Source of the DNA: Pyrinomonas methylaliphatogenes
GTDB lineage: Bacteria > Acidobacteriota > Blastocatellia > Pyrinomonadales > Pyrinomonadaceae
DNA length: 64,000 bases
Direction of reading: 5' to 3'
NCBI RefSeq assembly: GCF_000820845.2
Contig: NZ_CBXV010000006.1
Coordinates: 62,001-126,000 of the forward strand
Shown here in pieces: positions 1-64,000 of this stretch. Position 1 is the stretch's first letter; every line of letters begins with the position of its first letter. The notes beneath the pieces are model-generated. The model did not search any database and was not told the DNA's origin. It saw only the letters and a program-made list of their open reading frames with translations. The position numbers and the translations under genes are program-made.

Positions 1-12
1 TGAGGAGCAGGT

Positions 13-477
13 ATGAGCGCATCATCGGCATTGAAGATCATGTGCGAGGGGCTTCGCAGCAACGTCGATGCGATCACGCTTTCTTGGGTCCAGCGGGTCA
101 AACACAGCAAGCGGATCGAATCCGATGAGAGATTAACCCTTTCGCAGTTGATCGATAACATCCCGGAGATGATCGAAGAGATATGCGAACTATTGACGCA
201 AGATGAGGGCTTCGATTTCGAGAAGTTGCGCGCGGCGAGCAAGCACGGATTCATGCGCTCGGTCGAAGGTTATGCGCTGAACGAACTGCTGCTCGAGCTC
301 GAGATCTTGCGCGATTGCGTCTTCAGTTTCATCGCCGACTACATCGCCGATAAGCGCATCGCCGGGCACGAAGCCGTGCGCGCGTTGCGACAGATCAACC
401 GCTATTTCAGTGACGATGTCCTCTTCGTCGTCGAGTATTATTTACGACACGGCGGCTTGCGACCGAGATCGGAATGA
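13..477 (+). CDS. RsbRD-like N-terminal domain protein (stress/sensor domain)
   Basis: A 154-residue, all-helical acidic protein with no signal peptide or membrane segment. The pattern of helices, with an early W-V-Q-R-V motif and a later FIADYI/ALRQINRYF stretch, resembles the RsbRD N-terminal domain, a globin-like sensory fold found in regulators of the general stress response. It stands alone here, without the STAS domain that follows it in RsbR proteins. The ATG at 13 is preceded by a good ribosome binding site (GAGGAG at 3-8). A sugar kinase follows about 50 bases downstream on the same strand, but no functional link is evident. Family assignment comes from sequence pattern only. Confidence 0.65.
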   Translation: MSASSALKIMCEGLRSNVDAITLSWVQRVKHSKRIESDERLTLSQLIDNIPEMIEEICELLTQDEGFDFEKLRAASKHGFMRSVEGYALNELLLELEILRDCVFSFIADYIADKRIAGHEAVRALRQINRYFSDDVLFVVEYYLRHGGLRPRSE

Positions 478-526
478 AGGACCCTATTCATCCGAAAGAG
501 ATGACTTAAGATGGCGCACAGGCTCG

Positions 527-2044
527 ATGGCTCAACTGCAAAATGAGATTTGCGAGGTGACGCTGGCGCGGGCAACGAGCCCCATCCTGCTCGCCATAGA
601 CATCGGATCATCGAGCGTGCGGGCCGCGCTCTTCGATGGTCGCGGGCGCGAAGTGGTGGCCACGCAAGCGAGGCGGGCTTGGAGTTTTCGAACCGCTGAC
701 GATGGCTCATCGGAAGCCGATGCCGAAGAGCTACTGGCGATCGTCGTCGCGGTGATCGATGAAGCCCTCTCACGCTCCCCGCAAGATTTGACCATCGAAG
801 CCGTTGCGATCTCATGTTTCTGGCACAGTCTCGTCGCGCTCGACCGCAACGGCCGCCCGCTCACGCCGATCTTCGGTTGGGCGGATACGCGAGCGAGGCA
901 CGCTGCGCGCGCGCTACGTTCGAGATTGGATGAGAGCGAATTTCACCGTCGCACCGGCTGCCGCTTTCACGCTAGCTACTGGCCCGCCAAAATCGTTTGG
1001 TTGCGCGAACATCATCCAACGCTCTTCGCCGAAGTCGGCAGATTTGTCTCTTTCAGCGAGTTCTTCACCGATCATCTGCTGGACCGATCGGCGATGAGCG
1101 TTTCGATGGCTTCCGGGACCGGTCTTTTCGACCAGCGCGGATGCGCGTGGGAGGAGCGGTTGCTCGCCGAACTGCGCTTGCGCCCAGAGCAACTTCCCGA
1201 TCTAGCCGATGCGCAAGATTTGAACGCGAACCTCCGAACTGAATTCTCGAAAAGATGGCCGCAATTGCGCCGCGCGCGGTGGTTCGCTCCCTTCGCCGAT
1301 GGCGCGGTCAGCAACGTCGGTGAAGGGAGCCTGGAGCGCGAGCGCGCCGTCATCATGATCGGCACCTCGGGTGCGATGAGAGTGATCTTCGCTGGCGAAC
1401 CGCCCGAAGATTTACCTTCGAGTTTGTGGTCATACCGAGTGGATAGACGGCGCGTCGTCATCGGAGGCGCGCTCTCAGATGGCGGCAACCTGCGAGAGTG
1501 GCTGTGCCGCTCGTTGATGCTCGATGAGGCGACGCTCGACGCGGAGCTGGCGCGTCTTGCGCCAGGCGGACACGGGTTGACGGTGCTTCCCTTCTGGTCC
1601 GGTGAAAGGAGCACCGGATGGCACGATGAGGCGCGCGGCGCGATTTTAGGCTTATCGCTGCACACGCGCCCGATCGAGATCGCTCGCGCGGCGATGGAAG
1701 CCATCTGTTACCGCTTCGCCGCCATCGCCGACGCTTTGCGCGCCGTTGCGCCCATTGAAGAATGGATCGCTTCGGGCGGCGCGCTTCAAAGATCCGTTTT
1801 CTGGACGCAGATGCTCGCTGATATCCTCGAACAGCCGGTCGGACTTTCCGGCGTCCGCGAAGCTTCGAGCCGCGGCGCAGCGTTGCTGGCGCTGGAAGCG
1901 ATGGGTCGGCTTCGCTTGTGCGACGTGCGCCCCACCATCGTCCGACGTTTCGAACCGGAGGCGGAACGCGCATCGCGTTACCGCGCCGCGCGCGCGCGCC
2001 ACGAGCGCCTCTACCGCCTGATCCTCGAAGCTGATGATCCCTGA
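527..2044 (+). CDS. FGGY-family carbohydrate kinase (gluconokinase/xylulokinase-like)
   Basis: About 505 residues, the normal length for FGGY kinases, which phosphorylate sugars such as gluconate, xylulose or ribulose with ATP in the cytoplasm. The N-terminal phosphate-binding motif [15 protein letters not shown] is clear, as are a W-A-D-T-R motif near residue 120 and a C-terminal ASGGAL-type adenosine motif. The reading frame is open upstream to 410, but that would overlap the previous gene. The ATG at 527 is preferred, with GTG at 557 as an alternative; neither has a strong ribosome binding site. Transketolase and RpiB follow on the same strand, so a pentose or gluconate substrate is likely. 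The exact sugar cannot be told from sequence. Confidence 0.8.
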
Positions 2045-2160
2045 ATACTGGCGTTCCGGATAGCGTTCGGGGATTGAAGAAAATTCGCAGGATGATAAAC
2101 TGTTCGAATCTATCGACTGAAATCTTACGCGAGACTTCATCTATCAGGAGAAAGTTCGAA

Positions 2161-4206
2161 GTGAGCACACAAGCTGTTAGCACGCAGACCGCGCTCGATC
2201 AGCTCTGCATCAACACGATCCGCACGCTGGCGCTCGACGCCGTCCAACAGGCCAAGTCCGGTCATCCCGGCTTGCCGATGGGCGCTGCGCCGATGGCTTA
2301 TGTTCTGTGGACTCGTTTTCTTCGCCATAACCCGCGTAACCCGAAATGGGCCAATCGCGACCGTTTCTTGCTCTCGGCGGGGCACGGCTCGATGCTTCTT
2401 TATGCGCTCCTTTATCTAACCGGCTACGATCTTTCGCTCGATGAGATCAAACGCTTTCGTCAATGGGGATCGAAGACGCCGGGCCACCCCGAAAACGTCT
2501 TGACGCCCGGCGTTGAGATCACGACCGGACCGCTCGGTCAAGGATTCGCCAACGGCGTCGGCATGGCCATCGGGCAAGCGCACTTAGCCGCGCGGTTCAA
2601 TCGCCCAGATTTTCCGTTGCTCGATCATTACATCTACGCCATCGTCTCCGACGGCGACCTGATGGAAGGCGTCGCGTCGGAAGCCGCGTCGCTGGCCGGA
2701 CATTTGAAACTCGGCAAACTCATCTACCTTTACGACAACAATCGCGTGACGATTGACGGTTCGACCGATCTCGCTTTCACTGAAGACGTCGTCCGACGGT
2801 TTGACGCCTACGGTTGGCACACGCTGACGGTGGAAGACGGCAACGATCTGGACGCCATCGAACGCGCCATACGCGAAGCGCAAGCCGTAACCGATCGCCC
2901 GTCGCTCATCTCCGTTCACACGATCATCGGCTACGGGCTTCCGACGCAAGGGACGCATAAAGCCCATTCCGATCCGCCGGGCGAAGAGGCCGTGCGCGAA
3001 GCCAAACGCCGTCTCGGCTGGCCGGAAGACAAGATCTTCTACGTGCCGGAAGAGGCGCTGGCCCACTTTCGCAAGGCGGTCGAACGCGGCGCGCAACTAG
3101 AAGCCGAGTGGAATGCGCTCGTCCGCGATTACGAACGCGCTCATCCGGAGCTTGCGCGCGAATGGCGTCTCTTCATGAGCGGCGAGCTTCCAGAAGGGTG
3201 GGAACGGGCGCTGCCGAGCTTTGAGGACGCTAAACCGATGGCGACGCGACAGGCTTCAGGCGAAGTGATCAACGCGATCGCCCCAGCTCTTCCGATGCTC
3301 ATCGGCGGATCGGCTGACTTGACCGGCTCGAACAACACCGAGATCAAATCGAGCCATGATTTTCAAGCCGGATCTTACGACGGGCGCAACATACATTTCG
3401 GCGTGCGCGAGCACGCGATGGGCGCCTGTCTAACCGGCATCAGCCTGAACGGCGGGCTGATCCCGTTCGGCGGAACGTTTCTCGTCTTCTCCGACTACAT
3501 GAAAGCTTCGATCCGCCTCGCCGCCCTATCAGAGGTTCAAGTCATCTACGTCTTCACGCACGATTCGATCGGCTTAGGTGAAGACGGGCCGACGCATCAA
3601 CCGGTCGAGCAACTCGCCGGATTGCGCGCTATTCCCCATCTTTACGTCATCCGCCCGGCTGATCCGCACGAGGTGCGCGAAGCGTGGCGCGTCGCCATCT
3701 TGCGCCGTCACGCGCCGACGGCGCTGGCGCTTTCGCGCCAGAAGGTGCCCGTCATAGATCGCAAGCGCTACGCCTCGGCGGAAGGATTGCGGCGCGGCGC
3801 TTATGTTCTGGCCGAGGCGGAAGATGGGCGCGGAGAAACGTCCATGCCTGATCTCATCTTGATTGCGACCGGCTCGGAAGTGCACCTTGCGCTTGAAGCG
3901 CGCGAGGCTTTGCAGAAGGATGGCATCAAGACGCGCGTCGTCTCATTCCCCTGTTGGGAGCTGTTCGAGGATCAGGACGAAACTTACCGCGACGAAGTCT
4001 TGCCGCCACAGGTCACAGCCCGTCTGGCGATCGAAGCGGGAGCGCGTTTGGGATGGGATCGCTACGTCGGACCGGCGGGAGACGTTCTAAGTTTGGACCG
4101 CTTCGGCGCCTCGGCTCCGGGCGAAGTAGCGCTGCGTGAACTCGGCTTCAATGTCGAAAACGTCGTCGCGCGCGCCCGCCGCGTGCTCGAAAGAGGGCAA
4201 AGATGA
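2161..4206 (+). CDS. tkt: Transketolase
   Basis: About 681 residues, full length for a bacterial transketolase, the thiamine-diphosphate enzyme that moves two-carbon units between sugar phosphates in the pentose phosphate pathway. Visible signatures include SGHPGLPMG near the start, the diphosphate/Mg motif SDGDLMEG...N in the middle, and [14 protein letters not shown] in the pyrimidine-binding half. The GTG at 2161 is chosen because AGGAGAAAG lies just upstream (2147-2155) and the family begins at this point; the upstream extension is unlikely to be coding. The stop overlaps the rpiB start by four bases (ATGA), indicating an operon with translational coupling. Confidence 0.96.
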
Positions 4207-4667
4207 AGATCGCCGTTGGCGCCGATCATGCCGGAGTGCCGCTCAATGAGCGGATCATCGAAACGCTTCGGGCCGAAGGGCACGACATCGTGGATTTCGG
4301 CACGCACGATGCTTCGCAACCGGACGACTATCCCGACTACGCGCGCTTGGTCGGCGAAGCCGTGCGCAACGGTCAAGTTGAAATCGGCATACTCGTCTGC
4401 GGGAGCGGAGTCGGCGCGTGCGTTGCGGCGAATAAGCTGCGCGGCGTGCGCGCCGCTCTTTGCAGCGACACTTATTCAGCGCACCAATCGCGCGAACACG
4501 ATGATTGCAACGTCCTGTGCCTCGGCGCGCGCGTCGTCGGCCCCGAACTAGCCCTTGAGATCGTCCGCGCTTTCGTCCACGCGCGTTTCACGGGCGAAGA
4601 GCGACATCTTCGCCGCCTGCGCAAAGTGGCAGATATCGAGCGGAACGAACGCGACGCGAGATCTTGA
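4203..4667 (+). CDS. rpiB: Ribose-5-phosphate isomerase B
   Basis: A 154-residue LacAB/RpiB-family protein that interconverts ribose 5-phosphate and ribulose 5-phosphate. It starts with the typical GADHAG motif and has the anion-hole and catalytic region [13 protein letters not shown], followed by [20 protein letters not shown]. It overlaps tkt by four bases, so the FGGY kinase, transketolase and this isomerase probably form one pentose-phosphate transcription unit. The C-terminal extension is arginine rich. It is convergent with trpC, with about 145 bases between them and no convincing terminator. Confidence 0.95.
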
Positions 4668-4812
4668 TCTGCGGGGCCAAAGACGAGCTAATTTCTCCCG
4701 CTCACGCCGCCTCGCAGCAGGCAGAATCCTCCGCCGAAGCGGGCGTGGCGGCGGCGCATGCGCGCGTCGCCTCAAATCCGAAGATCATCAGCCGAAGAAC
4801 GCGCGCTCTTCG

Positions 4813-5607
4813 TCACCTCTGCGCGCGACGCAACCTGCGCAACAGATCGGCGGGATCGGGAGCGCGCATGAGCGCCTCGCCGATGAGAAAAGCGCGATAA
4901 CCCATCCGCGTCAAACTCTCGATCTCTCGCTCATCGCTCAGGCCGCTTTCGCTGACGAGCAGAACACCATCCCTTGCGCGCTGGGCCACCTCTTCAGAAG
5001 CACGGAGCGAGACCTCGAACGTGCGCAAGTTGCGGTTGTTCACGCCGATCACGCTGGCCCCACAGGCGTGAGCCCGGTTCAACTCTTCCACCGTGTGAAC
5101 CTCGACCAGCGCGTCCATCCCCAGTCCCTCCGCGACGGAACGGAGGCGCGCGAGCGTCGCCTCATCCAACGCGGCGACGATCAAAAGCACGGCGTCAGCC
5201 CCGGCTGCTGCCGCCTCATAGATCTGAAACTCGTCGAAGATGAAATCTTTGCGCAGGATTGGAAGGTCAATCGCCGCACGCACGGCGCGTAGATCATCGA
5301 GCGAACCGCGAAAATGATCCTCTTCGGTCAGAACGGAGATTGCCGCCGCCCCACCTGCGGCGTATCGCCGCGCGAGCGTCGCCGGATCTATGTCGGCGTT
5401 GATCGTGCCTTTCGATGGCGAAGCGCGCTTTATCTCGGCGATGATGTTTATTCCCTCTTGCGCCAATGCGGCGCGAAAGCTGTGCGGCGTTCGCCGTCCC
5501 CTCTCATCTCGCGCGGCGCGCTCGATCATCTCGATGGAGATGGTCGAACGCGCGCGCTCGACCTTTCTTCTCTTCGTCTCGAGTATTCGACTCAATACGT
5601 CTGACAC
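4813..5607 (-). CDS. trpC: Indole-3-glycerol phosphate synthase
   Basis: 264 residues, a complete single-domain TIM barrel that closes the indole ring in tryptophan synthesis. Seen motifs are AEIKRASPSKG (catalytic Lys), ILRKDFIFDEFQ, VGVNNRNL-type and LVSESGLSDE. It is not fused to TrpF, unlike the E. coli enzyme. The start codon is GTG at 5607. It is the last gene of the minus-strand trp cluster, 114 bases after trpD, and no trpF, trpB or trpA follows; the next genes (rpiB, tkt) are on the other strand. Confidence 0.95.
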   Translation of the reverse strand: MSDVLSRILETKRRKVERARSTISIEMIERAARDERGRRTPHSFRAALAQEGINIIAEIKRASPSKGTINADIDPATLARRYAAGGAAAISVLTEEDHFRGSLDDLRAVRAAIDLPILRKDFIFDEFQIYEAAAAGADAVLLIVAALDEATLARLRSVAEGLGMDALVEVHTVEELNRAHACGASVIGVNNRNLRTFEVSLRASEEVAQRARDGVLLVSESGLSDEREIESLTRMGYRAFLIGEALMRAPDPADLLRRLRRAQR

Positions 5608-5721
5608 CGTTCTCCCCTTCCTCTCAGGGCTTCGCGCGTATGGCTCGCCACGCTATCGAACTTACTGAAAGATCCCGCCCCGGCTTTCGGGTCTGCCCCG
5701 CAAGCTCGCCCGGGAAGCCAT

Positions 5722-6825
5722 TCACGCCGCCGGCACATTTTGCGTCGCGGCGACGAGCGACGTCAGCTTTTCAAGTGCCGCGCCCGAATCTATGCTCTGT
5801 TCGGCGAGGCGAGCGGCTTCGCGCAAGTTTTCGGCGCGACCGCCGACAAAGAGCGCGGCGGCGGCATTGGCGATGACGAGCGCGCGTGCGGCATCGCGTC
5901 TTCGCCCTTCGAGCACTTCGCGGATGATGCGCGCGTTCGTCTCAGCGTCACCTCCGCGCAAACGGTCGAGCGCGCTCGGCGAAAGGCCGAAATCCTCCGG
6001 CGCGATCTCGAAAGATCTCACTTGCCCGCCTTCCGCTTCCGCGACCACGGTTCTTTCGGCGAGCGTCACTTCATCGAGGCCGTCGCGCCCGTGCACGACC
6101 CAGGCTCGTTCCGTTCCCAACTGGGCCAGCGTGTGGGCGATCAACTGGACCAGCCCCGGATGCCAGACGCCGATGATCTGGCGCGGCGCGCCTGCCGGAT
6201 TGGTCAATGGGCCGAGCAGATTGAACGTCGTGTGCACGCCGAGTTCGCGCCGCACGCTGACGACGCGCGCCGTCGCGCGATGGTAAAGCGGCGCGAACAT
6301 GAAACAGATGCCGATCTCGTTCAAACACCGTTCGGAGATCTCCGGCGCGACGGAGACGTTCACGCCGAGCGCCGTGAGCACGTCGGCGCTGCCGGAGCGC
6401 GATGTCGCCGCGCGGCTCCCGTGCTTGGCGACCGGCAACCCGGCTCCGGCGATGACGAACGCCGCCGCCGTCGAGACGTTGAACGTCTTGGCGTAGCTCG
6501 ATCCAGTTCCCGCCGTATCGATGAAGACGCGATGCTGCGACCGTATCTTGACAGCACGCGCCCGCATCGCTTCGGCCAATCCGGCCAGCTCTTCGACCGT
6601 TTCGCCTTTGACCGCCAAGGCGACGAGCGCCGCCGCGATCTGCGCATCGGTCGCATCTCCGGCGAGCAGCGCATCGAGAAGACTGGAAGCCTCTTGCCGC
6701 TGCAAACTCTCGCCGCGCATCAAACGCAGGAGCAGCGCTTTGATTCCGGTCGCCGGCGGCTCATCGCGTCTTTGCGGCGTCGGCAACAACCACGCTGGAC
6801 GGCCAACGTTGCGTTCTTCGCTCAT
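5722..6825 (-). CDS. trpD: Anthranilate phosphoribosyltransferase
   Basis: 367 residues; transfers phosphoribosyl from PRPP to anthranilate, the second step of tryptophan synthesis. The glycine-rich PRPP loop D-T-A-G-T-G-S-S is present (usually GTGGD, so slightly divergent), followed by FNVSTAAAFVIAGAG, AKHGSRA and SGSADVLTALG. The first ~25 residues precede the conserved helical domain and are poorly conserved. The ATG at 6825 has a strong ribosome binding site (GAGGAGAG on the minus strand). The gap of 268 bases to trpG is unusually long for an operon and is occupied by two paired repeats. Confidence 0.94.
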   Translation of the reverse strand: MSEERNVGRPAWLLPTPQRRDEPPATGIKALLLRLMRGESLQRQEASSLLDALLAGDATDAQIAAALVALAVKGETVEELAGLAEAMRARAVKIRSQHRVFIDTAGTGSSYAKTFNVSTAAAFVIAGAGLPVAKHGSRAATSRSGSADVLTALGVNVSVAPEISERCLNEIGICFMFAPLYHRATARVVSVRRELGVHTTFNLLGPLTNPAGAPRQIIGVWHPGLVQLIAHTLAQLGTERAWVVHGRDGLDEVTLAERTVVAEAEGGQVRSFEIAPEDFGLSPSALDRLRGGDAETNARIIREVLEGRRRDAARALVIANAAAALFVGGRAENLREAARLAEQSIDSGAALEKLTSLVAATQNVPAA

Positions 6826-6890
6826 CTCTCCTCACCGATCTTGACGCTGGCGTTCTCTTCCCTGCGCTATTCCCTTCGCGCCCCACTCGC

Positions 6891-6998
6891 ATCGCAGGCG
6901 ACGATGAGAACTGGCCGCGTCTTCACGTCGCGTGTGAAGCGAATGCAGTAGCCTCTGAGCATATCGCAAGCGACGATGAGAATTTGCCGCATCTTCAC
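6891..6998. repeat. Paired direct repeat (36 bp x2, 36 bp gap), locus J
   Basis: Copies at 6891-6926 and 6963-6998 share 32 of 36 positions, beginning ATCGCAGGCGACGATGAGAA in the first copy. The segment between them (6927-6962) is 36 bp and unrelated. The pair lies in the trpG-trpD gap, 27 bp from a second, different pair. Four mismatches, mostly transitions, suggest it is one of the older pairs in the window. Confidence 0.85.
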
Positions 6999-7025
6999 TC
7001 GCAACCTTTGATCGAACGCGAGCGC

Positions 7026-7109
7026 TCTCAAGCATCAAAGCTTCAAGAAACTCCTAATGAATGCGAGCATCCACACACCACAGATCTCAAGCATCAAAGC
7101 TTCAAGAAA
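7026..7109. repeat. Paired direct repeat (25 bp x2, 34 bp gap), locus K
   Basis: Perfect copies at 7026-7050 and 7085-7109, containing AGCATCAAAGCTTCAAGAAA, are separated by 34 unrelated bases (7051-7084). The right copy includes the last codons and stop of trpG (7094 onward), so the left copy is a displaced duplicate of the gene's tail. Confidence 0.9.
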
Positions 7110-7657
7110 TTCGCCAGCAGCCTTTTCCCTTCCGTCGTCAAGACGGATTCAGGGTGAAACTGCACGCCTTCGATCTTCATCTCGCGGTGGCGCAATCCCA
7201 TGATGAGGCCATCGGACGTCGTCGCTGAAATCTCCAGACAGTCGGGCAGAGTCTCGCGCTCGACGATCAAAGAATGGTATCGCCCGGCTTGAAAGCCATA
7301 AGGCAAATCTTGAAAGATCGTCCGACCATCGTGAAAGATTTCGGAGGTCTTGCCATGAAGCGGTTCCGGCGCGCGCACGACGCGACCGCCGAAGACTTGC
7401 CCGATGGCTTGATGGCCCAAACAGACGCCCAAGATGGGAACGCGCCCGCCGAAGCGACGGATCACCTCGAGCGTGATGCCCGCCGTATCGGGCGTTCCCG
7501 GTCCGGGCGAAATCACGATCCGTTCGGGCGCCAGTTCCTCGATCTCATCGAGCGCGATTTCGTCGTTTCGCCTGACATGAAGATGCGCGCCGAGTTCGCC
7601 CAAATATTGCACGAGGTTGTAAGTGAACGAGTCGTAATTATCGATCACCAAAAGCAT
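7094..7657 (-). CDS. trpG: Anthranilate synthase component II (glutamine amidotransferase)
   Basis: 187 residues, a class I glutamine amidotransferase that releases ammonia from glutamine for TrpE. It starts with the typical [16 protein letters not shown], has SPGPGTP, the nucleophile motif GVCLGHQ and the His/Glu motif HPES near the end. The ATG at 7657 is chosen because the family starts here and GGGGGAG lies just upstream; the 48-codon upstream extension is spurious. It is separated from trpE by an ankyrin gene, which is unusual because trpE and trpG usually adjoin. The final codons are part of a duplicated repeat (locus K). Confidence 0.95.
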
Positions 7658-7707
7658 GACCGCTCCCCCATCTTCGTCAAGATCGTCTCGCGCGCGACGG
7701 ACGATCC

Positions 7708-8553
7708 CTAATCGCGCATCTTGGCCGCGCGTCGGATCGCGCGCGCGATCTCTCCATGCCCGCCCTGAGTGGCCCACCAAATGGCGTCTTTGCCACGCCA
7801 ATCGCGCAGACGCGGATCCGCGCCGCGCTCCAGAAGAAGTTCGACAACGTGCGCATGCCCCTTCGCCGCGGCGATCATGAGCGCCGTTCCTCTCACTGCA
7901 TTCTGCGCGTTGACATCCGCCCCTTCGTCCAGAAGCGCCTCAACCACTCGCGCGTTGCCGAGCGAGGCCGCCCATTGGAGCGCAGTCAACCCATCTCCAT
8001 CGCGCGCATCGACCTGCGCGCCCCGTTCCAACAGAAACTTTAACAACTCATCATCGCCACTCCACGAAGCGTACATCAAGGCGGTCGCCCCGTTGACCGG
8101 CGCATGCGCATTCACAGCCGCTCCGCCATCGAGCAGCGCTTCGACCATCTTACGCTTGCCGTCGCGCGCGGCGAGCATCAGCGGCGTTACGCCTTTGCAG
8201 TTCGGCCCATTCACGTCGCTCCCGCCTTTGATGAGAGCGCGCGCGACTTCGACCGATCCCTCTCTGACGGCAATGCACAATGCCGCTTCGCCGCGTTCAT
8301 CGCGCGCGTTCGGATCCATCCCCGCAATCAAAAAGAGCTTCACCAAACCCGGTTTCCCATCGCGCACCGTCAGGATGAATTCACGTTCGTTGAACTCCAG
8401 ACCACGCAAAGCCAGTTCCCGCCGCGCCGTTTCAGGACTCGGTTTAAATCGCGCCCGATCGACGCAGGCCATCATCGAAAGGGCGAGCGCCGTTGCGACC
8501 GCCAATCGCAGCAGCGATGCGCAAAGCGATCGGGACGTGTGCGCCAATCTCAT
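7708..8553 (-). CDS. Ankyrin-repeat lipoprotein
   Basis: 281 residues. An N-terminal hydrophobic stretch ending in MMAC (about residue 30) looks like a lipoprotein signal, so the protein is probably anchored outside the inner membrane, although Met at -3 is an imperfect lipobox. From about residue 60 to the end there are six or seven ankyrin repeats (patterns such as [25 protein letters not shown] and [25 protein letters not shown] spaced 33 residues). Ankyrin repeats bind proteins; the partner is unknown. It sits between trpE and trpG on the same strand, 50 bases upstream of trpG, with no obvious link to tryptophan synthesis. Its start codon lies inside repeat locus I. Confidence 0.85.
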
Positions 8554-8646
8554 CAGCCCTCATCGAACTTTCCGTGCATGCAAGCGTGGATGCGATCAAA
8601 CACTCGCGCGTGCGCCAATCTCATCAGCCCTCACCGAACTTTCTGT
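8539..8646. repeat. Paired direct repeat (37 bp x2, 34 bp gap), locus I
   Basis: Copies at 8539-8575 and 8610-8646, beginning GTGCGCCAATCTCATCAGCC, match at 35 of 37 positions and flank a unique 34 bp segment (8576-8609). The left copy contains the start codon of the ankyrin gene (8551-8553, minus strand), so the right copy is a duplicated start region 71 bp upstream. It lies between trpE and the ankyrin gene. Confidence 0.9.
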
Positions 8647-8690
8647 CACTCCTCGCTCAGTTTCTCGCGCTTTCGGTCGCACCGGACCTT

Positions 8691-10202
8691 CTACAATCCC
8701 TGTTCAGCCCATTCGATGGCGCGCAGCAACGCGCTCGCCTTGTTGACCGACTCTTCGTACTCGCGTTCGGGCACGGAATCGGCGACGATACCGGCTCCGG
8801 CCTGCACCTCGGCGCGCCCGTCCCGTAGATGCATCGTGCGAATGGCGATGCAGGAATCGAGGTTATCGGCATAGTCGGCATAGAAGACCGTGCCCGCGTA
8901 GATGCCGCGCCGATCGGGTTCGAGCTCGCGTATGATCTGCATGGCGCGCACTTTGGGAGCGCCCGTGACGGTCCCCGCCGGAAAGCACGAGGCGAGCGCG
9001 TCGAACCGGTCCAGATCATCGCGCAGACGGGCGCGAAGCCCTGTGACCAGATGTTGTACGTGCGAGTATTTTTCGATCGTCATCAGATCGGTTATCTCGA
9101 CCGAACCGAAATCGGCGACGCGCCCGAGATCGTTGCGCCCGAGATCGACGAGCATCATATGCTCGGCGACCTCTTTTTCGTCGGCGCGCATCTCTTCGCC
9201 GAGCAGCCAATCTTCCGTTTCGGTCGCGCCGCGCTTGCGCGTGCCGGCGATGGGCCGGTAATCGAGCCGCTGCCCGCGACAGCGGACGAGCATCTCGGGC
9301 GACGCGCCGACCACCGCTTCGCGATCGAAGCGCAGGAAGAACATGTAAGGCGATGGATTGAGCACGCGCAAGGCGCGATATATCTCGACGGGGTCAGCTA
9401 CGACATCGACCATGAAGCGTTGCGACAGGACGACCTGATAACAATCTCCGGCGTAGATGTACTCGCGGGCGCGCTGGACCGCTTGCTGAAAACCCTCGCG
9501 CGTCCAGTTCGATTGTAATCGCAGCGGATCAGCAGCGCGCCCGGGCCCTTTCCGCGCCGACTTTGGCGGCAGATTCTCGCCCAACTTCCGCTCCATCCGC
9601 TCGGTCTCCGCCACCGCCTCCTCGTAGAGTTCGCGCAACCTTCGACGGTCGCCTCCGGCTTCATCCGTGAAGACGACCGTTGTGATGACGATCTGCTGAC
9701 GCACGCGGTCGAAGGCGAGCACCGTGCGATAGAACATCAGCGCGGCGTCATCCGTCTCTGGATCTTCACCGCTATCGAGCACGGGTTCGAACCAGCGCGC
9801 GGCATCATAGGCGAGAAACCCAACGGCTCCGCCCGCAAACGGTGCCAGTCCGCTCCTTCGCGCGAGCCTTTTGGCGCGAAAGTAGTCGCGCAAGAAATCC
9901 ACGACGCGCACGCCCTCGAACCTCTCCGTCCCCTCGGCGCGCTCGATGATGGTCGCGTTCCCACGCCCGCGCACGATCATCTCGGGATGCGCGCCGAGAA
10001 ACGAATAGCGCGCGATGCGCTCGCCCCCTTCGACCGATTCGAGCAGGAAAGCATGGCGTGCGTCAGCAGCGATGCGCAGGAAAGCGCTCACCGGCGTCTG
10101 CAGATCGGCGAGCACGGTGCGGACGACCGGCACGACGTTTCCACGCTCAGCTTCTTGTAAGAACTCTTCGAAAGATGCCGGTTGAATCGTGTACATGCTC
10201 AT
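8691..10202 (-). CDS. trpE: Anthranilate synthase component I
   Basis: 503 residues, the chorismate-binding subunit that makes anthranilate from chorismate and ammonia. Conserved motifs: GASPEMLVR, PIAGTRKRG, LVDLGRNDLGR and GTVTGAPKVRAM. The LLES motif near residue 53, followed by R-Y-S-F, marks the tryptophan feedback-inhibition site, supporting TrpE over the aminodeoxychorismate synthase PabB. Two in-frame ATGs (10202 and 10196) are possible. It is the first gene of the trp cluster. The upstream 190 bases hold no convincing attenuator. Confidence 0.95.
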   Translation of the reverse strand: MSMYTIQPASFEEFLQEAERGNVVPVVRTVLADLQTPVSAFLRIAADARHAFLLESVEGGERIARYSFLGAHPEMIVRGRGNATIIERAEGTERFEGVRVVDFLRDYFRAKRLARRSGLAPFAGGAVGFLAYDAARWFEPVLDSGEDPETDDAALMFYRTVLAFDRVRQQIVITTVVFTDEAGGDRRRLRELYEEAVAETERMERKLGENLPPKSARKGPGRAADPLRLQSNWTREGFQQAVQRAREYIYAGDCYQVVLSQRFMVDVVADPVEIYRALRVLNPSPYMFFLRFDREAVVGASPEMLVRCRGQRLDYRPIAGTRKRGATETEDWLLGEEMRADEKEVAEHMMLVDLGRNDLGRVADFGSVEITDLMTIEKYSHVQHLVTGLRARLRDDLDRFDALASCFPAGTVTGAPKVRAMQIIRELEPDRRGIYAGTVFYADYADNLDSCIAIRTMHLRDGRAEVQAGAGIVADSVPEREYEESVNKASALLRAIEWAEQGL

Positions 10203-10395
10203 CAGATATGACGAAACTACTGGCCTCTACCACCGCATGCCTTCGCGGAAGATGACCGCTGAACCTTTACGCGGATTGCGCGTCAAAAAGTCTAGTCGAT
10301 TAGCCTGGCGAAGGCGGGACGCCACGCCGGAATGGGACGACAGAGAGGTGAAGTCAGGACGTTCATGCGATGAATTTTAACCATAAAGCTCATCT

Positions 10396-11124
10396 TCAGG
10401 CAATACGTAACGCCTCCTGCAGCGTGAATCGCCCCTCGTAAAGCGCCTTCCCGACGATGACGCTATCGATGCCACACGAGCGCGCAGCTTTTAATCGCCG
10501 GATGTCATCGAGGGATGAGACTCCGCCTGAAGCCGTCACTTTCAAACCCGATTCGCGGGCGATGGCGCAAGTCTGTTCGACGTTGACGCCTGTCAGCGTC
10601 CCATCCCGCGTCACGTCCGTGTAGACGATGCGATCGACGCCCGCATCTGCGACGCGCTGCGCAAGTTCGATAGCAGAGATCTTCTCCTCCTTCTCCCAAC
10701 CGTGCGTGACCACCTGACCGTTGCGTGCATCTATGCCGACGGCGATGCGGAAGCCGAAAAGCTGCACGAACAGTTCGAGCGTTTCGGGAGATTCCGCCGC
10801 GAGCGTGCCGATGACGACTTGCGCCGCGCCATATTCGATCATCTGTTGCACATCATGTACGGAACGAAGCCCGCCGCCGAACTGGACCGGTATTTCGACC
10901 GCTCGAATGATGCGCCGCACCACCTTTCGATTGATCGAATTCGGCCCCTCGAAAGCGCCGTCGAGATCGACGACGTGGATCATGCGCGCGCCCGCATCCT
11001 CGAAACTCTTTGCGACGTCGACCGGATCGGCATCGTAAACTTTGACATCCGACCGTCGCCCTTGCGTCAAACGCACACAGCGACCCTCCTTCAGATCTAT
11101 TGCCGGGATGACCAACATCTCCAT
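10396..11124 (-). CDS. hisA: Phosphoribosylformimino-AICAR-ribotide isomerase
   Basis: 242 residues, a complete HisA TIM barrel that performs the Amadori rearrangement in histidine synthesis. Seen: VIPAIDLKEGRCVRLTQG at the start (catalytic Asp), HVVDLDGAFEG, QFGGGLR, YTDVTRDGTLTG (second catalytic Asp) and TASGGVSSLDD. No other his gene adjoins it. It follows the TPR lipoprotein gene by 48 bases on the same strand. Its neighbourhood next to a trp cluster lacking trpF raised the question of a bifunctional PriA enzyme, but the region before the conserved G-W lacks the arginine typical of PriA. Confidence 0.95.
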   Translation of the reverse strand: MEMLVIPAIDLKEGRCVRLTQGRRSDVKVYDADPVDVAKSFEDAGARMIHVVDLDGAFEGPNSINRKVVRRIIRAVEIPVQFGGGLRSVHDVQQMIEYGAAQVVIGTLAAESPETLELFVQLFGFRIAVGIDARNGQVVTHGWEKEEKISAIELAQRVADAGVDRIVYTDVTRDGTLTGVNVEQTCAIARESGLKVTASGGVSSLDDIRRLKAARSCGIDSVIVGKALYEGRFTLQEALRIA

Positions 11125-11172
11125 CTCACGCCATGAGCATCGCCGCAGGCGATAACGCGGCGACAGTTCCGC

Positions 11173-11673
11173 TTACCTCCTTTCTTTCCGGTGCTCCTTT
11201 TGATTCGGTGTCGCGCTATCATCGCCGACCATCACATCCGGCGTGATCGGCAGTTGCTCCGGCACATCGCCCTCGCGGGCCGCGGCGCCGCGCTCCTGTT
11301 GCAACTGGTCCATGACGGAAACGACCGCACGCTGCGCGTCTCCGTTATCTGGGTCATAACGCAGAGCGGTGCTGTAGTCTTTGAGCGCCTCGCGCAACTG
11401 CCCAGCCTCGCGCCGCGCATTGGCGCGGGCCAGATAGGCGCGCGAAAGCGCTAATCTTATATCATCATCGCCGGGATTGATAGTCGCCTCTTTCTCCAGC
11501 CTCTCGATCTCGGCATCGAACTGTGCCGCATCGCCCCTCTGATTCGCGTTCTGCGCGAACGCGGCGTTGCCGTTTACGACCTGCGCCGCACGCTGCCGCT
11601 CGCTCGCACACGAGCAAAGAGCGAGCAGCATGGCGCAGAACACCGCAACTTGTCGTCTGCTTTTATCTCCCAT
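11173..11673 (-). CDS. TPR lipoprotein
   Basis: About 166 residues from the ATG at 11673. A short lysine/arginine n-region, a hydrophobic core and LCSC form a lipobox near residue 20. The middle holds one or two tetratricopeptide-like repeats (about residues 50-120, with ALSRAYLARANARREAGQL and ALKDYSTALRYDPDN). The C-terminus is disordered and charged. It starts inside the stop of the upstream PEP/pyruvate-binding gene (TGATG, one-base overlap) with GGAGG in front, so the two are translationally coupled and probably work together in the cell envelope. The role is unknown. Confidence 0.75.
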   Translation of the reverse strand: MGDKSRRQVAVFCAMLLALCSCASERQRAAQVVNGNAAFAQNANQRGDAAQFDAEIERLEKEATINPGDDDIRLALSRAYLARANARREAGQLREALKDYSTALRYDPDNGDAQRAVVSVMDQLQQERGAAAREGDVPEQLPITPDVMVGDDSATPNQKEHRKERR

Positions 11674-13604
11674 CACGAACCTCCGCGACCAGCGATGTAG
11701 GGGCGCGATTGCACGATGTAGAGCTGTCCGCGCATATAGACCCATTCAACGTCCTGATCGCGCCCGCCGAAGACCTTTTTGAGCGCAAGGCCGACGCGCG
11801 CCAGCCGCCGCGCCATCTCATCAGTCAAGACCGCGCGATCGCCTGTGATGGGGACCTCTTTGACCCCACCCCGCTCATCGAAAGTCAAAAGGCTATCCTC
11901 CGCCGAGCGCGTCAGCACTTGCACCGTGTCGCTCGCCGGACGGTAGATCACCTGTTCGGCGATCTTTTGCCCCTCGACCACCTTGATGCCGAGCCCGCGT
12001 TTGGCGCTGATGTAAACGGCATCGTGATTCTCTTCGTTGAACGGATCGGTGGTGATCATCACGCCAGCGCTATCGGCGTTGATCCCCTCTTGAATGAGGA
12101 CGGCCATGAAAACCTTCGTGTGATCAATTCCGGCGCGTTCGCGCGCTTCATACGCTTCGAAGTTCCAAACCGATCCCCAGACCGTCTTGATCGCCTCGAT
12201 CAATTGCCCATCCGTGCGCACGTTCGGCACGGTGGTGTAGAGCCCCGCGCCGTTGAAATTGGGCAGATCCTCCGAATTGGTCGAACTGCGAACGAAGACG
12301 CCTCGGCCCCGGAATTCGCGATGGAAGCGCGCCAGAACCATCGCGCGCAGCCGATCGTTCATGCGCCCGCGCTGGAACTTCTCGCGCAAGGCCGCCAGTT
12401 GCTCGCGCCTGTAAGCCGGATCGTGGACGAAACGTTGATCGTTCAAAAGCTCGTAGATCGCCTCATCGAGGCCATTTTCGCGCACGAACTGGTCGTAGTA
12501 GAAGAACGGGATTGTAAATCCACGCGGCACGATGACGCCGGCCAATCGCGCGCGCATCACTTCGCCGAGATTGGCCGATTTGGCGCCATAGGCGACCACG
12601 TCGCGCGCCCGCTGTTCGCTCAGGCTCGCCAACCGCCGCACTGAAAGATCATAACGCGGCGTCATGATGTCGAGCCGCGCCTTCAGCCTTTTTTGATACT
12701 CATCGAGCTGTTTGAGATCGGCCCGCTTGATCGCATACGAATCCGGCTTCGTCTCAAACGTCACCCACCAGCCATCGTACTCTTTCAAAACCTCGGTCGC
12801 GTTCTTGATGTAAGCGTTCGGCACGCCCCACGATTTAGCGAGCAGGTTGATGTGCGATAGCGGCGTCGAAGGTTGTGAAGTGATGATGCCAGCGACGGGC
12901 GGAAGGTGAAGCGGCACTTCGTCGAGCACGACGATCTCATTGAAGTGAATATCCGTGTGCTCGTCGAGTCTCTTGATGATGTGTATGCGTCCGATGCCGC
13001 GCGCGACGTTGAGCGGCTGGTACTCCTGTTCGCGCAAGATCTCCGACGGAAGGACGATCTCCAATCCGCCAACCCTCGCGGCTTCTCGCTCTTGATGGGT
13101 CGAATTCGGTTTGAAAGCGATGGGCGCGAAGAAGGTTTGGCGAAGCTTCTCCGCCGTCAAGGAGATCAGATCCGCCGTGATCCGATCTCCTTCCCAAAAC
13201 TCAAAGGTCCACTTTCCGACCGGCGCCTGATAGGCGATGGTGCCGAGGATGAATCGCCGGTTCGGTTTCAAATAGTTGTTGTCGAAGAACTCCTGCCCGC
13301 GTTCGAGCGAAAGATAGGTGCCATTGACGAAATCGCGATGGAAGCGGTAGCGTTTCGAGTTGATGTAGTAGATGCGATCGCCGTCTTGTCGGTCGATGAC
13401 GAAAAGGACGTGTGGAAGCGGCACGTTCGCGTCCGTGTACACGCGCGCCAGCGCATCGAATTCGGCCCGCGAGCGTATCGCGGGGAGCGAACGCGGCTCA
13501 ACCTGCGCTCCATTCTGCGCGCCGAGGACGGCGCACCCGCCGCCTCTCGAAAGGAGAAGCGCAAGCCCGATCAGCGCAACCGACGCTTTCCGAACGCTAT
13601 CCAT
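11673..13604 (-). CDS. Exported PEP/pyruvate-binding domain protein (PPDK/PEP-synthase-like)
   Basis: 643 residues with an N-terminal signal segment ending in GGGC (lipoprotein-like). The middle region TPLSHINLLAKSWGVPNAYI (about 250-270) resembles the swivelling phosphohistidine domain of PEP-utilising enzymes. The C-terminal half has the ATP-grasp-type PEP/pyruvate-binding fold: GAKSANLGE near 350, VRSSTNSEDLPNFNGAGLY near 435, and a final D-x-E-W...LYIVQSRP. The PEP-binding barrel of PEP synthase appears absent. An apparent export signal on an ATP-dependent phosphotransfer fold is odd, because ATP is scarce outside the cytoplasm. It is coupled to the TPR lipoprotein downstream. Substrate unknown. 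Confidence 0.75.
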   Translation of the reverse strand: MDSVRKASVALIGLALLLSRGGGCAVLGAQNGAQVEPRSLPAIRSRAEFDALARVYTDANVPLPHVLFVIDRQDGDRIYYINSKRYRFHRDFVNGTYLSLERGQEFFDNNYLKPNRRFILGTIAYQAPVGKWTFEFWEGDRITADLISLTAEKLRQTFFAPIAFKPNSTHQEREAARVGGLEIVLPSEILREQEYQPLNVARGIGRIHIIKRLDEHTDIHFNEIVVLDEVPLHLPPVAGIITSQPSTPLSHINLLAKSWGVPNAYIKNATEVLKEYDGWWVTFETKPDSYAIKRADLKQLDEYQKRLKARLDIMTPRYDLSVRRLASLSEQRARDVVAYGAKSANLGEVMRARLAGVIVPRGFTIPFFYYDQFVRENGLDEAIYELLNDQRFVHDPAYRREQLAALREKFQRGRMNDRLRAMVLARFHREFRGRGVFVRSSTNSEDLPNFNGAGLYTTVPNVRTDGQLIEAIKTVWGSVWNFEAYEARERAGIDHTKVFMAVLIQEGINADSAGVMITTDPFNEENHDAVYISAKRGLGIKVVEGQKIAEQVIYRPASDTVQVLTRSAEDSLLTFDERGGVKEVPITGDRAVLTDEMARRLARVGLALKKVFGGRDQDVEWVYMRGQLYIVQSRPYIAGRGGS

Positions 13605-13734
13605 AACCTTTCAATTGACCGATCCTTTACCATCGGCTTCGAACGTTACGATCCGAATCTTAGCGTTTGCCGAAGCGAGCAGCGCAGAGTTCCCACCGGA
13701 CTTAAAAAGCGGTAGAGTTTTAACCGATCGCCGG

Positions 13735-14364
13735 ATGAAAGAGAAGATGACCGCAGAGACCGATGAGTTCGCTCGCGCCCTCATCGAAGGGGCGGCGGAC
13801 TTCAACGTTCGTTTGACTCCGGACCAGATAGCCAGGCTGCGCAAGTACCATCAGCTATTGACCGTTTGGAACGCCCGTCTTCATCTAACCGGCCCATGCT
13901 CGCCAGCGGAATTTGCCACACGCCATGTCCTCGAATCGCTCTTCGCCAGCGAGCACCTTCCCGCAGGCGCGCGCGTCGCCGACGTCGGATCTGGCGCCGG
14001 GCTTCCCATCATCCCGTGCTTGATTGCGCGCTCCGATCTGAGCGCGAAGCTCATCGAAGCTTCGCGCAAGAAGGCGATCTTCCTGCGCGAGGCTTTGCGC
14101 GCCACAAGGATCGAAAAAGCCGAAGTCATCGCCGAACGCTTCGAATCGCTGCCGACGCCCGAAGTCGATGTCATAACCTGCCGCGCGCTCGAACGCTTCG
14201 GCGAGATGCTGCCGCAGCTTATCGCTTGGGCGCCGCCCGGCAGCACCTTGCTGCTTTTCGGTGGGCCGGAACTTAGCGCGCGACTCAGCGCGCTCGGCAT
14301 AGAGCATGAAGCGGTTCCGTTGCCGCGCGCCAAGCGCCGCTTGTTGCTCGTCGCGCGCCGTTAA
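13735..14364 (+). CDS. rsmG: 16S rRNA (guanine-527-N7)-methyltransferase RsmG
   Basis: About 209 residues from the ATG at 13735 (13747 is an alternative start). RsmG methylates G527 of 16S rRNA using SAM. Typical features: LLTVWNARLHLTG near residue 40, the SAM motif VADVGSGAGLPII, and KKAIFLREAL. The family usually sits with gidA/parA genes near the origin, but here it stands alone. It overlaps the small gene on the opposite strand by four bases at the 3' end. An in-frame extension upstream to 13372 lies antisense to the previous gene and is not credible. Confidence 0.93.
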   Translation: MKEKMTAETDEFARALIEGAADFNVRLTPDQIARLRKYHQLLTVWNARLHLTGPCSPAEFATRHVLESLFASEHLPAGARVADVGSGAGLPIIPCLIARSDLSAKLIEASRKKAIFLREALRATRIEKAEVIAERFESLPTPEVDVITCRALERFGEMLPQLIAWAPPGSTLLLFGGPELSARLSALGIEHEAVPLPRAKRRLLLVARR

Positions 14365-14636
14365 CTCGCCGACGCGCCCATCCCGCGCGACCGATGCTCC
14401 TTGTCACGGATCAGATCGCCACTGAAAATCTCGATCACACCTTTGATCGTGCCGACAACCGGCGTCGCGTCCAATCCGACATGGACCAGTCCGCGCAACA
14501 ACCCTTTCTTCTTTATCTCGTGACCGGCCAATCCGAGCGCCACCGCCGTCCCGACGAGCGGGATCGGCCTGATCAGACGCTTGGCCAATCGCCACCCCAC
14601 CGCACGTACCACTCTGCGCGTCACGCTCGCCCCCAT
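14361..14636 (-). CDS. Small hydrophobic protein of unknown function
   Basis: 91 residues, basic at the N-terminus, with a hydrophobic stretch PLVGTAVALGLAGHEI (about 25-40) and a second mild one around DATPVVGTIKGVIEIFSG. The two stretches may insert in or lie on the membrane. No catalytic motif is visible. The gene is convergent with rsmG (four-base overlap) and follows the glutaredoxin gene on the same strand after about 46 bases. I do not recognise the family; codon use matches its neighbours, which supports it as real. Confidence 0.6.
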   Translation of the reverse strand: MGASVTRRVVRAVGWRLAKRLIRPIPLVGTAVALGLAGHEIKKKGLLRGLVHVGLDATPVVGTIKGVIEIFSGDLIRDKEHRSRGMGASAS

Positions 14637-14682
14637 AATCTCCCGAAATCCCGTCTTGCCATGCTCGAGACGCTCGCCGCCG

Positions 14683-14928
14683 TCATGAATTCAATCCGAG
14701 TTCCGCGCGCAAACGCCGTTCGTCGTAAGGCGAAAGAGCGAACGCGCGCCCGTCGATCTCAAAGGTCGGCACCTTCCGTTTGCCGCCGTTGATCTTCATC
14801 ACATACTCGGCTGCGCTCTCTTTCTCTTCGATGTCGATCTCTTCGTATTCGATACCTCGCTCCTTCAAAAAACGCTTGGCGTTGTGACAATCACCGCACC
14901 AGCGCGTCGTGTAGATCCTAACCCTCAT
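14683..14928 (-). CDS. Glutaredoxin-like / mycoredoxin-type thiol protein
   Basis: 81 residues from the ATG at 14928. The thioredoxin-like redox motif W-C-G-D-C is at about residues 10-14, followed by AKRFLKERGIEYEEIDIE and the cis-proline segment RKVPTFEIDG. These match the glutaredoxin/NrdH/mycoredoxin group of small cytoplasmic dithiol reductases. A TTG nine codons upstream is a weaker start candidate. The C-x-x-C with Gly-Asp between the cysteines is closer to mycoredoxin-like proteins than to classic CPYC glutaredoxins. The reducing partner is not apparent from the context. Confidence 0.85.
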   Translation of the reverse strand: MRVRIYTTRWCGDCHNAKRFLKERGIEYEEIDIEEKESAAEYVMKINGGKRKVPTFEIDGRAFALSPYDERRLRAELGLNS

Positions 14929-14965
14929 CTCACCATCAACCGCTCCACTTATCAACGATCTTCGG

Positions 14966-15000
14966 AAGAAAATCCCCGCGCTATTTTAACCAAGCGCGGG
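14966..15000 (-). terminator. Candidate intrinsic terminator after the SRPBCC gene
   Basis: An 8-bp perfect stem (14975-14982 with 14993-15000, CCCGCGCT/AGCGCGGG) with a 10-base AT-rich loop lies between the two minus-strand genes. On the minus strand it is followed by GATTTTC, a short U-run. It fits termination of the gene at 15059-15565. Confidence 0.5.
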
Positions 15001-15058
15001 CGATCGCGGCTAGAGCCATGCAGATGACGACGGGCATCTGAGTCAAACCGGTTGTGAC

Positions 15059-15565
15059 TTATGGACCATGAAGCGCAACGTCGGCCCGATCCAATCTTTC
15101 ACGCGCGCGCCGCAGGAAAGTCCCCATGATTTCGCGCAAACGACTTTGCATCTCGGCGCTGATCCTGTCAGCGCCGAGCACCCCCGCCAACCTGTGCAAC
15201 TCGGAGGCGCGCGCGCGTCGCAGCTCGATCTGTTGAACGATGCGCACCGATGTCCGCCCGCCCTTTCTTTCGAAAGCGAGCGCGTAACGCAGGAGATTGC
15301 GTTGCTCGCCTATTACGGGCACCCATTCGATCAAACATTCTTCGTCCTCGACTCGGCGCACCTTAAACCCCATGCTCATCCGCCCGAGCCAAGGCACTTC
15401 GGCTTGGATCAGCCAACGGCGCGTGCCGTCGGCGTTGACGACGATCTCCTGAACGTTCGGCATCAGATCGATGAACGTGCGCGGTTCATCGAAGAAGGCG
15501 CGCGCATGCGCCAGTTCTGCCCTCGTTTCCAGATGCCCGCTGAAACTGGCCCCGACGCGAAACAT
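15059..15565 (-). CDS. SRPBCC/DUF1997-like lipid- or ligand-binding protein
   Basis: 168 residues without signal peptide. The order of strands and helices, with F-S-G-H-L near the start, DEPRTFIDLMPNV and a long C-terminal helix, resembles the START/SRPBCC fold, especially DUF1997-type proteins. These bind hydrophobic ligands, but the ligand cannot be guessed. The ATG at 15565 is the only reasonable start. A hairpin with a short U-run follows the gene. Divergent from the YceI gene by about 120 bases. Confidence 0.55.
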   Translation of the reverse strand: MFRVGASFSGHLETRAELAHARAFFDEPRTFIDLMPNVQEIVVNADGTRRWLIQAEVPWLGRMSMGFKVRRVEDEECLIEWVPVIGEQRNLLRYALAFERKGGRTSVRIVQQIELRRARASELHRLAGVLGADRISAEMQSRLREIMGTFLRRARERLDRADVALHGP

Positions 15566-15683
15566 TCAACGCCCCTTTCGAATCTCCCCGCCTTCGCTGA
15601 AGACATCTAGCGGCGTGATTCGGTAGACATCGAGATGAGATTTGAGCGCATCGAAATCTGCGAAGCCGCCGAGAGGAGCCACC

Positions 15684-16343
15684 ATGTCACGGAAAACATG
15701 CCATCTTCTAATCATCGCCCTTCTTATCCTTCAGATATCCGCCTCCTCTCGCCCCGCAAGTCGTCGCGCTCCGCTGCCGAGCGAAGCTGCGGTTCACTAT
15801 CGCGTAGACGCACGGCGAAGTCAATTGATCGTGCGCGCGTTCGTCGGCGGACTCCTTTCTCCCTTCGGCCACAACCACACCATCGCCGCGCGCGATCTTT
15901 CAGGCGACGTGCAGATCGCCGATCCGGAGAGTTTGCGCGGCGCGTCGCTCACCATCGTTGTGCGCGCGGCTTCGCTTACAGTCATCGACAAGGTGAGCGA
16001 AAGCGATCGGCGCCAGATCGAGCAGACGATGCGCACCGAAGTGCTCGAGACCTCAAAATATCCCGAGATCGTCTTTCACAGCACCGAAGTGCAAGCGCAA
16101 AAGGTCGGCGATGGCCAGTATCGCATAAGGATCGCGGGCGATCTCTCCTTGCACGGTGTGACGCGCCCGCTCGTCATCAACGCGCTCGCCTCGTTTGACG
16201 GCGAGACTTTGCATGCGCGTGGGGAGTTCACTTTACGCCAATCCGACTACAAGATCACCCCTCCCTCGCTCGGTCTCGGCACGATCCGCGTCAAAGATGA
16301 ACTGAAGCTCTCGTTCGATATCACCGCCACGCGCGCTGGCTGA
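15684..16343 (+). CDS. YceI-family periplasmic lipid-binding-like protein
   Basis: About 219 residues from the ATG at 15684, which is preceded by GAGAGGAG. An N-terminal signal peptide (hydrophobic core LLIIALLILQIS) is followed by the YceI beta-barrel: Y-x-V-D-x-x-x-S-x-L, SPFGHNHTI, KYPEIVFHST and GDLSLHGVTRPL. YceI-like proteins bind isoprenoid or other lipid chains in the periplasm. The stop is six bases from the stop of the convergent M14 peptidase gene, so the two genes leave no room for a separate terminator. Confidence 0.88.
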   Translation: MSRKTCHLLIIALLILQISASSRPASRRAPLPSEAAVHYRVDARRSQLIVRAFVGGLLSPFGHNHTIAARDLSGDVQIADPESLRGASLTIVVRAASLTVIDKVSESDRRQIEQTMRTEVLETSKYPEIVFHSTEVQAQKVGDGQYRIRIAGDLSLHGVTRPLVINALASFDGETLHARGEFTLRQSDYKITPPSLGLGTIRVKDELKLSFDITATRAG

Positions 16344-16349
16344 AAGCCG

Positions 16350-19211
16350 CTAAAGAACGGCTTGAAAGAGAAACGAGTTGAAGAACAGGCGCGTCGTCGC
16401 GCGCCAAAAACCGCGAAAGTTAGGATCTTCAGCATACAGGATGACGTGCCCTCGCCCGGTCGGTTCATCTATCACATAGGCCGCGCCGCGCAACAGCTTC
16501 TCCGTGTTATCGGGCCAGATGAATCCGGCGACGTGCAGACGCTGTTTCTCGTCCGGGCTGAAGATGACGGCGTTTACGCCCCCTTTCGAGGGGCGGAAGA
16601 AATATGCCGATTCGATCAGCACGGGCAGCGTGTCCATCTCATAACCGTAAGTGAGCGGCGTCGTCCGATCGATCGTCGCGCGCATGATGGCGCCCGGGAC
16701 GGCTTCCGGCACGCGCCCTGGTTTTGCCGAAGGCGAGGCGATCGGCGGCAAGATCGGCGGCGCGCCCTCCATCTTCTCTGTCTGCTCGGCGCGCCCTTGT
16801 TCTGCCGAAGCGGTCTGCGTCTTGGCGGGTTTCTTTGGCGCTTCCGCCGGAGTCGGCGTCGGTTGCGGTTTCTCCTCGGCCTCTTCTTCCTCCTCCTCGC
16901 GTTCTTCCTCTTCGCTACCCACCAATCGCGACGAAGTCAAATTTACATCCTTCAACGCGGCGAAGACGGCTGCCCCTTTGATGCAAACGAGCGTGCCGCC
17001 GCGTTGCGCCCAACCGCGCAACATTTCGACGCCATCCCGACCGAAAGCCGCGAAATACCGCGAGGGAGAACCATCGGGCAGGATGATGACGTTGTAACGA
17101 TCCAGTTCCGCGCGTTTTAATCCATCGATCGTCATCGGCGTGAACTCGACGCCATACCGGTCCAGAGTCCACCACAAAGCGCCATAGCTCGTTTGATTGA
17201 CCGGCTCATCAGCGATCACGACGATGCGAGGACGCTTCAGCGAGACCACCGTCTCCGAACCGATGCCCGTGTCGCCGTTTTCGGCAAATCCGCTGTTGAC
17301 GGCATAAACCTGCGCCCCCGTTTCGCGCGCAAGCTGCGCGATGCGCTCGTGTATGGAATCGGGATTACGGCTGACGCGCACGACCACGGTGCCGCGCGGC
17401 CAATCGCGTCCGCCGGCATTTAGCGTTCGCGTCGCGACGGCGAGTTTGTAATCCTCCTGCAACAAACGCGCGATGAGCGAAGCCGCGCCGTTGCTCTCAT
17501 AGGGGATGAGATAGGCGACCGACGCACGCCCGGTCACGCTGCCCGCCGGAGCGATCGAAGATTCTTCGCCACGTGGCAAAGCGAGCGGAGTGGAAGCGAC
17601 GGGCGCGGCATCTTCGGTCCAGTACGCCTCGACGCCGAAAGCCAGTGGCAACGACCACGCCGTGATGTCATAAAAGCCGTACTCCTCTTTTGGCGCGTTC
17701 TTCCCGCGCCGTTCATTGCGGCGGAAGCGGGCCAGTTGCTCGGCGACGAAAGCGCGATCGAGCGGCGTTTCCGGCTCGAGCAAGGCTTTGGCGAGCCGTT
17801 TTTGCGGTTGCGCGAGATCGACTATGTACGCTCCGGCGGGGAATTGTTTGGTCATTGGCGCATCGCCATCGGCGGCGTAAGCGTGCGCGCGTGTCGCACG
17901 GAATGGCTCATCCGCACGCGCGACTTCGATCCCAGCGCGTAACAACACATCGACCAGCTCAGCCGCTCGCCCAGGATCGTTCCCCGGAAGGATGACGAAT
18001 CGCCTCATCGGCCCAGTCTTCCCTTCTTCGATCGCCGAACGACGAAATTCGTAGTAGTCGCGCAATCGCGCTTCGCGATGGCGCGCCGTCGTCTCAAGCG
18101 TCATCATCGACGCGATGAAATGTTTGGCGATCGCCGAGCGAAGGGTCACGATCGTCTCGTCGTCGCGTTTCCAGCGAAGCCCTTTCCACCCGCCGCCGTC
18201 GGTCTCATAAGTCATTCCGATCGCGCCGTTCAGGCTGGGCCACGAATCCCAATATCCGGGGTAGAAGAGATCGAACACATCACGCACATAGTAATCCCAC
18301 CGCTGCGCATCGAAGGCGCTGGCGTTGGCGCGCCCAAACATGGTTAACCACTTGCCCACCTGCTCCGTCGGAAGATTCGGATTGATAGGCAACGCCGCCG
18401 GTGGGAAGAAGAATTGCGAAGGTTGACCGTGATGATCGACGACGACTTGCGGATTCCACTCAAGGTAGGCGCGTTGCAGATGGCGCGTTTCGATCTGCGT
18501 CGAAGCCAAATTATCGCGGTTCAGATCGAAGCGATAGTGATTGACGCGCCCCCAAACGGACCAAGGTTCACGATGCTCGGCGGCAGTCGGCTCGGGGTCT
18601 CCGATCGCCACCGAGTTATACCAGGTGACGAAGCGCTCGTGCCCATCGGGATTCTCGCCAGTGACGATGAGCACCACCAGATTGCGCAGGATATCAAGCG
18701 TCGCCGGCTCGTTCGAAGCCGCCAGTTGATAGACGACTTGCATCATCGCTTCGAACGACGCCGATTCATTCCCGTGGATCGTGTAAGCGAGCCAGACGAT
18801 GGCCGGTCGTGTCGCGATGATCCGTTCAGCCTCTTCGCGCGAGATCTTTCGCGGATCGGCCAATCGCGCGATATCGGCCTTGATCCGCTCGAGCTGCGCG
18901 ATATTCTCCGGCGCGCTGATGACGACCAGATGCATCATCCGATGCTCGTTCGTCAGACCGATGTCGAGGACGCGCACGCGATCCGGCGCAGCGGCGGCGA
19001 TCGCCCCGATGACGCGCTCCATCATCGCGTAGTTGGTGTGAAAATCGCCGACGTCGTATCCTAAAATCTGCCGCGGACGCGGGATGGATTCGCGATATGG
19101 ACCGCGCGCGTAAAAGTCGAAAGGAGGATCCGCGCGTTGCGATCGCACGACGGATGGCCAAAGGACACACACGAAAGCTAAAAGGATCGGCAAGATGCGG
19201 GCTCTCTTCAT
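16350..19211 (-). CDS. Secreted M14-family zinc carboxypeptidase, long form
   Basis: 953 residues with a clear signal peptide (cut near residue 25). The catalytic domain spans about 60-400: the zinc motif HGNES (about 145), then VDHHGQ as the later histidine region, and TYETDGGG. The remaining 500 residues contain a glutamine-amidotransferase-like or flavodoxin-like segment (around VILPDGSPSRYF...GGTLVCIKGAAVF) interrupted by a very acidic, proline-rich linker at about 765-815. The domain arrangement is common for large secreted M14 peptidases of Acidobacteriota and Bacteroidota, probably used to digest extracellular protein. Its substrate is unknown. It has no operon partners. Confidence 0.85.
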   Translation of the reverse strand: MKRARILPILLAFVCVLWPSVVRSQRADPPFDFYARGPYRESIPRPRQILGYDVGDFHTNYAMMERVIGAIAAAAPDRVRVLDIGLTNEHRMMHLVVISAPENIAQLERIKADIARLADPRKISREEAERIIATRPAIVWLAYTIHGNESASFEAMMQVVYQLAASNEPATLDILRNLVVLIVTGENPDGHERFVTWYNSVAIGDPEPTAAEHREPWSVWGRVNHYRFDLNRDNLASTQIETRHLQRAYLEWNPQVVVDHHGQPSQFFFPPAALPINPNLPTEQVGKWLTMFGRANASAFDAQRWDYYVRDVFDLFYPGYWDSWPSLNGAIGMTYETDGGGWKGLRWKRDDETIVTLRSAIAKHFIASMMTLETTARHREARLRDYYEFRRSAIEEGKTGPMRRFVILPGNDPGRAAELVDVLLRAGIEVARADEPFRATRAHAYAADGDAPMTKQFPAGAYIVDLAQPQKRLAKALLEPETPLDRAFVAEQLARFRRNERRGKNAPKEEYGFYDITAWSLPLAFGVEAYWTEDAAPVASTPLALPRGEESSIAPAGSVTGRASVAYLIPYESNGAASLIARLLQEDYKLAVATRTLNAGGRDWPRGTVVVRVSRNPDSIHERIAQLARETGAQVYAVNSGFAENGDTGIGSETVVSLKRPRIVVIADEPVNQTSYGALWWTLDRYGVEFTPMTIDGLKRAELDRYNVIILPDGSPSRYFAAFGRDGVEMLRGWAQRGGTLVCIKGAAVFAALKDVNLTSSRLVGSEEEEREEEEEEAEEKPQPTPTPAEAPKKPAKTQTASAEQGRAEQTEKMEGAPPILPPIASPSAKPGRVPEAVPGAIMRATIDRTTPLTYGYEMDTLPVLIESAYFFRPSKGGVNAVIFSPDEKQRLHVAGFIWPDNTEKLLRGAAYVIDEPTGRGHVILYAEDPNFRGFWRATTRLFFNSFLFQAVL

Positions 19212-19350
19212 TCGACAGGTGATTCCGCTTCGCGTAGTGCGCTGGAACGCGCAAGATATTAACGCGATCGCGCGCAGATCGGCAAACCCGAGCGACTCGA
19301 CGCCGAGACGGACCGTTCCAGATCGGCGCTCCTGCTCGCGGAACCGAAGG

Positions 19351-19447
19351 GGCTTTGACGTATCATTCCAGACCGAGGAAGTGTTTCGTGCTGAGGTTGC
19401 ATAGTTGAGAGGCTACGGCTTTGACGTATCATTCCAGACCGAGGAAG
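19351..19447. repeat. Paired direct repeat (31 bp x2, 35 bp gap), locus A
   Basis: Perfect copies at 19351-19381 and 19417-19447, beginning GGCTTTGACGTATCATTCCA, separated by 35 unrelated bases. The right copy ends in GAGGAAG, the ribosome binding site of the gene starting at 19450; the left copy is a displaced duplicate of that signal. Confidence 0.92.
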
Positions 19448-19449
19448 AC

Positions 19450-19653
19450 ATGATCGATCTCCTTGATGGACGGAGATGCCCGCGCTGCGGAGGGCGACTT
19501 CGCGCGTGGCACGAACTGAGAGAAGAGGAGCATGAAATCGTGAGGCGCCTTCCGCTATCCGCCTCATACGCGCTGGCGGAACGCATCGCACGCCATTTAT
19601 GGTGCACGCGCTGTTGGTACGAAGATCAACAGCTATCTTCTCAAAACGCTTGA
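19450..19653 (+). CDS. Small zinc-ribbon protein of unknown function
   Basis: 67 residues with two C-x-x-C knuckles, CPRC at 10-13 and CTRC at 52-55, which should bind one zinc ion. The helix between them is rich in Glu and Arg. The ATG at 19450 has GAGGAAG just upstream, part of a duplicated repeat. Zinc ribbons of this size can bind nucleic acid or protein; no function can be given. It stands between two paired-repeat loci and about 155 bases ahead of a Nudix gene on the same strand. Confidence 0.65.
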   Translation: MIDLLDGRRCPRCGGRLRAWHELREEEHEIVRRLPLSASYALAERIARHLWCTRCWYEDQQLSSQNA

Positions 19654-19658
19654 TTGGC

Positions 19659-19767
19659 GAAGATCGGCGAACCGCTTCTTCGGTCCGCCTGAATCAGGCA
19701 GGGGCGTTGACTTTGAACGCGCTGGCGGCTGAAGATCGGCGAACCGCTTCTTCGGTCCGCCTGAATC
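19659..19767. repeat. Paired direct repeat (37 bp x2, 35 bp gap), locus H
   Basis: Perfect copies at 19659-19695 and 19731-19767, beginning GAAGATCGGCGAACCGCTTC, with a unique 35 bp segment between. It lies just after the zinc-ribbon gene and about 40 bases before the Nudix start. Each copy contains a short dyad (GAACCGCTTCTTCGGTCC). Confidence 0.92.
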
Positions 19768-19808
19768 GGGGTGTATTGGGCGAGCATCTTTTGAAGCGTG
19801 GTCGAGAG

Positions 19809-20294
19809 ATGTTGAGAAGGCTTCTTAATCTCCTCTGGCGCCACATGCCGCGCCGCCTCATGCGTTGGGGCGTGCGGGTGACGCAACCTCGTTTCGCCAT
19901 AAGCGCCGGCGCGGTCGCGCTCGACGAGCGGGGTCGCGTGTTGCTGCTCCGTCACGTCTTTCGGCGCGGCAGCGGATGGGGGATTCCCGGCGGTTTTTTG
20001 CGCCACAATGAGCAACCGGAAGAGGCGTTGCGGCGCGAATTGCGCGAAGAGGTCGGGATAGAGATCACCGATCTGAGGCTCGCTTTTGCGCGGACGATCA
20101 CCCATGCACGTCAACTTGAGATCATCTACTGTTGTCGCGCGTGCGGCGAGGTCAAACCGCAGAGCGTGGAGATAAACGGCGCCGCCTGGTTCGATCCGAA
20201 GGATTTGCCACAAACGCTCGCGCCCGCTCAAGCGCGAATCATCGAACGCGCTCTCGGCGCTTGGCAAAGCGGAGAGCGGCGCGACAAAATCTGA
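19809..20294 (+). CDS. Nudix hydrolase
   Basis: About 161 residues from the ATG at 19809. The Nudix box is complete: GGFLRHNEQPEEALRRELREEVGI, which binds the metal for cleavage of nucleoside diphosphates linked to another group. A basic helix (about residues 1-22) precedes the domain. The substrate is not evident from sequence. The frame is open further upstream, but that part covers the repeat locus and is not likely translated. The pyrE-like gene follows after about 80 bases on the same strand with its own strong ribosome binding site. Confidence 0.88.
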   Translation: MLRRLLNLLWRHMPRRLMRWGVRVTQPRFAISAGAVALDERGRVLLLRHVFRRGSGWGIPGGFLRHNEQPEEALRRELREEVGIEITDLRLAFARTITHARQLEIIYCCRACGEVKPQSVEINGAAWFDPKDLPQTLAPAQARIIERALGAWQSGERRDKI

Positions 20295-20376
20295 TCGATA
20301 GATGCCAGCAAGGCGATCGCCTCGGCATCTCGCCTTGAAGCTTTCGTTCGAAAAAATCCTTTAGGGGGAGATCGTT

Positions 20377-20982
20377 ATGGTCCAATTGATCCCATCATCC
20401 GAAGAAGTGATGCAGACCTTGAAAGAGACTGGAGCCTTCCGCGAAGGCCACTTCATCTATCCATCGGGCCAACATACACCGCACTACTTCCAGATGCCTT
20501 TAGCCTTCCGTTACTACGATACGGCGCGCGTGCTGGCCGTCGCGCTGAGCCGCAAATTCAGACTCGAGAACGAGATTTCGAGCGCGCTGCCGCGCGTGGC
20601 GATCATCTCTCCCGGTCCGGGCGGCATCCCCGTCGCCTTCGGCGTGCGCGATGCGCTCGAGGCGGAGCAGATCTACTGGGCCGAACGCGAACAAGGCAAA
20701 CGCATGTTCCGCCAATTCCTCAATCGCGGCGAGGTCAACCCGTGCATCATCGTCGATGACATCATCCGCACGGGCACGGCGATCCGCGAAACGGCGGAAC
20801 TGGTCAAAGAGCTCGGCGCTCCCATCATCGGATGCGGAGCGATCGTGCGCTTCACTTCCGCGCCGACGAAATTGAATGGCGTGCCGATCAAATCGCTCGT
20901 CGATTTTGACGCCAAATGGTACGCTCCGGAAGACTGTCCGCTCTGCAAGGAGGACGTCCCCGCCGAACACGTCAGGTTTTAA
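20377..20982 (+). CDS. pyrE: Orotate phosphoribosyltransferase-like protein
   Basis: 201 residues. The PRPP-binding motif C-I-I-V-D-D-I-I-R-T-G-T-A is clear near residue 125, and the N-terminal GHFIYPSGQHTPHYFQ resembles the substrate-binding loop of PyrE, which couples orotate to PRPP in pyrimidine synthesis. The C-terminus ends with a C-P-L-C motif, unlike E. coli PyrE but seen in PyrE-like enzymes of other phyla. The ATG has GGGGGAG nine bases upstream. No other pyrimidine genes adjoin. PyrE is the best call; a related phosphoribosyltransferase is possible. Confidence 0.75.
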   Translation: MVQLIPSSEEVMQTLKETGAFREGHFIYPSGQHTPHYFQMPLAFRYYDTARVLAVALSRKFRLENEISSALPRVAIISPGPGGIPVAFGVRDALEAEQIYWAEREQGKRMFRQFLNRGEVNPCIIVDDIIRTGTAIRETAELVKELGAPIIGCGAIVRFTSAPTKLNGVPIKSLVDFDAKWYAPEDCPLCKEDVPAEHVRF

Positions 20983-21101
20983 GCCGAAGGTGTGGGCTGC
21001 GGAGTGAAAGGCCGTGAGCTGCCCTCTTTCGCCGCCTTCGAGTTCGGTGAGCGCGGATGGTATGGATGGGGACGCCACCAAACGGCGCGGCGAGATGAGG
21101 C

Positions 21102-21716
21102 CTAGATCTCGTGCCGATTGGCGAGCGCTTTATCCATCGTCACTTCATCGACGTATTCGAGATCGCTTCCGACCGGCATTCCCATCGCGATGCGCGTCGT
21201 GCGCACGCCCAAGGGTTTGAGCAGATGGCTGAGGTAGATGGCCGTCGCTTCGCCCTCGGTCGTCGGGTTGGTCGCAAGGATCACCTCTTTGACCTTCACC
21301 CCTTGATTGTTCTCCGGTTTCAAACGCGCGAGGAGATTGTCGAGCCGCAACATCTCCGGCCCGATGCCGCGCACGGGCGACAAGCTCCCGTGCAGAACGT
21401 GATAGAGGCCACGATAGCTGCGCGTCTTCTCGATGGCGACGAGGTTGTATGGCTCTTCGACGACGCAAATGATCGAGCGATCGCGCGTCGGCGAACTGCA
21501 GAAACGGCACGGATCAACATCGGTCAAATTGTTGCACTCGGAGCATAGACGGATCTTCCGCTTGACCTCTTGCAGCGCGTCGATCAGCCGCTCGACATCT
21601 GCCTCCGGAAGTCGCATGATGTGAAAGGCGAGCCGCTGTGCCGATTTGCTTCCGATACCCGGCAGACGTTTGAACTCGTCGATCAACTTTGTAACTGGTT
21701 CGGCGTATTCGAGCAT
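21102..21716 (-). CDS. recR: Recombination mediator protein RecR
   Basis: 204 residues from the ATG at 21716. RecR works with RecF/RecO to load RecA on gapped DNA. All domains are present: the helix-hairpin-helix LPGIGSKSAQRLAFH, the zinc finger C-x-x-C...C-x-x-C (CSECNNL...CRFCSS) and the Toprim domain with VVEEPYN and LATNPTTEGEATA. It follows ybaB after about 50 bases, the usual ybaB-recR arrangement, though dnaX is not in front. The upstream open frame to 21893 overlaps ybaB and is rejected. Confidence 0.96.
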   Translation of the reverse strand: MLEYAEPVTKLIDEFKRLPGIGSKSAQRLAFHIMRLPEADVERLIDALQEVKRKIRLCSECNNLTDVDPCRFCSSPTRDRSIICVVEEPYNLVAIEKTRSYRGLYHVLHGSLSPVRGIGPEMLRLDNLLARLKPENNQGVKVKEVILATNPTTEGEATAIYLSHLLKPLGVRTTRIAMGMPVGSDLEYVDEVTMDKALANRHEI

Positions 21717-21765
21717 AGAGCGCGCGTTCACCCACGTTTGTGCGATAAGCTCCAGAGCCTCCGCC

Positions 21766-22083
21766 TCAGAAGAGGTTTCCCAATCCCGGCGGCAACATCC
21801 CGCCGAGCTTGCTCCGCATCGCCTCATCCACCTTGCGCCCGGCTTCGTTGACCGCAGCGATGACCATGTCTTGGAGCATCTCGACGTCACCATCCTTGAT
21901 CGCCTCAGGATCGATCTTGAGCGCGGTCAACTCCTTCGTCCCGCGCATTTCGACGCTCACCATCCCGCCGCCGACCGAGGCTTCGACCCGCAAAGCCTCC
22001 ATCTCCTGCTGTAGCTTCTCCTGCATCGCCTGCGCTTGTTTCAACATCTGCTGCAGGTTCATTCCTCCGGGGAACTTCATCAT
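21766..22083 (-). CDS. ybaB: Nucleoid-associated protein YbaB/EbfC
   Basis: 105 residues, normal for the family. The first third is a coiled-coil helix ([20 protein letters not shown]) followed by [16 protein letters not shown], the conserved beta-hairpin, and LKIDPEA. The dimer binds DNA and helps shape the nucleoid. It is the first gene of a two-gene unit with recR and is divergent from the helicase gene at 22230, leaving about 145 bases for two promoters. Confidence 0.95.
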
Positions 22084-22195
22084 CGCTTCTCCTCTCGCAA
22101 ATCGCCTTTACGCTTGAAGCGTTCTTCCATCCTAACTTTTCAGCGCCCCGAATTGCAACGTGGGGGGGATCGGGCTGGCGCCTCATCGTCGCGCG

Positions 22196-22225
22196 TTCAC
22201 CTTGTGCGGCATCTCGTGCTATAAG
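22196..22225 (+). promoter_or_regulatory. Possible promoter for the helicase gene
   Basis: TTCACC (22196-22201), 18 bases, TATAAG (22220-22225). The hexamers are imperfect, and transcription would begin within a few bases of the ATGs at 22230 and 22239, so the mRNA would be almost leaderless. Weak support. Confidence 0.3.
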
Positions 22226-22229
22226 CTCG

Positions 22230-24296
22230 ATGTCGGCGATGAGAAAGTACGTCATCAAAAGGGCGAGCAATCTACCGGAACGACTGGCTCGCTATCGCGA
22301 GGAGTTGAACGACGAACAGTTCGCCGTCGTCACCGCACCGCCGGGACCGGCGCTGGTCATCGCAGGCGCAGGCTCAGGCAAAACGCGCGTGATCACCTAT
22401 CGCGTCGCCTACCTGATCGAACAAGGCGTTGCGCCCGCGCGCATCATGCTGGCGACCTTCACTAATCGCGCCGCACGCGAAATGCTCCGGCGCGTCGAGC
22501 AGCTTACCGGGAGCGACGTGCGCCGCGTATGGGGCGGGACGTTTCATCACATAGGGAATTTGATATTGCGTCGCCATGCCCTCTGCCTCGGCTACGGAGC
22601 GAACTACACGATCCTCGACACAGAAGACGCGCGCGATCTTCTGGCGACGTGTATCGAAGATGTCGGGAGAGCGACGCGCACGCGCCGTTTTCCCAAACCG
22701 GAGGTCGTTCAAGATATCCTCAGTTTCGCCAGCAACACCGCTCGCTCGCTCGGCGAAGTCCTCGCGCGCCGCTATCCGCAATTTGAACCGCTGGCCGCGG
22801 AGATCGCGCGCGTCGCCGATCTTTACCGAGAACGCAAACGCGCGCGCAACGCGATGGATTACGATGATCTTCTGCTCAATTGGAAGAGCTTGCTCGAAGA
22901 GCATGCGGAAGTCGCCGAACTCTATGCCGAACAGTTCGAACATATCCTCGTCGACGAGTTTCAAGATACGAACCGCCTGCAAGCGGAGATCGTCGATCTG
23001 CTGGCGCGCGCGCATCGCAACGTGATGGTCGTCGGCGACGATGCGCAAAGCATCTTCGCGTGGCGCGGGGCTGAGTGGACCAATATCTACGAATTTCCGC
23101 AGCGCTATCCGGAAGCGCGCATCTTTCGGCTGGAATCGAACTACCGCTCGACGCCGGAGATCCTCGCCGTGGCTAACGCTTCGATCGCAGCCAACCGCCA
23201 AGGATTTCCCAAAACGCTGCGCGCGATGCGCGCCTCTTTAGGCTGGCGTCCCGCACTTGTCCCGTGCCGCGACGTCGATCAACAAGCCGCTTTCGTCGCT
23301 TCGCGTATCCTCGAACTGCGCGATGAAGGGGTCCCGCTCGAAGAGATCGCCGTCCTTTATCGCTCGCACTACCATTCGCTCGAACTGCAACTCGAGTTGA
23401 CGCGGCGCAACATCCCGTATCGCGTCTACAGCGGCGTGCGCTTCTTCGAACAGGCCCACATCAAAGATGTGCTCGCCTATCTGCGCATCATCGTCAATCC
23501 GCACGATGAACTGGCTTGGAAACGGGCGTTGCGTTTGATCCCGCAAGTCGGCCCCGCGACGGCGAACAGAGTGTGGGAAGCGATCTCGACCGATCCGCTC
23601 ACGATGGTGCGGCGCGGCGATGCCGACGCCTTGGTTCAGCGACGCGGAGATGGCTGGGCGGAGTTTCGCGCGCTTCTCGACATGCTCGCGCGCGAAGAGA
23701 TGCGAGGCGATCCGGCCCGCCAGATCGAACTGATCCTCGCGCACGGATACGAAGCGCATCTCGCCCACGCCTACGAGAACGCCGAAGCGCGCCTCGAAGA
23801 TCTGCGCCAACTGGCCCGATACGCGGCGCGATACGATTCGACCGAATCCTTCCTTTCGGAGCTCGCGCTTTTAGCGACCGAACGTTACGACGCGCCGAAA
23901 CCGCTCGTCGGTGAAGATACGGTGATGGGCGGCGCGGAAGACGAACTCCTATCGCTCAGTTCCGTCCATCAGGCGAAAGGCTTAGAGTGGCGCGTCGTCT
24001 TCATCATCTGGGCGGCGGACGGACGCTTCCCTAGCCCACGCGCGCTGCGCGAAGCGGAAGGCGAAGAGGAGGAACGGCGCCTGTGGTACGTCGCTTTGAC
24101 CCGCGCGCGCGATCAGCTTTACATCACCTATCCGGCGCTTGTCGCCGATTACGCGCAGCAGACCGTGCTTCAACGCCCATCGCGATTCGTCACCGAAGTC
24201 CCGGTCGAACTTTTTGACATCTGGCAAGTGGAAGATGAAACTATCGATACGGAATCGGCGGAAGAAGACGAAGAGGTAGGCGGTTACCTTAATTGA
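22230..24296 (+). CDS. UvrD/Rep/PcrA-type superfamily 1 DNA helicase
   Basis: 688 residues, a complete 3'-5' SF1A helicase acting in repair and replication restart. Seen in order: Q-motif LNDEQFAVV, Walker A GAGSGKT, motif Ia TFTNRAAREM, Walker B VDEFQDTN, motif III GDDAQSIFAWRGA, motif IV ESNYRSTPEI, motif V SVHQAKGLEW and motif VI WYVALTRARDQL. It is somewhat shorter than E. coli UvrD (720). ATGs at 22230 and 22239 are both possible. The esterase gene follows within seven bases, suggesting a joint transcript. Confidence 0.92.
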   Translation: MSAMRKYVIKRASNLPERLARYREELNDEQFAVVTAPPGPALVIAGAGSGKTRVITYRVAYLIEQGVAPARIMLATFTNRAAREMLRRVEQLTGSDVRRVWGGTFHHIGNLILRRHALCLGYGANYTILDTEDARDLLATCIEDVGRATRTRRFPKPEVVQDILSFASNTARSLGEVLARRYPQFEPLAAEIARVADLYRERKRARNAMDYDDLLLNWKSLLEEHAEVAELYAEQFEHILVDEFQDTNRLQAEIVDLLARAHRNVMVVGDDAQSIFAWRGAEWTNIYEFPQRYPEARIFRLESNYRSTPEILAVANASIAANRQGFPKTLRAMRASLGWRPALVPCRDVDQQAAFVASRILELRDEGVPLEEIAVLYRSHYHSLELQLELTRRNIPYRVYSGVRFFEQAHIKDVLAYLRIIVNPHDELAWKRALRLIPQVGPATANRVWEAISTDPLTMVRRGDADALVQRRGDGWAEFRALLDMLAREEMRGDPARQIELILAHGYEAHLAHAYENAEARLEDLRQLARYAARYDSTESFLSELALLATERYDAPKPLVGEDTVMGGAEDELLSLSSVHQAKGLEWRVVFIIWAADGRFPSPRALREAEGEEEERRLWYVALTRARDQLYITYPALVADYAQQTVLQRPSRFVTEVPVELFDIWQVEDETIDTESAEEDEEVGGYLN

Positions 24297-24302
24297 CCAG
24301 CC

Positions 24303-25103
24303 ATGAGCCAGCGGAAGCGCGAACCGACTTTCGAAGAGAAGGAGATCAAACGCGCGATCGGCGAATTCGAAGCGACGATCGCGCGCGCGCCTTCGGAAGA
24401 GCCTGACCATCTGGATGGTCGCCTGCTCGTCGATCAACCTTTGCGCGTTGAAACCAAGCTTTACTACGATCTCCTCATCCCAAGCGATGAAGAGCGGGCG
24501 CGCCCTTTGCTCGTCGCGCTCCACGGCTATGGCGGGAACAAACAACAGATGATGCGCGAAGCGCGCCGAATCGCTCCCCCAGACTTCGCCGTCGCGGCGC
24601 TACAGGCTTTGCATCAGCACATACGCGAACCGCGCGAACCCGGCGGTCCGCTCCGATACGGATTCGGATGGCTGACCAACTTCCGTCCCGAAGAATCGAT
24701 CGCGCTCCATCACGAAGCGCTCTTTGCGCTGATCGAGCGCGCTGTCACCGATGGATTGGCGGACGGAAGAAAGATCTTCTTGCTCGGCTTCTCCCAATCC
24801 GTCGCGTTGATCTACCGCTTCATCTTCAAACACGCCGATCTGGCGCGCGGCGCCATCTGCATCTGTGGAGGGTTGCCGGGCGATTGGGAGACGAACGAAT
24901 CCTACCGGAACTCGAAAACGGCCATCCTTCATCTTTGCGGCACGCGCGACGAGTTCTATCCGCCCGAGCGCGTCCGCGATTACGAAGCGAAACTGAAACA
25001 ACGCGCGCCACAAGTCACGGTGCGAGGGTACAATGCGAGCCACGAGATCACCGATGAGATGAGGGCCGACGCGCGCGACTGGCTCGAAGAGATGGCCCGC
25101 TGA
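24303..25103 (+). CDS. Alpha/beta-hydrolase (phospholipase/carboxylesterase type)
   Basis: 266 residues, no signal peptide. The alpha/beta hydrolase core is visible: VALHGYGGNKQQM (oxyanion region), the nucleophile elbow GFSQS near residue 164, an acid in GTRDEFYP, and the histidine in NASHEI near 244. It resembles the YpfH/carboxylesterase group. The first 50 residues are charged and precede the domain. It is seven bases from the helicase stop, so probably cotranscribed, but the two functions need not be related. Substrate unknown. Confidence 0.8.
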   Translation: MSQRKREPTFEEKEIKRAIGEFEATIARAPSEEPDHLDGRLLVDQPLRVETKLYYDLLIPSDEERARPLLVALHGYGGNKQQMMREARRIAPPDFAVAALQALHQHIREPREPGGPLRYGFGWLTNFRPEESIALHHEALFALIERAVTDGLADGRKIFLLGFSQSVALIYRFIFKHADLARGAICICGGLPGDWETNESYRNSKTAILHLCGTRDEFYPPERVRDYEAKLKQRAPQVTVRGYNASHEITDEMRADARDWLEEMAR

Positions 25104-25206
25104 GAGTCCGGGGCGGCTATAAGCGAAGATCGTGCGCCCCTCGAGACGGTCTTCGCCCACGCGAGATGAAACGGTCCGGCAAAAGGATTATGCGAAGGTG
25201 AAAAGG

Positions 25207-25653
25207 ATGAGACACCTAACGAAGCCGATCTTCTTCGTCATCTTACTGCCTTTCGTCGCGTCGCTTCCTTCATCGAGAGCCGAAGAGCCACGCGCAGCTA
25301 TTCGCGCCATACTCGATGAACAAGTCGCCGCTTGGAACCGCGGCGATATCGAGGGCTTCATGCGCGGCTACGCGCAATCTGAGGCAACGACGTTCGTCAC
25401 CGGCGATCAACTCGCGCGCGGGTGGGAAACCGTGCTCGCGCGTTACCGGCGCGTCTACGATTCGCGCGAGAAGATGGGTCAGCTCACCTTCTCCGAACTC
25501 GAGATCGTGCCGCTCTGCGGCGATGCGACGCTCGTTCATGGCCGATGGGAATTGAAGAGGGCGCACGATACGCCGCACGGAAGATTCACGCTCATCTTCC
25601 GCCGCTTACGCGAAGGATGGCGTATCGTGTACGATCATACTTCCGCAGTCTGA
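25207..25653 (+). CDS. Secreted NTF2-like (DUF4440/SnoaL-type) protein
   Basis: About 148 residues from the ATG at 25207, with a ribosome binding site (AAGG) and a signal peptide (IFFVILLPFVASL). The mature part, starting AIRAILDEQVAAWNRGDIEGFM, is the NTF2-like cone fold, and the end (GRFTLIFRRLREGWRIVYDH) is typical of DUF4440. Such domains bind small ligands or act as enzymes or immunity factors, and function cannot be told here. It stands upstream of the S9 peptidase by about 45 bases, possibly in one unit. Confidence 0.78.
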   Translation: MRHLTKPIFFVILLPFVASLPSSRAEEPRAAIRAILDEQVAAWNRGDIEGFMRGYAQSEATTFVTGDQLARGWETVLARYRRVYDSREKMGQLTFSELEIVPLCGDATLVHGRWELKRAHDTPHGRFTLIFRRLREGWRIVYDHTSAV

Positions 25654-25696
25654 ATCAAGAGCTTTCTCATTCATTTCGTATCTAGGAGAAACCAAC

Positions 25697-27592
25697 ATGC
25701 GAAGATCATCGCTCGCTATCGCAGCCTGTTTCTTGCTCTTCCTGCAATCGACCCCAGCGCGACAGGTGGTGAGCCTCAGCACGGGTGAAGGTCCTTCGAT
25801 CGAGCGATATCTGAACATCAGGAGCGCAAACTCACCGACCTTCTCGCCCGACGGGACGCGCCTCGCATTCTTGACGAATATTACGGGCACGCCGCAGGTA
25901 TGGGTCATCTCGGCGCAAGGCGGTTGGCCCGATCAGTGGACCTTCTATCAAGACCGCGTGGATTTTGTCGCGTGGTCGCCGAACGGTTCAGGCTTGATCT
26001 TTGGGAAATCCCACGGCGGCGACGAGAACGCGCAACTCTTCTGGCTCGCGTCCGACGGGACGGCGATCCGCGCCCTCACCGATGAACCGAAAGTCCGCCA
26101 CAACTTCGGGCTATGGGCGCACGACGGTCGAAGGATCGCCTACGCTTCCAACAAACGCAATCCGAATTTCTTCGACGTTTACGTCATGGATACGGCTTCG
26201 GGACGCGAAGAGCTGGTCTATCAGCAGGACGGGTCCAATTCTCCGGTCGCCTGGTCGTTCGATGGGCGGTATCTGATCGTCTCGCGCAACAACGAGCAAC
26301 TGAGCTTGGACAACGATCTTTATCTGATCGATCTGTCGACCAAACAGATAACGCACCTTACTCCGCATACCGGACCGGCGCTATTTGGCGATGTCCATTT
26401 CACGCGCGACGGACGCGCGATCATCTTCGCTCATAACGATGGGCGCGAGTGGTATCAACTTGCGCGCATGGATCTCCGCTCCCGACGGATCGAAACGCTC
26501 GACGATGCGCCATGGGACGTAGACGCGACGGCGCTCTCATACGATGGGCGACTCTTCGCCTACACGCTCAATCGCGAGGGTTACAGTGAGCTTTACATCC
26601 GCGAGGTGACGGACGATGGGCGCTTGGGGCCCAAAGGCGCGCCCGTACAGCTCCCCGGGCGAGGCGTCATCAGCGGGCTCGAATTCTCCAAAGATGGGAG
26701 CAAGTTGGCCTTCGTCTTCAATGGCGCGCGTTTCAATCCGGACATCTGGCTCTACGATCTGCGAGCACGCGAGCTGACGCAATTGACGCATAGCGCCCGC
26801 GCCGGACTATCTCAATCATCTTTCGTCGAGCCAGAGCTGATCCGTTACAAAACGTTCGATGGGCGCGAGATACCGGCTTGGTACTATCGCCCGCAAAATG
26901 CGCAAGGGAAGTTGCCGGTGATCGTCAGCGTTCACGGTGGGCCAGAAGGACAAGAACGCCCGACCTTCAACGCCATCTACCAGTATTTCCTCGCGCGCGG
27001 ATATGCGATCCTCGCGCCGAACGTTCGCGGCTCGACCGGTTACGGCAAAAGCTATACGCATCTTGACGATGTGCGCAACCGCGAAGATTCGGTGAAGGAT
27101 CTGGCCTACGCCGTCGAATGGCTGAAGAGACAAGGCGGCGCCGATCCGAAACGGATCGCCGTGATGGGCGGCAGCTACGGCGGTTACATGACGCTCGCAG
27201 CGATTACGCTCTACCCTGATCTGTGGGCGGCGGCGGTCGAAATAGTCGGGATCGCGAACTTCGAGACGTTCTTGCGCAACACGTCGGGCTACCGGCGAAA
27301 ATTGCGCGAAGTCGAATACGGCTCCTTAGAGCGAGATTTAGATTTCCTTCGCTCGATCTCGCCGATCAACCGCGTCGATCGCATACGCGCTCCGCTGATG
27401 GTCATCCATGGCAGGAATGATCCGCGCGTCCCATACACAGAAGCCGAGCAGATCGTCAAAGCGTTGCGCGCGCGCAATCACCCGGTCGAATACATGCTCT
27501 TCGAGGACGAGGGTCATGGCATCGCGAAGCTGAGCAATCGCTTGCTCGCCTATCCAAAGGTCGCCGATTTCCTCGATCGCTACATGAAGTAG
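25697..27592 (+). CDS. Secreted S9-family prolyl oligopeptidase-type peptidase
   Basis: 631 residues with a signal peptide. Residues ~35-370 form a TolB/DPP-like beta-propeller (repeated S-P-D-G-x-x-L-A-F blades), the rest the catalytic alpha/beta hydrolase. The nucleophile motif GGSYGGYM is near residue 494, the acid is in HGRNDPRVP near 575 and the histidine in EGHGI near 606, so the catalytic triad is complete. It probably hydrolyses peptides in the periplasm or outside the cell. The ATG has AGGAG in front. HutI follows after 44 bases, giving a possible link of peptide and histidine use. Confidence 0.92.
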
Positions 27593-27635
27593 CATGTGTT
27601 TGCCGGATATAGAGCGGCGCCGCTTGAGAGCCGAG

Positions 27636-28886
27636 ATGCTAGCCGTCACCAATTGCGCGCAACTCGTCACGCTCGCTGGGCCGGCTCGTCCGCGCGTCGG
27701 TCCAGAGATGCGCGCGCTTTCGATCGTGGAAGATGGCGCGATGATCATACGCGATGGGCGCATTGCGCGCGTCGGGAAACGCGAAGAGGTGGAGCCTCAC
27801 ATCGAGCCCGAGGCCCAGCTTGTCGATGCCGGCGGGCGAGTCGTCCTCCCCGGCTTCATAGACGCGCACACTCATCTCGTATTCGCCGGCACGCGCGCCG
27901 ATGAGTTTGAACTACGACTTGCGGGCATAGCCTACCATGAGATCGCCGCGCGCGGCGGCGGCATACGCGCCACCGTCCGTCGCACGCGCGCAGCGACCGA
28001 GGATGAGCTGTTCGCGCTCGCACGTAGAAGGAGCGAATGGTTTCTGCGCAACGGGACGACGACGCTCGAGGTCAAATCCGGTTACGGCCTCACCGCGGAA
28101 GATGAACTGAAGATCTTGCGCGTCATCCGACGGTTGAATGAGACGACTCCTCTGCGTTTCATCCCAACCTTTCTGGGCGCACATACGGTGCCGGATGAAT
28201 ATGACGCGCGGCGTGCGGACTACCTCGATCTGCTCATCAACGAGATGCTGCCGCGCATCGCGCAAGACGGACTGGCCCAGTTCTGCGATGCCTTCTGCGA
28301 AGAAGGCGCTTTCTCGGTAGAAGAATCGCGCCGCGTTCTGAGCGCAGCGAAAAGGCTTGGCCTTGGGCTGCGCCTTCACGCAGATCAGTTCTCAGATGGC
28401 GGCGGGGCCCAACTGGCCGCCGAACTGGGCGCCGCGACGGCGGATCATTTGGAATACACGGGCGATCGCGGGATCAAGGCGCTGCGCGCGGCGAACGTCC
28501 AACCGGTCCTGCTTCCCGCCTCCGCTTATGTTCTGGGCGCGAAATACCCGGTGGCGCGGCGAATGATCGAAGAAGGGCTCGCCGTCGTGCTGGCGACGGA
28601 CTTCAATCCCGGCACCTCGCCTACACCATCCATTCCGATGGTCATCTCCCTCGCCGCAACTCAGATGAAGATCTCCCTGGCCGAAGCGATCACGGCGACG
28701 ACCATCAACGCCGCCTATAGCCTCGGCCTCGGCGCACGAGTCGGCTCGCTCGAAGCGGGCAAAGATGCCGATTTCGTCATCTACGACTGCGGAGATTATC
28801 GCGAACTCGGCTATTTCTTCGGCATCGAGCTGGCGAAGGAAGTCTACATCGGCGGGCGGCTGGTCTTCTCGCGCCCAGAGAGTTGA
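27636..28886 (+). CDS. hutI: Imidazolonepropionase
   Basis: 416 residues from the ATG at 27636 (27594 is an alternative). HutI hydrolyses imidazolonepropionate in histidine breakdown. It is a metal-dependent amidohydrolase: [13 protein letters not shown] (metal histidines), [36 protein letters not shown] and [11 protein letters not shown]. No hutH, hutU or hutG is adjacent, so the rest of the pathway must lie elsewhere or be missing. It follows the S9 peptidase on the same strand. Confidence 0.95.
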
Positions 28887-28940
28887 TAAAGAAGTCATAA
28901 AAGATCATCTGGCCATGTTTGAACAGGGCGCATACCGAAC

Positions 28941-28970
28941 TTGACAGTCAACGCCGCCACGAATTATCTT
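28941..28970 (+). promoter_or_regulatory. Sigma-70-type promoter for the glycolytic unit
   Basis: A perfect -35 hexamer TTGACA at 28941-28946 is followed after 18 bases by TATCTT (28965-28970). Transcription would start near 28977, leaving a leader of about 75 bases before gap, which has GAGGAGG in front. This is the best promoter in the window and fits strong constitutive glycolytic expression. Confidence 0.7.
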
Positions 28971-29042
28971 GCCCCTTCTGTAGTGACCAACAACAAAGCT
29001 CACTAGAGAGGTGATTAGAGATTAGTTAAGATTCCGGAGTGA

Positions 29043-30059
<1,017 letters not shown>

Positions 30060-30096
30060 ATCAGCCCGAAACCTGAAGTTTGATGGCATTTCGACC

Positions 30097-31296
30097 ATGA
30101 ATAAGCTCTCAATACGCGATCTCGATCTGGCAAGCAAACGCATCTTCGTCCGCGTTGATTTCAACGTCCCGCTCAAAGACGGTCAAGTTGAAGACGATAC
30201 GCGCATCCGCGCGACCCTTCCGACGATCCAATATGCAATCGAACGCGGCGCGCGCCTCGTCTTGGCCTCACACTTGGGACGGCCCAAGGGGCAACGCAAT
30301 GAGAAGTACAGTTTGCGTCCCGTCGCCGAGCGGTTAGCGCAACTTCTGGGCAAACCCATCGCCTTCGCGAATGATTGCATCGGCGAAGAGGCGCGCGCTA
30401 AATCCGCCGCCCTCAAAGATGGCGAAGCGCTATTGCTGGAGAACCTGCGCTTCCATCCTGAGGAGGAGCAAAACGATGATAGCTTCGCCGCACAATTGGC
30501 CGAGCTATGCGATAAGCTTTACGTCAACGACGCTTTCGGTTCGGCCCATCGCGCGCATGCCTCAACCGAAGCGATCACGCATCATGTGGAGAAGGCGGCG
30601 GCTGGATTGTTGATGGAGAAGGAACTCGAATATCTGGGTCGCGTCCTCAACAATCCGGAACACCCGTTCGTCGCGATCCTCGGCGGAGCCAAGGTCTCCG
30701 ACAAGATCGAGGTCATCAACTCTTTGATCGAACGGCGCGTGGATAAATTGCTGATCGGCGGCGCGATGGCCTACACCTTTCTGAAAGCCGAGGGGTTTAC
30801 TGTCGGCAAATCGCTCGTCGAGGACGACAAGCTTGAAGTCGCGCGCGAGATCAAGCGACGCGCCGAGGAGGCTGGGATCGAGTTCCTGCTGCCGACAGAT
30901 CATCAAGTCGTTGACCGTTACGATCCGCTCCACAGTCGTCGGACGATCCCGATCGAATTTACGACCGCCGGACTTGTCGGCCTGGATATCGGGCCGGAGA
31001 CGGTCGCCATCTTCACGCGCGCGCTCGAAGGGGCGAAGATGATCGTTTGGAACGGTCCGATGGGCATGTTCGAAGAGAAACCCTTCGACGAAGGGACGAT
31101 CGCCATCGCGCGCGCCGTCGCCGACGCTGCCGACCGCGGAGCGATCGTCGTCGTCGGCGGTGGCGATTCGGTCGCCGCCGTCACGCAAGCGGGCGTCGCT
31201 GACCGCATCACGCATATTTCGACGGGCGGAGGAGCTACGCTCGAGTTCCTAGCCGGAGAGAAACTGCCCGGCGTCGAAGCCCTGAGCGACAAGTGA
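30097..31296 (+). CDS. pgk: Phosphoglycerate kinase
   Basis: 399 residues from the ATG at 30097. Transfers phosphate from 1,3-bisphosphoglycerate to ADP. Seen: [56 protein letters not shown], and the nucleotide loop GGGDSVAAV plus [11 protein letters not shown]. It lies 37 bases after gap on the same strand, the common gap-pgk-tpi order. The ribosome binding site is weak, so coupling with gap translation is plausible. Confidence 0.97.
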
Positions 31297-31409
31297 GACT
31301 CCGCCTCACACGATCCGTCGAGGATTCCATCCTCAACCATAACGGTGGCCGAAGCGGGAGAGCCGTTCGGCCAAAGCTGAACCGTGAAACCCTATGAGAT
31401 GATCAGAGT

Positions 31410-32171
31410 ATGCGCCGTCCCGTCATCGCCGGCAATTGGAAGATGCACAAGTTCATCGCCGACTCGGTCGCCACGGCCCTCGCGCTCAAGCCTCTAGTCG
31501 CCAACGCCAATCATTGCGAGGTGATCATTGCCCCCGTCTTTACGGCCATCAAATCGGTCGCCGATCGTCTCGAAGGATCGAACATTAAGATCGCCGGCCA
31601 AGATTGCGCCCCGGAGAAGAAACACGGCGCACACACGGGCGAAGTCGCCGCCGACATGCTGCGCGATGCGGGCGCGTCTTACGTCATCGTCGGGCATTCG
31701 GAAAGGCGACAACATTATGCCGAGACGGACACGATGATTAATCGCAAAATGCACGCGGCGATCGCGGCTGGGCTCATCCCCATCCTCTGCATCGGCGAGA
31801 CGCTCGCCCAACGCGAAGCCGGGATCGCCGAACGGGTCGTGAGAGGGCAGATCGAAGGCGGACTGCGCGAGTTGACAGCCTCGGATCTCGAACATATCAT
31901 AATCGCTTACGAACCCGTTTGGGCGATCGGAACGGGTCGCACCGCGACGCCGGAGCAAGCGCAACAGATGCATTCTTTCATCCGGCGCGTCTTCGCCGAA
32001 AAGTTCGACGAAGAAGCGAGCCGTCGTTTGCGTATACTCTATGGCGGTTCGGTTCGACCCGACAACATCGCCGGGTTGATGGCTCAACCGGACATCGATG
32101 GCGCGTTAGTCGGTGGGGCCAGCTTAGAGGCTGAAACTTTCGCGCGGATCGTTAATTACGATCGCGGCTGA
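31410..32171 (+). CDS. tpiA: Triose-phosphate isomerase
   Basis: 253 residues. Interconverts the triose phosphates. AGNWKMHK at the start (catalytic Lys), VGHSERR (His near 95), [19 protein letters not shown] (Glu and the mobile loop) and YGGSVRPDN are all present. It follows pgk by 113 bases; this gap contains an 8-bp stem (31346-31353 with 31366-31373) without a U-run, so read-through to tpiA is likely. secG follows after about 30 bases. Confidence 0.97.
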
Positions 32172-32200
32172 GCGAAGATCCGAATCGTGAGGGTGCGCCC

Positions 32201-32560
32201 TTGTTAGAATATCTTCTCTACGGTTTATACGTTCTAGCGTGCATCATTATCATCGTCTCGGTACTGCTGCAGCCGGGCAAAGCGGATGCGGGCGCGCTCT
32301 TTACAAGCACGATCTCAAGCACGGCGTTCGGTCCGCGCGGCACGCAAACGCTGCTGGCCAAAATCACCATCGGCGCGGCGATCGCCTTCATGCTCATCGC
32401 GCTGATGCTGTCGCTGCCAGCGGTAACGCAAACTCGTTCCGTGCTGCAAGCGACGCCCGAAGCTACGCCAACGGCAACGCCGCAAGCGTCACCGTCGGCG
32501 ACGCAAGGGGCGAACGACGCATCTAATAAGAATGCGACGGCGACGCCCGAAAAGAAGTAA
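32201..32560 (+). CDS. secG: Preprotein translocase subunit SecG
   Basis: 119 residues. Two membrane segments (about 5-24 and 52-73) flank the conserved cytosolic loop with LLQPGKADAGALF...SSTAFGPRGTQTLLAKIT, diagnostic for SecG, the small auxiliary subunit of the SecYEG channel. The C-terminal tail is low-complexity, rich in Ala, Thr, Pro and Ser. The start is a TTG at 32201 with GAGGG in front. The tpiA-secG order is common in bacteria. The tRNA-Leu gene follows after 30 bases and may be on the same transcript. Confidence 0.93.
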   Translation: MLEYLLYGLYVLACIIIIVSVLLQPGKADAGALFTSTISSTAFGPRGTQTLLAKITIGAAIAFMLIALMLSLPAVTQTRSVLQATPEATPTATPQASPSATQGANDASNKNATATPEKK

Positions 32561-32590
32561 CCCCTCTTTGACAATCTCGCTCTCCTGCGT

Positions 32591-32675
<85 letters not shown>

Positions 32676-32784
32676 AATCTTCTCCACACCCGATTTACCT
32701 GACGTTTTCTAACGCGCGAAAGCTTCGGGGAAGCAAGGCGATGTTATCGTCCCCTATCCACAGAAGAAGGATCCCCTCCGTCTC

Positions 32785-33354
32785 CTAAACGCAAAAGACG
32801 CCGCGACACCATCCGTTCTGCAAGAAACAGCTCATAACGCCCGTCTCGCACTCAGATCTAGTACATTGTCCGCCGTAGTTCGAAGTACACCTAGCACAAC
32901 ACCAAGTACATGGACCGAGTACACATTTTGTCTGCTTCGCCTTCTCCGACAGGCTAAAAGATACGGGCTCAACCTTCACCGTTGTTTTTGAAAGTCCCGT
33001 AATGGAAGTTGGATAGGGAAACGTGCTAAGGTTAGCTACATGTTCTTCAAATTTTCCGGTCGCCGCATTGAATCTCAAGACGCTGGCTTGAACCACCGAG
33101 CCTGGACTAAGGCTCCTGATGGCTTGCTGAAAACCCTCTATGCTTGTAAGCTGCCCAGTCACATTTGTGAACGTGATGATGTCACCAACCCTCACCTCAG
33201 GTTGAATGACGGCTGAATCTATGCCAGTAACCACATAGCCTAGCTCGCCCAGTAAACCCAAACGCGAATTCCCCATCTCCTGATGAGAGATCGCAACGTC
33301 AGCCATATAAAGAGTCAGTAGAAAGCTGAGTATGAACGAGACCCGGTTCCTCAC
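32785..33354 (-). CDS. Secreted PDZ-like protein with cysteine-rich tail
   Basis: About 189 residues from GTG at 33354, which has GGGAGG in front (the ATG at 33381 is less well placed). A signal peptide is followed by a domain with LGLLGELGYVVTGIDSAV...VRVGDIITFTNVTG, reminiscent of a PDZ domain. The last 50 residues carry ten cysteines, including a CC pair, spaced like a disulfide-rich module. Such a tail is rare in bacterial proteins. The region is visibly richer in A and T than its neighbours, lies beside a tRNA gene, and uses more AT-ending codons, so it may be horizontally acquired. The function is unknown. Confidence 0.65.
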   Translation of the reverse strand: MRNRVSFILSFLLTLYMADVAISHQEMGNSRLGLLGELGYVVTGIDSAVIQPEVRVGDIITFTNVTGQLTSIEGFQQAIRSLSPGSVVQASVLRFNAATGKFEEHVANLSTFPYPTSITGLSKTTVKVEPVSFSLSEKAKQTKCVLGPCTWCCARCTSNYGGQCTRSECETGVMSCFLQNGWCRGVFCV

Positions 33355-33541
33355 GACACACCTCCCAGCTTCCCGTCGCATTCGATTTGCCCGGAATTAT
33401 ACTAGTGACAACAAACGACAGTAAATGATCTGGCGCGAACCCTCGGCTTGCCCCCACGTGCTTCGAAGTCATCCTCTCTGAGACATCGAGGACATTGCCC
33501 GTCCTCGCCTCTGCTGCTAAACTCGAGCGGGGCAGAAGACG

Positions 33542-34510
33542 ATGTGCTGTCAGTACAGCGACCTACTTCGTCTCAACCGCGTCCGTTGCGCATGGCGCTA
33601 TCTTTTGCTATTCACCATCTGCGCATCGGGGCAGTTTGTACTCGCTCAATCTAGCGATCCGGCATTTCCAACGCCTCTCACTGAGAACGAAGTCTCGGGC
33701 AGCATCGCACCGCGCGATCCGGGAGATGCTAGAATGACACGCCATTTCTACTCTCTGACGGGATCAGCGGGCGAGATCGAGATCGAGGTCGAAGCTAACG
33801 GCCTTGAAGGGGATGTCGATATCTTCACGGCGGCTGATTGGCGTCCACTCGTCAAGGTACCTCTGTATGCTACGGGCGAGCCGCTCAAAGTCGCGAAGAC
33901 CTTCTTTCTGCGAAGAGCGGAGCGATTGATTCTACGTATCGAAGCGCGCGCACAGGGCGATGCCGAAGGAACTTATCGCATTCGCTTCGGCGGATCTTTC
34001 GTTCCAGATCAAACCGTTGCCGCGGAGACGCCCCTCCTTCCCACGCCGCCGCCAGCGAAAGGGGAACGGAGGACGGCGACCGGAGCGCGCATCGAAGATG
34101 AGCGCGTCGAGATCGCCGAAAGCGAACAAGCCTCGAAACAGGAATCACCCAAAGCCAAAGACGAACGATCTGAAACTTCCCTCGCCAAAAAAGAGGACAA
34201 GGAAGCGCCCGCCGCTCCCGCAAAAGAGGAGGAGAAGCGGCGCGATGAGGTGATCGCTCTAAGCGACGCCACTGGCGCTAAGGGACCTTCGCGAAGCGGA
34301 GGGCGCGCGCCCGGACGCTCACCAGTCACCGCGCCTCTCGCCGACGGCAAATTGGTGCTCGAGATGCAGGATGGATCGCGGATTGAACGCGAGATGCGCG
34401 CGATCCGGCGGTTAACGATCAGCGCCACGCAAATCGTCATCGTCGATCTTCGCGGCAGGGTCGAGCGCATCCCGATGGCGCACGTCATCCGCATCGCGAT
34501 CGAAAGATGA
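33542..34510 (+). CDS. Secreted protein with PPC-like domain and charged linker
   Basis: 322 residues from the ATG at 33542; a signal peptide ends near residue 36 (SGQFVLAQ). Residues ~40-160 (VSGSIAPRDPGDARMTRHFYSLTG...GTYRIRFGG) resemble a bacterial pre-peptidase C-terminal (PPC) beta-sandwich. Then comes a long charged linker rich in Glu, Lys, Ala and Pro (~170-260). The end (LEMQDGSRIEREMRAIRRLTI...IPMAHVIRIAIE) is a small beta domain that I do not recognise. Some start options exist further in. It ends about 135 bases before the ECF sigma gene, and may be part of the same envelope-stress locus. Confidence 0.65.
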   Translation: MCCQYSDLLRLNRVRCAWRYLLLFTICASGQFVLAQSSDPAFPTPLTENEVSGSIAPRDPGDARMTRHFYSLTGSAGEIEIEVEANGLEGDVDIFTAADWRPLVKVPLYATGEPLKVAKTFFLRRAERLILRIEARAQGDAEGTYRIRFGGSFVPDQTVAAETPLLPTPPPAKGERRTATGARIEDERVEIAESEQASKQESPKAKDERSETSLAKKEDKEAPAAPAKEEEKRRDEVIALSDATGAKGPSRSGGRAPGRSPVTAPLADGKLVLEMQDGSRIEREMRAIRRLTISATQIVIVDLRGRVERIPMAHVIRIAIER

Positions 34511-34577
34511 CCGCCGATTGAGATCGCCGGTTCGAATTTCACCCGACGATTTTCGCGCGCGTCCCGACAGAAAGGTG

Positions 34578-34583
34578 TATAAT
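34578..34583 (+). promoter_or_regulatory. Consensus -10 hexamer ahead of the ECF sigma operon
   Basis: TATAAT preceded by GGTG, about 63 bases before the sigma factor start. No clear -35 lies 16-18 bases upstream, where the sequence is GC rich. It probably supports housekeeping transcription of the sigma/anti-sigma unit, but rests on one hexamer. Confidence 0.4.
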
Positions 34584-34646
34584 GCTCGCCACCGGCGCTG
34601 CGCACGCCAACCGGTCTTCTTGCAGGAATCGCGCAGGTAGAGAAAT

Positions 34647-35279
34647 ATGGGCGCGCTCTCTTCCATCGAAGAGTTGCTCTTCGGCCTCAAGCAGGCGTTC
34701 GATGCGACGACGGATCATCGTCTGCTCGAGGCCTCGCGGGCGGGCGATGAAGCGGCGTTCGCCGAACTGGTCCAGCGCTACCGCCATCCGATCACGAACT
34801 ACATCTATCGGCTGACGAACGACTACGATCTAGCGGTCGATCTAGCGCAAGAGACTTTTTTGCGCGTCTATGGCGCGCTGGCCCGCTATCACACGAATTT
34901 CGCTTTTTCAACCTACATCTACCGCATCGCAACTAATCTGGCGATCAGCGAATTGCGGCGACGCAAACGGCGGCGCTTCATATCGCTCACCGCGTTCTTT
35001 CAACCCAATGGCGATAGTGGAGATGGCGCGGATTTCGATTTGACGGATGATCGCCCGCTGCCCGATGCGAAGCTCGTCGCGAGCGAAAGGCAACGCGCCA
35101 TCGCGCGCGCCATCGCGAGCTTGCCGGAGAAATACCGCGTCCCGCTCATCTTGCGCGATATCGAAGAACGGAACTACGAGGAGATCGCGCAGATTCTACA
35201 CTTGAGCGAAGGGACGGTGAAGTCGCGTATCAGTCGCGCTCGCGCTTTGCTGCGCGAAAAGTTACGCAACTATCTATAA
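34647..35279 (+). CDS. ECF-family RNA polymerase sigma factor
   Basis: 210 residues. Region 2 (about 25-95: AFAELVQRYRHPITNYIYRLTND...ETFLRVYGAL...FSTYIYRIATNLAISELRRR) and region 4 (about 150-205: LPEKYRVPLILRDIEERNYEEIAQILHLSEGTVKSRISRARALLREKL) are typical of ECF sigma factors, which direct polymerase to stress promoters. The anti-sigma gene follows 15 bases downstream. AGGTAG lies ahead of the ATG. The target regulon cannot be told; the envelope proteins downstream are candidates. Confidence 0.93.
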   Translation: MGALSSIEELLFGLKQAFDATTDHRLLEASRAGDEAAFAELVQRYRHPITNYIYRLTNDYDLAVDLAQETFLRVYGALARYHTNFAFSTYIYRIATNLAISELRRRKRRRFISLTAFFQPNGDSGDGADFDLTDDRPLPDAKLVASERQRAIARAIASLPEKYRVPLILRDIEERNYEEIAQILHLSEGTVKSRISRARALLREKLRNYL

Positions 35280-35294
35280 GCGACAGCGGTCAGC

Positions 35295-36014
35295 ATGATC
35301 ATGCGTTTCGTCAGGGACAAATTAAGACGACTTCGGAAGATGCTCGGCTGCCGAAAGGTAAAACGCGAGATAGATGCCTCCATTCCGGCGCCATCGCTCG
35401 ATGCGCAAACGCGCCGCCACCTGAAAGATTGCGCAGATTGCCATTCGTTTTATCTCGAGCGGCGGCGTCTGTATGACCTTCTCAAGGAACTGCCCCCCAT
35501 CTATGCTCCCGATGACTTCGGCGAAAGATTGCGCGCGCGTCTGGCTCGCGACTCGAGCGCAAGCGGGACGCTTTTGCCGATCCACAGCGCGGCAACCATC
35601 ATGTTTACGATCTGCGCACTCGCCCTCGGCCTCGCTCTGTTACGTCAGAAGGAGACGAACAGTCAGGCGCGAAAGGACGGGGCGACCGTCGCAACCCTGC
35701 AGATCGGGGCGCTGCCAACGTCGAGCGGCTATCAAATCGCTCAGGCGCGCCGTCAGCCGCGGATAAGCCCCGAACAACGGCGAAGGCGCGCGCGACCGAA
35801 AGTGGTGGCGACCGACTTCGCGGCGTATCCAGCTTCGTCGCTGATCTTGACGGACGCACCCATTGAGTCGTCCGCCAACTCAGCGCTCCTTTTCGACGAA
35901 ATGGGGGGTGTCAGAACCGTGGTGATCAAGCCGCTCTCCTTCGGCGAAGAAGCGATGGCGCAACCGGTGAGCGCGAACGCTCGAATGGCGACTTCACTCA
36001 CGCCCCAACACTAA
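35295..36014 (+). CDS. Membrane-anchored anti-sigma factor with zinc-binding motif
   Basis: 239 residues. The N-terminal HLKDCADC motif (about 42-49) fits the H-x3-C-x2-C zinc anti-sigma domain that holds an ECF sigma factor. A membrane helix follows at about 97-117 (IMFTICALALGLALL), then an outer portion rich in Arg and Ser with no known domain. Its position directly after the sigma gene supports the pairing. A release mechanism (proteolysis or ligand sensing) is not visible. The PDZ protein gene begins about 45 bases downstream. Confidence 0.8.
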   Translation: MIMRFVRDKLRRLRKMLGCRKVKREIDASIPAPSLDAQTRRHLKDCADCHSFYLERRRLYDLLKELPPIYAPDDFGERLRARLARDSSASGTLLPIHSAATIMFTICALALGLALLRQKETNSQARKDGATVATLQIGALPTSSGYQIAQARRQPRISPEQRRRRARPKVVATDFAAYPASSLILTDAPIESSANSALLFDEMGGVRTVVIKPLSFGEEAMAQPVSANARMATSLTPQH

Positions 36015-36060
36015 AAAGCGGATGCGCGCCTTCATGAAACTTCGAGGTGAGGCGGTGACG

Positions 36061-37320
36061 ATGCGAAGTCGACTCAAGATCACAGGTTTACTACTCGCCA
36101 TCGTAGCATTGGGGGCAAACGCGCCATCGAGCGCTCAAACGGCGCCCGGGGCGCGCGACAAACGGACAAGCTCATCCGATCACGCGCTAACCCCCATGGC
36201 CTCAACTTTCAAGGCGATACGGGCGAACGAAACGGATGCGCTCACGGTAATCCATCGGCTGCGCGGCCTACGCCTTTTGTGGTGGCTCGCGCGGGAAGAG
36301 CGAGCGCCAGTCATCTTTGCAACCGATCGGTTACAGGTCCATTCGAACGTCGTCGCCGGACGCGCGCTCGCCGATGGCACGTCGGTTGTCGCGCGTCTGC
36401 CGAACGTCGAAGCGGAGTTTCTGCCGCTGCCGCAGACGACGAACCTTCTTTTTCCAGATCGTTCGGATTCGGAGTTCATCGTGATCCGTCCCGACGGGGC
36501 GCAATTCAACGCATCGCTCGTCAATTTCGACTCGCTGACCGGATTATCTCTTCTCAAGACTTCAACCCCGCTCTTTAACTCCCGCGCAAGCGAAGCGACC
36601 GTTTCGCTCCCTCTCAAATCAGATGCTCGATCATCTTCGCCGCCTCATTGGCAAACCGGTTATACGGTTCGCCTGCTGAAGCCGAAACTGGCGGAAGATG
36701 GCGTTCCACCCAGACGGCGTTTCCATCTAGAGGAGATCGAAGCCTCTATCGCAACCATCAATCGCTCCGATTCGGGTGAGATCACGCAAGCCTTCATACA
36801 AGCCGCGCGCCTTTCGCCCACCTTCGCCGGTGCGATCGCGCTCGCGCAGGACGGCTCGTGGCTCGGCATCGTCGGGCGCGCGCGCGCTGGCGAGGCGTCG
36901 CTCATACCGGCGCAAACGATCAAGCAAGCCATCGAACGCCTCAGCGCGAGCGCATCGGCGCGCTCATTGAAAGCTCTCTCCGATCGAGAGGCCAAACCAG
37001 TGATAGAAGGGGGCGCGCCGAACGAGCCGCCAACCGATTCCGGCATCGAAGGCATCATCCTGTCGTCGCAAGCGGCGGCGCAACTCGGATTGATACGAGC
37101 TGGCCTCTTCGTTCTGCGCGTGCGCCCGAAGAGTCGCGCCGAATGCTTGGGTCTTCGCGCCGGAGACATCATCGAAACGATCGATGGGGTTCGGTTGACG
37201 CCGCAAAACTGGTCCACTTTCATCGCTCATCGCTCCGGTTCGAAAACCGTTCTCGGCATCCTGCGCGATGCTCGACGCATCGAACTCGGCTTCACAGCGG
37301 ACTCGCCATGTCAAAGGTAG
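36061..37320 (+). CDS. Exported trypsin-like (DegP-like) pseudo-protease with PDZ domain
   Basis: About 419 residues from the ATG at 36061 (ATG 36022 also possible). A signal peptide is followed by a region of DegP-like layout: SNVVAGRALADGTSVVARLPNVEA near 110 and D-S-L-T-G-L-S-L-L-K near 170. A usual H-D-S triad is not evident: the expected GxSGG serine motif is replaced by AGAIALAQDGSWLGIV. The C-terminus (SRAECLGLRAGDIIETIDGVRL) is a clear PDZ domain. It may be a regulatory sensor of the anti-sigma pathway rather than an active protease. It overlaps the next gene by 13 bases. Confidence 0.72.
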   Translation: MRSRLKITGLLLAIVALGANAPSSAQTAPGARDKRTSSSDHALTPMASTFKAIRANETDALTVIHRLRGLRLLWWLAREERAPVIFATDRLQVHSNVVAGRALADGTSVVARLPNVEAEFLPLPQTTNLLFPDRSDSEFIVIRPDGAQFNASLVNFDSLTGLSLLKTSTPLFNSRASEATVSLPLKSDARSSSPPHWQTGYTVRLLKPKLAEDGVPPRRRFHLEEIEASIATINRSDSGEITQAFIQAARLSPTFAGAIALAQDGSWLGIVGRARAGEASLIPAQTIKQAIERLSASASARSLKALSDREAKPVIEGGAPNEPPTDSGIEGIILSSQAAAQLGLIRAGLFVLRVRPKSRAECLGLRAGDIIETIDGVRLTPQNWSTFIAHRSGSKTVLGILRDARRIELGFTADSPCQR

Positions 37321-38666
37321 CGATCGCCTATTATCACGATCTACTCGGAGATGACGGCCTCGCCGCCGCATCGCGCGCGATGTTGGCCGAAGAACTCGAA
37401 CGCGCCAAATTGGTCTTCGGAGGCCGCCTTCTATCGCCCTATTTGCGCCCGCACTTCCTCAGCGAAGAGGAGTACGCGCACGTCAGGCGCGTTTGCGAGA
37501 CGCTTTGGACCACCGTCCAGAAGGTCAAAGACCTCGCGCTTGAAGACCGCATCACCGCCGAGGAGCTTGGGCTCACGCCGTATGAATGGGAACTCGCTCG
37601 CCTCGAGCCCGGTTACAGCATGGTTTCGCCGACGGCCCGATTCGATTCCTTCCTGACCGAGCGGAGTTACAGCTTCGTCGAACTGAACGGCGAGAGTCCT
37701 GCTGGGATAGCTTATGCCGACGCGGCCTTTGACGTCTTCGCGCGCCTTCCCGTCATGCGCGCCTTCAAAGAGCGATACGATGCGCGACCGCTTTACGGGC
37801 GCCGCCTCTTGCTCGACACCTTGCTCGCCACATACGCGGAATTCCTCGGCCACAGACAGTTCGCGCGCCCGCCGCAAATAGCCATCATCGATCTCAAGGG
37901 ATTGCCAACACAACAGGAGTTCGAGCTATTTTGCGAATTCTTCGAACGCGAAGGATATCCAACGTGCATCTGCTCGCCCGACGAACTGGAATTTTCTAAG
38001 GGCAAGCTACGCAGCGGCGATTTCGAGATCGACATCGTTTACAGAAGATTGCTCGTCAATGAATATCTGCCGTTCATCGAACGTTTCCCAGCGCTTCTCG
38101 ATGCTTATCGCGCGCGCGCCGTTTGCGTGGTGAACAGCTTTCGTTCGAAGTTGATCCATAAGAAGGCGCTCTTCGCCACGCTGACCGACGAACGCTATGA
38201 ACGGCTCTTCGACGATGCGGAGCGCGCGGTGATACGCGCCCACGTCCCTTGGACGCGCCGCGTGCGTGACGCGAAAGATAAGCGTGATGGCGAAGAGATA
38301 GAACTACTGAGATTCATCGAACGCGAGCGCGAACATCTCGTCCTCAAACCGAACGACGACTACGGCGGACGCGGCATCTTCGTCGGATGGCGATCGAGCG
38401 AAGGGGAATGGCGCGCGGCGATAGATTTCGCGTTGAAGGACGGCGATTATCTGGTTCAAGAGCGAGTCTCGACCTCGCGCGAGAAGTTCCCCATGCTGCG
38501 CGATGATGGCTTCGAAATGAGCGAGCAATTAGTCGATCTCGACCCGCTCCTCTTCAACGGCAAGGTCGGATCGGCCTTCGCGCGCCTTTCTTCGACGGAG
38601 CTGGCGAACGTCTCTTCAGGCGGCGGCATGGTGCCAACCTTCATCATCAGCGACGGGGCGAGTTGA
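37308..38666 (+). CDS. Circularly permuted ATP-grasp-like ligase
   Basis: About 452 residues from the ATG at 37308; overlaps the PDZ gene by 13 bases. No signal peptide. The segment FDSFLTERSYSFVELNGESPAG (about 112-135) resembles the preATP-grasp/catalytic part of circularly permuted ATP-grasp (COG2308-like) proteins, and LVLKPNDDYGGRGIFVGW (about 344-362) is a glycine-rich ATP-binding stretch with a preceding Lys. ATP-grasp enzymes join a carboxylate to an amine. Two genes downstream lies a YbdK-type carboxylate-amine ligase, suggesting joint synthesis of a small peptide-like product. Family assignment is moderately sure; the substrate is unknown. Confidence 0.6.
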   Translation: MSKVAIAYYHDLLGDDGLAAASRAMLAEELERAKLVFGGRLLSPYLRPHFLSEEEYAHVRRVCETLWTTVQKVKDLALEDRITAEELGLTPYEWELARLEPGYSMVSPTARFDSFLTERSYSFVELNGESPAGIAYADAAFDVFARLPVMRAFKERYDARPLYGRRLLLDTLLATYAEFLGHRQFARPPQIAIIDLKGLPTQQEFELFCEFFEREGYPTCICSPDELEFSKGKLRSGDFEIDIVYRRLLVNEYLPFIERFPALLDAYRARAVCVVNSFRSKLIHKKALFATLTDERYERLFDDAERAVIRAHVPWTRRVRDAKDKRDGEEIELLRFIEREREHLVLKPNDDYGGRGIFVGWRSSEGEWRAAIDFALKDGDYLVQERVSTSREKFPMLRDDGFEMSEQLVDLDPLLFNGKVGSAFARLSSTELANVSSGGGMVPTFIISDGAS

Positions 38667-38726
38667 GATGTGCCAGTGCGATCCTTCTGGCCAAAAGCTC
38701 GATAACCGAACGGGGGAAAACGACCG

Positions 38727-39071
38727 ATGGGAGATCAAGAGAATAGGGCGCGAGCGTCGCGCGCTGAACGTCGCCGACACGAGCGCGCACGTTTGATCAT
38801 CGACCTCTATTTCGAGGGGCAAGAAGGAACCGGCATCGCCAGCACGAAGGATATAAGCGCCGGCGGACTCTATATGAACACGAAAGCTCTGATCCCTGAA
38901 GGGACTTCGCTTACGCTGCGCATCCCGCTCGGCGATGAGCAGATCGTCGTCCGAGGGCGAGTCGTTTACAGCAATCCCGGGCGCGGCGTCGGCGTCAAGT
39001 TTCAGGATCTTTCCGAGCGCGATCGCGAGATCATAGAACGCGCCGTCGCGAGGGAGACCGATCGCCCATGA
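38727..39071 (+). CDS. PilZ-domain c-di-GMP receptor protein
   Basis: 114 residues, a single PilZ domain. The two c-di-GMP-binding motifs are seen: R-R-R-H-E-R near residue 16 (RxxxR) and D-I-S-A-G-G near 44 ([D/N]xSxxG). The rest forms the six-stranded barrel and a terminal helix. It should bind c-di-GMP and pass the signal to a partner. It sits between two ligase genes, which would be unusual if they serve general metabolism, and suggests control of their product by c-di-GMP. Confidence 0.85.
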   Translation: MGDQENRARASRAERRRHERARLIIDLYFEGQEGTGIASTKDISAGGLYMNTKALIPEGTSLTLRIPLGDEQIVVRGRVVYSNPGRGVGVKFQDLSERDREIIERAVARETDRP

Positions 39072-39143
39072 AGCCGAGCGAATCGATCTATCTATCGCGA
39101 TCGGCTGGATTCTGGTAGACTCTCCACTGCTTTCGGGGAAGCC

Positions 39144-40283
39144 ATGTTCGGCAAGTACACGCTCGGCATCGAGGAGGAGTTTCAGATCGTCGATCCCGCG
39201 ACGCGAGAGTTACGCTCACACGTCTCGGAAATCCTCGCCGAAGGGCGCATGCTGCTCGGCGAGCAGATCAAACCCGAGATGATCCAATCGACGGTCGAGG
39301 TCGGAACCGGCGTCTGCCGCAACATTCAAGAGGCGCGCGCCGAAATCATCCGTTTGCGATCGATCGTCTCGCATTTGGCGCGCAAGCAAGGGCTGGCGAT
39401 CGTCGCCGCTTCGACCCACCCTTTCTCTCACTGGCTGGACCAGAAGATCTACGAGGACAAGCGTTACGAATTGCTCGTCGAAGAGGTCCAAGTGATTGCG
39501 CGCTCGCTCCTCATCTTCGGACTCCACGTTCATGTCGGCGTCGAAGATCGCGAGCGCGCCATCCACATCATGAACGCCGCGCGCTACTTTCTGCCGCACG
39601 TTCTGGCGCTTTCGACCTCGTCGCCCTTCTGGCTCGGCATCAACACCGGCTTCAAGTCCTATCGCTCGGAGATCTTCAAGAAGTTCCCGCGCACGGACAT
39701 CCCGGACCATTTCGATTCTTACGCCTCTTTCGAACGTTATGTCGATCTCCTGATCCGAACCAACTGCATAGACAATGGGAAGAAGATCTGGTGGGATGTC
39801 CGTCCGCATCCATTCTTCCCGACTTTGGAATTCCGCGTATGCGACATCCCGACGCGCGTTGACGATACGATCGCGATCGCCGCGCTCTTTCAGGCCATCG
39901 TCGCCAAACTCGACAAATTGATCGAACAAAACCTAGGCTTTCGCCTCTACCGCCGCATGCTCATCCAAGAGAACAAGTGGCGCGCCGTGCGCTACGGGCT
40001 CGACGGTAAACTGATAGACTTCGGCAAGCAGAAAGAGGTGCCCGTGCGCGACCTGATCCGCGAGCTGCTGCAATTCGTCGATGATGTCGTAGATGAGCTT
40101 GGCTCGCGCCGAGAGATCGAACACATCCACCGCATACTTGAGCGCGGCACATCAGCCGAAGAGCAGTTAAGGGTTTACCGCGAAACCGGGGACTTGCGCG
40201 CCGTCGTCGATCGATTGATCGAACTGACGATGGAGAACGTCCCATACGAACCTTCAGGCGTTGAGAAGGCGCAATGCGGATGA
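39144..40283 (+). CDS. YbdK-type carboxylate-amine ligase (GCS2 family)
   Basis: 379 residues, full length for the glutamate-cysteine ligase type 2 family, which includes plant-like GCS and E. coli YbdK. Seen: LGIEEEFQIVDPATREL near the start (Mg/ATP site), STVEVGTGVC, HPFSHW, HVHVGVEDRERA, and WWDVRPHPFFPTLEFRVCD. The enzyme makes a gamma-glutamyl amide with ATP, perhaps gamma-glutamylcysteine. No glutathione synthetase is nearby, although the ATP-grasp-like gene two positions upstream could do the second step. It starts 72 bases after the PilZ gene. Confidence 0.88.
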   Translation: MFGKYTLGIEEEFQIVDPATRELRSHVSEILAEGRMLLGEQIKPEMIQSTVEVGTGVCRNIQEARAEIIRLRSIVSHLARKQGLAIVAASTHPFSHWLDQKIYEDKRYELLVEEVQVIARSLLIFGLHVHVGVEDRERAIHIMNAARYFLPHVLALSTSSPFWLGINTGFKSYRSEIFKKFPRTDIPDHFDSYASFERYVDLLIRTNCIDNGKKIWWDVRPHPFFPTLEFRVCDIPTRVDDTIAIAALFQAIVAKLDKLIEQNLGFRLYRRMLIQENKWRAVRYGLDGKLIDFGKQKEVPVRDLIRELLQFVDDVVDELGSRREIEHIHRILERGTSAEEQLRVYRETGDLRAVVDRLIELTMENVPYEPSGVEKAQCG

Positions 40284-40363
40284 AAGCGTGGGTATCGGCC
40301 CTGATCGGCCTATAGATCGCAAGACGAGATTCGGCGTTGCTAAAGATAGGCTCGACGAATCGC

Positions 40364-40464
40364 GTTCAAAGCCGAACCTTCCTATCACTCAGCACGCGCG
40401 CCCGCGACTCTTTTCTAACCGCCTCACAGAGTTCAAAGCTGAACCTTCCCATCACTCAGCACGC
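40364..40464. repeat. Paired direct repeat (34 bp x2, 33 bp gap), locus G
   Basis: Copies at 40364-40397 and 40431-40464, beginning GTTCAAAGC, match at 32 of 34 positions, both differences being C/T transitions. The 33 bp between are unique. The right copy includes the stop and last codons of the HAD phosphatase gene (40452 onward), so the left copy is a displaced tail. Lies between two convergent genes. Confidence 0.9.
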
Positions 40465-41318
40465 AAGATGAACTTTTCGATGGCGAGCGCGACGCCGTCT
40501 TCATCGTTTGAAGCCGTCAGATGGAAGCGGCTCGCGCCGCGCAGTTCCGGTTCGGCGTTGCCCATGACGACGCTCGTTCCGGCAAATTGCAGCATCTCCA
40601 GATCGTTGAAGTTATCGCCTATAGCCATCACCTCTTCGCGCGCGATCCCGTATTCGGCGGCGACGGCTGCGAGCCCCGCCCCTTTGGAAGCTTCCGGATT
40701 GATGATGTCAAGGAGAGCGAAATCCTTCTTCGGATAGAAGGTGCGCACCACGCGCACGCGCCCTTTAAGCTCACGCGCGAGCCGCGCGCCGAGATCGCCC
40801 ATGGTCGCGCAACCTCCAGCGAAAGCGATGTGGACCGGGTCGTGGTCCAGGTATTCGATGAGCGAAGAAACGCAACGCACGTCGGCGTCCGTGCCGACCA
40901 CGCGCCGCGACCAAGCGATGTATCTCGCCAACTCCTCGTTCCGCTCGCTGCCGCGCTCGTGGACAAGCAGGCCCGCGCCGTGAGGGTCATCGCTTACCAT
41001 GGCATGAGCGCCGCACTCGCGCCCCAAACGCAGGACGGCATGAGCGGCTTCGCGTGGCAGAGGCCGCACCGCGACCGTCTCGAGCGTGAGCGCGTGTTTG
41101 GTGAGCGCGCCGTTGTGCGCGATCACCGGAACGTCGTCGAGATCGAGTTCGAGCGCGATGGGTCGCGCGTCGCGGAACCGGCGTCCCGTGACGAGCGCAA
41201 TCCTCACGCCGCGCCGCCTGGCCTCGGCAATGGCCCGGCGGTTTCTTGCGGAAATCTCTCCGCGCGAATCAAGAAGCGTCCCATCGAGATCGAGGGCGAG
41301 CAATCGTATGGGCATCAT
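40452..41318 (-). CDS. HAD-superfamily Cof-type phosphatase
   Basis: 288 residues. Motif I is DLDGTLLDS (nucleophile Asp near 9), motif II in ALVTGRR, motif III Lys in the A-S-K-G segment, and motif IV IGDNFNDLEML. The cap is of the Cof/C2B type. Such enzymes dephosphorylate sugar phosphates, nucleotides or PLP; the substrate cannot be told. It is convergent with the ligase gene and divergent from thrC. The stop codon lies in repeat locus G. Confidence 0.88.
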   Translation of the reverse strand: MMPIRLLALDLDGTLLDSRGEISARNRRAIAEARRRGVRIALVTGRRFRDARPIALELDLDDVPVIAHNGALTKHALTLETVAVRPLPREAAHAVLRLGRECGAHAMVSDDPHGAGLLVHERGSERNEELARYIAWSRRVVGTDADVRCVSSLIEYLDHDPVHIAFAGGCATMGDLGARLARELKGRVRVVRTFYPKKDFALLDIINPEASKGAGLAAVAAEYGIAREEVMAIGDNFNDLEMLQFAGTSVVMGNAEPELRGASRFHLTASNDEDGVALAIEKFILRAE

Positions 41319-41497
41319 CGAAAATTTACCACATCGAACGCGCGGCTCGCTATTTCGCCCTCAGCGAAACTTCACCTTCTGAGCGCGATGCAGGATAATC
41401 GCTCCAAGTGGCATAATCTCCTGCGCGTTGGGCGAACGAAATTCAGAGCCGATTCGTTCGCCGCGCTGCTAAATCGCCGTCAATCGAAGGTGATACG

Positions 41498-42664
41498 ATG
41501 CATCTTACACATCTCGAATGCACGGCATGCGGTCTGCATCATGAGGCACGCCGCTTGCTCAATCTTTGTCTTCGCTGCGGCAAACCGCTCTTTGCCAAGT
41601 ATGATCTAGCGCGCGCGGCGCAGACCATGACGCCAGAAGCGCTGCGGACGCGCCGAGCGGACATGTGGCGTTACCGCGAGGTCCTGCCCGTCGAACGCGA
41701 CGAGAACATCGTCTCGCTCGGCGAAGGGTGGACGCCGCTCGTCCACGCGCGAAGGTTGGGCGCGAAGCTCGGAATGGGCGAACTCTACATCAAAGACGAG
41801 TCCTTGAATCCGACGCAAAGCTTCAAGGCGCGCGGCATGTCGACGGCGGTCTCGATGGCGATGGAGCTAGGCGCGCAACGGCTCGCCGTTCCCTCAGCAG
41901 GCAACGCAGCTGGCGCGCTTGCGGCTTACGCGGCGCGCGCCGGATTCGAAGCCTTCATCTTCATGCCGCAGGATACGCCGCGCGCCAACGTCATCGAGTG
42001 CGTTGAGATGGGCGCGCGCGTGACGCTCGTCGAAGGGTTGATCACCGATTGCGCGGCGGAGATCGCGCGGCGCAAAGAGCAAGAGGGATGGTTCGAGGTT
42101 TCGACGCTCAAAGAGCCTTACCGCGTCGAAGGCAAGAAGACTATGGGTTACGAGTTGGCCGAACAGTTCGATTGGCAACTTCCAGATGCGATCATCTATC
42201 CAACGGGCGGCGGCACAGGGCTCATCGGCATGTGGAAAGCGTTCGATGAGATGGAGGCGATGGGACTGATCGACGGCAAACGACCGCGCATGATCGTCGT
42301 GCAGGCTGCAGGTTGCGCCCCAATCGTGCGCGCTTTCGAGCAGGGTGAAGATCACGCCGCAGAGTTTCCGAACGCCGCGACCATCGCTTCGGGTTTGCGC
42401 GTACCGCGCGCCATCGGCGACTTTTTGATCCTCAGCGCCGTGCGCTCATCAGGTGGCACAGCCATCGCCGTCACAGACGAAGAGATGACAGATGCCGTAC
42501 GCGAGATCGGCGCAACCGAAGGCATCTTCGCCGCTCCGGAAGGCGCCGCTTGCCTTCCCGCGTTACGCAAGCTGCTGGACCGTGGCGTGATCAGTAAAGA
42601 TGAGCGCGTCGTCATTTTCAACACCGGCGCGGGCGTCAAATATCTCGAATGCTTCGCGCGATGA
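41498..42664 (+). CDS. thrC: Threonine synthase
   Basis: 388 residues, PLP enzyme that turns phosphohomoserine into threonine. An N-terminal zinc ribbon (C-T-A-C near 9-12 and C-L-R-C near 28-31) is followed by the PLP lysine in [11 protein letters not shown] near 107, [17 protein letters not shown] (phosphate loop), [12 protein letters not shown] and the final GAGVKY. The zinc-ribbon form is common in archaea and several bacterial phyla, unlike E. coli ThrC. It stands alone, divergent from the HAD gene. Confidence 0.92.
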
Positions 42665-42735
42665 AGAGGCATAGAAGCCGATCGTTGAAACCGGACAACT
42701 GAGAGCGACAGAGTAAGGCAACGGGGAGATGGAAG

Positions 42736-44037
42736 ATGGGGCGAAGCGCGACGAGAGCTTATCCCGCATGGGATGAAGCTCGACTGCAACGAAGCCATCC
42801 GAACCGATCCGTGCAGACGCGCAATCTCGGGCGCGCAGCGGCGTTGATCGCCTGCCTCATCGGTGCTCTCTCGGCGTTCGACTGTGCGGCGCAAAACCTC
42901 GAGCAGTTCGAGCGCTTGCGCGCGGAGGGGCGGGAAGCCCTTTACAACTTGGATTACGAGGGCGCGCGCGCGCGTTTCCGCGAGATCGTGCGCCTGTTCC
43001 CGGACCATCCGGCTGGACCATATCAACTCGCCGCCGCGCTCTGGTTGCAGAAACTGAACGAGGAGAGGCGACTTCAATCTTCGCTCTACAACTCCGAATC
43101 GTTCTACGCGCCGACCGAGGACCGCGCCGACCCGCGTCTTGCTGAAGAGTTCAAGCGGTTGACCGAAAGAGCCAAAGAACTGGCGACCGCTCGCTTGAAG
43201 AAGAACCCGCAAGACGTGGAAGCGCTTTACTATCTCGGCGCGACCTCGGCCTTGCGCGCCGCGTTTGCCAGCACGATCGAACGGCGTTTCATCGCCGCAT
43301 TGCGCGAAGGCAACAGCGCCGTAGATCGTCATCGCGAAGTGCTCAAACTCGATCCCAACTATCGTGACGCCGAACTGACGATCGGGCTGTACGATTACGT
43401 CGTCGGCAGTCTGCCTTTGCCCGTGAAGCTTTTGGCGAGCCTCGCCGGATTTCGCGGATCGAAACGGCGCGGGATAGAGACGCTCGAGCGCGTCGCACGC
43501 GAAGCGCGCTGGGTGCAGGACGATGCGCGAGTGATTCTGATCGCCATCTACAAGCGCGAAGGGCGGAACTCCGATGCGCTGCGCACGGCGCGCGAACTCG
43601 CCGCTCGTTATCCGCGAAACTATCTTTTCAAGCTCGAACTGGCCGACGCGCTCGCGCTCGAAGCGGTCGATCAGAGGCAGAGAGACTCGTCTCAAGCCGA
43701 TGCGCTTATGCGCGAGGCGTTCGCCATCTTCGACGCGATGAGTCGCGATCGCGCTTTGCGCGCGCAAGACTTGGTCCGCTTCCGTTACGGCGAGGCCCTC
43801 ATGTATCTCGGCCAACCCGAGCGCGCGGCGCAAGAGTTCTTGGCGGCGGCAAACGCGCCGCAGGCCGAACCGGGACTGGCGACCATGGCACGACTGCGCG
43901 CGGCGCAAGCGTTCGATCTCATCGGTCGGCGGGACGAAGCCATCGCGCAATATCGCGCCGTGCTTGCGCGCCCGAACGTCTACGATGCGCACGAACTGGC
44001 CCAGAAGGGATTGCGCGAACCTTTCGCGAATAGGTGA
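42736..44037 (+). CDS. Exported TPR-repeat protein
   Basis: 433 residues. A hydrophobic core at about residues 33-50 ([16 protein letters not shown]) after a long basic n-region suggests a signal peptide, perhaps a lipoprotein with FDC as an imperfect lipobox. The rest is alpha-helical with tetratricopeptide-like repeats (for example [27 protein letters not shown] and [16 protein letters not shown]). TPR proteins act as scaffolds; the partner is not known. It is followed by an alkaline-phosphatase-fold protein and a PHP protein on the same strand. Confidence 0.75.
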
Positions 44038-44117
44038 ATTAACCGAAGTCTGTCTCGGACGTCATGTTCGACTCCCAGCGCGCGAAGGCTCAAAGCAGCC
44101 GACCGGCGGAAGGCTCT

Positions 44118-45470
44118 ATGAAGAGGGGAAGCGCAGCACTGATCGAAATCGCGCGAAGAGCCGACGAACGCTCCCTCGCCATCGAGACGGCGCATGAAAC
44201 GGCGGACCGTAAGCTTCTCGTCTGTCTCGATGGCGTTCCCTTCGATCTCATCGAGGCGGCACGGGCGCGAGGGCTCTTTTCGTCCTTCAATCGACCGACG
44301 CGGCTCCTCTCCCCCTTTCCGACGATGACCAATATCGCGCTTTCGATCATGTTCGACGAAAGCGCGCCGCTCGGCTATGAAAGCCTCTACTTCGACCGCG
44401 AGCGTGGCGCGTTGATGGGCGGGGTGCGTAAATACCTCGGACGGCGCACGCCGGACAAGATCCCTTCTTCGTATATGGATCTGCTCGATTATCAAGAACC
44501 GCTCGCCTGCGAATTCCTCGTTTACGTCGCGCCGCACAAAGTCGTCGCCGCTGACTTCCGGCGTTTCTACGCCGCGTTCGCTCGGGCCAGCGGCGATGAA
44601 GACTTCTTCGCTTTCCTCAAAGGCGTCGATGGCATGCTCCACATCTGCGGTCCGGAAGCGCTGCTCGAAGCTCTTTGCGAACTCGACCGGATGCTTGAGA
44701 AGATCCGTCATCGCGAAGGCGATCGGACGGAGATACTGCTCTTTTCGGATCATGGGATGAACCTCGTCGAGAATCGCCGCGCTAACGTTCGCACGCATCT
44801 CGAAAAGCGCGGCTATCAGGTGGTGTCACAGTTCGGGCGAGCGAGCGCGCGCCAAGTCGCCATCCCGGCTTTCGGCCTGTGCGGCTATGTCGCGCTCTAT
44901 TCAGCCGAAAACGACAAAGCGGAACTGGCCCAGCATCTCGCCGAACTCGAAGGCGTGGATTTTTCCGTCTACCGCGATGGCGAGGCGTTGATGCTCGTCG
45001 GCGTCGAAGGGCGCGCGCGAATAGATCGCCGCCTGATCGGCGCCGAAGCGCATTACAAGTACGAACCGCAGGAAGGCGACCCGCTTCGCCTTCTTCCGAA
45101 GATCGAGACGATGCGTGCGGCGAGGCTGTTCGATGCCAGCGGCTATGCGCACGACCACGCATGGTACGAATGGACGGCGGAGCACATCTACCCGGACGCG
45201 CTCGCCAATCTTTACAACTCCATATTCGAGCCGCACGTCGTCAACGCGGCAGACGTGCTCGTCAGTTTGCGCGATGGTTATTATTACGGCGCGTCCATCT
45301 TCGGTCGCCTCGTGCGTCTTTTGGCAACCCACGGCAACGCCCTTCTGCCAAGCTCCAGCGCCTTTCTGATGAGCACGCACAGAGAGTTCCCGCCCCACAT
45401 GCGCGCTTCCGATCTTCGATATAGTTTTAAGCCGAAACGCAAGCTGCGCTCTTTATCCTCTCAGCGCTGA
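44118..45470 (+). CDS. Alkaline-phosphatase-superfamily phosphodiesterase/phosphatase-like protein
   Basis: About 450 residues from the ATG at 44118, which has GGAAGG in front (44064 is an alternative). No signal peptide. LLVCLDGVPFDLI (about residue 35) and SPFPTMTNIALS with a threonine that could be the nucleophile, plus LLFSDHGMN near 215 with metal-binding Asp-His, are the core of the alkaline phosphatase/nucleotide pyrophosphatase fold. The C-terminal part (HKxxxHA..W type residues in AHDHAWYEW) may complete the metal site. Substrate unknown. Lies between a TPR gene and a PHP phosphoesterase. Confidence 0.6.
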   Translation: MKRGSAALIEIARRADERSLAIETAHETADRKLLVCLDGVPFDLIEAARARGLFSSFNRPTRLLSPFPTMTNIALSIMFDESAPLGYESLYFDRERGALMGGVRKYLGRRTPDKIPSSYMDLLDYQEPLACEFLVYVAPHKVVAADFRRFYAAFARASGDEDFFAFLKGVDGMLHICGPEALLEALCELDRMLEKIRHREGDRTEILLFSDHGMNLVENRRANVRTHLEKRGYQVVSQFGRASARQVAIPAFGLCGYVALYSAENDKAELAQHLAELEGVDFSVYRDGEALMLVGVEGRARIDRRLIGAEAHYKYEPQEGDPLRLLPKIETMRAARLFDASGYAHDHAWYEWTAEHIYPDALANLYNSIFEPHVVNAADVLVSLRDGYYYGASIFGRLVRLLATHGNALLPSSSAFLMSTHREFPPHMRASDLRYSFKPKRKLRSLSSQR

Positions 45471-45669
45471 CGAGTCAAAGCAGCATGGCCCGGCTCGCGC
45501 TCGGCGACCTTCGAGCGAAGATGCGCTCTTGCCTGCCCCCCGTTTTCCGCGCGCCACCGACCGCCTTGGGACGATACGTAGAGCGGACCCCACACGCTTC
45601 GAGAATTTCGCCCGCGCGCGTCGATCCGCCGTTCTATTTCGAAGTTGCCCGTGCTAACCTCTATCACCG

Positions 45670-46872
45670 ATGCGGCTCCTTAAGCGAACTGCGCTCGCGC
45701 TGCTTGCCGCCGCGATCGTCTCTCAACTCCCGTTCATCTATCGGCGGCACCAACTACTGCGCTTGCGTCAAGGGATCGCCGCCCTCGCCGCGCAGAGGAT
45801 GCCCCCCGTTGAAGACGGGTTCAAAGAGGTCAAAGGCGTCATTCACGTTCACTCCCTTCTCGGCGGTCACAGCTTGGGAACCTTCGATGAGATCATCCGC
45901 GCTGCGCAAATCAATCAATTGGATTTCGTCGTCATGACGGAACATCCGGAATCGCACGTGGCAACTGCCGAAGCGACGCTCCGCGGTGTGCATGAAGGCG
46001 TGCTTTTCGTTAACGGCAGCGAAGTGGAGACGGCGGATGGCGACCGTCTGCTCATCTTTCCGGGCAGCGCCGCTGAAGACCCGTCGCGCCTGCCGACGCG
46101 GCGACTCATCGCTGAAGCGCGAAGCAAGGGCCAAATGACCGCGGTCGCCTATCCGCGCGAAACTGGAGCGTGGAAGGAAGAGGGGCCCGATGGCTTAGAA
46201 GTCTACAATCTGTACACTAACGCGCGACGCGCGCGAACGTTTCCGCTCATCCTCGACGCCATCTGGTCATGGTGGAGCTATCCGGATCTGATCTTCGCGC
46301 GTTTCTACGAAAGGCCCGATGACGCTCTGCGCATTTGGGATGAAGCGCTCAAAGGGCGAAGGCTCTTTGCCATCGCAGGCAACGACGCGCATGCAAACAT
46401 CGGCCTCGGGCTTCGCTACGACTCCGGCAAACCCATCTTCGACATGAGATTCGATCCTTACGAGACGAGCTTTCACCTGGTCCGCAACCATGTGCTGCTC
46501 GCGGCAGATGAGCCGTTGACCGCCGAAACGTTGCAAGCGGCGCTCAGTCGCGGCCATAGCTTCATCGCTTTCGATCTCTTTTCCGATGCGACCGGTTTCC
46601 GTTTCATGGCGAGCGACGGGCGCGAGACGAAGATCATGGGCGATCAGATAGCGGCAACAGGAGACTTGCAATTGACGGTTCGAACGCCGCTCCCGTCGCA
46701 CATCCGTTTGCTCAAAGACGGAGAAGAAGTGGCGCAAGCGCAGAACGCGACAAGCTTGACCCATCGGACGAGCGAACCGGGCGTCTATCGCGTGGAAGTC
46801 TATCTCGACCAACTCCCGCTTATCGCCTCCAAGCCCTGGATCATCTCCAATCCCATCCGCGTGGTTCGCTGA
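45670..46872 (+). CDS. Membrane-anchored PHP-domain phosphoesterase
   Basis: 400 residues. An N-terminal hydrophobic segment (about 7-23) may anchor it. The PHP metal-binding motifs are in order: GVIHVHSLLGGHS (about 57), FVVMTEHPESH (about 87), a GSEVET motif (about 117) and AGNDAHANIG (about 236). This suggests a trinuclear-metal phosphoesterase outside the cytoplasm or facing it. A C-terminal beta domain (about 310-400) resembles an immunoglobulin-like fold. It follows the alkaline-phosphatase-like gene by about 200 bases; both hint at phosphate-ester use. Confidence 0.75.
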   Translation: MRLLKRTALALLAAAIVSQLPFIYRRHQLLRLRQGIAALAAQRMPPVEDGFKEVKGVIHVHSLLGGHSLGTFDEIIRAAQINQLDFVVMTEHPESHVATAEATLRGVHEGVLFVNGSEVETADGDRLLIFPGSAAEDPSRLPTRRLIAEARSKGQMTAVAYPRETGAWKEEGPDGLEVYNLYTNARRARTFPLILDAIWSWWSYPDLIFARFYERPDDALRIWDEALKGRRLFAIAGNDAHANIGLGLRYDSGKPIFDMRFDPYETSFHLVRNHVLLAADEPLTAETLQAALSRGHSFIAFDLFSDATGFRFMASDGRETKIMGDQIAATGDLQLTVRTPLPSHIRLLKDGEEVAQAQNATSLTHRTSEPGVYRVEVYLDQLPLIASKPWIISNPIRVVR

Positions 46873-47159
46873 GCGCCGCCATGTTCTTCAAAGAGGCTCG
46901 TCGCATCTTCGCGGATTTTCAGTAAGGAATCGCGATCGGCCCTGACAGCCACGCTGATTAGCCCTCAAGACTCCACTTCGTGAATCGCTGAAGACAGTCT
47001 ATACTCACCCGACTCTGCGAGGCAGCGGGGGAAACGACTGGCGACCGAATTGTTCGCGCGGACGATCGGCATCCCGAGCGATTATGAATCTTTAGAGCGG
47101 CTTATCCACTTATCCATTCGACCTACTAGACTAACCCCTTTTCGAACCCGCTATGCGAG
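46873..47159. other. Intergenic stretch without recognisable feature
   Basis: This first part of the 555-base gap after the PHP gene shows no credible gene, hairpin or promoter. Two partial DnaA-box-like 9-mers (TTATCCACT, TTATCCATT at 47102-47118) are not convincing. The rest of the gap is described separately. Confidence 0.5.
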
Positions 47160-47254
47160 GTTAATCGCCAAATTCGTTTTTGTCCGACCAGCATCATCAG
47201 CACCATCGGACCATCGGCATCATCGTTAATCGCCAAATTCGTTTTTGTCCGACC
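47160..47254. repeat. Paired direct repeat (30 bp x2, 35 bp gap), locus B
   Basis: Perfect copies at 47160-47189 and 47225-47254, beginning GTTAATCGCCAAATTCGTTT, with a unique 35 bp segment between that is itself rich in CATC. It lies about 175 bases upstream of the winged-helix sensor gene. Confidence 0.92.
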
Positions 47255-47277
47255 CAGCTTCTTTGCGCTAAAATGCA

Positions 47278-47320
47278 GCTTCGGCAAGGCCCGGTGGGGG
47301 TCCCGGAACCTTGCCGAAGC
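47278..47320. other. Strong hairpin ahead of the winged-helix gene
   Basis: A 12-bp perfect stem (GCTTCGGCAAGG at 47278-47289 with its complement at 47309-47320) encloses a 19-base GC-rich loop containing CCCGG...CCCGG. No U-run follows directly. It lies upstream of the -10 hexamer at 47353, so it could end an upstream transcript, be a small RNA, or be a protein site. I cannot match it to a known RNA family. Confidence 0.5.
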
Positions 47321-47352
47321 GTTTCGCGCCCTTTTCCCTTTGCGCGGGTTTT

Positions 47353-47358
47353 TATAAT
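47353..47358 (+). promoter_or_regulatory. Consensus -10 hexamer for the winged-helix sensor gene
   Basis: TATAAT 70 bases before the start codon. The -35 region (TTTTCC near 47331-47337) is poor, as expected for a regulated promoter. Supports transcription starting near 47365. Confidence 0.5.
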
Positions 47359-47387
47359 CTCTTCTGCGCGGGAAGTCCTTAAAAAAG

Positions 47388-47416
47388 GATTAGAATCTCG
47401 TTAGAAAAAGATTAGA
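47388..47416. promoter_or_regulatory. Possible operator: two GATTAGA repeats 22 bp apart
   Basis: GATTAGA at 47388-47394 and 47410-47416, each preceded by an A-run, are spaced by 22 bases, two turns of the helix. They lie between the -10 and the start codon of a DNA-binding winged-helix protein, suiting autoregulation. Support is only positional. Confidence 0.35.
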
Positions 47417-47427
47417 GCGTTAAACCT

Positions 47428-49779
47428 TTGCGTACGAAGTTGATTTACGAATTCGGCCCCTACTCGCTCGATACCGCAGAGCGTGTTTTGCGACGTCGCG
47501 GGCAGATCGTCCCACTCGCTCCGAAAGCTCTGGAAACGCTCCTTGTGCTGATCGAACGGAGTGGCAACGTCGTCTCGCGCGCCGAATTGATGGAGCGCGT
47601 CTGGCCCGGGACATTCGTCGAAGAGCAAAATCTGACTTTCAACATCTCCGTCTTGCGGAAGACGCTCGGCGAGGAAGATGGCGCGCCATACATCGAGACC
47701 GTCCCCAAACGGGGATATCGTTTCGTCCCCGACGTGAAAGTGAGGCAGCTCACGTTAGAAGATCCCGGAAGCGCCAATCAAACTCGAACTATCGAACTGG
47801 GATCGGTCCAAGTCGCGGGAGAGAGCGCCGTCCATCTTGCTCCGACTTCCCCGCCCGCCGTCTCCGATCATGAACCCATCGAAGGACCCGGCGAGCCCGA
47901 GTCTGCACCGAACGGAGCGAACACGACCGAGGCCCTGCCGAATCTCGCGTATCATCCGACGAACTCCGGCCAAGATAGAGCCATAGCTCAAACCACGCTA
48001 TCTGGCCAAGTTAAGAAGCGAGCGATCCTGCTCGTGACAGCGCTCGGCCTTCTGATCGTAGCTTTTATCGTCGGATGGATGAGATCCTTCAAAGATCGAA
48101 GCGATCTCATCCCATCCTTCCAAACGATGCAGATCACACGCCTTACTGCGCTCGGCAACGTGCGCGAGGCCGCCATCTCGCCTGACGGGAAATACGTCGT
48201 CTACGTCACCGAAGCGAGCGGTCAGCAGAGCTTATGGTTGAAGCACATTCCGACCCTAAGCGACGTGCAGATAGCACCTTCGACCGCCGAGAGTTATCAG
48301 AATCTCGCCTTCTCGCCCGAGGGCGATCAGATCTATTTCACCAAGGGGGCGCATAGCGTCCCATCGCCGCTCTACCGCATTCCGGTGCTCGGCGGATCGC
48401 CGCAGAAGCTTACGGAGAACGTGATGAGCCGCATCACCTTCTCTCCTGACGGGCGGCGAATGGCCTTCGTGCGCACCTTCCCCTCTGGCGACAAAGACGC
48501 TTTGATCACAGCCAATACGGATGGCTCGGACGAGAAGATCCTCGTAATCAAAGGGCCGAACGAGACGCTCTCACCAGCCACTCCCGCCTGGTCTCCTGAC
48601 GGCAAGGTCATCGCCTGCGGGATCATGGATATCAAGAAGAATGAGATGACCATCTTCGGCGTGAGCGCCGCCGATGGGACCGAACGACACATCACTTCAT
48701 ATCGCTGGTTCCGCGTCGAGAAGATCGCTTGGGCCCCAGATGGGCAAGGGTTGATAGCCGTCGCCACGCCGCAGAAGCGTTTCTTCTATCAACTGTGGTA
48801 CGTGCCTATCGAAGGCTCACCCTATCGCATCACGAACGATCTCGATAACTACAACGGCGTCAGCGTCGCAGCTGAGGCGAACGCGATCGTCACCGTCCGC
48901 CTCGAACAACAATCAAGCCTCTGGGTGATCAATCCGGCGGAAGGAGCGATCAACGCTAAACGGCTGACCCTCAGAGCAGATGTCTTCGATGGCGGCAACG
49001 GGGTCGCATGGACGCGCGACGGGCGCATCATCTACACTTCGAACGCCAACGGCGACGATGACCTCTGGATCACCAACGCCGACGGGAGCGATCAACATCC
49101 TTTGACCCAAAGAGCGTACGTCAACTGGCAACCGACCGTTTCGCCTGACGGGCGCTACGTCGCCTTTCTCTCCGACCGCGCGGGAGCGCCTCACATCTGG
49201 CGGCTTGACCTCGAAAGCGAAGAGGTTGCGCAATTGACTCACGGGCAGGGCGAATCGAACCCGACCTTCTCGCCGGACGGAAGTTGGCTCATCTATGCCG
49301 GCATCGCGGCAAACAAATATGTCATTTGGAAAGCCCGCGCTGATGGCAGTCAAGCGCAGCAGCTCACCAAACATTCGTCCATCCGGCCCACCGTGTCGCC
49401 CGACGGGCGATGGATCGCGTACTGGTACCAAGACGACCAGCCCAATTCGCCGTGGCGGATCGCTATCATCCCCATCGAAGGCGGGGTGCCCATCAAGATC
49501 TTCGATCTCCCGCTCTCAGCCGCGCATCGCGGCTTCTTCGGCGGTTTCTTCTTCCGCGCGCGTTGGTCGCCCGACGGAACGTCTATCAGCTACATAGACG
49601 AGAAGGATGGCGTTTCGAACATCTGGGCCCAACCGCTCGACGGTGGCCCACCGAGACGATTGACCGATTTCACTTCGAACCTGATCTTCGATTTCGACTG
49701 GTCGCCCGATGGCGAACGCTTGGTCTGCTCGCGCGGCATGGAGAAGAGCGACGTCGTCCTCATAAACTTCACGAGATGA
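47428..49779 (+). CDS. Transmembrane winged-helix regulator with TolB-like beta-propeller
   Basis: 783 residues. A ToxR/CadC/OmpR-type winged helix occupies about 1-100 (FGPYSLDTAERVLRRRGQ...LTFNISVLRKTLGE...YIETVPKRGYRF). A disordered linker leads to one membrane helix near 197-217, and the remaining ~560 residues form a WD40/TolB-like propeller with repeated S-P-D-G-x-x-I/V motifs. The DNA-binding part would be in the cytoplasm and the propeller in the periplasm, making a one-step membrane sensor. This protein type is very common in Acidobacteriota. The start codon is TTG at 47428 with no strong ribosome binding site. Ligand and targets are unknown. Confidence 0.9.
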   Translation: MRTKLIYEFGPYSLDTAERVLRRRGQIVPLAPKALETLLVLIERSGNVVSRAELMERVWPGTFVEEQNLTFNISVLRKTLGEEDGAPYIETVPKRGYRFVPDVKVRQLTLEDPGSANQTRTIELGSVQVAGESAVHLAPTSPPAVSDHEPIEGPGEPESAPNGANTTEALPNLAYHPTNSGQDRAIAQTTLSGQVKKRAILLVTALGLLIVAFIVGWMRSFKDRSDLIPSFQTMQITRLTALGNVREAAISPDGKYVVYVTEASGQQSLWLKHIPTLSDVQIAPSTAESYQNLAFSPEGDQIYFTKGAHSVPSPLYRIPVLGGSPQKLTENVMSRITFSPDGRRMAFVRTFPSGDKDALITANTDGSDEKILVIKGPNETLSPATPAWSPDGKVIACGIMDIKKNEMTIFGVSAADGTERHITSYRWFRVEKIAWAPDGQGLIAVATPQKRFFYQLWYVPIEGSPYRITNDLDNYNGVSVAAEANAIVTVRLEQQSSLWVINPAEGAINAKRLTLRADVFDGGNGVAWTRDGRIIYTSNANGDDDLWITNADGSDQHPLTQRAYVNWQPTVSPDGRYVAFLSDRAGAPHIWRLDLESEEVAQLTHGQGESNPTFSPDGSWLIYAGIAANKYVIWKARADGSQAQQLTKHSSIRPTVSPDGRWIAYWYQDDQPNSPWRIAIIPIEGGVPIKIFDLPLSAAHRGFFGGFFFRARWSPDGTSISYIDEKDGVSNIWAQPLDGGPPRRLTDFTSNLIFDFDWSPDGERLVCSRGMEKSDVVLINFTR

Positions 49780-49801
49780 AAGGCTAGATGCGCAGCCGCA
49801 T

Positions 49802-51259
49802 TCAATCGTTCAACTGGATCGAACGAAGCACCGTATTGAAGGCGCTTTGGAAACCGCTGTAATCGCTCTGCGGCGCCACCGTTATCACGTAGAAGAGATC
49901 ACCGCCGCGCAACAACGTCGTGTAAACCTCGACGATCTCCGTTCTTCCCGTGATGTAAGATTCGCCTGCCAATCGCGCACGCAGCGCTTCGCGTCCGCTC
50001 AGGTAGGCGCGCTGGTATCCGCCCTGCTGACGCAAGTAGGAATTGCCTTGAATCAGAGTGTTGATGAAATTATCGGTCGCACGACGCAACTCGGCGGCTT
50101 GCGCGCGCGCGATGCCGATCTGCACGCCATGGGTGAAGACGAACTGCCCCTGGACCTCACCGTAAGCCCCATCGGGGGCGAAGATGGTCGAGCTGCCGCC
50201 GGCCAACTCGCGCCAATTATCCGGAACGCTCACCCGAAACAGGTTGCCGGTATAAGTACGGTAACTGCGCGAAGGCATCTCGACGCGCCCTCGTGGACCG
50301 CCGCCTTGCGGATAGCGCCTGCCGCCGCTCTGCACCTCTTGCATCGAAGGCGCGCGTCCCATTGAACGCAAACGCTCTTTGATGCGTTCGAATTCGGCGG
50401 TGTCGCGGATCGGATTCGAAACGCGCAACATCTGCGCTTCGCGCTCGATCCTCTCGTAACGATTGCCCGGATTCGGGTGATCGCTCAACCATTCCGGTCC
50501 ACCGCTCCCGCCTTCGCGCTCGAGCGTGCGGAACATGTTCGCCAAATCGCGCGGATCGTATCCAGCCCGCGCCATGATCTGCGCTCCCAGAACGTCAGCT
50601 TGCGTCTCGTACTCGCGACTGTATTTGAGGAAATAGATGCCGAGGCCAGTTTGCGTCCCCTGAGCGATGACCTGGCCCAGTCCGCCGCCGATGATCGCGC
50701 CGAGGATCGCGCCGCCGATGGCGGGCAACTGAAACTTCTGCGCTTTGGTCGCCTGCGCCGTCCCATGCCGCAACGCGATATGCGAAATCTCATGGGCCAT
50801 CACGCCCGCCAATTCGCCCTCATTGTGCGCCACCTCGATCACCCCGCGATTGACGTAGAGCGGGCCTCCCGGCAAAGCGAAGGCGTTGATGTCGCGGACG
50901 TTGACGACCTTGAACGTGTAATGGAATTCAGGATGTTGGAATTGAGCCGGGATCGCCGCAACCAATCGCTGTCCGACCCGTTCGATATAATCCTGCACAA
51001 CCTCATCATTGAGGAGCGGAAGTTGACGTTCGACCTCGCGCGCCGCCTCTTGTCCAAGGCGCACATCGTCGCGCGGGCTGTAACTGTTTTTCGGCGCGCT
51101 GATGCGCGTTTGCGCGAGCGCAAGTTGCGGCATCACCGCCATTGCGACGATCAGCCAAATCGCCAACCAAACTGTAAGATCACCGCTTCTCACTCGCCCG
51201 CGATGGCATCTTGCCGCTCGCCAACTGGATTGCGAAATTGAACGATCTCTGCTTCTCAC
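49802..51259 (-). CDS. Secreted M48-family metallopeptidase
   Basis: 485 residues. The zinc motif HEISH is in GVMAHEISHIALRHG (about 155-165), and the third ligand is in the later SREYETQAD. A signal peptide lies after a long basic n-region (hydrophobic WLAIWLIVAMAVMPQLALA). The C-terminal 200 residues, beyond the catalytic domain, include a PSRSYRTYTGNLFRVSVPDNW segment of unknown fold. This is a BepA/YfgC-like peptidase that may do outer-membrane quality control. The start is a GTG at 51259 with GGAGGG in front; a U-tailed hairpin just upstream suggests attenuation. The stop is 22 bases from the winged-helix gene stop. Confidence 0.9.
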   Translation of the reverse strand: MRSRDRSISQSSWRAARCHRGRVRSGDLTVWLAIWLIVAMAVMPQLALAQTRISAPKNSYSPRDDVRLGQEAAREVERQLPLLNDEVVQDYIERVGQRLVAAIPAQFQHPEFHYTFKVVNVRDINAFALPGGPLYVNRGVIEVAHNEGELAGVMAHEISHIALRHGTAQATKAQKFQLPAIGGAILGAIIGGGLGQVIAQGTQTGLGIYFLKYSREYETQADVLGAQIMARAGYDPRDLANMFRTLEREGGSGGPEWLSDHPNPGNRYERIEREAQMLRVSNPIRDTAEFERIKERLRSMGRAPSMQEVQSGGRRYPQGGGPRGRVEMPSRSYRTYTGNLFRVSVPDNWRELAGGSSTIFAPDGAYGEVQGQFVFTHGVQIGIARAQAAELRRATDNFINTLIQGNSYLRQQGGYQRAYLSGREALRARLAGESYITGRTEIVEVYTTLLRGGDLFYVITVAPQSDYSGFQSAFNTVLRSIQLND

Positions 51260-51278
51260 CTCATCCCTCCTTATGCGG

Positions 51279-51364
51279 AAAAAGCGGCGCGCCCTTATTC
51301 TCTGGGGGCGTGCCGCTTCAAGAAGCTTCCCCCACGTTTAAGAGCGACCTTTGCGCTTGGGGGA
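51279..51364 (-). promoter_or_regulatory. Possible attenuator/riboswitch-like leader of the M48 gene
   Basis: On the minus strand a 13-bp GC-rich hairpin (51306-51318 with 51282-51294, one G-T wobble) ends in TTTTT, directly before the GGAGGG ribosome binding site (about 51266-51271). Just upstream a second helix pairs 51358-51364 with 51328-51334 (TCCCCCA/TGGGGGA), with a small inner hairpin 354-357/343-346. The 3' strand of that helix could also pair with CCCCCA at 51303-51308 in the terminator, although only three of those bases are in its stem. No room remains for a promoter between the terminator and the start codon. Confidence 0.55.
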
Positions 51365-51516
51365 GAGCGCTAGATTTCGCGCACCGATGACGCGCACGGT
51401 GCCGCGTTAGCATATTTCACAGATGAATCCTACTGCAAGCCGGTTGTCTTGTCACGGAAGATTGGAGCGAAACAGAGCGATTCCCAACTTGCAACGTTGT
51501 AAGGGATTATGCACAA

Positions 51517-51658
51517 GCCAAAACGAGAACAAAGGAGCGATGCTCACGCGGTTCGAGCTTGTGGAGACGGAGACGGCGCTGATATGCTCACCCCGGACTA
51601 ATCACGGATTTCGAAGGACAAGCGCCGCCAAAATGAGAACAAAGGAGCGATGCTCACG
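51517..51658. repeat. Paired direct repeat (32 bp x2, 78 bp gap), locus F
   Basis: Copies at 51517-51548 and 51627-51658, containing GAGAACAAAGGAGCGATGCT, match at 31 of 32 positions. The gap is 78 bp, twice that of all other pairs. It lies in the 428-base gap between the membrane protein gene and the M48 gene. Confidence 0.9.
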
Positions 51659-51687
51659 TCCCGGCTGTGTTTTAAAGCCCCATTCGA

Positions 51688-52380
51688 TTATAGGCGGCGA
51701 GGTTCAATGGCCCGTTCGATGCGGCGCGAGACCTGCGCGAGCGGCGCGAGATCGATCGCGTTGCCGTTCCACGCTTTGACCATCAAAGAGATGAGGAAGA
51801 TGAAAGCGACTATCTGGAAGAGAACCCAACCGGCGCTAAGCAGCGCGCTCGACAGACCGCCGAGCGTGATCTCAGCCATAAGATGGGCGAAACGGAACAA
51901 CAGACCGCCGCCCATAATCGCCAGATGGAGGCTGAGCGCCTGCGCCGCGTTGGCGCGCACGCGCGTTTCGCTCCGCGGAGTGAGGAAGAGTTCTATGGCC
52001 GCCAATGCAGCGCCGATGAAGAACGGTATGTATGGCAGCGTCACCGCGATGTTTTCTGCGATCCCCAGTCCGGCAACCGTGCGCGTGCGCGAAGCAGAGA
52101 GATTGATGCCATTTACCGGAGCTGTCGCCAAAGGCGGAGGCGCGGCTTGATAACGTGGTGGATCGCCGGGGAACTCAACGTAACGGCGCGTTGGCGCTTC
52201 GGCCCCTTCCGCCACAGGGGCGTGTGGCAACTCTTCTTCCGTCGAACGCCCCCAAGCCCTTTCGGTCTGTCGCGCGTATTCGGGATCGAGCGGATTGGTG
52301 TCGTACTGACCTCTCTTTTCCATCGCCGGAATTGTCACATTCTTTTTACGAAAAACCAACCCTAAAAGTTCACGCCTCAC
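51688..52380 (-). CDS. Membrane protein, DUF4870-like
   Basis: 230 residues from GTG at 52380, which overlaps the stop of the JAMM gene by four bases and has GAGG in front; ATG at 52323 is the alternative. A disordered, proline-rich N-terminal part (to about 95) is followed by three or four hydrophobic segments (ENIAVTLPYIPFFIGAALAAIELFL, ALSLHLAIMGGGLLFRFA, AGWVLFQIVAFIFLISLMVKAW) separated by a basic loop. It looks like a small multi-span inner-membrane protein of the DUF4870 type. Function unknown. Last gene of the minus-strand aspS unit. Confidence 0.65.
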   Translation of the reverse strand: MRRELLGLVFRKKNVTIPAMEKRGQYDTNPLDPEYARQTERAWGRSTEEELPHAPVAEGAEAPTRRYVEFPGDPPRYQAAPPPLATAPVNGINLSASRTRTVAGLGIAENIAVTLPYIPFFIGAALAAIELFLTPRSETRVRANAAQALSLHLAIMGGGLLFRFAHLMAEITLGGLSSALLSAGWVLFQIVAFIFLISLMVKAWNGNAIDLAPLAQVSRRIERAIEPRRL

Positions 52381-52805
52381 TCGACTACCTCATAAACCGC
52401 CTCTTCCCATCGATGCTCCGCCTCGAACAGATGGAAAGCGCGCACGATCCCCTCTTCGCCATCGAATCCGATGATCAGGTAAACAGCAGCGGGATAGTAG
52501 GCCAATCTGATATCCGTTTCCGATGGGATCGGATCAGATGCGCATGGATGCGAGTGATAGATGCCGATGAGTTCCTCTCCGCGAGCGCGCATCCGACGTT
52601 GCACGGCGAAGAGATCTTCGGGCGCCGCTTCATATGCGACGAGGGGATTCCGCGCGACGTTGCGCAATCGATAGACGCTGGAAGCGATCTCATGATGACC
52701 GCCGATCAGGCCGCAACACTCGGCGGGGCGTTCTTGGCGCGCATGACGGATGATCTCATCAACATGCGCGCGACGCAGGATGAGCTTTCTCGGCGCATCG
52801 CTCAC
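52377..52805 (-). CDS. JAMM/MPN-domain (Mov34/PAD-1, M67) metallopeptidase
   Basis: 142 residues. The JAMM zinc motif is complete: Glu in PAECCGLIGG near 29, then H-S-H-P near 84-87 with S and D in PIPSETD. Bacterial JAMM proteins remove C-terminal residues from sulfur carrier proteins or cut peptide/isopeptide bonds. No sulfur-carrier gene (thiS or moaD) is nearby. It overlaps aspS by four bases and the downstream membrane gene by four bases, giving tight translational coupling of all three. Substrate unknown. Confidence 0.88.
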   Translation of the reverse strand: MSDAPRKLILRRAHVDEIIRHARQERPAECCGLIGGHHEIASSVYRLRNVARNPLVAYEAAPEDLFAVQRRMRARGEELIGIYHSHPCASDPIPSETDIRLAYYPAAVYLIIGFDGEEGIVRAFHLFEAEHRWEEAVYEVVE

Positions 52806-54607
52806 CTTTCGACCTTTATGTGCAACTCTGCGAGCAATCGCGGATCGACTTCGCTCGGCGCATCGATCATCAGATCGACCGCCGCCGCCGTCTTCGGGAA
52901 AGCGATCACATCGCGGATATTGTTCGTTCCAACCAGAAGCATCATCAACCGATCGATGCCCGGCGCGATCCCACCGTGCGGCGGCGTCCCATACTCCAAG
53001 GCATCGAGGAAGAAGCCGAATCGCTGACGCGCCTCTTCCTCGGTCAATCCGAGCGCTTTAAAGATCAAGCGCTGCACGTCGCGCCGGTGAATGCGGATCG
53101 AGCCGCTCGCCAATTCCACCCCGTTGATGACCGGATCATAGGCTTTGGCGCGCAACTGGCCCAACAGGTGAGTCTCGCCGCCTTCGACCGCGCGTTCGAG
53201 AAGCGGAAGATCTTCGTCCACGGGTGAGGTGAACGGGTGATGCATCGCATAGTATCGCCCATCCTCCTCGCTATACTCGAACATGGGGAAGTCTATGACC
53301 CACAGCGGCGCGAATTTGCTCTCATCGATCAATCCCTCTCGACGGGCGATCTCATTACGCAAAGCGCCTAAACTCGCTGCGACCGTCTTCGCTTTACCCG
53401 CGACGAGCAGGACCAGATCGCCCCTTTCCGCGCGCGCGCAGTCCGCGATTCGCACCACCGCCTCCTGTCCCAAAGCCTTCAGGAGCGACGAAGAGAGATC
53501 ATCTCCGAGCTTGATCCACGCCAGCGCTGAAGCGCCATACCGCTTGGCGAACTCTTGTAATTCGTCGAGCGTCTTGCGCGAATAGCCAGCGCCACCTTTG
53601 ACGACGATCCCCTTTATCTCACCTCCATCCTCGAGCGTTCTAGCGAATGGAGCGAAGCTAGTCCCGGCAACGGCGCTTCGCAAATCGCACAACTCCATCC
53701 CGAAGCGAAGATCCGGTTTATCCGTCCCGAAACGGCTCATCACCTCAGCGTAGGAGAAGCGCGGGAACGGGACGGGAAGCTCGACATCGATCAGGCGAAA
53801 GATGCGCTGGAACAAGCCTTCGATCAGACTGTAGATCTCTTCCGGCGTGATGAAACTCATCTCGATGTCGAGCTGTGTGAATTCCGGTTGCCGGTCGGCG
53901 CGCAAATCTTCGTCGCGGAAACAGCGCGCGATCTGGTAGTACCTGTCGAGCCCAGCGATCATGCAAAGCTGCTTGAAAAGCTGCGGCGATTGCGGCAAAG
54001 CGTAGAACTTGCCGGGATGCAAGCGCGAAGGGACGATGAAATCGCGCGCACCTTCGGGAGTAGATTTGATGAGGATCGGCGTCTCTATCTCGGTGAACCC
54101 CTGTTCATCCATGTAACGCCTGATTTCAGCGATCACGCGATGGCGCAACCGCAAGTTAGCTTGTAGTTGCGGGCGGCGCAGATCGAGATAGCGATAGCGC
54201 AGGCGTAAATCTTCACCCGCCAACGGCTCGCCCGGCGCAGGTTCGATCTGAAATGGTGGCGTGCGCGCATCGTTCAAAATCCTTATCTCACGCGCATGGA
54301 CTTCGACATCACCGGTCGCGATCTTCGGATTGCGCTGCGATGCGGCGCGGGCGACGACCGGACCACGCACGGCGATGACATATTCGCTGCGCACCTCTTT
54401 AGCGCGCATGTGCGCTTCCGGCGATCTTTCCGCATCGCAGACGACCTGCGTTACGCCATCGCGATCGCGCAGATCGATGAAGGTGAGTGGGCCGAAATCG
54501 CGCCGCCGCGCCGCCCATCCCATCAATGTCACAGTTTGACCGACATGATCGAGACGCAATTCTCCGCAAGAATGCGTGCGTCGCCAATCTCCTAGATTAT
54601 CGAGCAT
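52802..54607 (-). CDS. aspS: Aspartate--tRNA ligase
   Basis: About 601 residues from the ATG at 54607 (TTG at 54616 is the next option). Bacterial-type AspRS: OB-fold anticodon domain at the start (GWAARRRDFGPLTFIDLRDRDG), motif 2 (CFRDEDLRADRQPEFTQLDIE), the bacterial GAD insert in the middle, and the C-terminal HHPFT and GIAPGIDRLMMLL motif 3. Whether it is discriminating or charges tRNA-Asn too cannot be told from this alone. hisS lies 105 bases upstream, and the JAMM gene overlaps the stop. Confidence 0.96.
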   Translation of the reverse strand: MLDNLGDWRRTHSCGELRLDHVGQTVTLMGWAARRRDFGPLTFIDLRDRDGVTQVVCDAERSPEAHMRAKEVRSEYVIAVRGPVVARAASQRNPKIATGDVEVHAREIRILNDARTPPFQIEPAPGEPLAGEDLRLRYRYLDLRRPQLQANLRLRHRVIAEIRRYMDEQGFTEIETPILIKSTPEGARDFIVPSRLHPGKFYALPQSPQLFKQLCMIAGLDRYYQIARCFRDEDLRADRQPEFTQLDIEMSFITPEEIYSLIEGLFQRIFRLIDVELPVPFPRFSYAEVMSRFGTDKPDLRFGMELCDLRSAVAGTSFAPFARTLEDGGEIKGIVVKGGAGYSRKTLDELQEFAKRYGASALAWIKLGDDLSSSLLKALGQEAVVRIADCARAERGDLVLLVAGKAKTVAASLGALRNEIARREGLIDESKFAPLWVIDFPMFEYSEEDGRYYAMHHPFTSPVDEDLPLLERAVEGGETHLLGQLRAKAYDPVINGVELASGSIRIHRRDVQRLIFKALGLTEEEARQRFGFFLDALEYGTPPHGGIAPGIDRLMMLLVGTNNIRDVIAFPKTAAAVDLMIDAPSEVDPRLLAELHIKVER

Positions 54608-54711
54608 AAGATCCAAAACGCGCTTTCACCTCACCTTCTCGAGGAGATTCCCGAAGCTCAAAACCTAATTCAACCGCCCCTCGATCTTTTCGAAAAGATC
54701 TCACCGCGCTC

Positions 54712-56070
54712 TCAAAAGGTCACGAGCGATTCTTTTATCGCTTCCGCGAGAGCCTCACGGCGCACAGCTCGTTGTTCGCCCGTGCGCATATCCTTGACCG
54801 AAACCTCGCCGCGCTCCTTCTCATCCGGCCCCAACACGACGACGAATGGGATGCCGCGCGCCGCCGCATATTTGAACTGTTTGCCGAGCTTGTGCGCTTC
54901 AGGATAGAGATCGACGCGCAAACCGCGCTGGCGCAAAGCGCGCGCCAACGCGAGCGCTTCTGCGACGCTCGCCTCATCCCAAATCGTGACCAACGCATCG
55001 ACCGACGCGCGATCCAACTCCGGCGGGAACATCCCCCGCTCGCTCATGACGACGATGATGCGCTCCAACCCCAAAGAGAAACCGCACGCCGGCACATCGC
55101 GCCCCAAGAACATGCCGATCAGGTTATCATAGCGCCCGCCGCCGCCTAAGCTGCCCGACAGATCGGGCACGTTTATCTCCATGATCGCCCCCGTGTAATA
55201 GGAGAGGCCGCGCGCTAGATTGGGATCGAGTTCGAGACGCGAGCTGACGCCGCTCGCTTCCGCATAACAGAGGATCTGTTGCAACTCAGCGACGCCGCGC
55301 TTCCCGCCCTCATGTTCGCCGATGAACTCGCTCAATCGGGCGAGGATCGCGTGATTCGCCCGTTCATCCCCTCTCAATCCGCTTATCTCTTCAAAGAATC
55401 CGAGCAGGCGATGCGCCGCTTCATCCGAGATCCCGCGCGCCGCGAGTTCGCGCGCGACCCCTTCGACGCCTATTTTATCCAGTTTATCGAGCGCGACGAG
55501 CGCCGATTCGTGCTGTTCGACAGAGATCCCGGCGCGCTCCAGAATGGCCGTCAAGGTCTGACGATGATTCAACCGAATGCGGAAGTCACTGAACCCTAAC
55601 CGTTCGAGCGCGTCGCTCGCGGCAGCGCACAACTCAGCCTCAACAGCCATCGAACGGCTGCCGGTCACATCCACGTCGCACTGGTAGAATTCGCGGAAAC
55701 GCCCGCGCGCCGGACGATCGGCGCGCCACACCGGTTGAATCTGGTACCGCTTGAAGAATGGCGGCAATTGATTCTGGTATTCGGCGACGACACGCGCAAG
55801 CGGCACCGTTAGATCATATCTCAAGGCGAGATCGGCTTCACCGCTCCTTTCATGCTCGCCGCGCTTTAAAATCTTGAAGATGAGCTGATTGCCCTCCTCG
55901 CCATACTTCCCAAGCAACGTCTCGATATTCTCCACCGCCGGAGTTTCAAGCGGTTCGAACCCGTAACTTTCGTAGACCTCCTTAATGACGCGAATGACAT
56001 ACTCGCGCCGCCGCACATCGGCGGGCAGAAAGTCGCGCATCCCGCGCGCTGGTTGAGTCCTACTAGCCAT
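54712..56070 (-). CDS. hisS: Histidine--tRNA ligase
   Basis: 452 residues. Class II synthetase: TPAVENIETLLGK near the start, motif 2 RPARGRFREFYQCDVD near 118, the histidine-specific RGLSYYTG (HisA-type motif), and GGGGRYDNLIGMF, ending with the anticodon-binding domain. It attaches histidine to its tRNA. It is upstream of aspS on the same strand, a well-known hisS-aspS arrangement. The GCA domain end is intact. Confidence 0.96.
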   Translation of the reverse strand: MASRTQPARGMRDFLPADVRRREYVIRVIKEVYESYGFEPLETPAVENIETLLGKYGEEGNQLIFKILKRGEHERSGEADLALRYDLTVPLARVVAEYQNQLPPFFKRYQIQPVWRADRPARGRFREFYQCDVDVTGSRSMAVEAELCAAASDALERLGFSDFRIRLNHRQTLTAILERAGISVEQHESALVALDKLDKIGVEGVARELAARGISDEAAHRLLGFFEEISGLRGDERANHAILARLSEFIGEHEGGKRGVAELQQILCYAEASGVSSRLELDPNLARGLSYYTGAIMEINVPDLSGSLGGGGRYDNLIGMFLGRDVPACGFSLGLERIIVVMSERGMFPPELDRASVDALVTIWDEASVAEALALARALRQRGLRVDLYPEAHKLGKQFKYAAARGIPFVVVLGPDEKERGEVSVKDMRTGEQRAVRREALAEAIKESLVTF

Positions 56071-56122
56071 AACGCCCCTCGTTCACAACCGATCGGCAAC
56101 GCGATCCGGTCACGGATCTGCG

Positions 56123-56638
56123 TCACGATCGCTCACCTTTGTACGCCTTTGCGTAATCAATGTAATTTCGCCAAAACCTTTCCAGAGTCGCCAGCTCTTC
56201 GTCGTCCAACGCGCGCGCCACTCGCGCCGGCATGCCCATCACGAGCGAGCCCGCAGGGACGATCGTCCCCGGCGTTACAAGCGCGCCCGCGGCGATTAGA
56301 GATCGCGCGCCGATCCTCGCTCCATCCAACACGATCGCCCCGATCCCGATCAAACTCCCGCGCTCGATGTGACAACCATGGATCGTCGCCCGATGCCCGA
56401 TCGTCACTTCATCCTCGATGATCGTCGGATGCTTCTCCCGCGTCACATGCACGATCGCTCCGTCCTGGATGTTGACGCGCGCGCCGATCCGTATGAAGTT
56501 GACATCGCCGCGCACAATAGCTCCGAACCAGACGGAAGATTCCTCGCCGATCACGACATCGCCGATGACGCAAGCGTTTTCGGCGATGTATGCCGTCGGA
56601 TGAATCTGCGGACGTTTGTCGCGAAAATCCCGGATCAT
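56123..56638 (-). CDS. Gamma-carbonic-anhydrase-like hexapeptide-repeat protein
   Basis: 171 residues forming a left-handed beta-helix (repeats of V-I-G-x-x-V and I-G). Zinc histidines lie in IVHVTREKHPT and TIGHRATIHGCH, in the pattern of gamma-carbonic anhydrases and the PaaY/CaiE group. It would work as a trimer in the cytoplasm. Real carbonic anhydrase activity is not assured. Sits between hisS and dcd on the same strand with 52- and 34-base gaps. Confidence 0.88.
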   Translation of the reverse strand: MIRDFRDKRPQIHPTAYIAENACVIGDVVIGEESSVWFGAIVRGDVNFIRIGARVNIQDGAIVHVTREKHPTIIEDEVTIGHRATIHGCHIERGSLIGIGAIVLDGARIGARSLIAAGALVTPGTIVPAGSLVMGMPARVARALDDEELATLERFWRNYIDYAKAYKGERS

Positions 56639-56672
56639 CCTCCACCCAAGAGCTGTGCGAAACGCTCCTCCA

Positions 56673-57263
56673 TCAAACTCGCGAATAGGTCAATCCGGTC
56701 TGATTCTGATACTTGCCGGCTCGATCTTCGTAAGAGACGTCGCACTCTTCATCTGACTCGAAGAAGATAACCTGCCCGATCCCCTCGCCTATGTACACGC
56801 GCAACGGCAAGTCGGCTAAATTCGCCAATTCGATCACCAGCCGCCCACACCAACCGGCTTCAAGCGGAGTGGTGTTGACCAGCAATCCGGCGCGCGCGTA
56901 TGTGCTTTTGCCCATGCATATGCCAGTCACATTACGCGGCAGGCGAAAGGTTTCAACCGAAACGCCCAAGCCGTAGGAATGCGGCGGCAACAGGTAGTAA
57001 CGCGATCCATCCTCGGCTTCCCTTACTGGCGGCTCTATCAAAGATCCCTCGTCGAATCTTTTGGGATCGATCTCGCGCCCATGGATAGGCGAAAAGACGC
57101 GAAAGCCATCATCGGCTAAACGCATGTCATACCCATAGGACGATGCGCCGCAGGAGATGATGCGCCGCCCATCGACTTCGCGCAGCAATTTCGGGTCGAA
57201 AGGCGTGATCAATCCATACTCTTCAGCCATGCGGCGAATCCAACGATCTGATTTGATAGTCAT
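56673..57263 (-). CDS. dcd: dCTP deaminase
   Basis: 196 residues. It removes the amino group from dCTP to give dUTP on the way to dTTP. Seen: RRIISCGASSYGYDMRL near 32-48, the catalytic segment CMGKSTYARAGLLVNTTPLEAGWCGRLVIELANL (about 115-148) and the C-terminal Q-x-Q-T-G-L-T. It may be the first gene of the unit with gamma-CA, hisS, aspS, JAMM and a membrane protein. Confidence 0.95.
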   Translation of the reverse strand: MTIKSDRWIRRMAEEYGLITPFDPKLLREVDGRRIISCGASSYGYDMRLADDGFRVFSPIHGREIDPKRFDEGSLIEPPVREAEDGSRYYLLPPHSYGLGVSVETFRLPRNVTGICMGKSTYARAGLLVNTTPLEAGWCGRLVIELANLADLPLRVYIGEGIGQVIFFESDEECDVSYEDRAGKYQNQTGLTYSRV

Positions 57264-57375
57264 CGCTCGTCCTCGCGCAAAACCTCTCTCGGCAGTTCGG
57301 GATCAAACGGACTGTGCAGAATAATGCGAGTTCGCAGGCCTAGTCCAGCGGTGAGACCGCTTTTCACCTTCAGCC

Positions 57376-57409
57376 AAAGAAAAGAGCCCGCCAGATGAGG
57401 CAAGCTCTT
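57376..57409 (-). terminator. Candidate terminator after the 3D-domain gene
   Basis: AAGAGC (57382-57387) pairs with GCTCTT (57404-57409), with an inner G-C-C/G-G-C extension. On the minus strand a U-rich run TTTTCTTT follows. It lies about 33 bases after the stop of the 3D-domain gene. Confidence 0.55.
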
Positions 57410-57441
57410 CATCGCATTGAAGATAAAGCGTTCGCTTCAGC

Positions 57442-57990
57442 TCAACGGCTCATCTTCACTCGCGGCGCCCTCTTCGCCGGGCGTTGCAGCACGATCAGTT
57501 TCACACGTCGCCGCCCGAATCGCACAGCCTCGCTTTCGCTCGGCACCCAAATGTCAATCTCACGCCCGCGAACTGCGCTGCCCGTATCAGCGACGACATA
57601 TTCGCCAGTGTACGGCCCAGCTTCGAGCCGCACTCGTGTGCCCAAAGGCAATACGCGATGATCCGCAGCAATCACGCCATGACCCGCACGTCTGCCGCTC
57701 GCCGTGCGCCCACGCAGACTGTAAGCTGTCGCCATGAAGTGATGTGCCAGCTCTTCAACGGCTGGAGGCTGACCGAGTTGTTCGAGATTTACGGGGTTGT
57801 CTTTCGAACGGTCAATCGAGAGGGAATGGCCAGTTAACGGCGGGACGGCGCTCGGCGGCTGAAGTCCAACTTGATCCGGCTGCGCCGTGGATTGTGTCTG
57901 GTAGGATTCAGCCAATGATTGTCTATTGAGAAGCACCCCCAAACATAAGGCGCTCACGAGAATTCCACCAACCAAAGGGTTTTTCATCAT
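57442..57990 (-). CDS. Exported 3D-domain protein (RlpA/MltA-like peptidoglycan-associated)
   Basis: 182 residues. A signal peptide (VGGILVSALCLGVLL) leads to a flexible region and then, at about 85-165, a 3D domain: MATAYSLRG, the aspartate of VIAADHRVLPLGTRV, and VVADTGSAVRGREIDIW. The 3D fold occurs in lytic transglycosylases and cell-wall hydrolases, so it probably acts on or binds peptidoglycan. It has terminators on both sides, so it forms its own transcription unit. ATGs at 57990 and 57987 are both possible. Confidence 0.85.
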   Translation of the reverse strand: MMKNPLVGGILVSALCLGVLLNRQSLAESYQTQSTAQPDQVGLQPPSAVPPLTGHSLSIDRSKDNPVNLEQLGQPPAVEELAHHFMATAYSLRGRTASGRRAGHGVIAADHRVLPLGTRVRLEAGPYTGEYVVADTGSAVRGREIDIWVPSESEAVRFGRRRVKLIVLQRPAKRAPRVKMSR

Positions 57991-58130
57991 CGGGTCTCCT
58001 ATCCGACTCGTTTTTTGCCCTTCAACGCCGCGCGGACCCTCATAGCAGAGCCCCCTCGACTCAAGGAGATGAACGGTCAGTCGAGGCCAAAGACCTCAGC
58101 TTTTGAACGAGACGTTGAAAAAGCGGTAAC
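57991..58130 (-). other. Leader region of the 3D-domain gene
   Basis: A stem of 8 bp (CCTCGACT 58054-58061 with AGTCGAGG 58079-58086) with a 17-base loop lies about 65 bases upstream of the start. Because 3D-domain genes are often under the c-di-AMP riboswitch, I looked for its conserved core and did not see it. No promoter is evident. Confidence 0.4.
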
Positions 58131-58166
58131 AAAAAAATCAAGCGGAACTAACCATTCCGCTTGATT
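58131..58166 (-). terminator. Intrinsic terminator after pgeF
   Basis: A perfect 12-bp stem (58136-58147 with 58155-58166, AATCAAGCGGAA/TTCCGCTTGATT) with a 7-base loop. On the minus strand it ends in a run of seven T. It is about 270 bases downstream of the pgeF stop, with repeat locus E between. Confidence 0.85.
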
Positions 58167-58230
58167 CGGGTGAAAAAGCTAACACATTTCGGGTTCTTTG
58201 TCCAGCGCTGGGAAAGGAAGCAGTTTCAAC

Positions 58231-58326
58231 CTGAGCGGCGAAGCTCGATGGCCGAGTGCTGTTAGCCGCCGCAACTATTGACCTCCCCTCAGGTAGCTGA
58301 GCGGCGAAGCTCAATAGCCGAGTGCT
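58231..58326. repeat. Paired direct repeat (30 bp x2, 36 bp gap), locus E
   Basis: Copies at 58231-58260 and 58297-58326, beginning CTGAGCGGCGAAGCTC, match at 28 of 30 positions, both differences being G/A transitions. The 36 bp between (58261-58296) are unique. It lies between the pgeF stop and its terminator. Confidence 0.9.
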
Positions 58327-58432
58327 TCCCAGTTTAGCGTACCGTCACTTTCCGCCGTTCAAGTAATTTGGACGATCTCAAAGGTGAAGGGAGCGAAATC
58401 CATATCCACCTGGCTAAACTCGAGTGACAATC

Positions 58433-59287
58433 TTAGCGGTCTTTTCGGCGTCCGATGACCGCCATCGATCTTCCGACGCGACCATGGATCGCCTTTTCAC
58501 GGCGGTAGGAGAAGAACAGGTCCGTGCGGCACATCGTGCACAGCGGAGCGATATGTATCTTTTCGGGCAAGACGCCCTCTGCCATCAACTGTTCAGCATT
58601 TGCGCGTTGAAGATCTATGCGCGCGAAGTCGGGACGGGTCGGAGTCAATAAATGCTCGATTTCACTGAACTCTTGGCGAAAAGCGGCGAGAACATCGGGG
58701 CCGACTTCATAGCAGCAGGCGCGGGCAGCGGGGCCGATGCTCACGCGCAGATCTTGCGCCCGCGTCCCATAGGTCTGGCGCAAACTCCAGAAAGCGCGCG
58801 CGACGATCCGCTTCAAGGTGCCGCGCCAACCTGCATGTACGGCGGCGACGGCGCCTACTCTCTCATCCGCGAGGAGAACAGGCACGCAATCAGCGGTTTT
58901 GACTCCGAGCAGGATCCCGGGCGTGGCGGTCATCAACGCATCGCAGCGGTGGTTCTCCTTAGCGACTTCGAGGGAATCGTCTACGCGGCGCACTTCAATC
59001 CCGTGCACTTGCCAGCACGTGGCCAATGTCCATTCCCCGCCGATGACGTGCAAGAAACGGCGCCTATTCTCTAAAATGTTCTCCGCCGCGTCGTCATTGA
59101 AACCGGCGAGGTTGAGCGCAGCCTGTGGGAGCGGGCTGACGCCGCCGCTCCGCGTCGAGAAGGCGCTGGCGAATCCGGCGTCCTCCATGGGCGCGCAAAA
59201 TAGGATTGTGACGCCATCTTGCGTGCGCCACCGGAATCCGGCGGCGCTTAAGATTTCATCCGTGATCGTCTCCGTAGGCATAGACAT
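58433..59287 (-). CDS. pgeF: Polyphenol oxidase/purine nucleosidase-type YfiH-family protein (PgeF)
   Basis: About 284 residues from the ATG at 59287 (59281 is an alternative). Zinc/active-site motifs of the YfiH/PgeF family are seen: FSTRSGGVSPLP, CWQVHG, KTADCVPVLL and HAGWRGT, plus a late CTMC. The family was annotated as laccase-like; members are now known to hydrolyse purine nucleosides or edit peptidoglycan. The 5' end overlaps acpS on the opposite strand by about 26 bases. A terminator lies downstream. Confidence 0.9.
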   Translation of the reverse strand: MSMPTETITDEILSAAGFRWRTQDGVTILFCAPMEDAGFASAFSTRSGGVSPLPQAALNLAGFNDDAAENILENRRRFLHVIGGEWTLATCWQVHGIEVRRVDDSLEVAKENHRCDALMTATPGILLGVKTADCVPVLLADERVGAVAAVHAGWRGTLKRIVARAFWSLRQTYGTRAQDLRVSIGPAARACCYEVGPDVLAAFRQEFSEIEHLLTPTRPDFARIDLQRANAEQLMAEGVLPEKIHIAPLCTMCRTDLFFSYRREKAIHGRVGRSMAVIGRRKDR

Positions 59288-59642
59288 TATCGAAGTCGAG
59301 CGCGTGCGTCGCGCTTTGCAACGCACGCCGCGATTTGCCGCGCGCGTCTTCACCGACCGGGAACGCGCCTATTGCGATGGCCGCGGCAAGGCTTCCGCCC
59401 AACATTATGCCGCACGGTTTGCGGCCAAGGAAGCCGCGTTCAAAGCGCTGGGGACCGGTTGGGTGGGATCTTTGAGCTGGCACGATATCGAAGTTACGCG
59501 CGATGAAGCCGGCAAGCCGCTTCTGCTCTTTCACGGCCATGCGCGCGCTCTGCTTGAAGCCTCTGGAGCCACTGCCGCACACCTCTCCCTCTCCCATACG
59601 GCCGAGCATGCTGTTGCGATCGTAGTTCTGGAGAAGATCTAG
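59262..59642 (+). CDS. acpS: Holo-[acyl-carrier-protein] synthase
   Basis: 126 residues from GTG at 59262, which gives a start similar to other AcpS proteins. The Mg/CoA motif VGIDIIEVERVRRAL and the catalytic FAAKEAAFKALGTGW are intact, and LSLSHTAEHAVA closes the fold. It transfers 4'-phosphopantetheine to acyl carrier protein. The open frame continues far upstream but is antisense to pgeF and not credible. The starts of acpS and pgeF overlap back to back, so each promoter must lie within the other gene. Confidence 0.93.
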   Translation: MIVSVGIDIIEVERVRRALQRTPRFAARVFTDRERAYCDGRGKASAQHYAARFAAKEAAFKALGTGWVGSLSWHDIEVTRDEAGKPLLLFHGHARALLEASGATAAHLSLSHTAEHAVAIVVLEKI

Positions 59643-59679
59643 TTCGACCGGATCTTGGCTGAGGCTCCCGTCAAGGACC

Positions 59680-59792
59680 GTCGCAGCGCAAATGTCGGTT
59701 AGACTCCGGTTGACGATGATGGCTGTGCGATGCGCATTGATGCACGCAAACGTAGTCGCAGCGCAAATGTCGGTTAGACTCCGGTTGACGAT
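59680..59792. repeat. Paired direct repeat (38 bp x2, 37 bp gap), locus C
   Basis: Perfect copies at 59680-59717 and 59755-59792, beginning GTCGCAGCGCAAATGTCGGT, with 37 unique bases between. The longest pair of the set, close to typical CRISPR repeat and spacer lengths. It lies in the acpS-patatin gap, 23 bp before locus D. Confidence 0.93.
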
Positions 59793-59815
59793 AGCGGCGC
59801 TTCTCATCCAAATGA

Positions 59816-59902
59816 ATTTGAGCTCCGAGCGCGCGTGAGACTGAGAACCTCCAATCTAGCTCGTCTCGTGCTTAACATTTGAGCTCCGAGCGCGCGTGAG
59901 AC
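59816..59902. repeat. Paired direct repeat (26 bp x2, 35 bp gap), locus D
   Basis: Perfect copies at 59816-59841 and 59877-59902, beginning ATTTGAGCTCCGAGCGCGCG, with 35 unique bases between. The right copy ends eight bases before the stop of the patatin gene. Confidence 0.92.
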
Positions 59903-59910
59903 GGGATGAT

Positions 59911-60786
59911 TCAACCGCCAACCGCCGCGGCAGCGCGCGCGCGCAACCAACGCAACCAACCGTTCGCGCTGCCGTGCGACTTAGCCGGTTCGACGATCCT
60001 CTTGATCTCATCGAGCGCCGCGCGAGCCGCCTCTTCTCCAGCTTGGATCAGCTCATCGGCGCGCCCCATCTCATCCCAACGAATATGGCCGACTGCCGGC
60101 TTGATGACCACATCGGCCTGCGCGAGCTGATGAGCGGTGGCGATCCGTTGAACGCAGAAGATGGACTGCACGATCACGCCGATGGCCGATTGCGGTGCGC
60201 CCAGGAATTTCGCCCCATCGGCATTGACATCGACGGCGATCACCACCTCTGCGCCCAATTCGCGCACGATCGTCACGGGCACGTTGGCGACGAGCCCGCC
60301 ATCGACGAGCCTTCGCCCCTTCTCATCCACGACCGGCACATACCATCCCGGCAACGCGCAACTGGCACGAATGGCGAAAGCCATATCGCCTTCGTCCCGC
60401 ATGACGACGGGGGCGCCCGTCTGCAGATCGGTAGCGACGGCGGCGAAGGGGATACGCAATCGCTCGAATCGCGTCACAGGAAAGCGCGCACGGATCATCT
60501 GCTCCAATCTCTCGTTCGATTGGATGCCAAGGCGCGAGAATGCTACACGCCCAATATCGCGCCAACGCAAACGGCGTCCGAGCTCCTCGAGCTCTTCGAG
60601 CGACATCCCGGCGGCGAAGGCCCCGGCGACGATCGCTCCGGCTGATGTCCCGGCAAGACAGTCGATCGGCACCTTGTTCTCCACCAACACCTTCAACACG
60701 CCGACGTGCGCAATGCCACGCGCCGCTCCCCCCGAAAGCGCCACCCCGACACGCGGCCTCGACCTCTTCTGCGACCCTCGCCACAT
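59911..60786 (-). CDS. Patatin-like phospholipase (RssA-like)
   Basis: 291 residues, no signal peptide. The oxyanion loop GGAARG, the nucleophile elbow G-T-S-A-G (Ser near 48), and the catalytic Asp in D-G-G (about 164) are intact. Patatins of this size hydrolyse membrane lipids; RssA-like ones are cytoplasmic. The C-terminal part (~190-290) is helical. It is not clearly coupled to other genes; the SurA-like gene is about 120 bases upstream on the same strand. Confidence 0.9.
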   Translation of the reverse strand: MWRGSQKRSRPRVGVALSGGAARGIAHVGVLKVLVENKVPIDCLAGTSAGAIVAGAFAAGMSLEELEELGRRLRWRDIGRVAFSRLGIQSNERLEQMIRARFPVTRFERLRIPFAAVATDLQTGAPVVMRDEGDMAFAIRASCALPGWYVPVVDEKGRRLVDGGLVANVPVTIVRELGAEVVIAVDVNADGAKFLGAPQSAIGVIVQSIFCVQRIATAHQLAQADVVIKPAVGHIRWDEMGRADELIQAGEEAARAALDEIKRIVEPAKSHGSANGWLRWLRARAAAAVGG

Positions 60787-60909
60787 ACTGAACGTCCTCT
60801 CGAGAAGGGCTAGGGGGCGAACGGTCCTCCGCTCCCAAACAAAGTTTAACTCAATCGCGCAAGGATTAGCGAGGGCGGCTCGTCAGAAGCGGCTTCGTTG
60901 AAGCTCCAT

Positions 60910-61710
60910 CTACTTTCCGCCGACCGGTTCGAATTCCGGGCTCAAGATGATGATATCAGCACGCGCCCGCGCTTGATCTAGAAAGTCGTTCATCTGTGCG
61001 GCCACCTTATCTTCGGTCAATTCGCGCTCGATTTCACCGCGCGCTTCGTCCAAAGTCGGGACGACTAACCCGGGATGCAGGCGGCGGAAGCGCGGCGCGT
61101 AAACATCGCGATAGTAGCTCGCCACCTCTTCGGGCGTGACGATGGTGAACGAACGGAAGCGGAAATCGAGGTATTTTTCGATCTCCACGCGCTGGCGCAT
61201 GATTTGGCGCAGACGTTCGGACGTCAAGCCGACCTTCTCGAGCCGTTGACGGAAATCGGCCTCTGATGGGAAACGCTTGATCAGATCGGCGAGCGCGGCG
61301 TCGATCTCCGCATCCGTAGGCGTGATCGCTGGCAACTGCTCCGCTTCCTGCGCGATCAAACGCTGATCGATGATGAGGCGCAATGCGCTCTGCAGGTCTT
61401 CGATGCTGGGCTTTTCGATCGGCGTGTTAGGCTGCAGGGCGAGCTGCCAGACGAGATCGGAATAGGTGATGAGGTCGCGCCCGTTGATGCTAGCGACCAT
61501 CCGATCGACGAGCGTCTGCGCGCCCGTCGGCGCCCAGAAGGGACAGAGCAGAGAGAGTAGCAGAACGCCGAGCGCGCGCAGGCTCCAACGCGCGCGCGGC
61601 GAAGGGGAAGTTCGCCAACTGCGTTGAATCGTCATCAAACGAAAGAGGTTCATCCCATCAGCGTCTTGGCCGCCTGCCGTTGGCGGACGTTCATCCATTT
61701 TGGTGTTCAT
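60910..61710 (-). CDS. SurA-like periplasmic chaperone
   Basis: About 266 residues from the ATG at 61710 (61698 also possible). A signal peptide with hydrophobic core ALGVLLLSLLCPFW is followed by a SurA N-type chaperone domain: VDRMVASINGRDLITYSDL, LIDQRLIAQEA, and the long helices up to YRDVYAPRF, then the C-terminal helix. It lacks a parvulin prolyl isomerase domain. It likely escorts outer membrane proteins to BamA, the gene just upstream. The start is 22 bases after the bamA stop, so they are probably cotranscribed. Confidence 0.82.
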   Translation of the reverse strand: MNTKMDERPPTAGGQDADGMNLFRLMTIQRSWRTSPSPRARWSLRALGVLLLSLLCPFWAPTGAQTLVDRMVASINGRDLITYSDLVWQLALQPNTPIEKPSIEDLQSALRLIIDQRLIAQEAEQLPAITPTDAEIDAALADLIKRFPSEADFRQRLEKVGLTSERLRQIMRQRVEIEKYLDFRFRSFTIVTPEEVASYYRDVYAPRFRRLHPGLVVPTLDEARGEIERELTEDKVAAQMNDFLDQARARADIIILSPEFEPVGGK

Positions 61711-61732
61711 CTCCTCGAACTCGCGATCCACC

Positions 61733-64000
61733 TCAGAACGATCTTCCGAAACGGATGTGGAAGCGCGCGTGCGGCAAGCGGATGTTCGCGTTCGGTCCAC
61801 CGATCTGCGGGATGCTGAAACTCGGCGGATTGAGCAAATAGCCGAAGTCGAGTCCTAGCGGACCGAACGGCGTGTTGAAGCCGAAGCCGATGCCCAACGT
61901 ATGGGTCCAATCGGCTTGCGCGTTGCGATCCAGTCCCGGCACGCTGCCGAAGATGTCGCGCGCGCGCGCAAACACGTTGCCGCCGTCATAAAAAGGCGTG
62001 ATCTGAAAGTCGCGCGTTAAGGGGACGCGCGCCTCCAGATTGACGATGGCGAGCGCGTTGCCGCCGATCGGTACGGTGAATGGGCTGAGGGTCACAGGGT
62101 TGCCGTTACGATCGCGCAACTGACCGCAGTTTGTCGGGATCGGACTGAGCAAGTAGCAAGATGGGACGACGAGGCGAGGCCCGGCCTCTTCGAAACCGAA
62201 GCCGCGCAAGCTCGTCGCGCCTCCGGCGAAGAAACGCTCGCTGATCGGCAGCCTTCGATCGGCCTCGTCGATCACGCCATCGCCATTACGATCGCGCAAG
62301 TTGAAGAGATTGGCCGCGCCGAAGGAGAATCCGCCCGCCAACGTGACGCGCCCGACTTTGTGGTAACGTCGATAGGTCGATTCGAAACGATTGAACGAGA
62401 TGTTGCCGCCCAACTTATCGAGCGCGAGCGAGTAATTAAGCGTCAGATATTCGCCGCTCGTCGCATCCACGCGGCTGTTGCGCGTATCGCGTGCAAAGTC
62501 GAAGGCCAAACGTGAGATGCGCACGACGCGGTCGGGCCGCAAAAGGTCGGCGATGAGCAGGCTGCCGATGTTGTACAATCGCACATCCTCATAGCTATAG
62601 CGCAAGACGAGCGTATTCTGCCGTGCGACCTCTTCGGGTATTCCGGCGCGCATTCCGCCGAAGTCGCGGCGCGTTTCGATGTTGAAGCTGAAGCGATTGA
62701 TGCTCGGTTCGCCCGTGCGCTCGGTCGGATTCTCACACAGAACGGGTTGCCCTTTATCATCGAGGCACTGCACGATGCCAAGACTCCCGCGATCGATCGT
62801 CGAACGGAAGAAGCGCGTCACGCTCGTGTCGCGCTGATATTGCGCCGAGATCGTCAGCGGCGCAAATAGACGCCCCCCATAACGTTGGAATCTCGGGTTG
62901 AAATACTCCAAGCGCAAGAGCTGGCGGCGTTGACTGGCGCGCACGCGCAATGCCCCTTGTTGCAAGCGTCCGAAGAGATTGTTGTGTTGGATTTCGAGAA
63001 GGCCGAGCGGCCCGTTGTCGGTCGAATAACCGAAGCCATAGTCGAGCACGCGCGGTTGACGTTCTTCGAGATCGATGATGACATCGCGCTGTCGGAATCC
63101 GGCGGCGTTCTCCCCAGCGGGTCTAGTGCGCACGATGACTTGGCGGAAAGCATCCGTCGCGTAAAGCGCACGTTCCGTCGCCGACAGATCATCGGCGCGC
63201 AACACAACTCCCTCGCGCAATGGGATGATCTCGAGGATCGCTTCGCGCCGCGTTCGCACGTTGCCGTTGATGTAGATGCGCCCGGTGTAAACCTTGTCGC
63301 CCTCCGTCACGGTGTAGATCAAGCGCACCTGCTCATCATCTTGGCGAAGGCGCGGCAGTTCGACGACATCCAACCGGACATCCGCATCCAAGTATCCGTT
63401 GCGTCCGTAAAAAGCCCGCAACGCATCGGCGTCGGCGCGCGCTTGCAAGCGCGAATATGGCCCGCCGACGACCGTCTTCATTTCACGAAGCAAACGCTCC
63501 GCGGTGAAGACCCTGTTGCCGCGCAACTCGATATCGGCGACGCGCGTCAGCGGGCCTTCGGTGACGACGAAGGTGATGATCAGACTTTCGCCATCGAGCG
63601 AGACGCCTTGCCTGACTTCGACGTTCGCCTGCCGATATCCCAGATCATTCAGGCGCGCCCTGATCAGACGCTGATCCTGCTCGAGATCGTCGAGGCTCGT
63701 ATAACCGCGCCCGTAACCGAGGAAAGGGATGATACCGAGCACGGTCGCCTCTTGTGAGCGCAACTCATCGCGCAGATCCTCGATCTTCAACTTATCCGTC
63801 CCTTCGATCCGGATCTCGCTTAGCCGGAAACGACGCCCCGGCACGATCTCATATTTGATGGCGACGGTGCGCCCGCTCAACTCCCCCGGGTCGAGGCTTT
63901 GACACGTCTCAGCCTCGCCGTTCGGAAGGCCGGCGAGCGGCGGCGTAACGGTGCAACGCGGTGTCACTTCGGCGAAGAAGTAGCCCTCTTCCTGAAGCCG
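61733..64000 (-). CDS. bamA: Outer membrane assembly protein BamA (Omp85), 5' part missing
   Basis: At least 755 residues, open to the right edge of the window, so the 5' end lies outside. At least three POTRA domains (for example RRFRLSEIRIEGTDKL and LTRVADIELRGNRVF) are followed by a 16-strand barrel with the conserved LRGFG motif of loop 6 and a C-terminal ...FGRSF that fits the OMP signal. It inserts outer-membrane proteins. Odd features: the extracellular side before the LRGFG motif holds a D-x-N-x-D-G-x-I-D segment like an EF-hand calcium loop, and a second D-R-N-G-N follows. The SurA-like gene is next on the strand. Confidence 0.9.
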   Translation of the reverse strand, partial: RLQEEGYFFAEVTPRCTVTPPLAGLPNGEAETCQSLDPGELSGRTVAIKYEIVPGRRFRLSEIRIEGTDKLKIEDLRDELRSQEATVLGIIPFLGYGRGYTSLDDLEQDQRLIRARLNDLGYRQANVEVRQGVSLDGESLIITFVVTEGPLTRVADIELRGNRVFTAERLLREMKTVVGGPYSRLQARADADALRAFYGRNGYLDADVRLDVVELPRLRQDDEQVRLIYTVTEGDKVYTGRIYINGNVRTRREAILEIIPLREGVVLRADDLSATERALYATDAFRQVIVRTRPAGENAAGFRQRDVIIDLEERQPRVLDYGFGYSTDNGPLGLLEIQHNNLFGRLQQGALRVRASQRRQLLRLEYFNPRFQRYGGRLFAPLTISAQYQRDTSVTRFFRSTIDRGSLGIVQCLDDKGQPVLCENPTERTGEPSINRFSFNIETRRDFGGMRAGIPEEVARQNTLVLRYSYEDVRLYNIGSLLIADLLRPDRVVRISRLAFDFARDTRNSRVDATSGEYLTLNYSLALDKLGGNISFNRFESTYRRYHKVGRVTLAGGFSFGAANLFNLRDRNGDGVIDEADRRLPISERFFAGGATSLRGFGFEEAGPRLVVPSCYLLSPIPTNCGQLRDRNGNPVTLSPFTVPIGGNALAIVNLEARVPLTRDFQITPFYDGGNVFARARDIFGSVPGLDRNAQADWTHTLGIGFGFNTPFGPLGLDFGYLLNPPSFSIPQIGGPNANIRLPHARFHIRFGRSF

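Follow-up and report, generated by a model that had tools for sequence, protein, structure and literature searches.

A candidate transcription attenuator before an M48 peptidase gene in Pyrinomonas methylaliphatogenes and part of its family

How can a gene be expressed when a terminator-like hairpin stands between its promoter-like box and its ribosome-binding site? The question is raised by an M48 peptidase gene of the soil acidobacterium Pyrinomonas methylaliphatogenes K22T, which has a genome of 3,788,560 bp in 16 scaffolds and a growth optimum of 65 °C (PMC4644332). The window, i.e. the whole stretch of 64,000 nucleotides that was analysed, carries the gene and, as read from the sequence, its ribosome-binding site at the following positions:

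49802..51259, minus strand: M48 peptidase gene, 485 aa, GTG start at 51259
51270-51265, minus strand: Shine-Dalgarno sequence GGAGGG

The encoded protein matches PF01435 of Pfam (E 2.8e-31). By eye, its N terminus is signal-sequence-like and its first residues are similar to those of the same-genus homologue, L002. The genes located upstream on the same strand encode a protein without any Pfam match, a JAB-domain protein and an aspartyl-tRNA-synthetase-like protein. The intergenic DNA upstream of the leader also contains a 32-nt direct repeat (51517-51548 and 51627-51658, 97% identical, spacing 110), whose 21-base core has no further copy in the genome with at most 2 mismatches.

A first-pass annotation had described a 13-bp hairpin followed by five Ts directly before this gene. 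The placement and the T-run are correct; the stem, on the minus strand, has an A·C mismatch at one of its 13 positions, the other 12 being paired. Its parts are as follows:

51318-51306, minus strand: 5' arm of the terminator (strand 3, T5'), AAGCGGCaCGCCC / AAGCGGCACGCCC
51303..51318, minus strand: whole strand 3 (T5'), including CCCCCA at 51308-51303, able to pair with TGGGGG of strand 2
51294-51282, minus strand: 3' arm of the terminator (strand 4, T3'), GGGCGcGCCGCTT / GGGCGCGCCGCTT
51283-51279, minus strand: T-run of the intrinsic terminator, five T, read from the sequence

The first two Ts are paired with the AA of the stem and three lie past it. Only 8 bases (first given as about 10) separate the T-run from GGAGGG, which leaves no space for a second promoter after the terminator, as had been argued. 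This hairpin is missed by a simple terminator scan because its loop of 11 exceeds the allowed 8. The thermodynamic folding that had been proposed as a check does predict the helices, but the energy of the leader stretch taken alone is unexceptional (z -1.61; 11 of 200 shuffles fold equally well). The leader stands above chance because it is conserved: the whole arrangement is present, in 13 genera, before 25 of the 65 family M48 genes whose upstream regions were read.

This arrangement comprises four strands that occur in the same order in relatives: strand 1 (CTCTCCCCC), strand 2 (TGGGGGA), then strands 3 and 4, i.e. the two terminator arms. The upstream helix and the alternative partner CCCCCA (51303-51308), with its three-base overlap with the stem, are as the annotation described them. 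In the window, the two upstream strands are:

51358..51368, minus strand: strand 1 (P1a), the putative anti-antiterminator strand, GCTCTCCCCCA
51325..51334, minus strand: strand 2 (P1b), partner of strand 1 or of strand 3, TGGGGGAAGC
51358-51364/51328-51334, minus strand: upstream helix (1:2), read from the sequence

We consider it probable, at about 0.66, that this leader works as a four-strand attenuator of transcription, including interference with strand 1 by some factor. An ECF-like alternative sigma factor would start the transcript near 51415, a position suggested by a conserved box. Pairing of strand 1 (CTCTCCCCC) with strand 2 (TGGGGGA) would then let strands 3 and 4 form the intrinsic terminator, and RNA polymerase would halt ahead of the M48 ribosome-binding site. 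If some factor held strand 1 off strand 2, the latter would be free to pair with strand 3 at its apical end (in the window, TGGGGG:CCCCCA), the terminator would be weakened and the M48 gene would be read. We infer four parts of this model: where the transcript starts, that it terminates, in which direction the switch works and that a signal acts via strand 1.

M48 homologues are present in all 60 relatives and, at E <=1e-100, in 110 of 119 family genomes. The 65 family upstream regions come from 64 genomes (L001-L023, L025-L027, L029-L044, L068-L087 and L118-L120); among the 55 family genomes outside the sample, 39 are from a single large genus (g9), of which two members were sampled, both devoid of the leader. 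Besides the 25 complete leaders, 4 of the 65 regions carry a partial one (L003, L010, L037 and L079) and 36 lack the hairpins. No such leader was found in seven M48 upstream regions from other families of the class (L024, L028 and L124-L128), two of which are repeated as L129 and L130. In a tree of 44 M48 proteins, where 14 of 41 inner branches are open and the row of L005 is wrong since this region was read in the wrong orientation, the complete leader is found on several deep branches, and its distribution needs 9 changes versus 13.2 for shuffled data. This would fit an ancestral leader followed by repeated loss, without proving it. The short leaders of genus g10 (L038-L041) lack hairpins; their C-rich stretch can pair well with the Shine-Dalgarno sequence in three of four (duplex energies of -9.4 in L039, -14.8 in L040 and -10.8 in L041, and -6.4 in L038), possibly as a reduced, translational form.

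As for the T-rich tract, across 28 leaders the 12 bases past the stem contain a mean of 7.4 T, versus 2.1-2.8 in the next three stretches of this size, and at least 6 T are found there in 25 leaders, the exceptions being L002, L003 and L079. The T-run is therefore not universal: L002, the sole other species of the genus in the sample, keeps the hairpin without it.

Both helices whose covariation in relatives the annotation had proposed to examine are conserved. This was assessed on alignment A2, made of hand-made blocks from 20 of the 25 complete leaders (without L005, L032 and L118-L120). Two-sided changes are seen at 3 of the 7 paired positions in helix 1:2 and at 9 of the 14 in helix 3:4. 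Covariation reaches a score of 0.307, matched in none of 500 shuffled alignments (0.190), and 85.7% of cells pair versus 46-55% with slid partners, a control that overstates the case because A2 was fitted by hand to the helices. The number of further pair types shows no excess over shuffles in A2 (128 of 500). Compensatory changes are visible in the raw sequences, for example in L012, where CTTCCC faces GGGAAG. When strands are swapped between leaders, helix 1:2 gives a weak signal (p 0.03-0.07), partly because strand 1 hardly varies; its UCCC is almost invariant in A2. In the window, the 1:2 duplex reaches -17.9 kcal/mol. With a possible RNA thermometer in mind, the complete leader of the window was folded at 65 °C, where the predicted probability of this helix is still 0.97.

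Two other pairings of strand 1 were considered and rejected. Pairing with the terminator base (CGCUCU:AGAGCG) is persuasive by eye in several leaders, and cognate partners do no better in it than swapped ones. A pseudoknot, with strand 1 in the loop of a hairpin, reached p 0.03 with cognate strands and was dropped because shifted controls reached p 0.03-0.08.

Further evidence concerns the competing helix 2:3. The duplex energy of the cognate strand 2 and apical strand 3 was compared with that of strands exchanged between leaders. With wide strands and one leader per genus, p was 0.001 over 15 genera. The strand windows were narrowed after this first, wider test, in which p was 0.07 for helix 1:2; the narrower strands gave z -5.08 for helix 2:3 (one leader per genus, 15 genera), with reversed controls at -1.07 and -0.57. 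With 16 genera, z was -5.12 (reversed-strand controls -0.73 and -0.15), and a further test gave -5.0, with none of 10,000 permutations as low. When one leader per genus was drawn at random 30 times, z averaged -4.6, with a control at -0.37. The signal persists without the three strongest genera (z -3.84) and also when the incomplete L003, L010 and L079 are removed in addition (z -2.75, p 0.004, 10 genera). Pooled values that include same-genus relatives are z -6.64 for 24 leaders and -6.03 for 28, with reversed controls that are not null (-2.29 and -2.02, and -1.89, respectively), which shows what relatedness and composition can do. Cognate pairs include UUCAGGGGG:CCCCCUGAA in L025, UUCGGAGG:CCUCCGAA in L072, AUGGGGGA:UCUCCCAU in L009, CAGAGGG:CCCUCUG in L081 and UGGGGG:CCCCCA in the window. 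The three leaders found later by a covariance model are individually neutral (better swaps in 9 of 26, 18 of 25 and 13 of 25), and L005 has a weak duplex of -8.3 kcal/mol. Helix 2:3 spans only the apical part of the terminator; its inner extension over the terminator base is not significant (p 0.11).

The alternative pairing proposed by the annotation is thus supported across 16 genera, with cognate strands pairing better than swapped ones (z about -5). Its claim of attenuation also gains from these data: a terminator lies between a conserved promoter-like box and the gene, with a T-rich tract in 25 of 28 leaders, and the helices are mutually exclusive, with changes that are compensatory across genera in 1:2, 3:4 and 2:3, that of 1:2 being weak in the swap test. 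The model is built on the strands, on their conservation in part of the family and on these compensatory changes.

A rival explanation would be a fixed terminator that insulates or dampens the gene, stopping read-through from upstream and keeping M48 expression constantly low without any signal. Hairpins based on AGCGGC...GCCGCT and followed by T-rich tracts do occur elsewhere in family genomes, and the six that were inspected look like ordinary terminators, so that the conserved stem base could be explained without any switch; the absence of the leader from many family members would also suit such a device. This explanation, which leaves strands 1 and 2 and the compensatory change in 2:3 unexplained, seems improbable to us.

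Among the matches listed for 119 genomes, the covariance model built from A2 found three more M48 leaders (L118, L119 and L120), and it also matches L005, which carries the leader. Of the listed matches away from M48 genes, six were inspected (L096, L097, L099, L100, L101 and L105); they have strong terminator-like hairpins and a poor or shortened helix 1:2, part of which is retained in L099. In the P. methylaliphatogenes genome, there is one model match among the matches listed (E <=0.1, strict filters) and one match to the pattern of strands 1 and 2. A plasmid collection gave no match.

About 140 bases above the T-run lies the conserved box (AAC, about 20 bases, CATC), whose form resembles that of promoters of ECF sigma factors. 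In the window, its elements, picked by eye and conserved in spacing, are:

51442..51448, minus strand: -35-like element GACAACC of the ECF-sigma-like promoter
51422..51428, minus strand: -10-like element ATTCATC

The ECF-like factor is only a candidate because a sigma-70-like match (GTGACA-17-TAGGAT, 51455-51427, 9 of 12 positions) overlaps this box in the window. A box made of CAAC or CAAAC, then TCATC, was listed by eye in 48 of the 65 family regions: 24 with complete or partial leaders, the three found later by the model and 21 without hairpins. The other 17 comprise 15 hairpin-less regions, L037 and L005, the last of which was misoriented when listed. The distance from AAC/ACC to CATC is 19-21 in 43 of these 48 regions, a count that is favourable by construction because the boxes were picked by eye. 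As 21 of the 36 hairpin-less regions retain the box, it is most simply the promoter of the M48 gene, and transcripts would then have to pass the terminator.

The pattern CAACC-N14..18-TTCATC occurs at 21 places in the genome, versus 6 for the reversed pattern. Of 20 sites with loci, the M48 site and L058 are overlapped by open frames of merely 122-124 codons; the remaining 18 lie in open frames of at least 177 codons that are probably coding. L058 (1501-1526) is thus a second, apparently intergenic box of the P. methylaliphatogenes genome (CAACC-N15-TTCATC), about 75-90 bases before a gene that probably encodes an exported repeat protein and is a possible second target of the same sigma factor.

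The unit running from this box to the terminator could also be read as the gene of a stress-induced sRNA whose C-rich, anti-Shine-Dalgarno-like strand 1 acts in trans, the M48 gene being expressed by read-through. Such a gene would have its own promoter-like box and its own terminator, the near invariance of UCCC in strand 1 would make sense, and termination would yield an RNA of about 135 nt under either reading. The C-rich motif, the hairpins and the alternative sigma factor recall the alphaproteobacterial CcsR/cuckoo RNAs; unlike these, the M48 element is a gene leader, and its single CcsR1 match is on the opposite strand and far below the gathering score (20.1 bits versus 65.3, E 1.6). Moreover, a plain sRNA would have no evident use for compensatory change in 2:3, most predicted terminated RNAs keep strand 1 paired in helix 1:2 (mean probability 0.69; above 0.3 in 22 of 28), and the box occurs before the M48 gene even where hairpins are lacking. 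We therefore regard this explanation as unlikely.

Under the attenuator reading, predicted folding suggests when the choice would be made. Growing transcripts of the window were folded in 8-nt steps from the assumed start at 51415: the 2:3 hairpin is predicted to be best at 112, 120 and 128 nt, and 1:2 together with the terminator from 136 nt onwards. Forcing the 2:3 form on the complete leader of the window costs 4.9 kcal/mol (-59.4 versus -64.3). Over 28 leaders at 37 °C, strand 2 has, before strand 4 exists, a mean predicted probability of 0.43 of pairing with strand 1 and of 0.34 with strand 3; once strand 4 exists, these values are 0.69 and 0.00. Likewise, the probability of 2:3 exceeds 0.3 in 13 of 28 leaders before strand 4 and in none of 28 after it. 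As 2:3 is predicted to be lost once strand 4 is made and to be the worse form in the complete leader, the outcome would be decided by folding kinetics or by a factor that captures strand 1.

What could act on strand 1? No leader peptide crossing it is conserved among 27 leaders: five (L012, L014, L031, L032 and L119) have no ATG, GTG or TTG frame across it, and the other 22 disagree in frame, start and stop, with Shine-Dalgarno-like matches of at most 4 bases. The window contains a 31-codon ATG frame on the minus strand (about 51413 to 51318) that has no Shine-Dalgarno sequence, crosses strand 1, ends at the terminator and is not common to relatives. No conserved aptamer-like core was seen by eye in 20 leaders, in which the 32-67 nt from strand 1 to strand 2 are variable in sequence. 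Rfam 15 identifies only a tRNA in the window (32591-32672), and none of 19 matches obtained at a permissive E-value in 11 related loci reaches its gathering score. The term riboswitch is therefore unsupported: in the sense of a ligand aptamer, the 'riboswitch-like' control suggested by the annotation finds no backing, the enclosed part being variable, with no Rfam match and no sensor found.

Strand 1 might rather pair with the Shine-Dalgarno sequence of the M48 gene, strand 2 being a competing decoy, and so control translation. The corresponding duplex in the window (-14.2 kcal/mol) is close to that of 1:2, in L003 and L010, where strand 2 is missing, strand 1 is paired with this site in the minimum-energy fold, and the C-rich stretch of L039, L040 and L041 can do so. 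Nevertheless, any purine-rich Shine-Dalgarno sequence pairs with a C-rich strand, these figures come from cognate strands alone, strand 2 is closer and made earlier, and the terminator is left unexplained. As the main mode of control this appears very unlikely, although predicted pairing leaves room for an added effect on translation, which may exist besides attenuation.

The leader is thus probably a new attenuator of a known kind, without a counterpart in Rfam and restricted to some members of one acidobacterial family. As in trp and his attenuators, its strands are ordered 1:2, 2:3 and 3:4, the last pair being an intrinsic terminator close before the gene; unlike them, it has no conserved leader peptide, precedes an envelope-type peptidase gene and carries an ECF-like box. 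It shares the succession of anti-antiterminator, antiterminator and terminator with riboswitches of the terminator-platform type and differs from them by the lack of a conserved aptamer-like core and of any Rfam match at gathering score.

In Escherichia coli, bepA is under sigma-E control. We know of no RNA attenuator for bepA, nor of any described for an envelope M48 peptidase. BepA is a periplasmic M48 peptidase of this species (PMC7950410 and PMC8423444). It resembles the present case as a periplasmic M48 peptidase with an envelope-stress type of promoter. No description of this leader or of an attenuator of an envelope M48 peptidase was found in the literature, in a coverage that leaves out most subscription journals. 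We tentatively suggest, as a possibility that is still doubtful, that the M48 gene is under serial control by an envelope-stress sigma factor and an RNA switch, the latter being thrown by a protein or sRNA that recognises the C-rich strand 1 (CUCUCUCC).

The interest of the leader lies in the gene that it would control and in the missing signal. In this cultured acidobacterium, the leader is a concrete candidate RNA switch that lends itself to testing, and a branch of envelope stress control at the RNA level may lie behind the missing signal.
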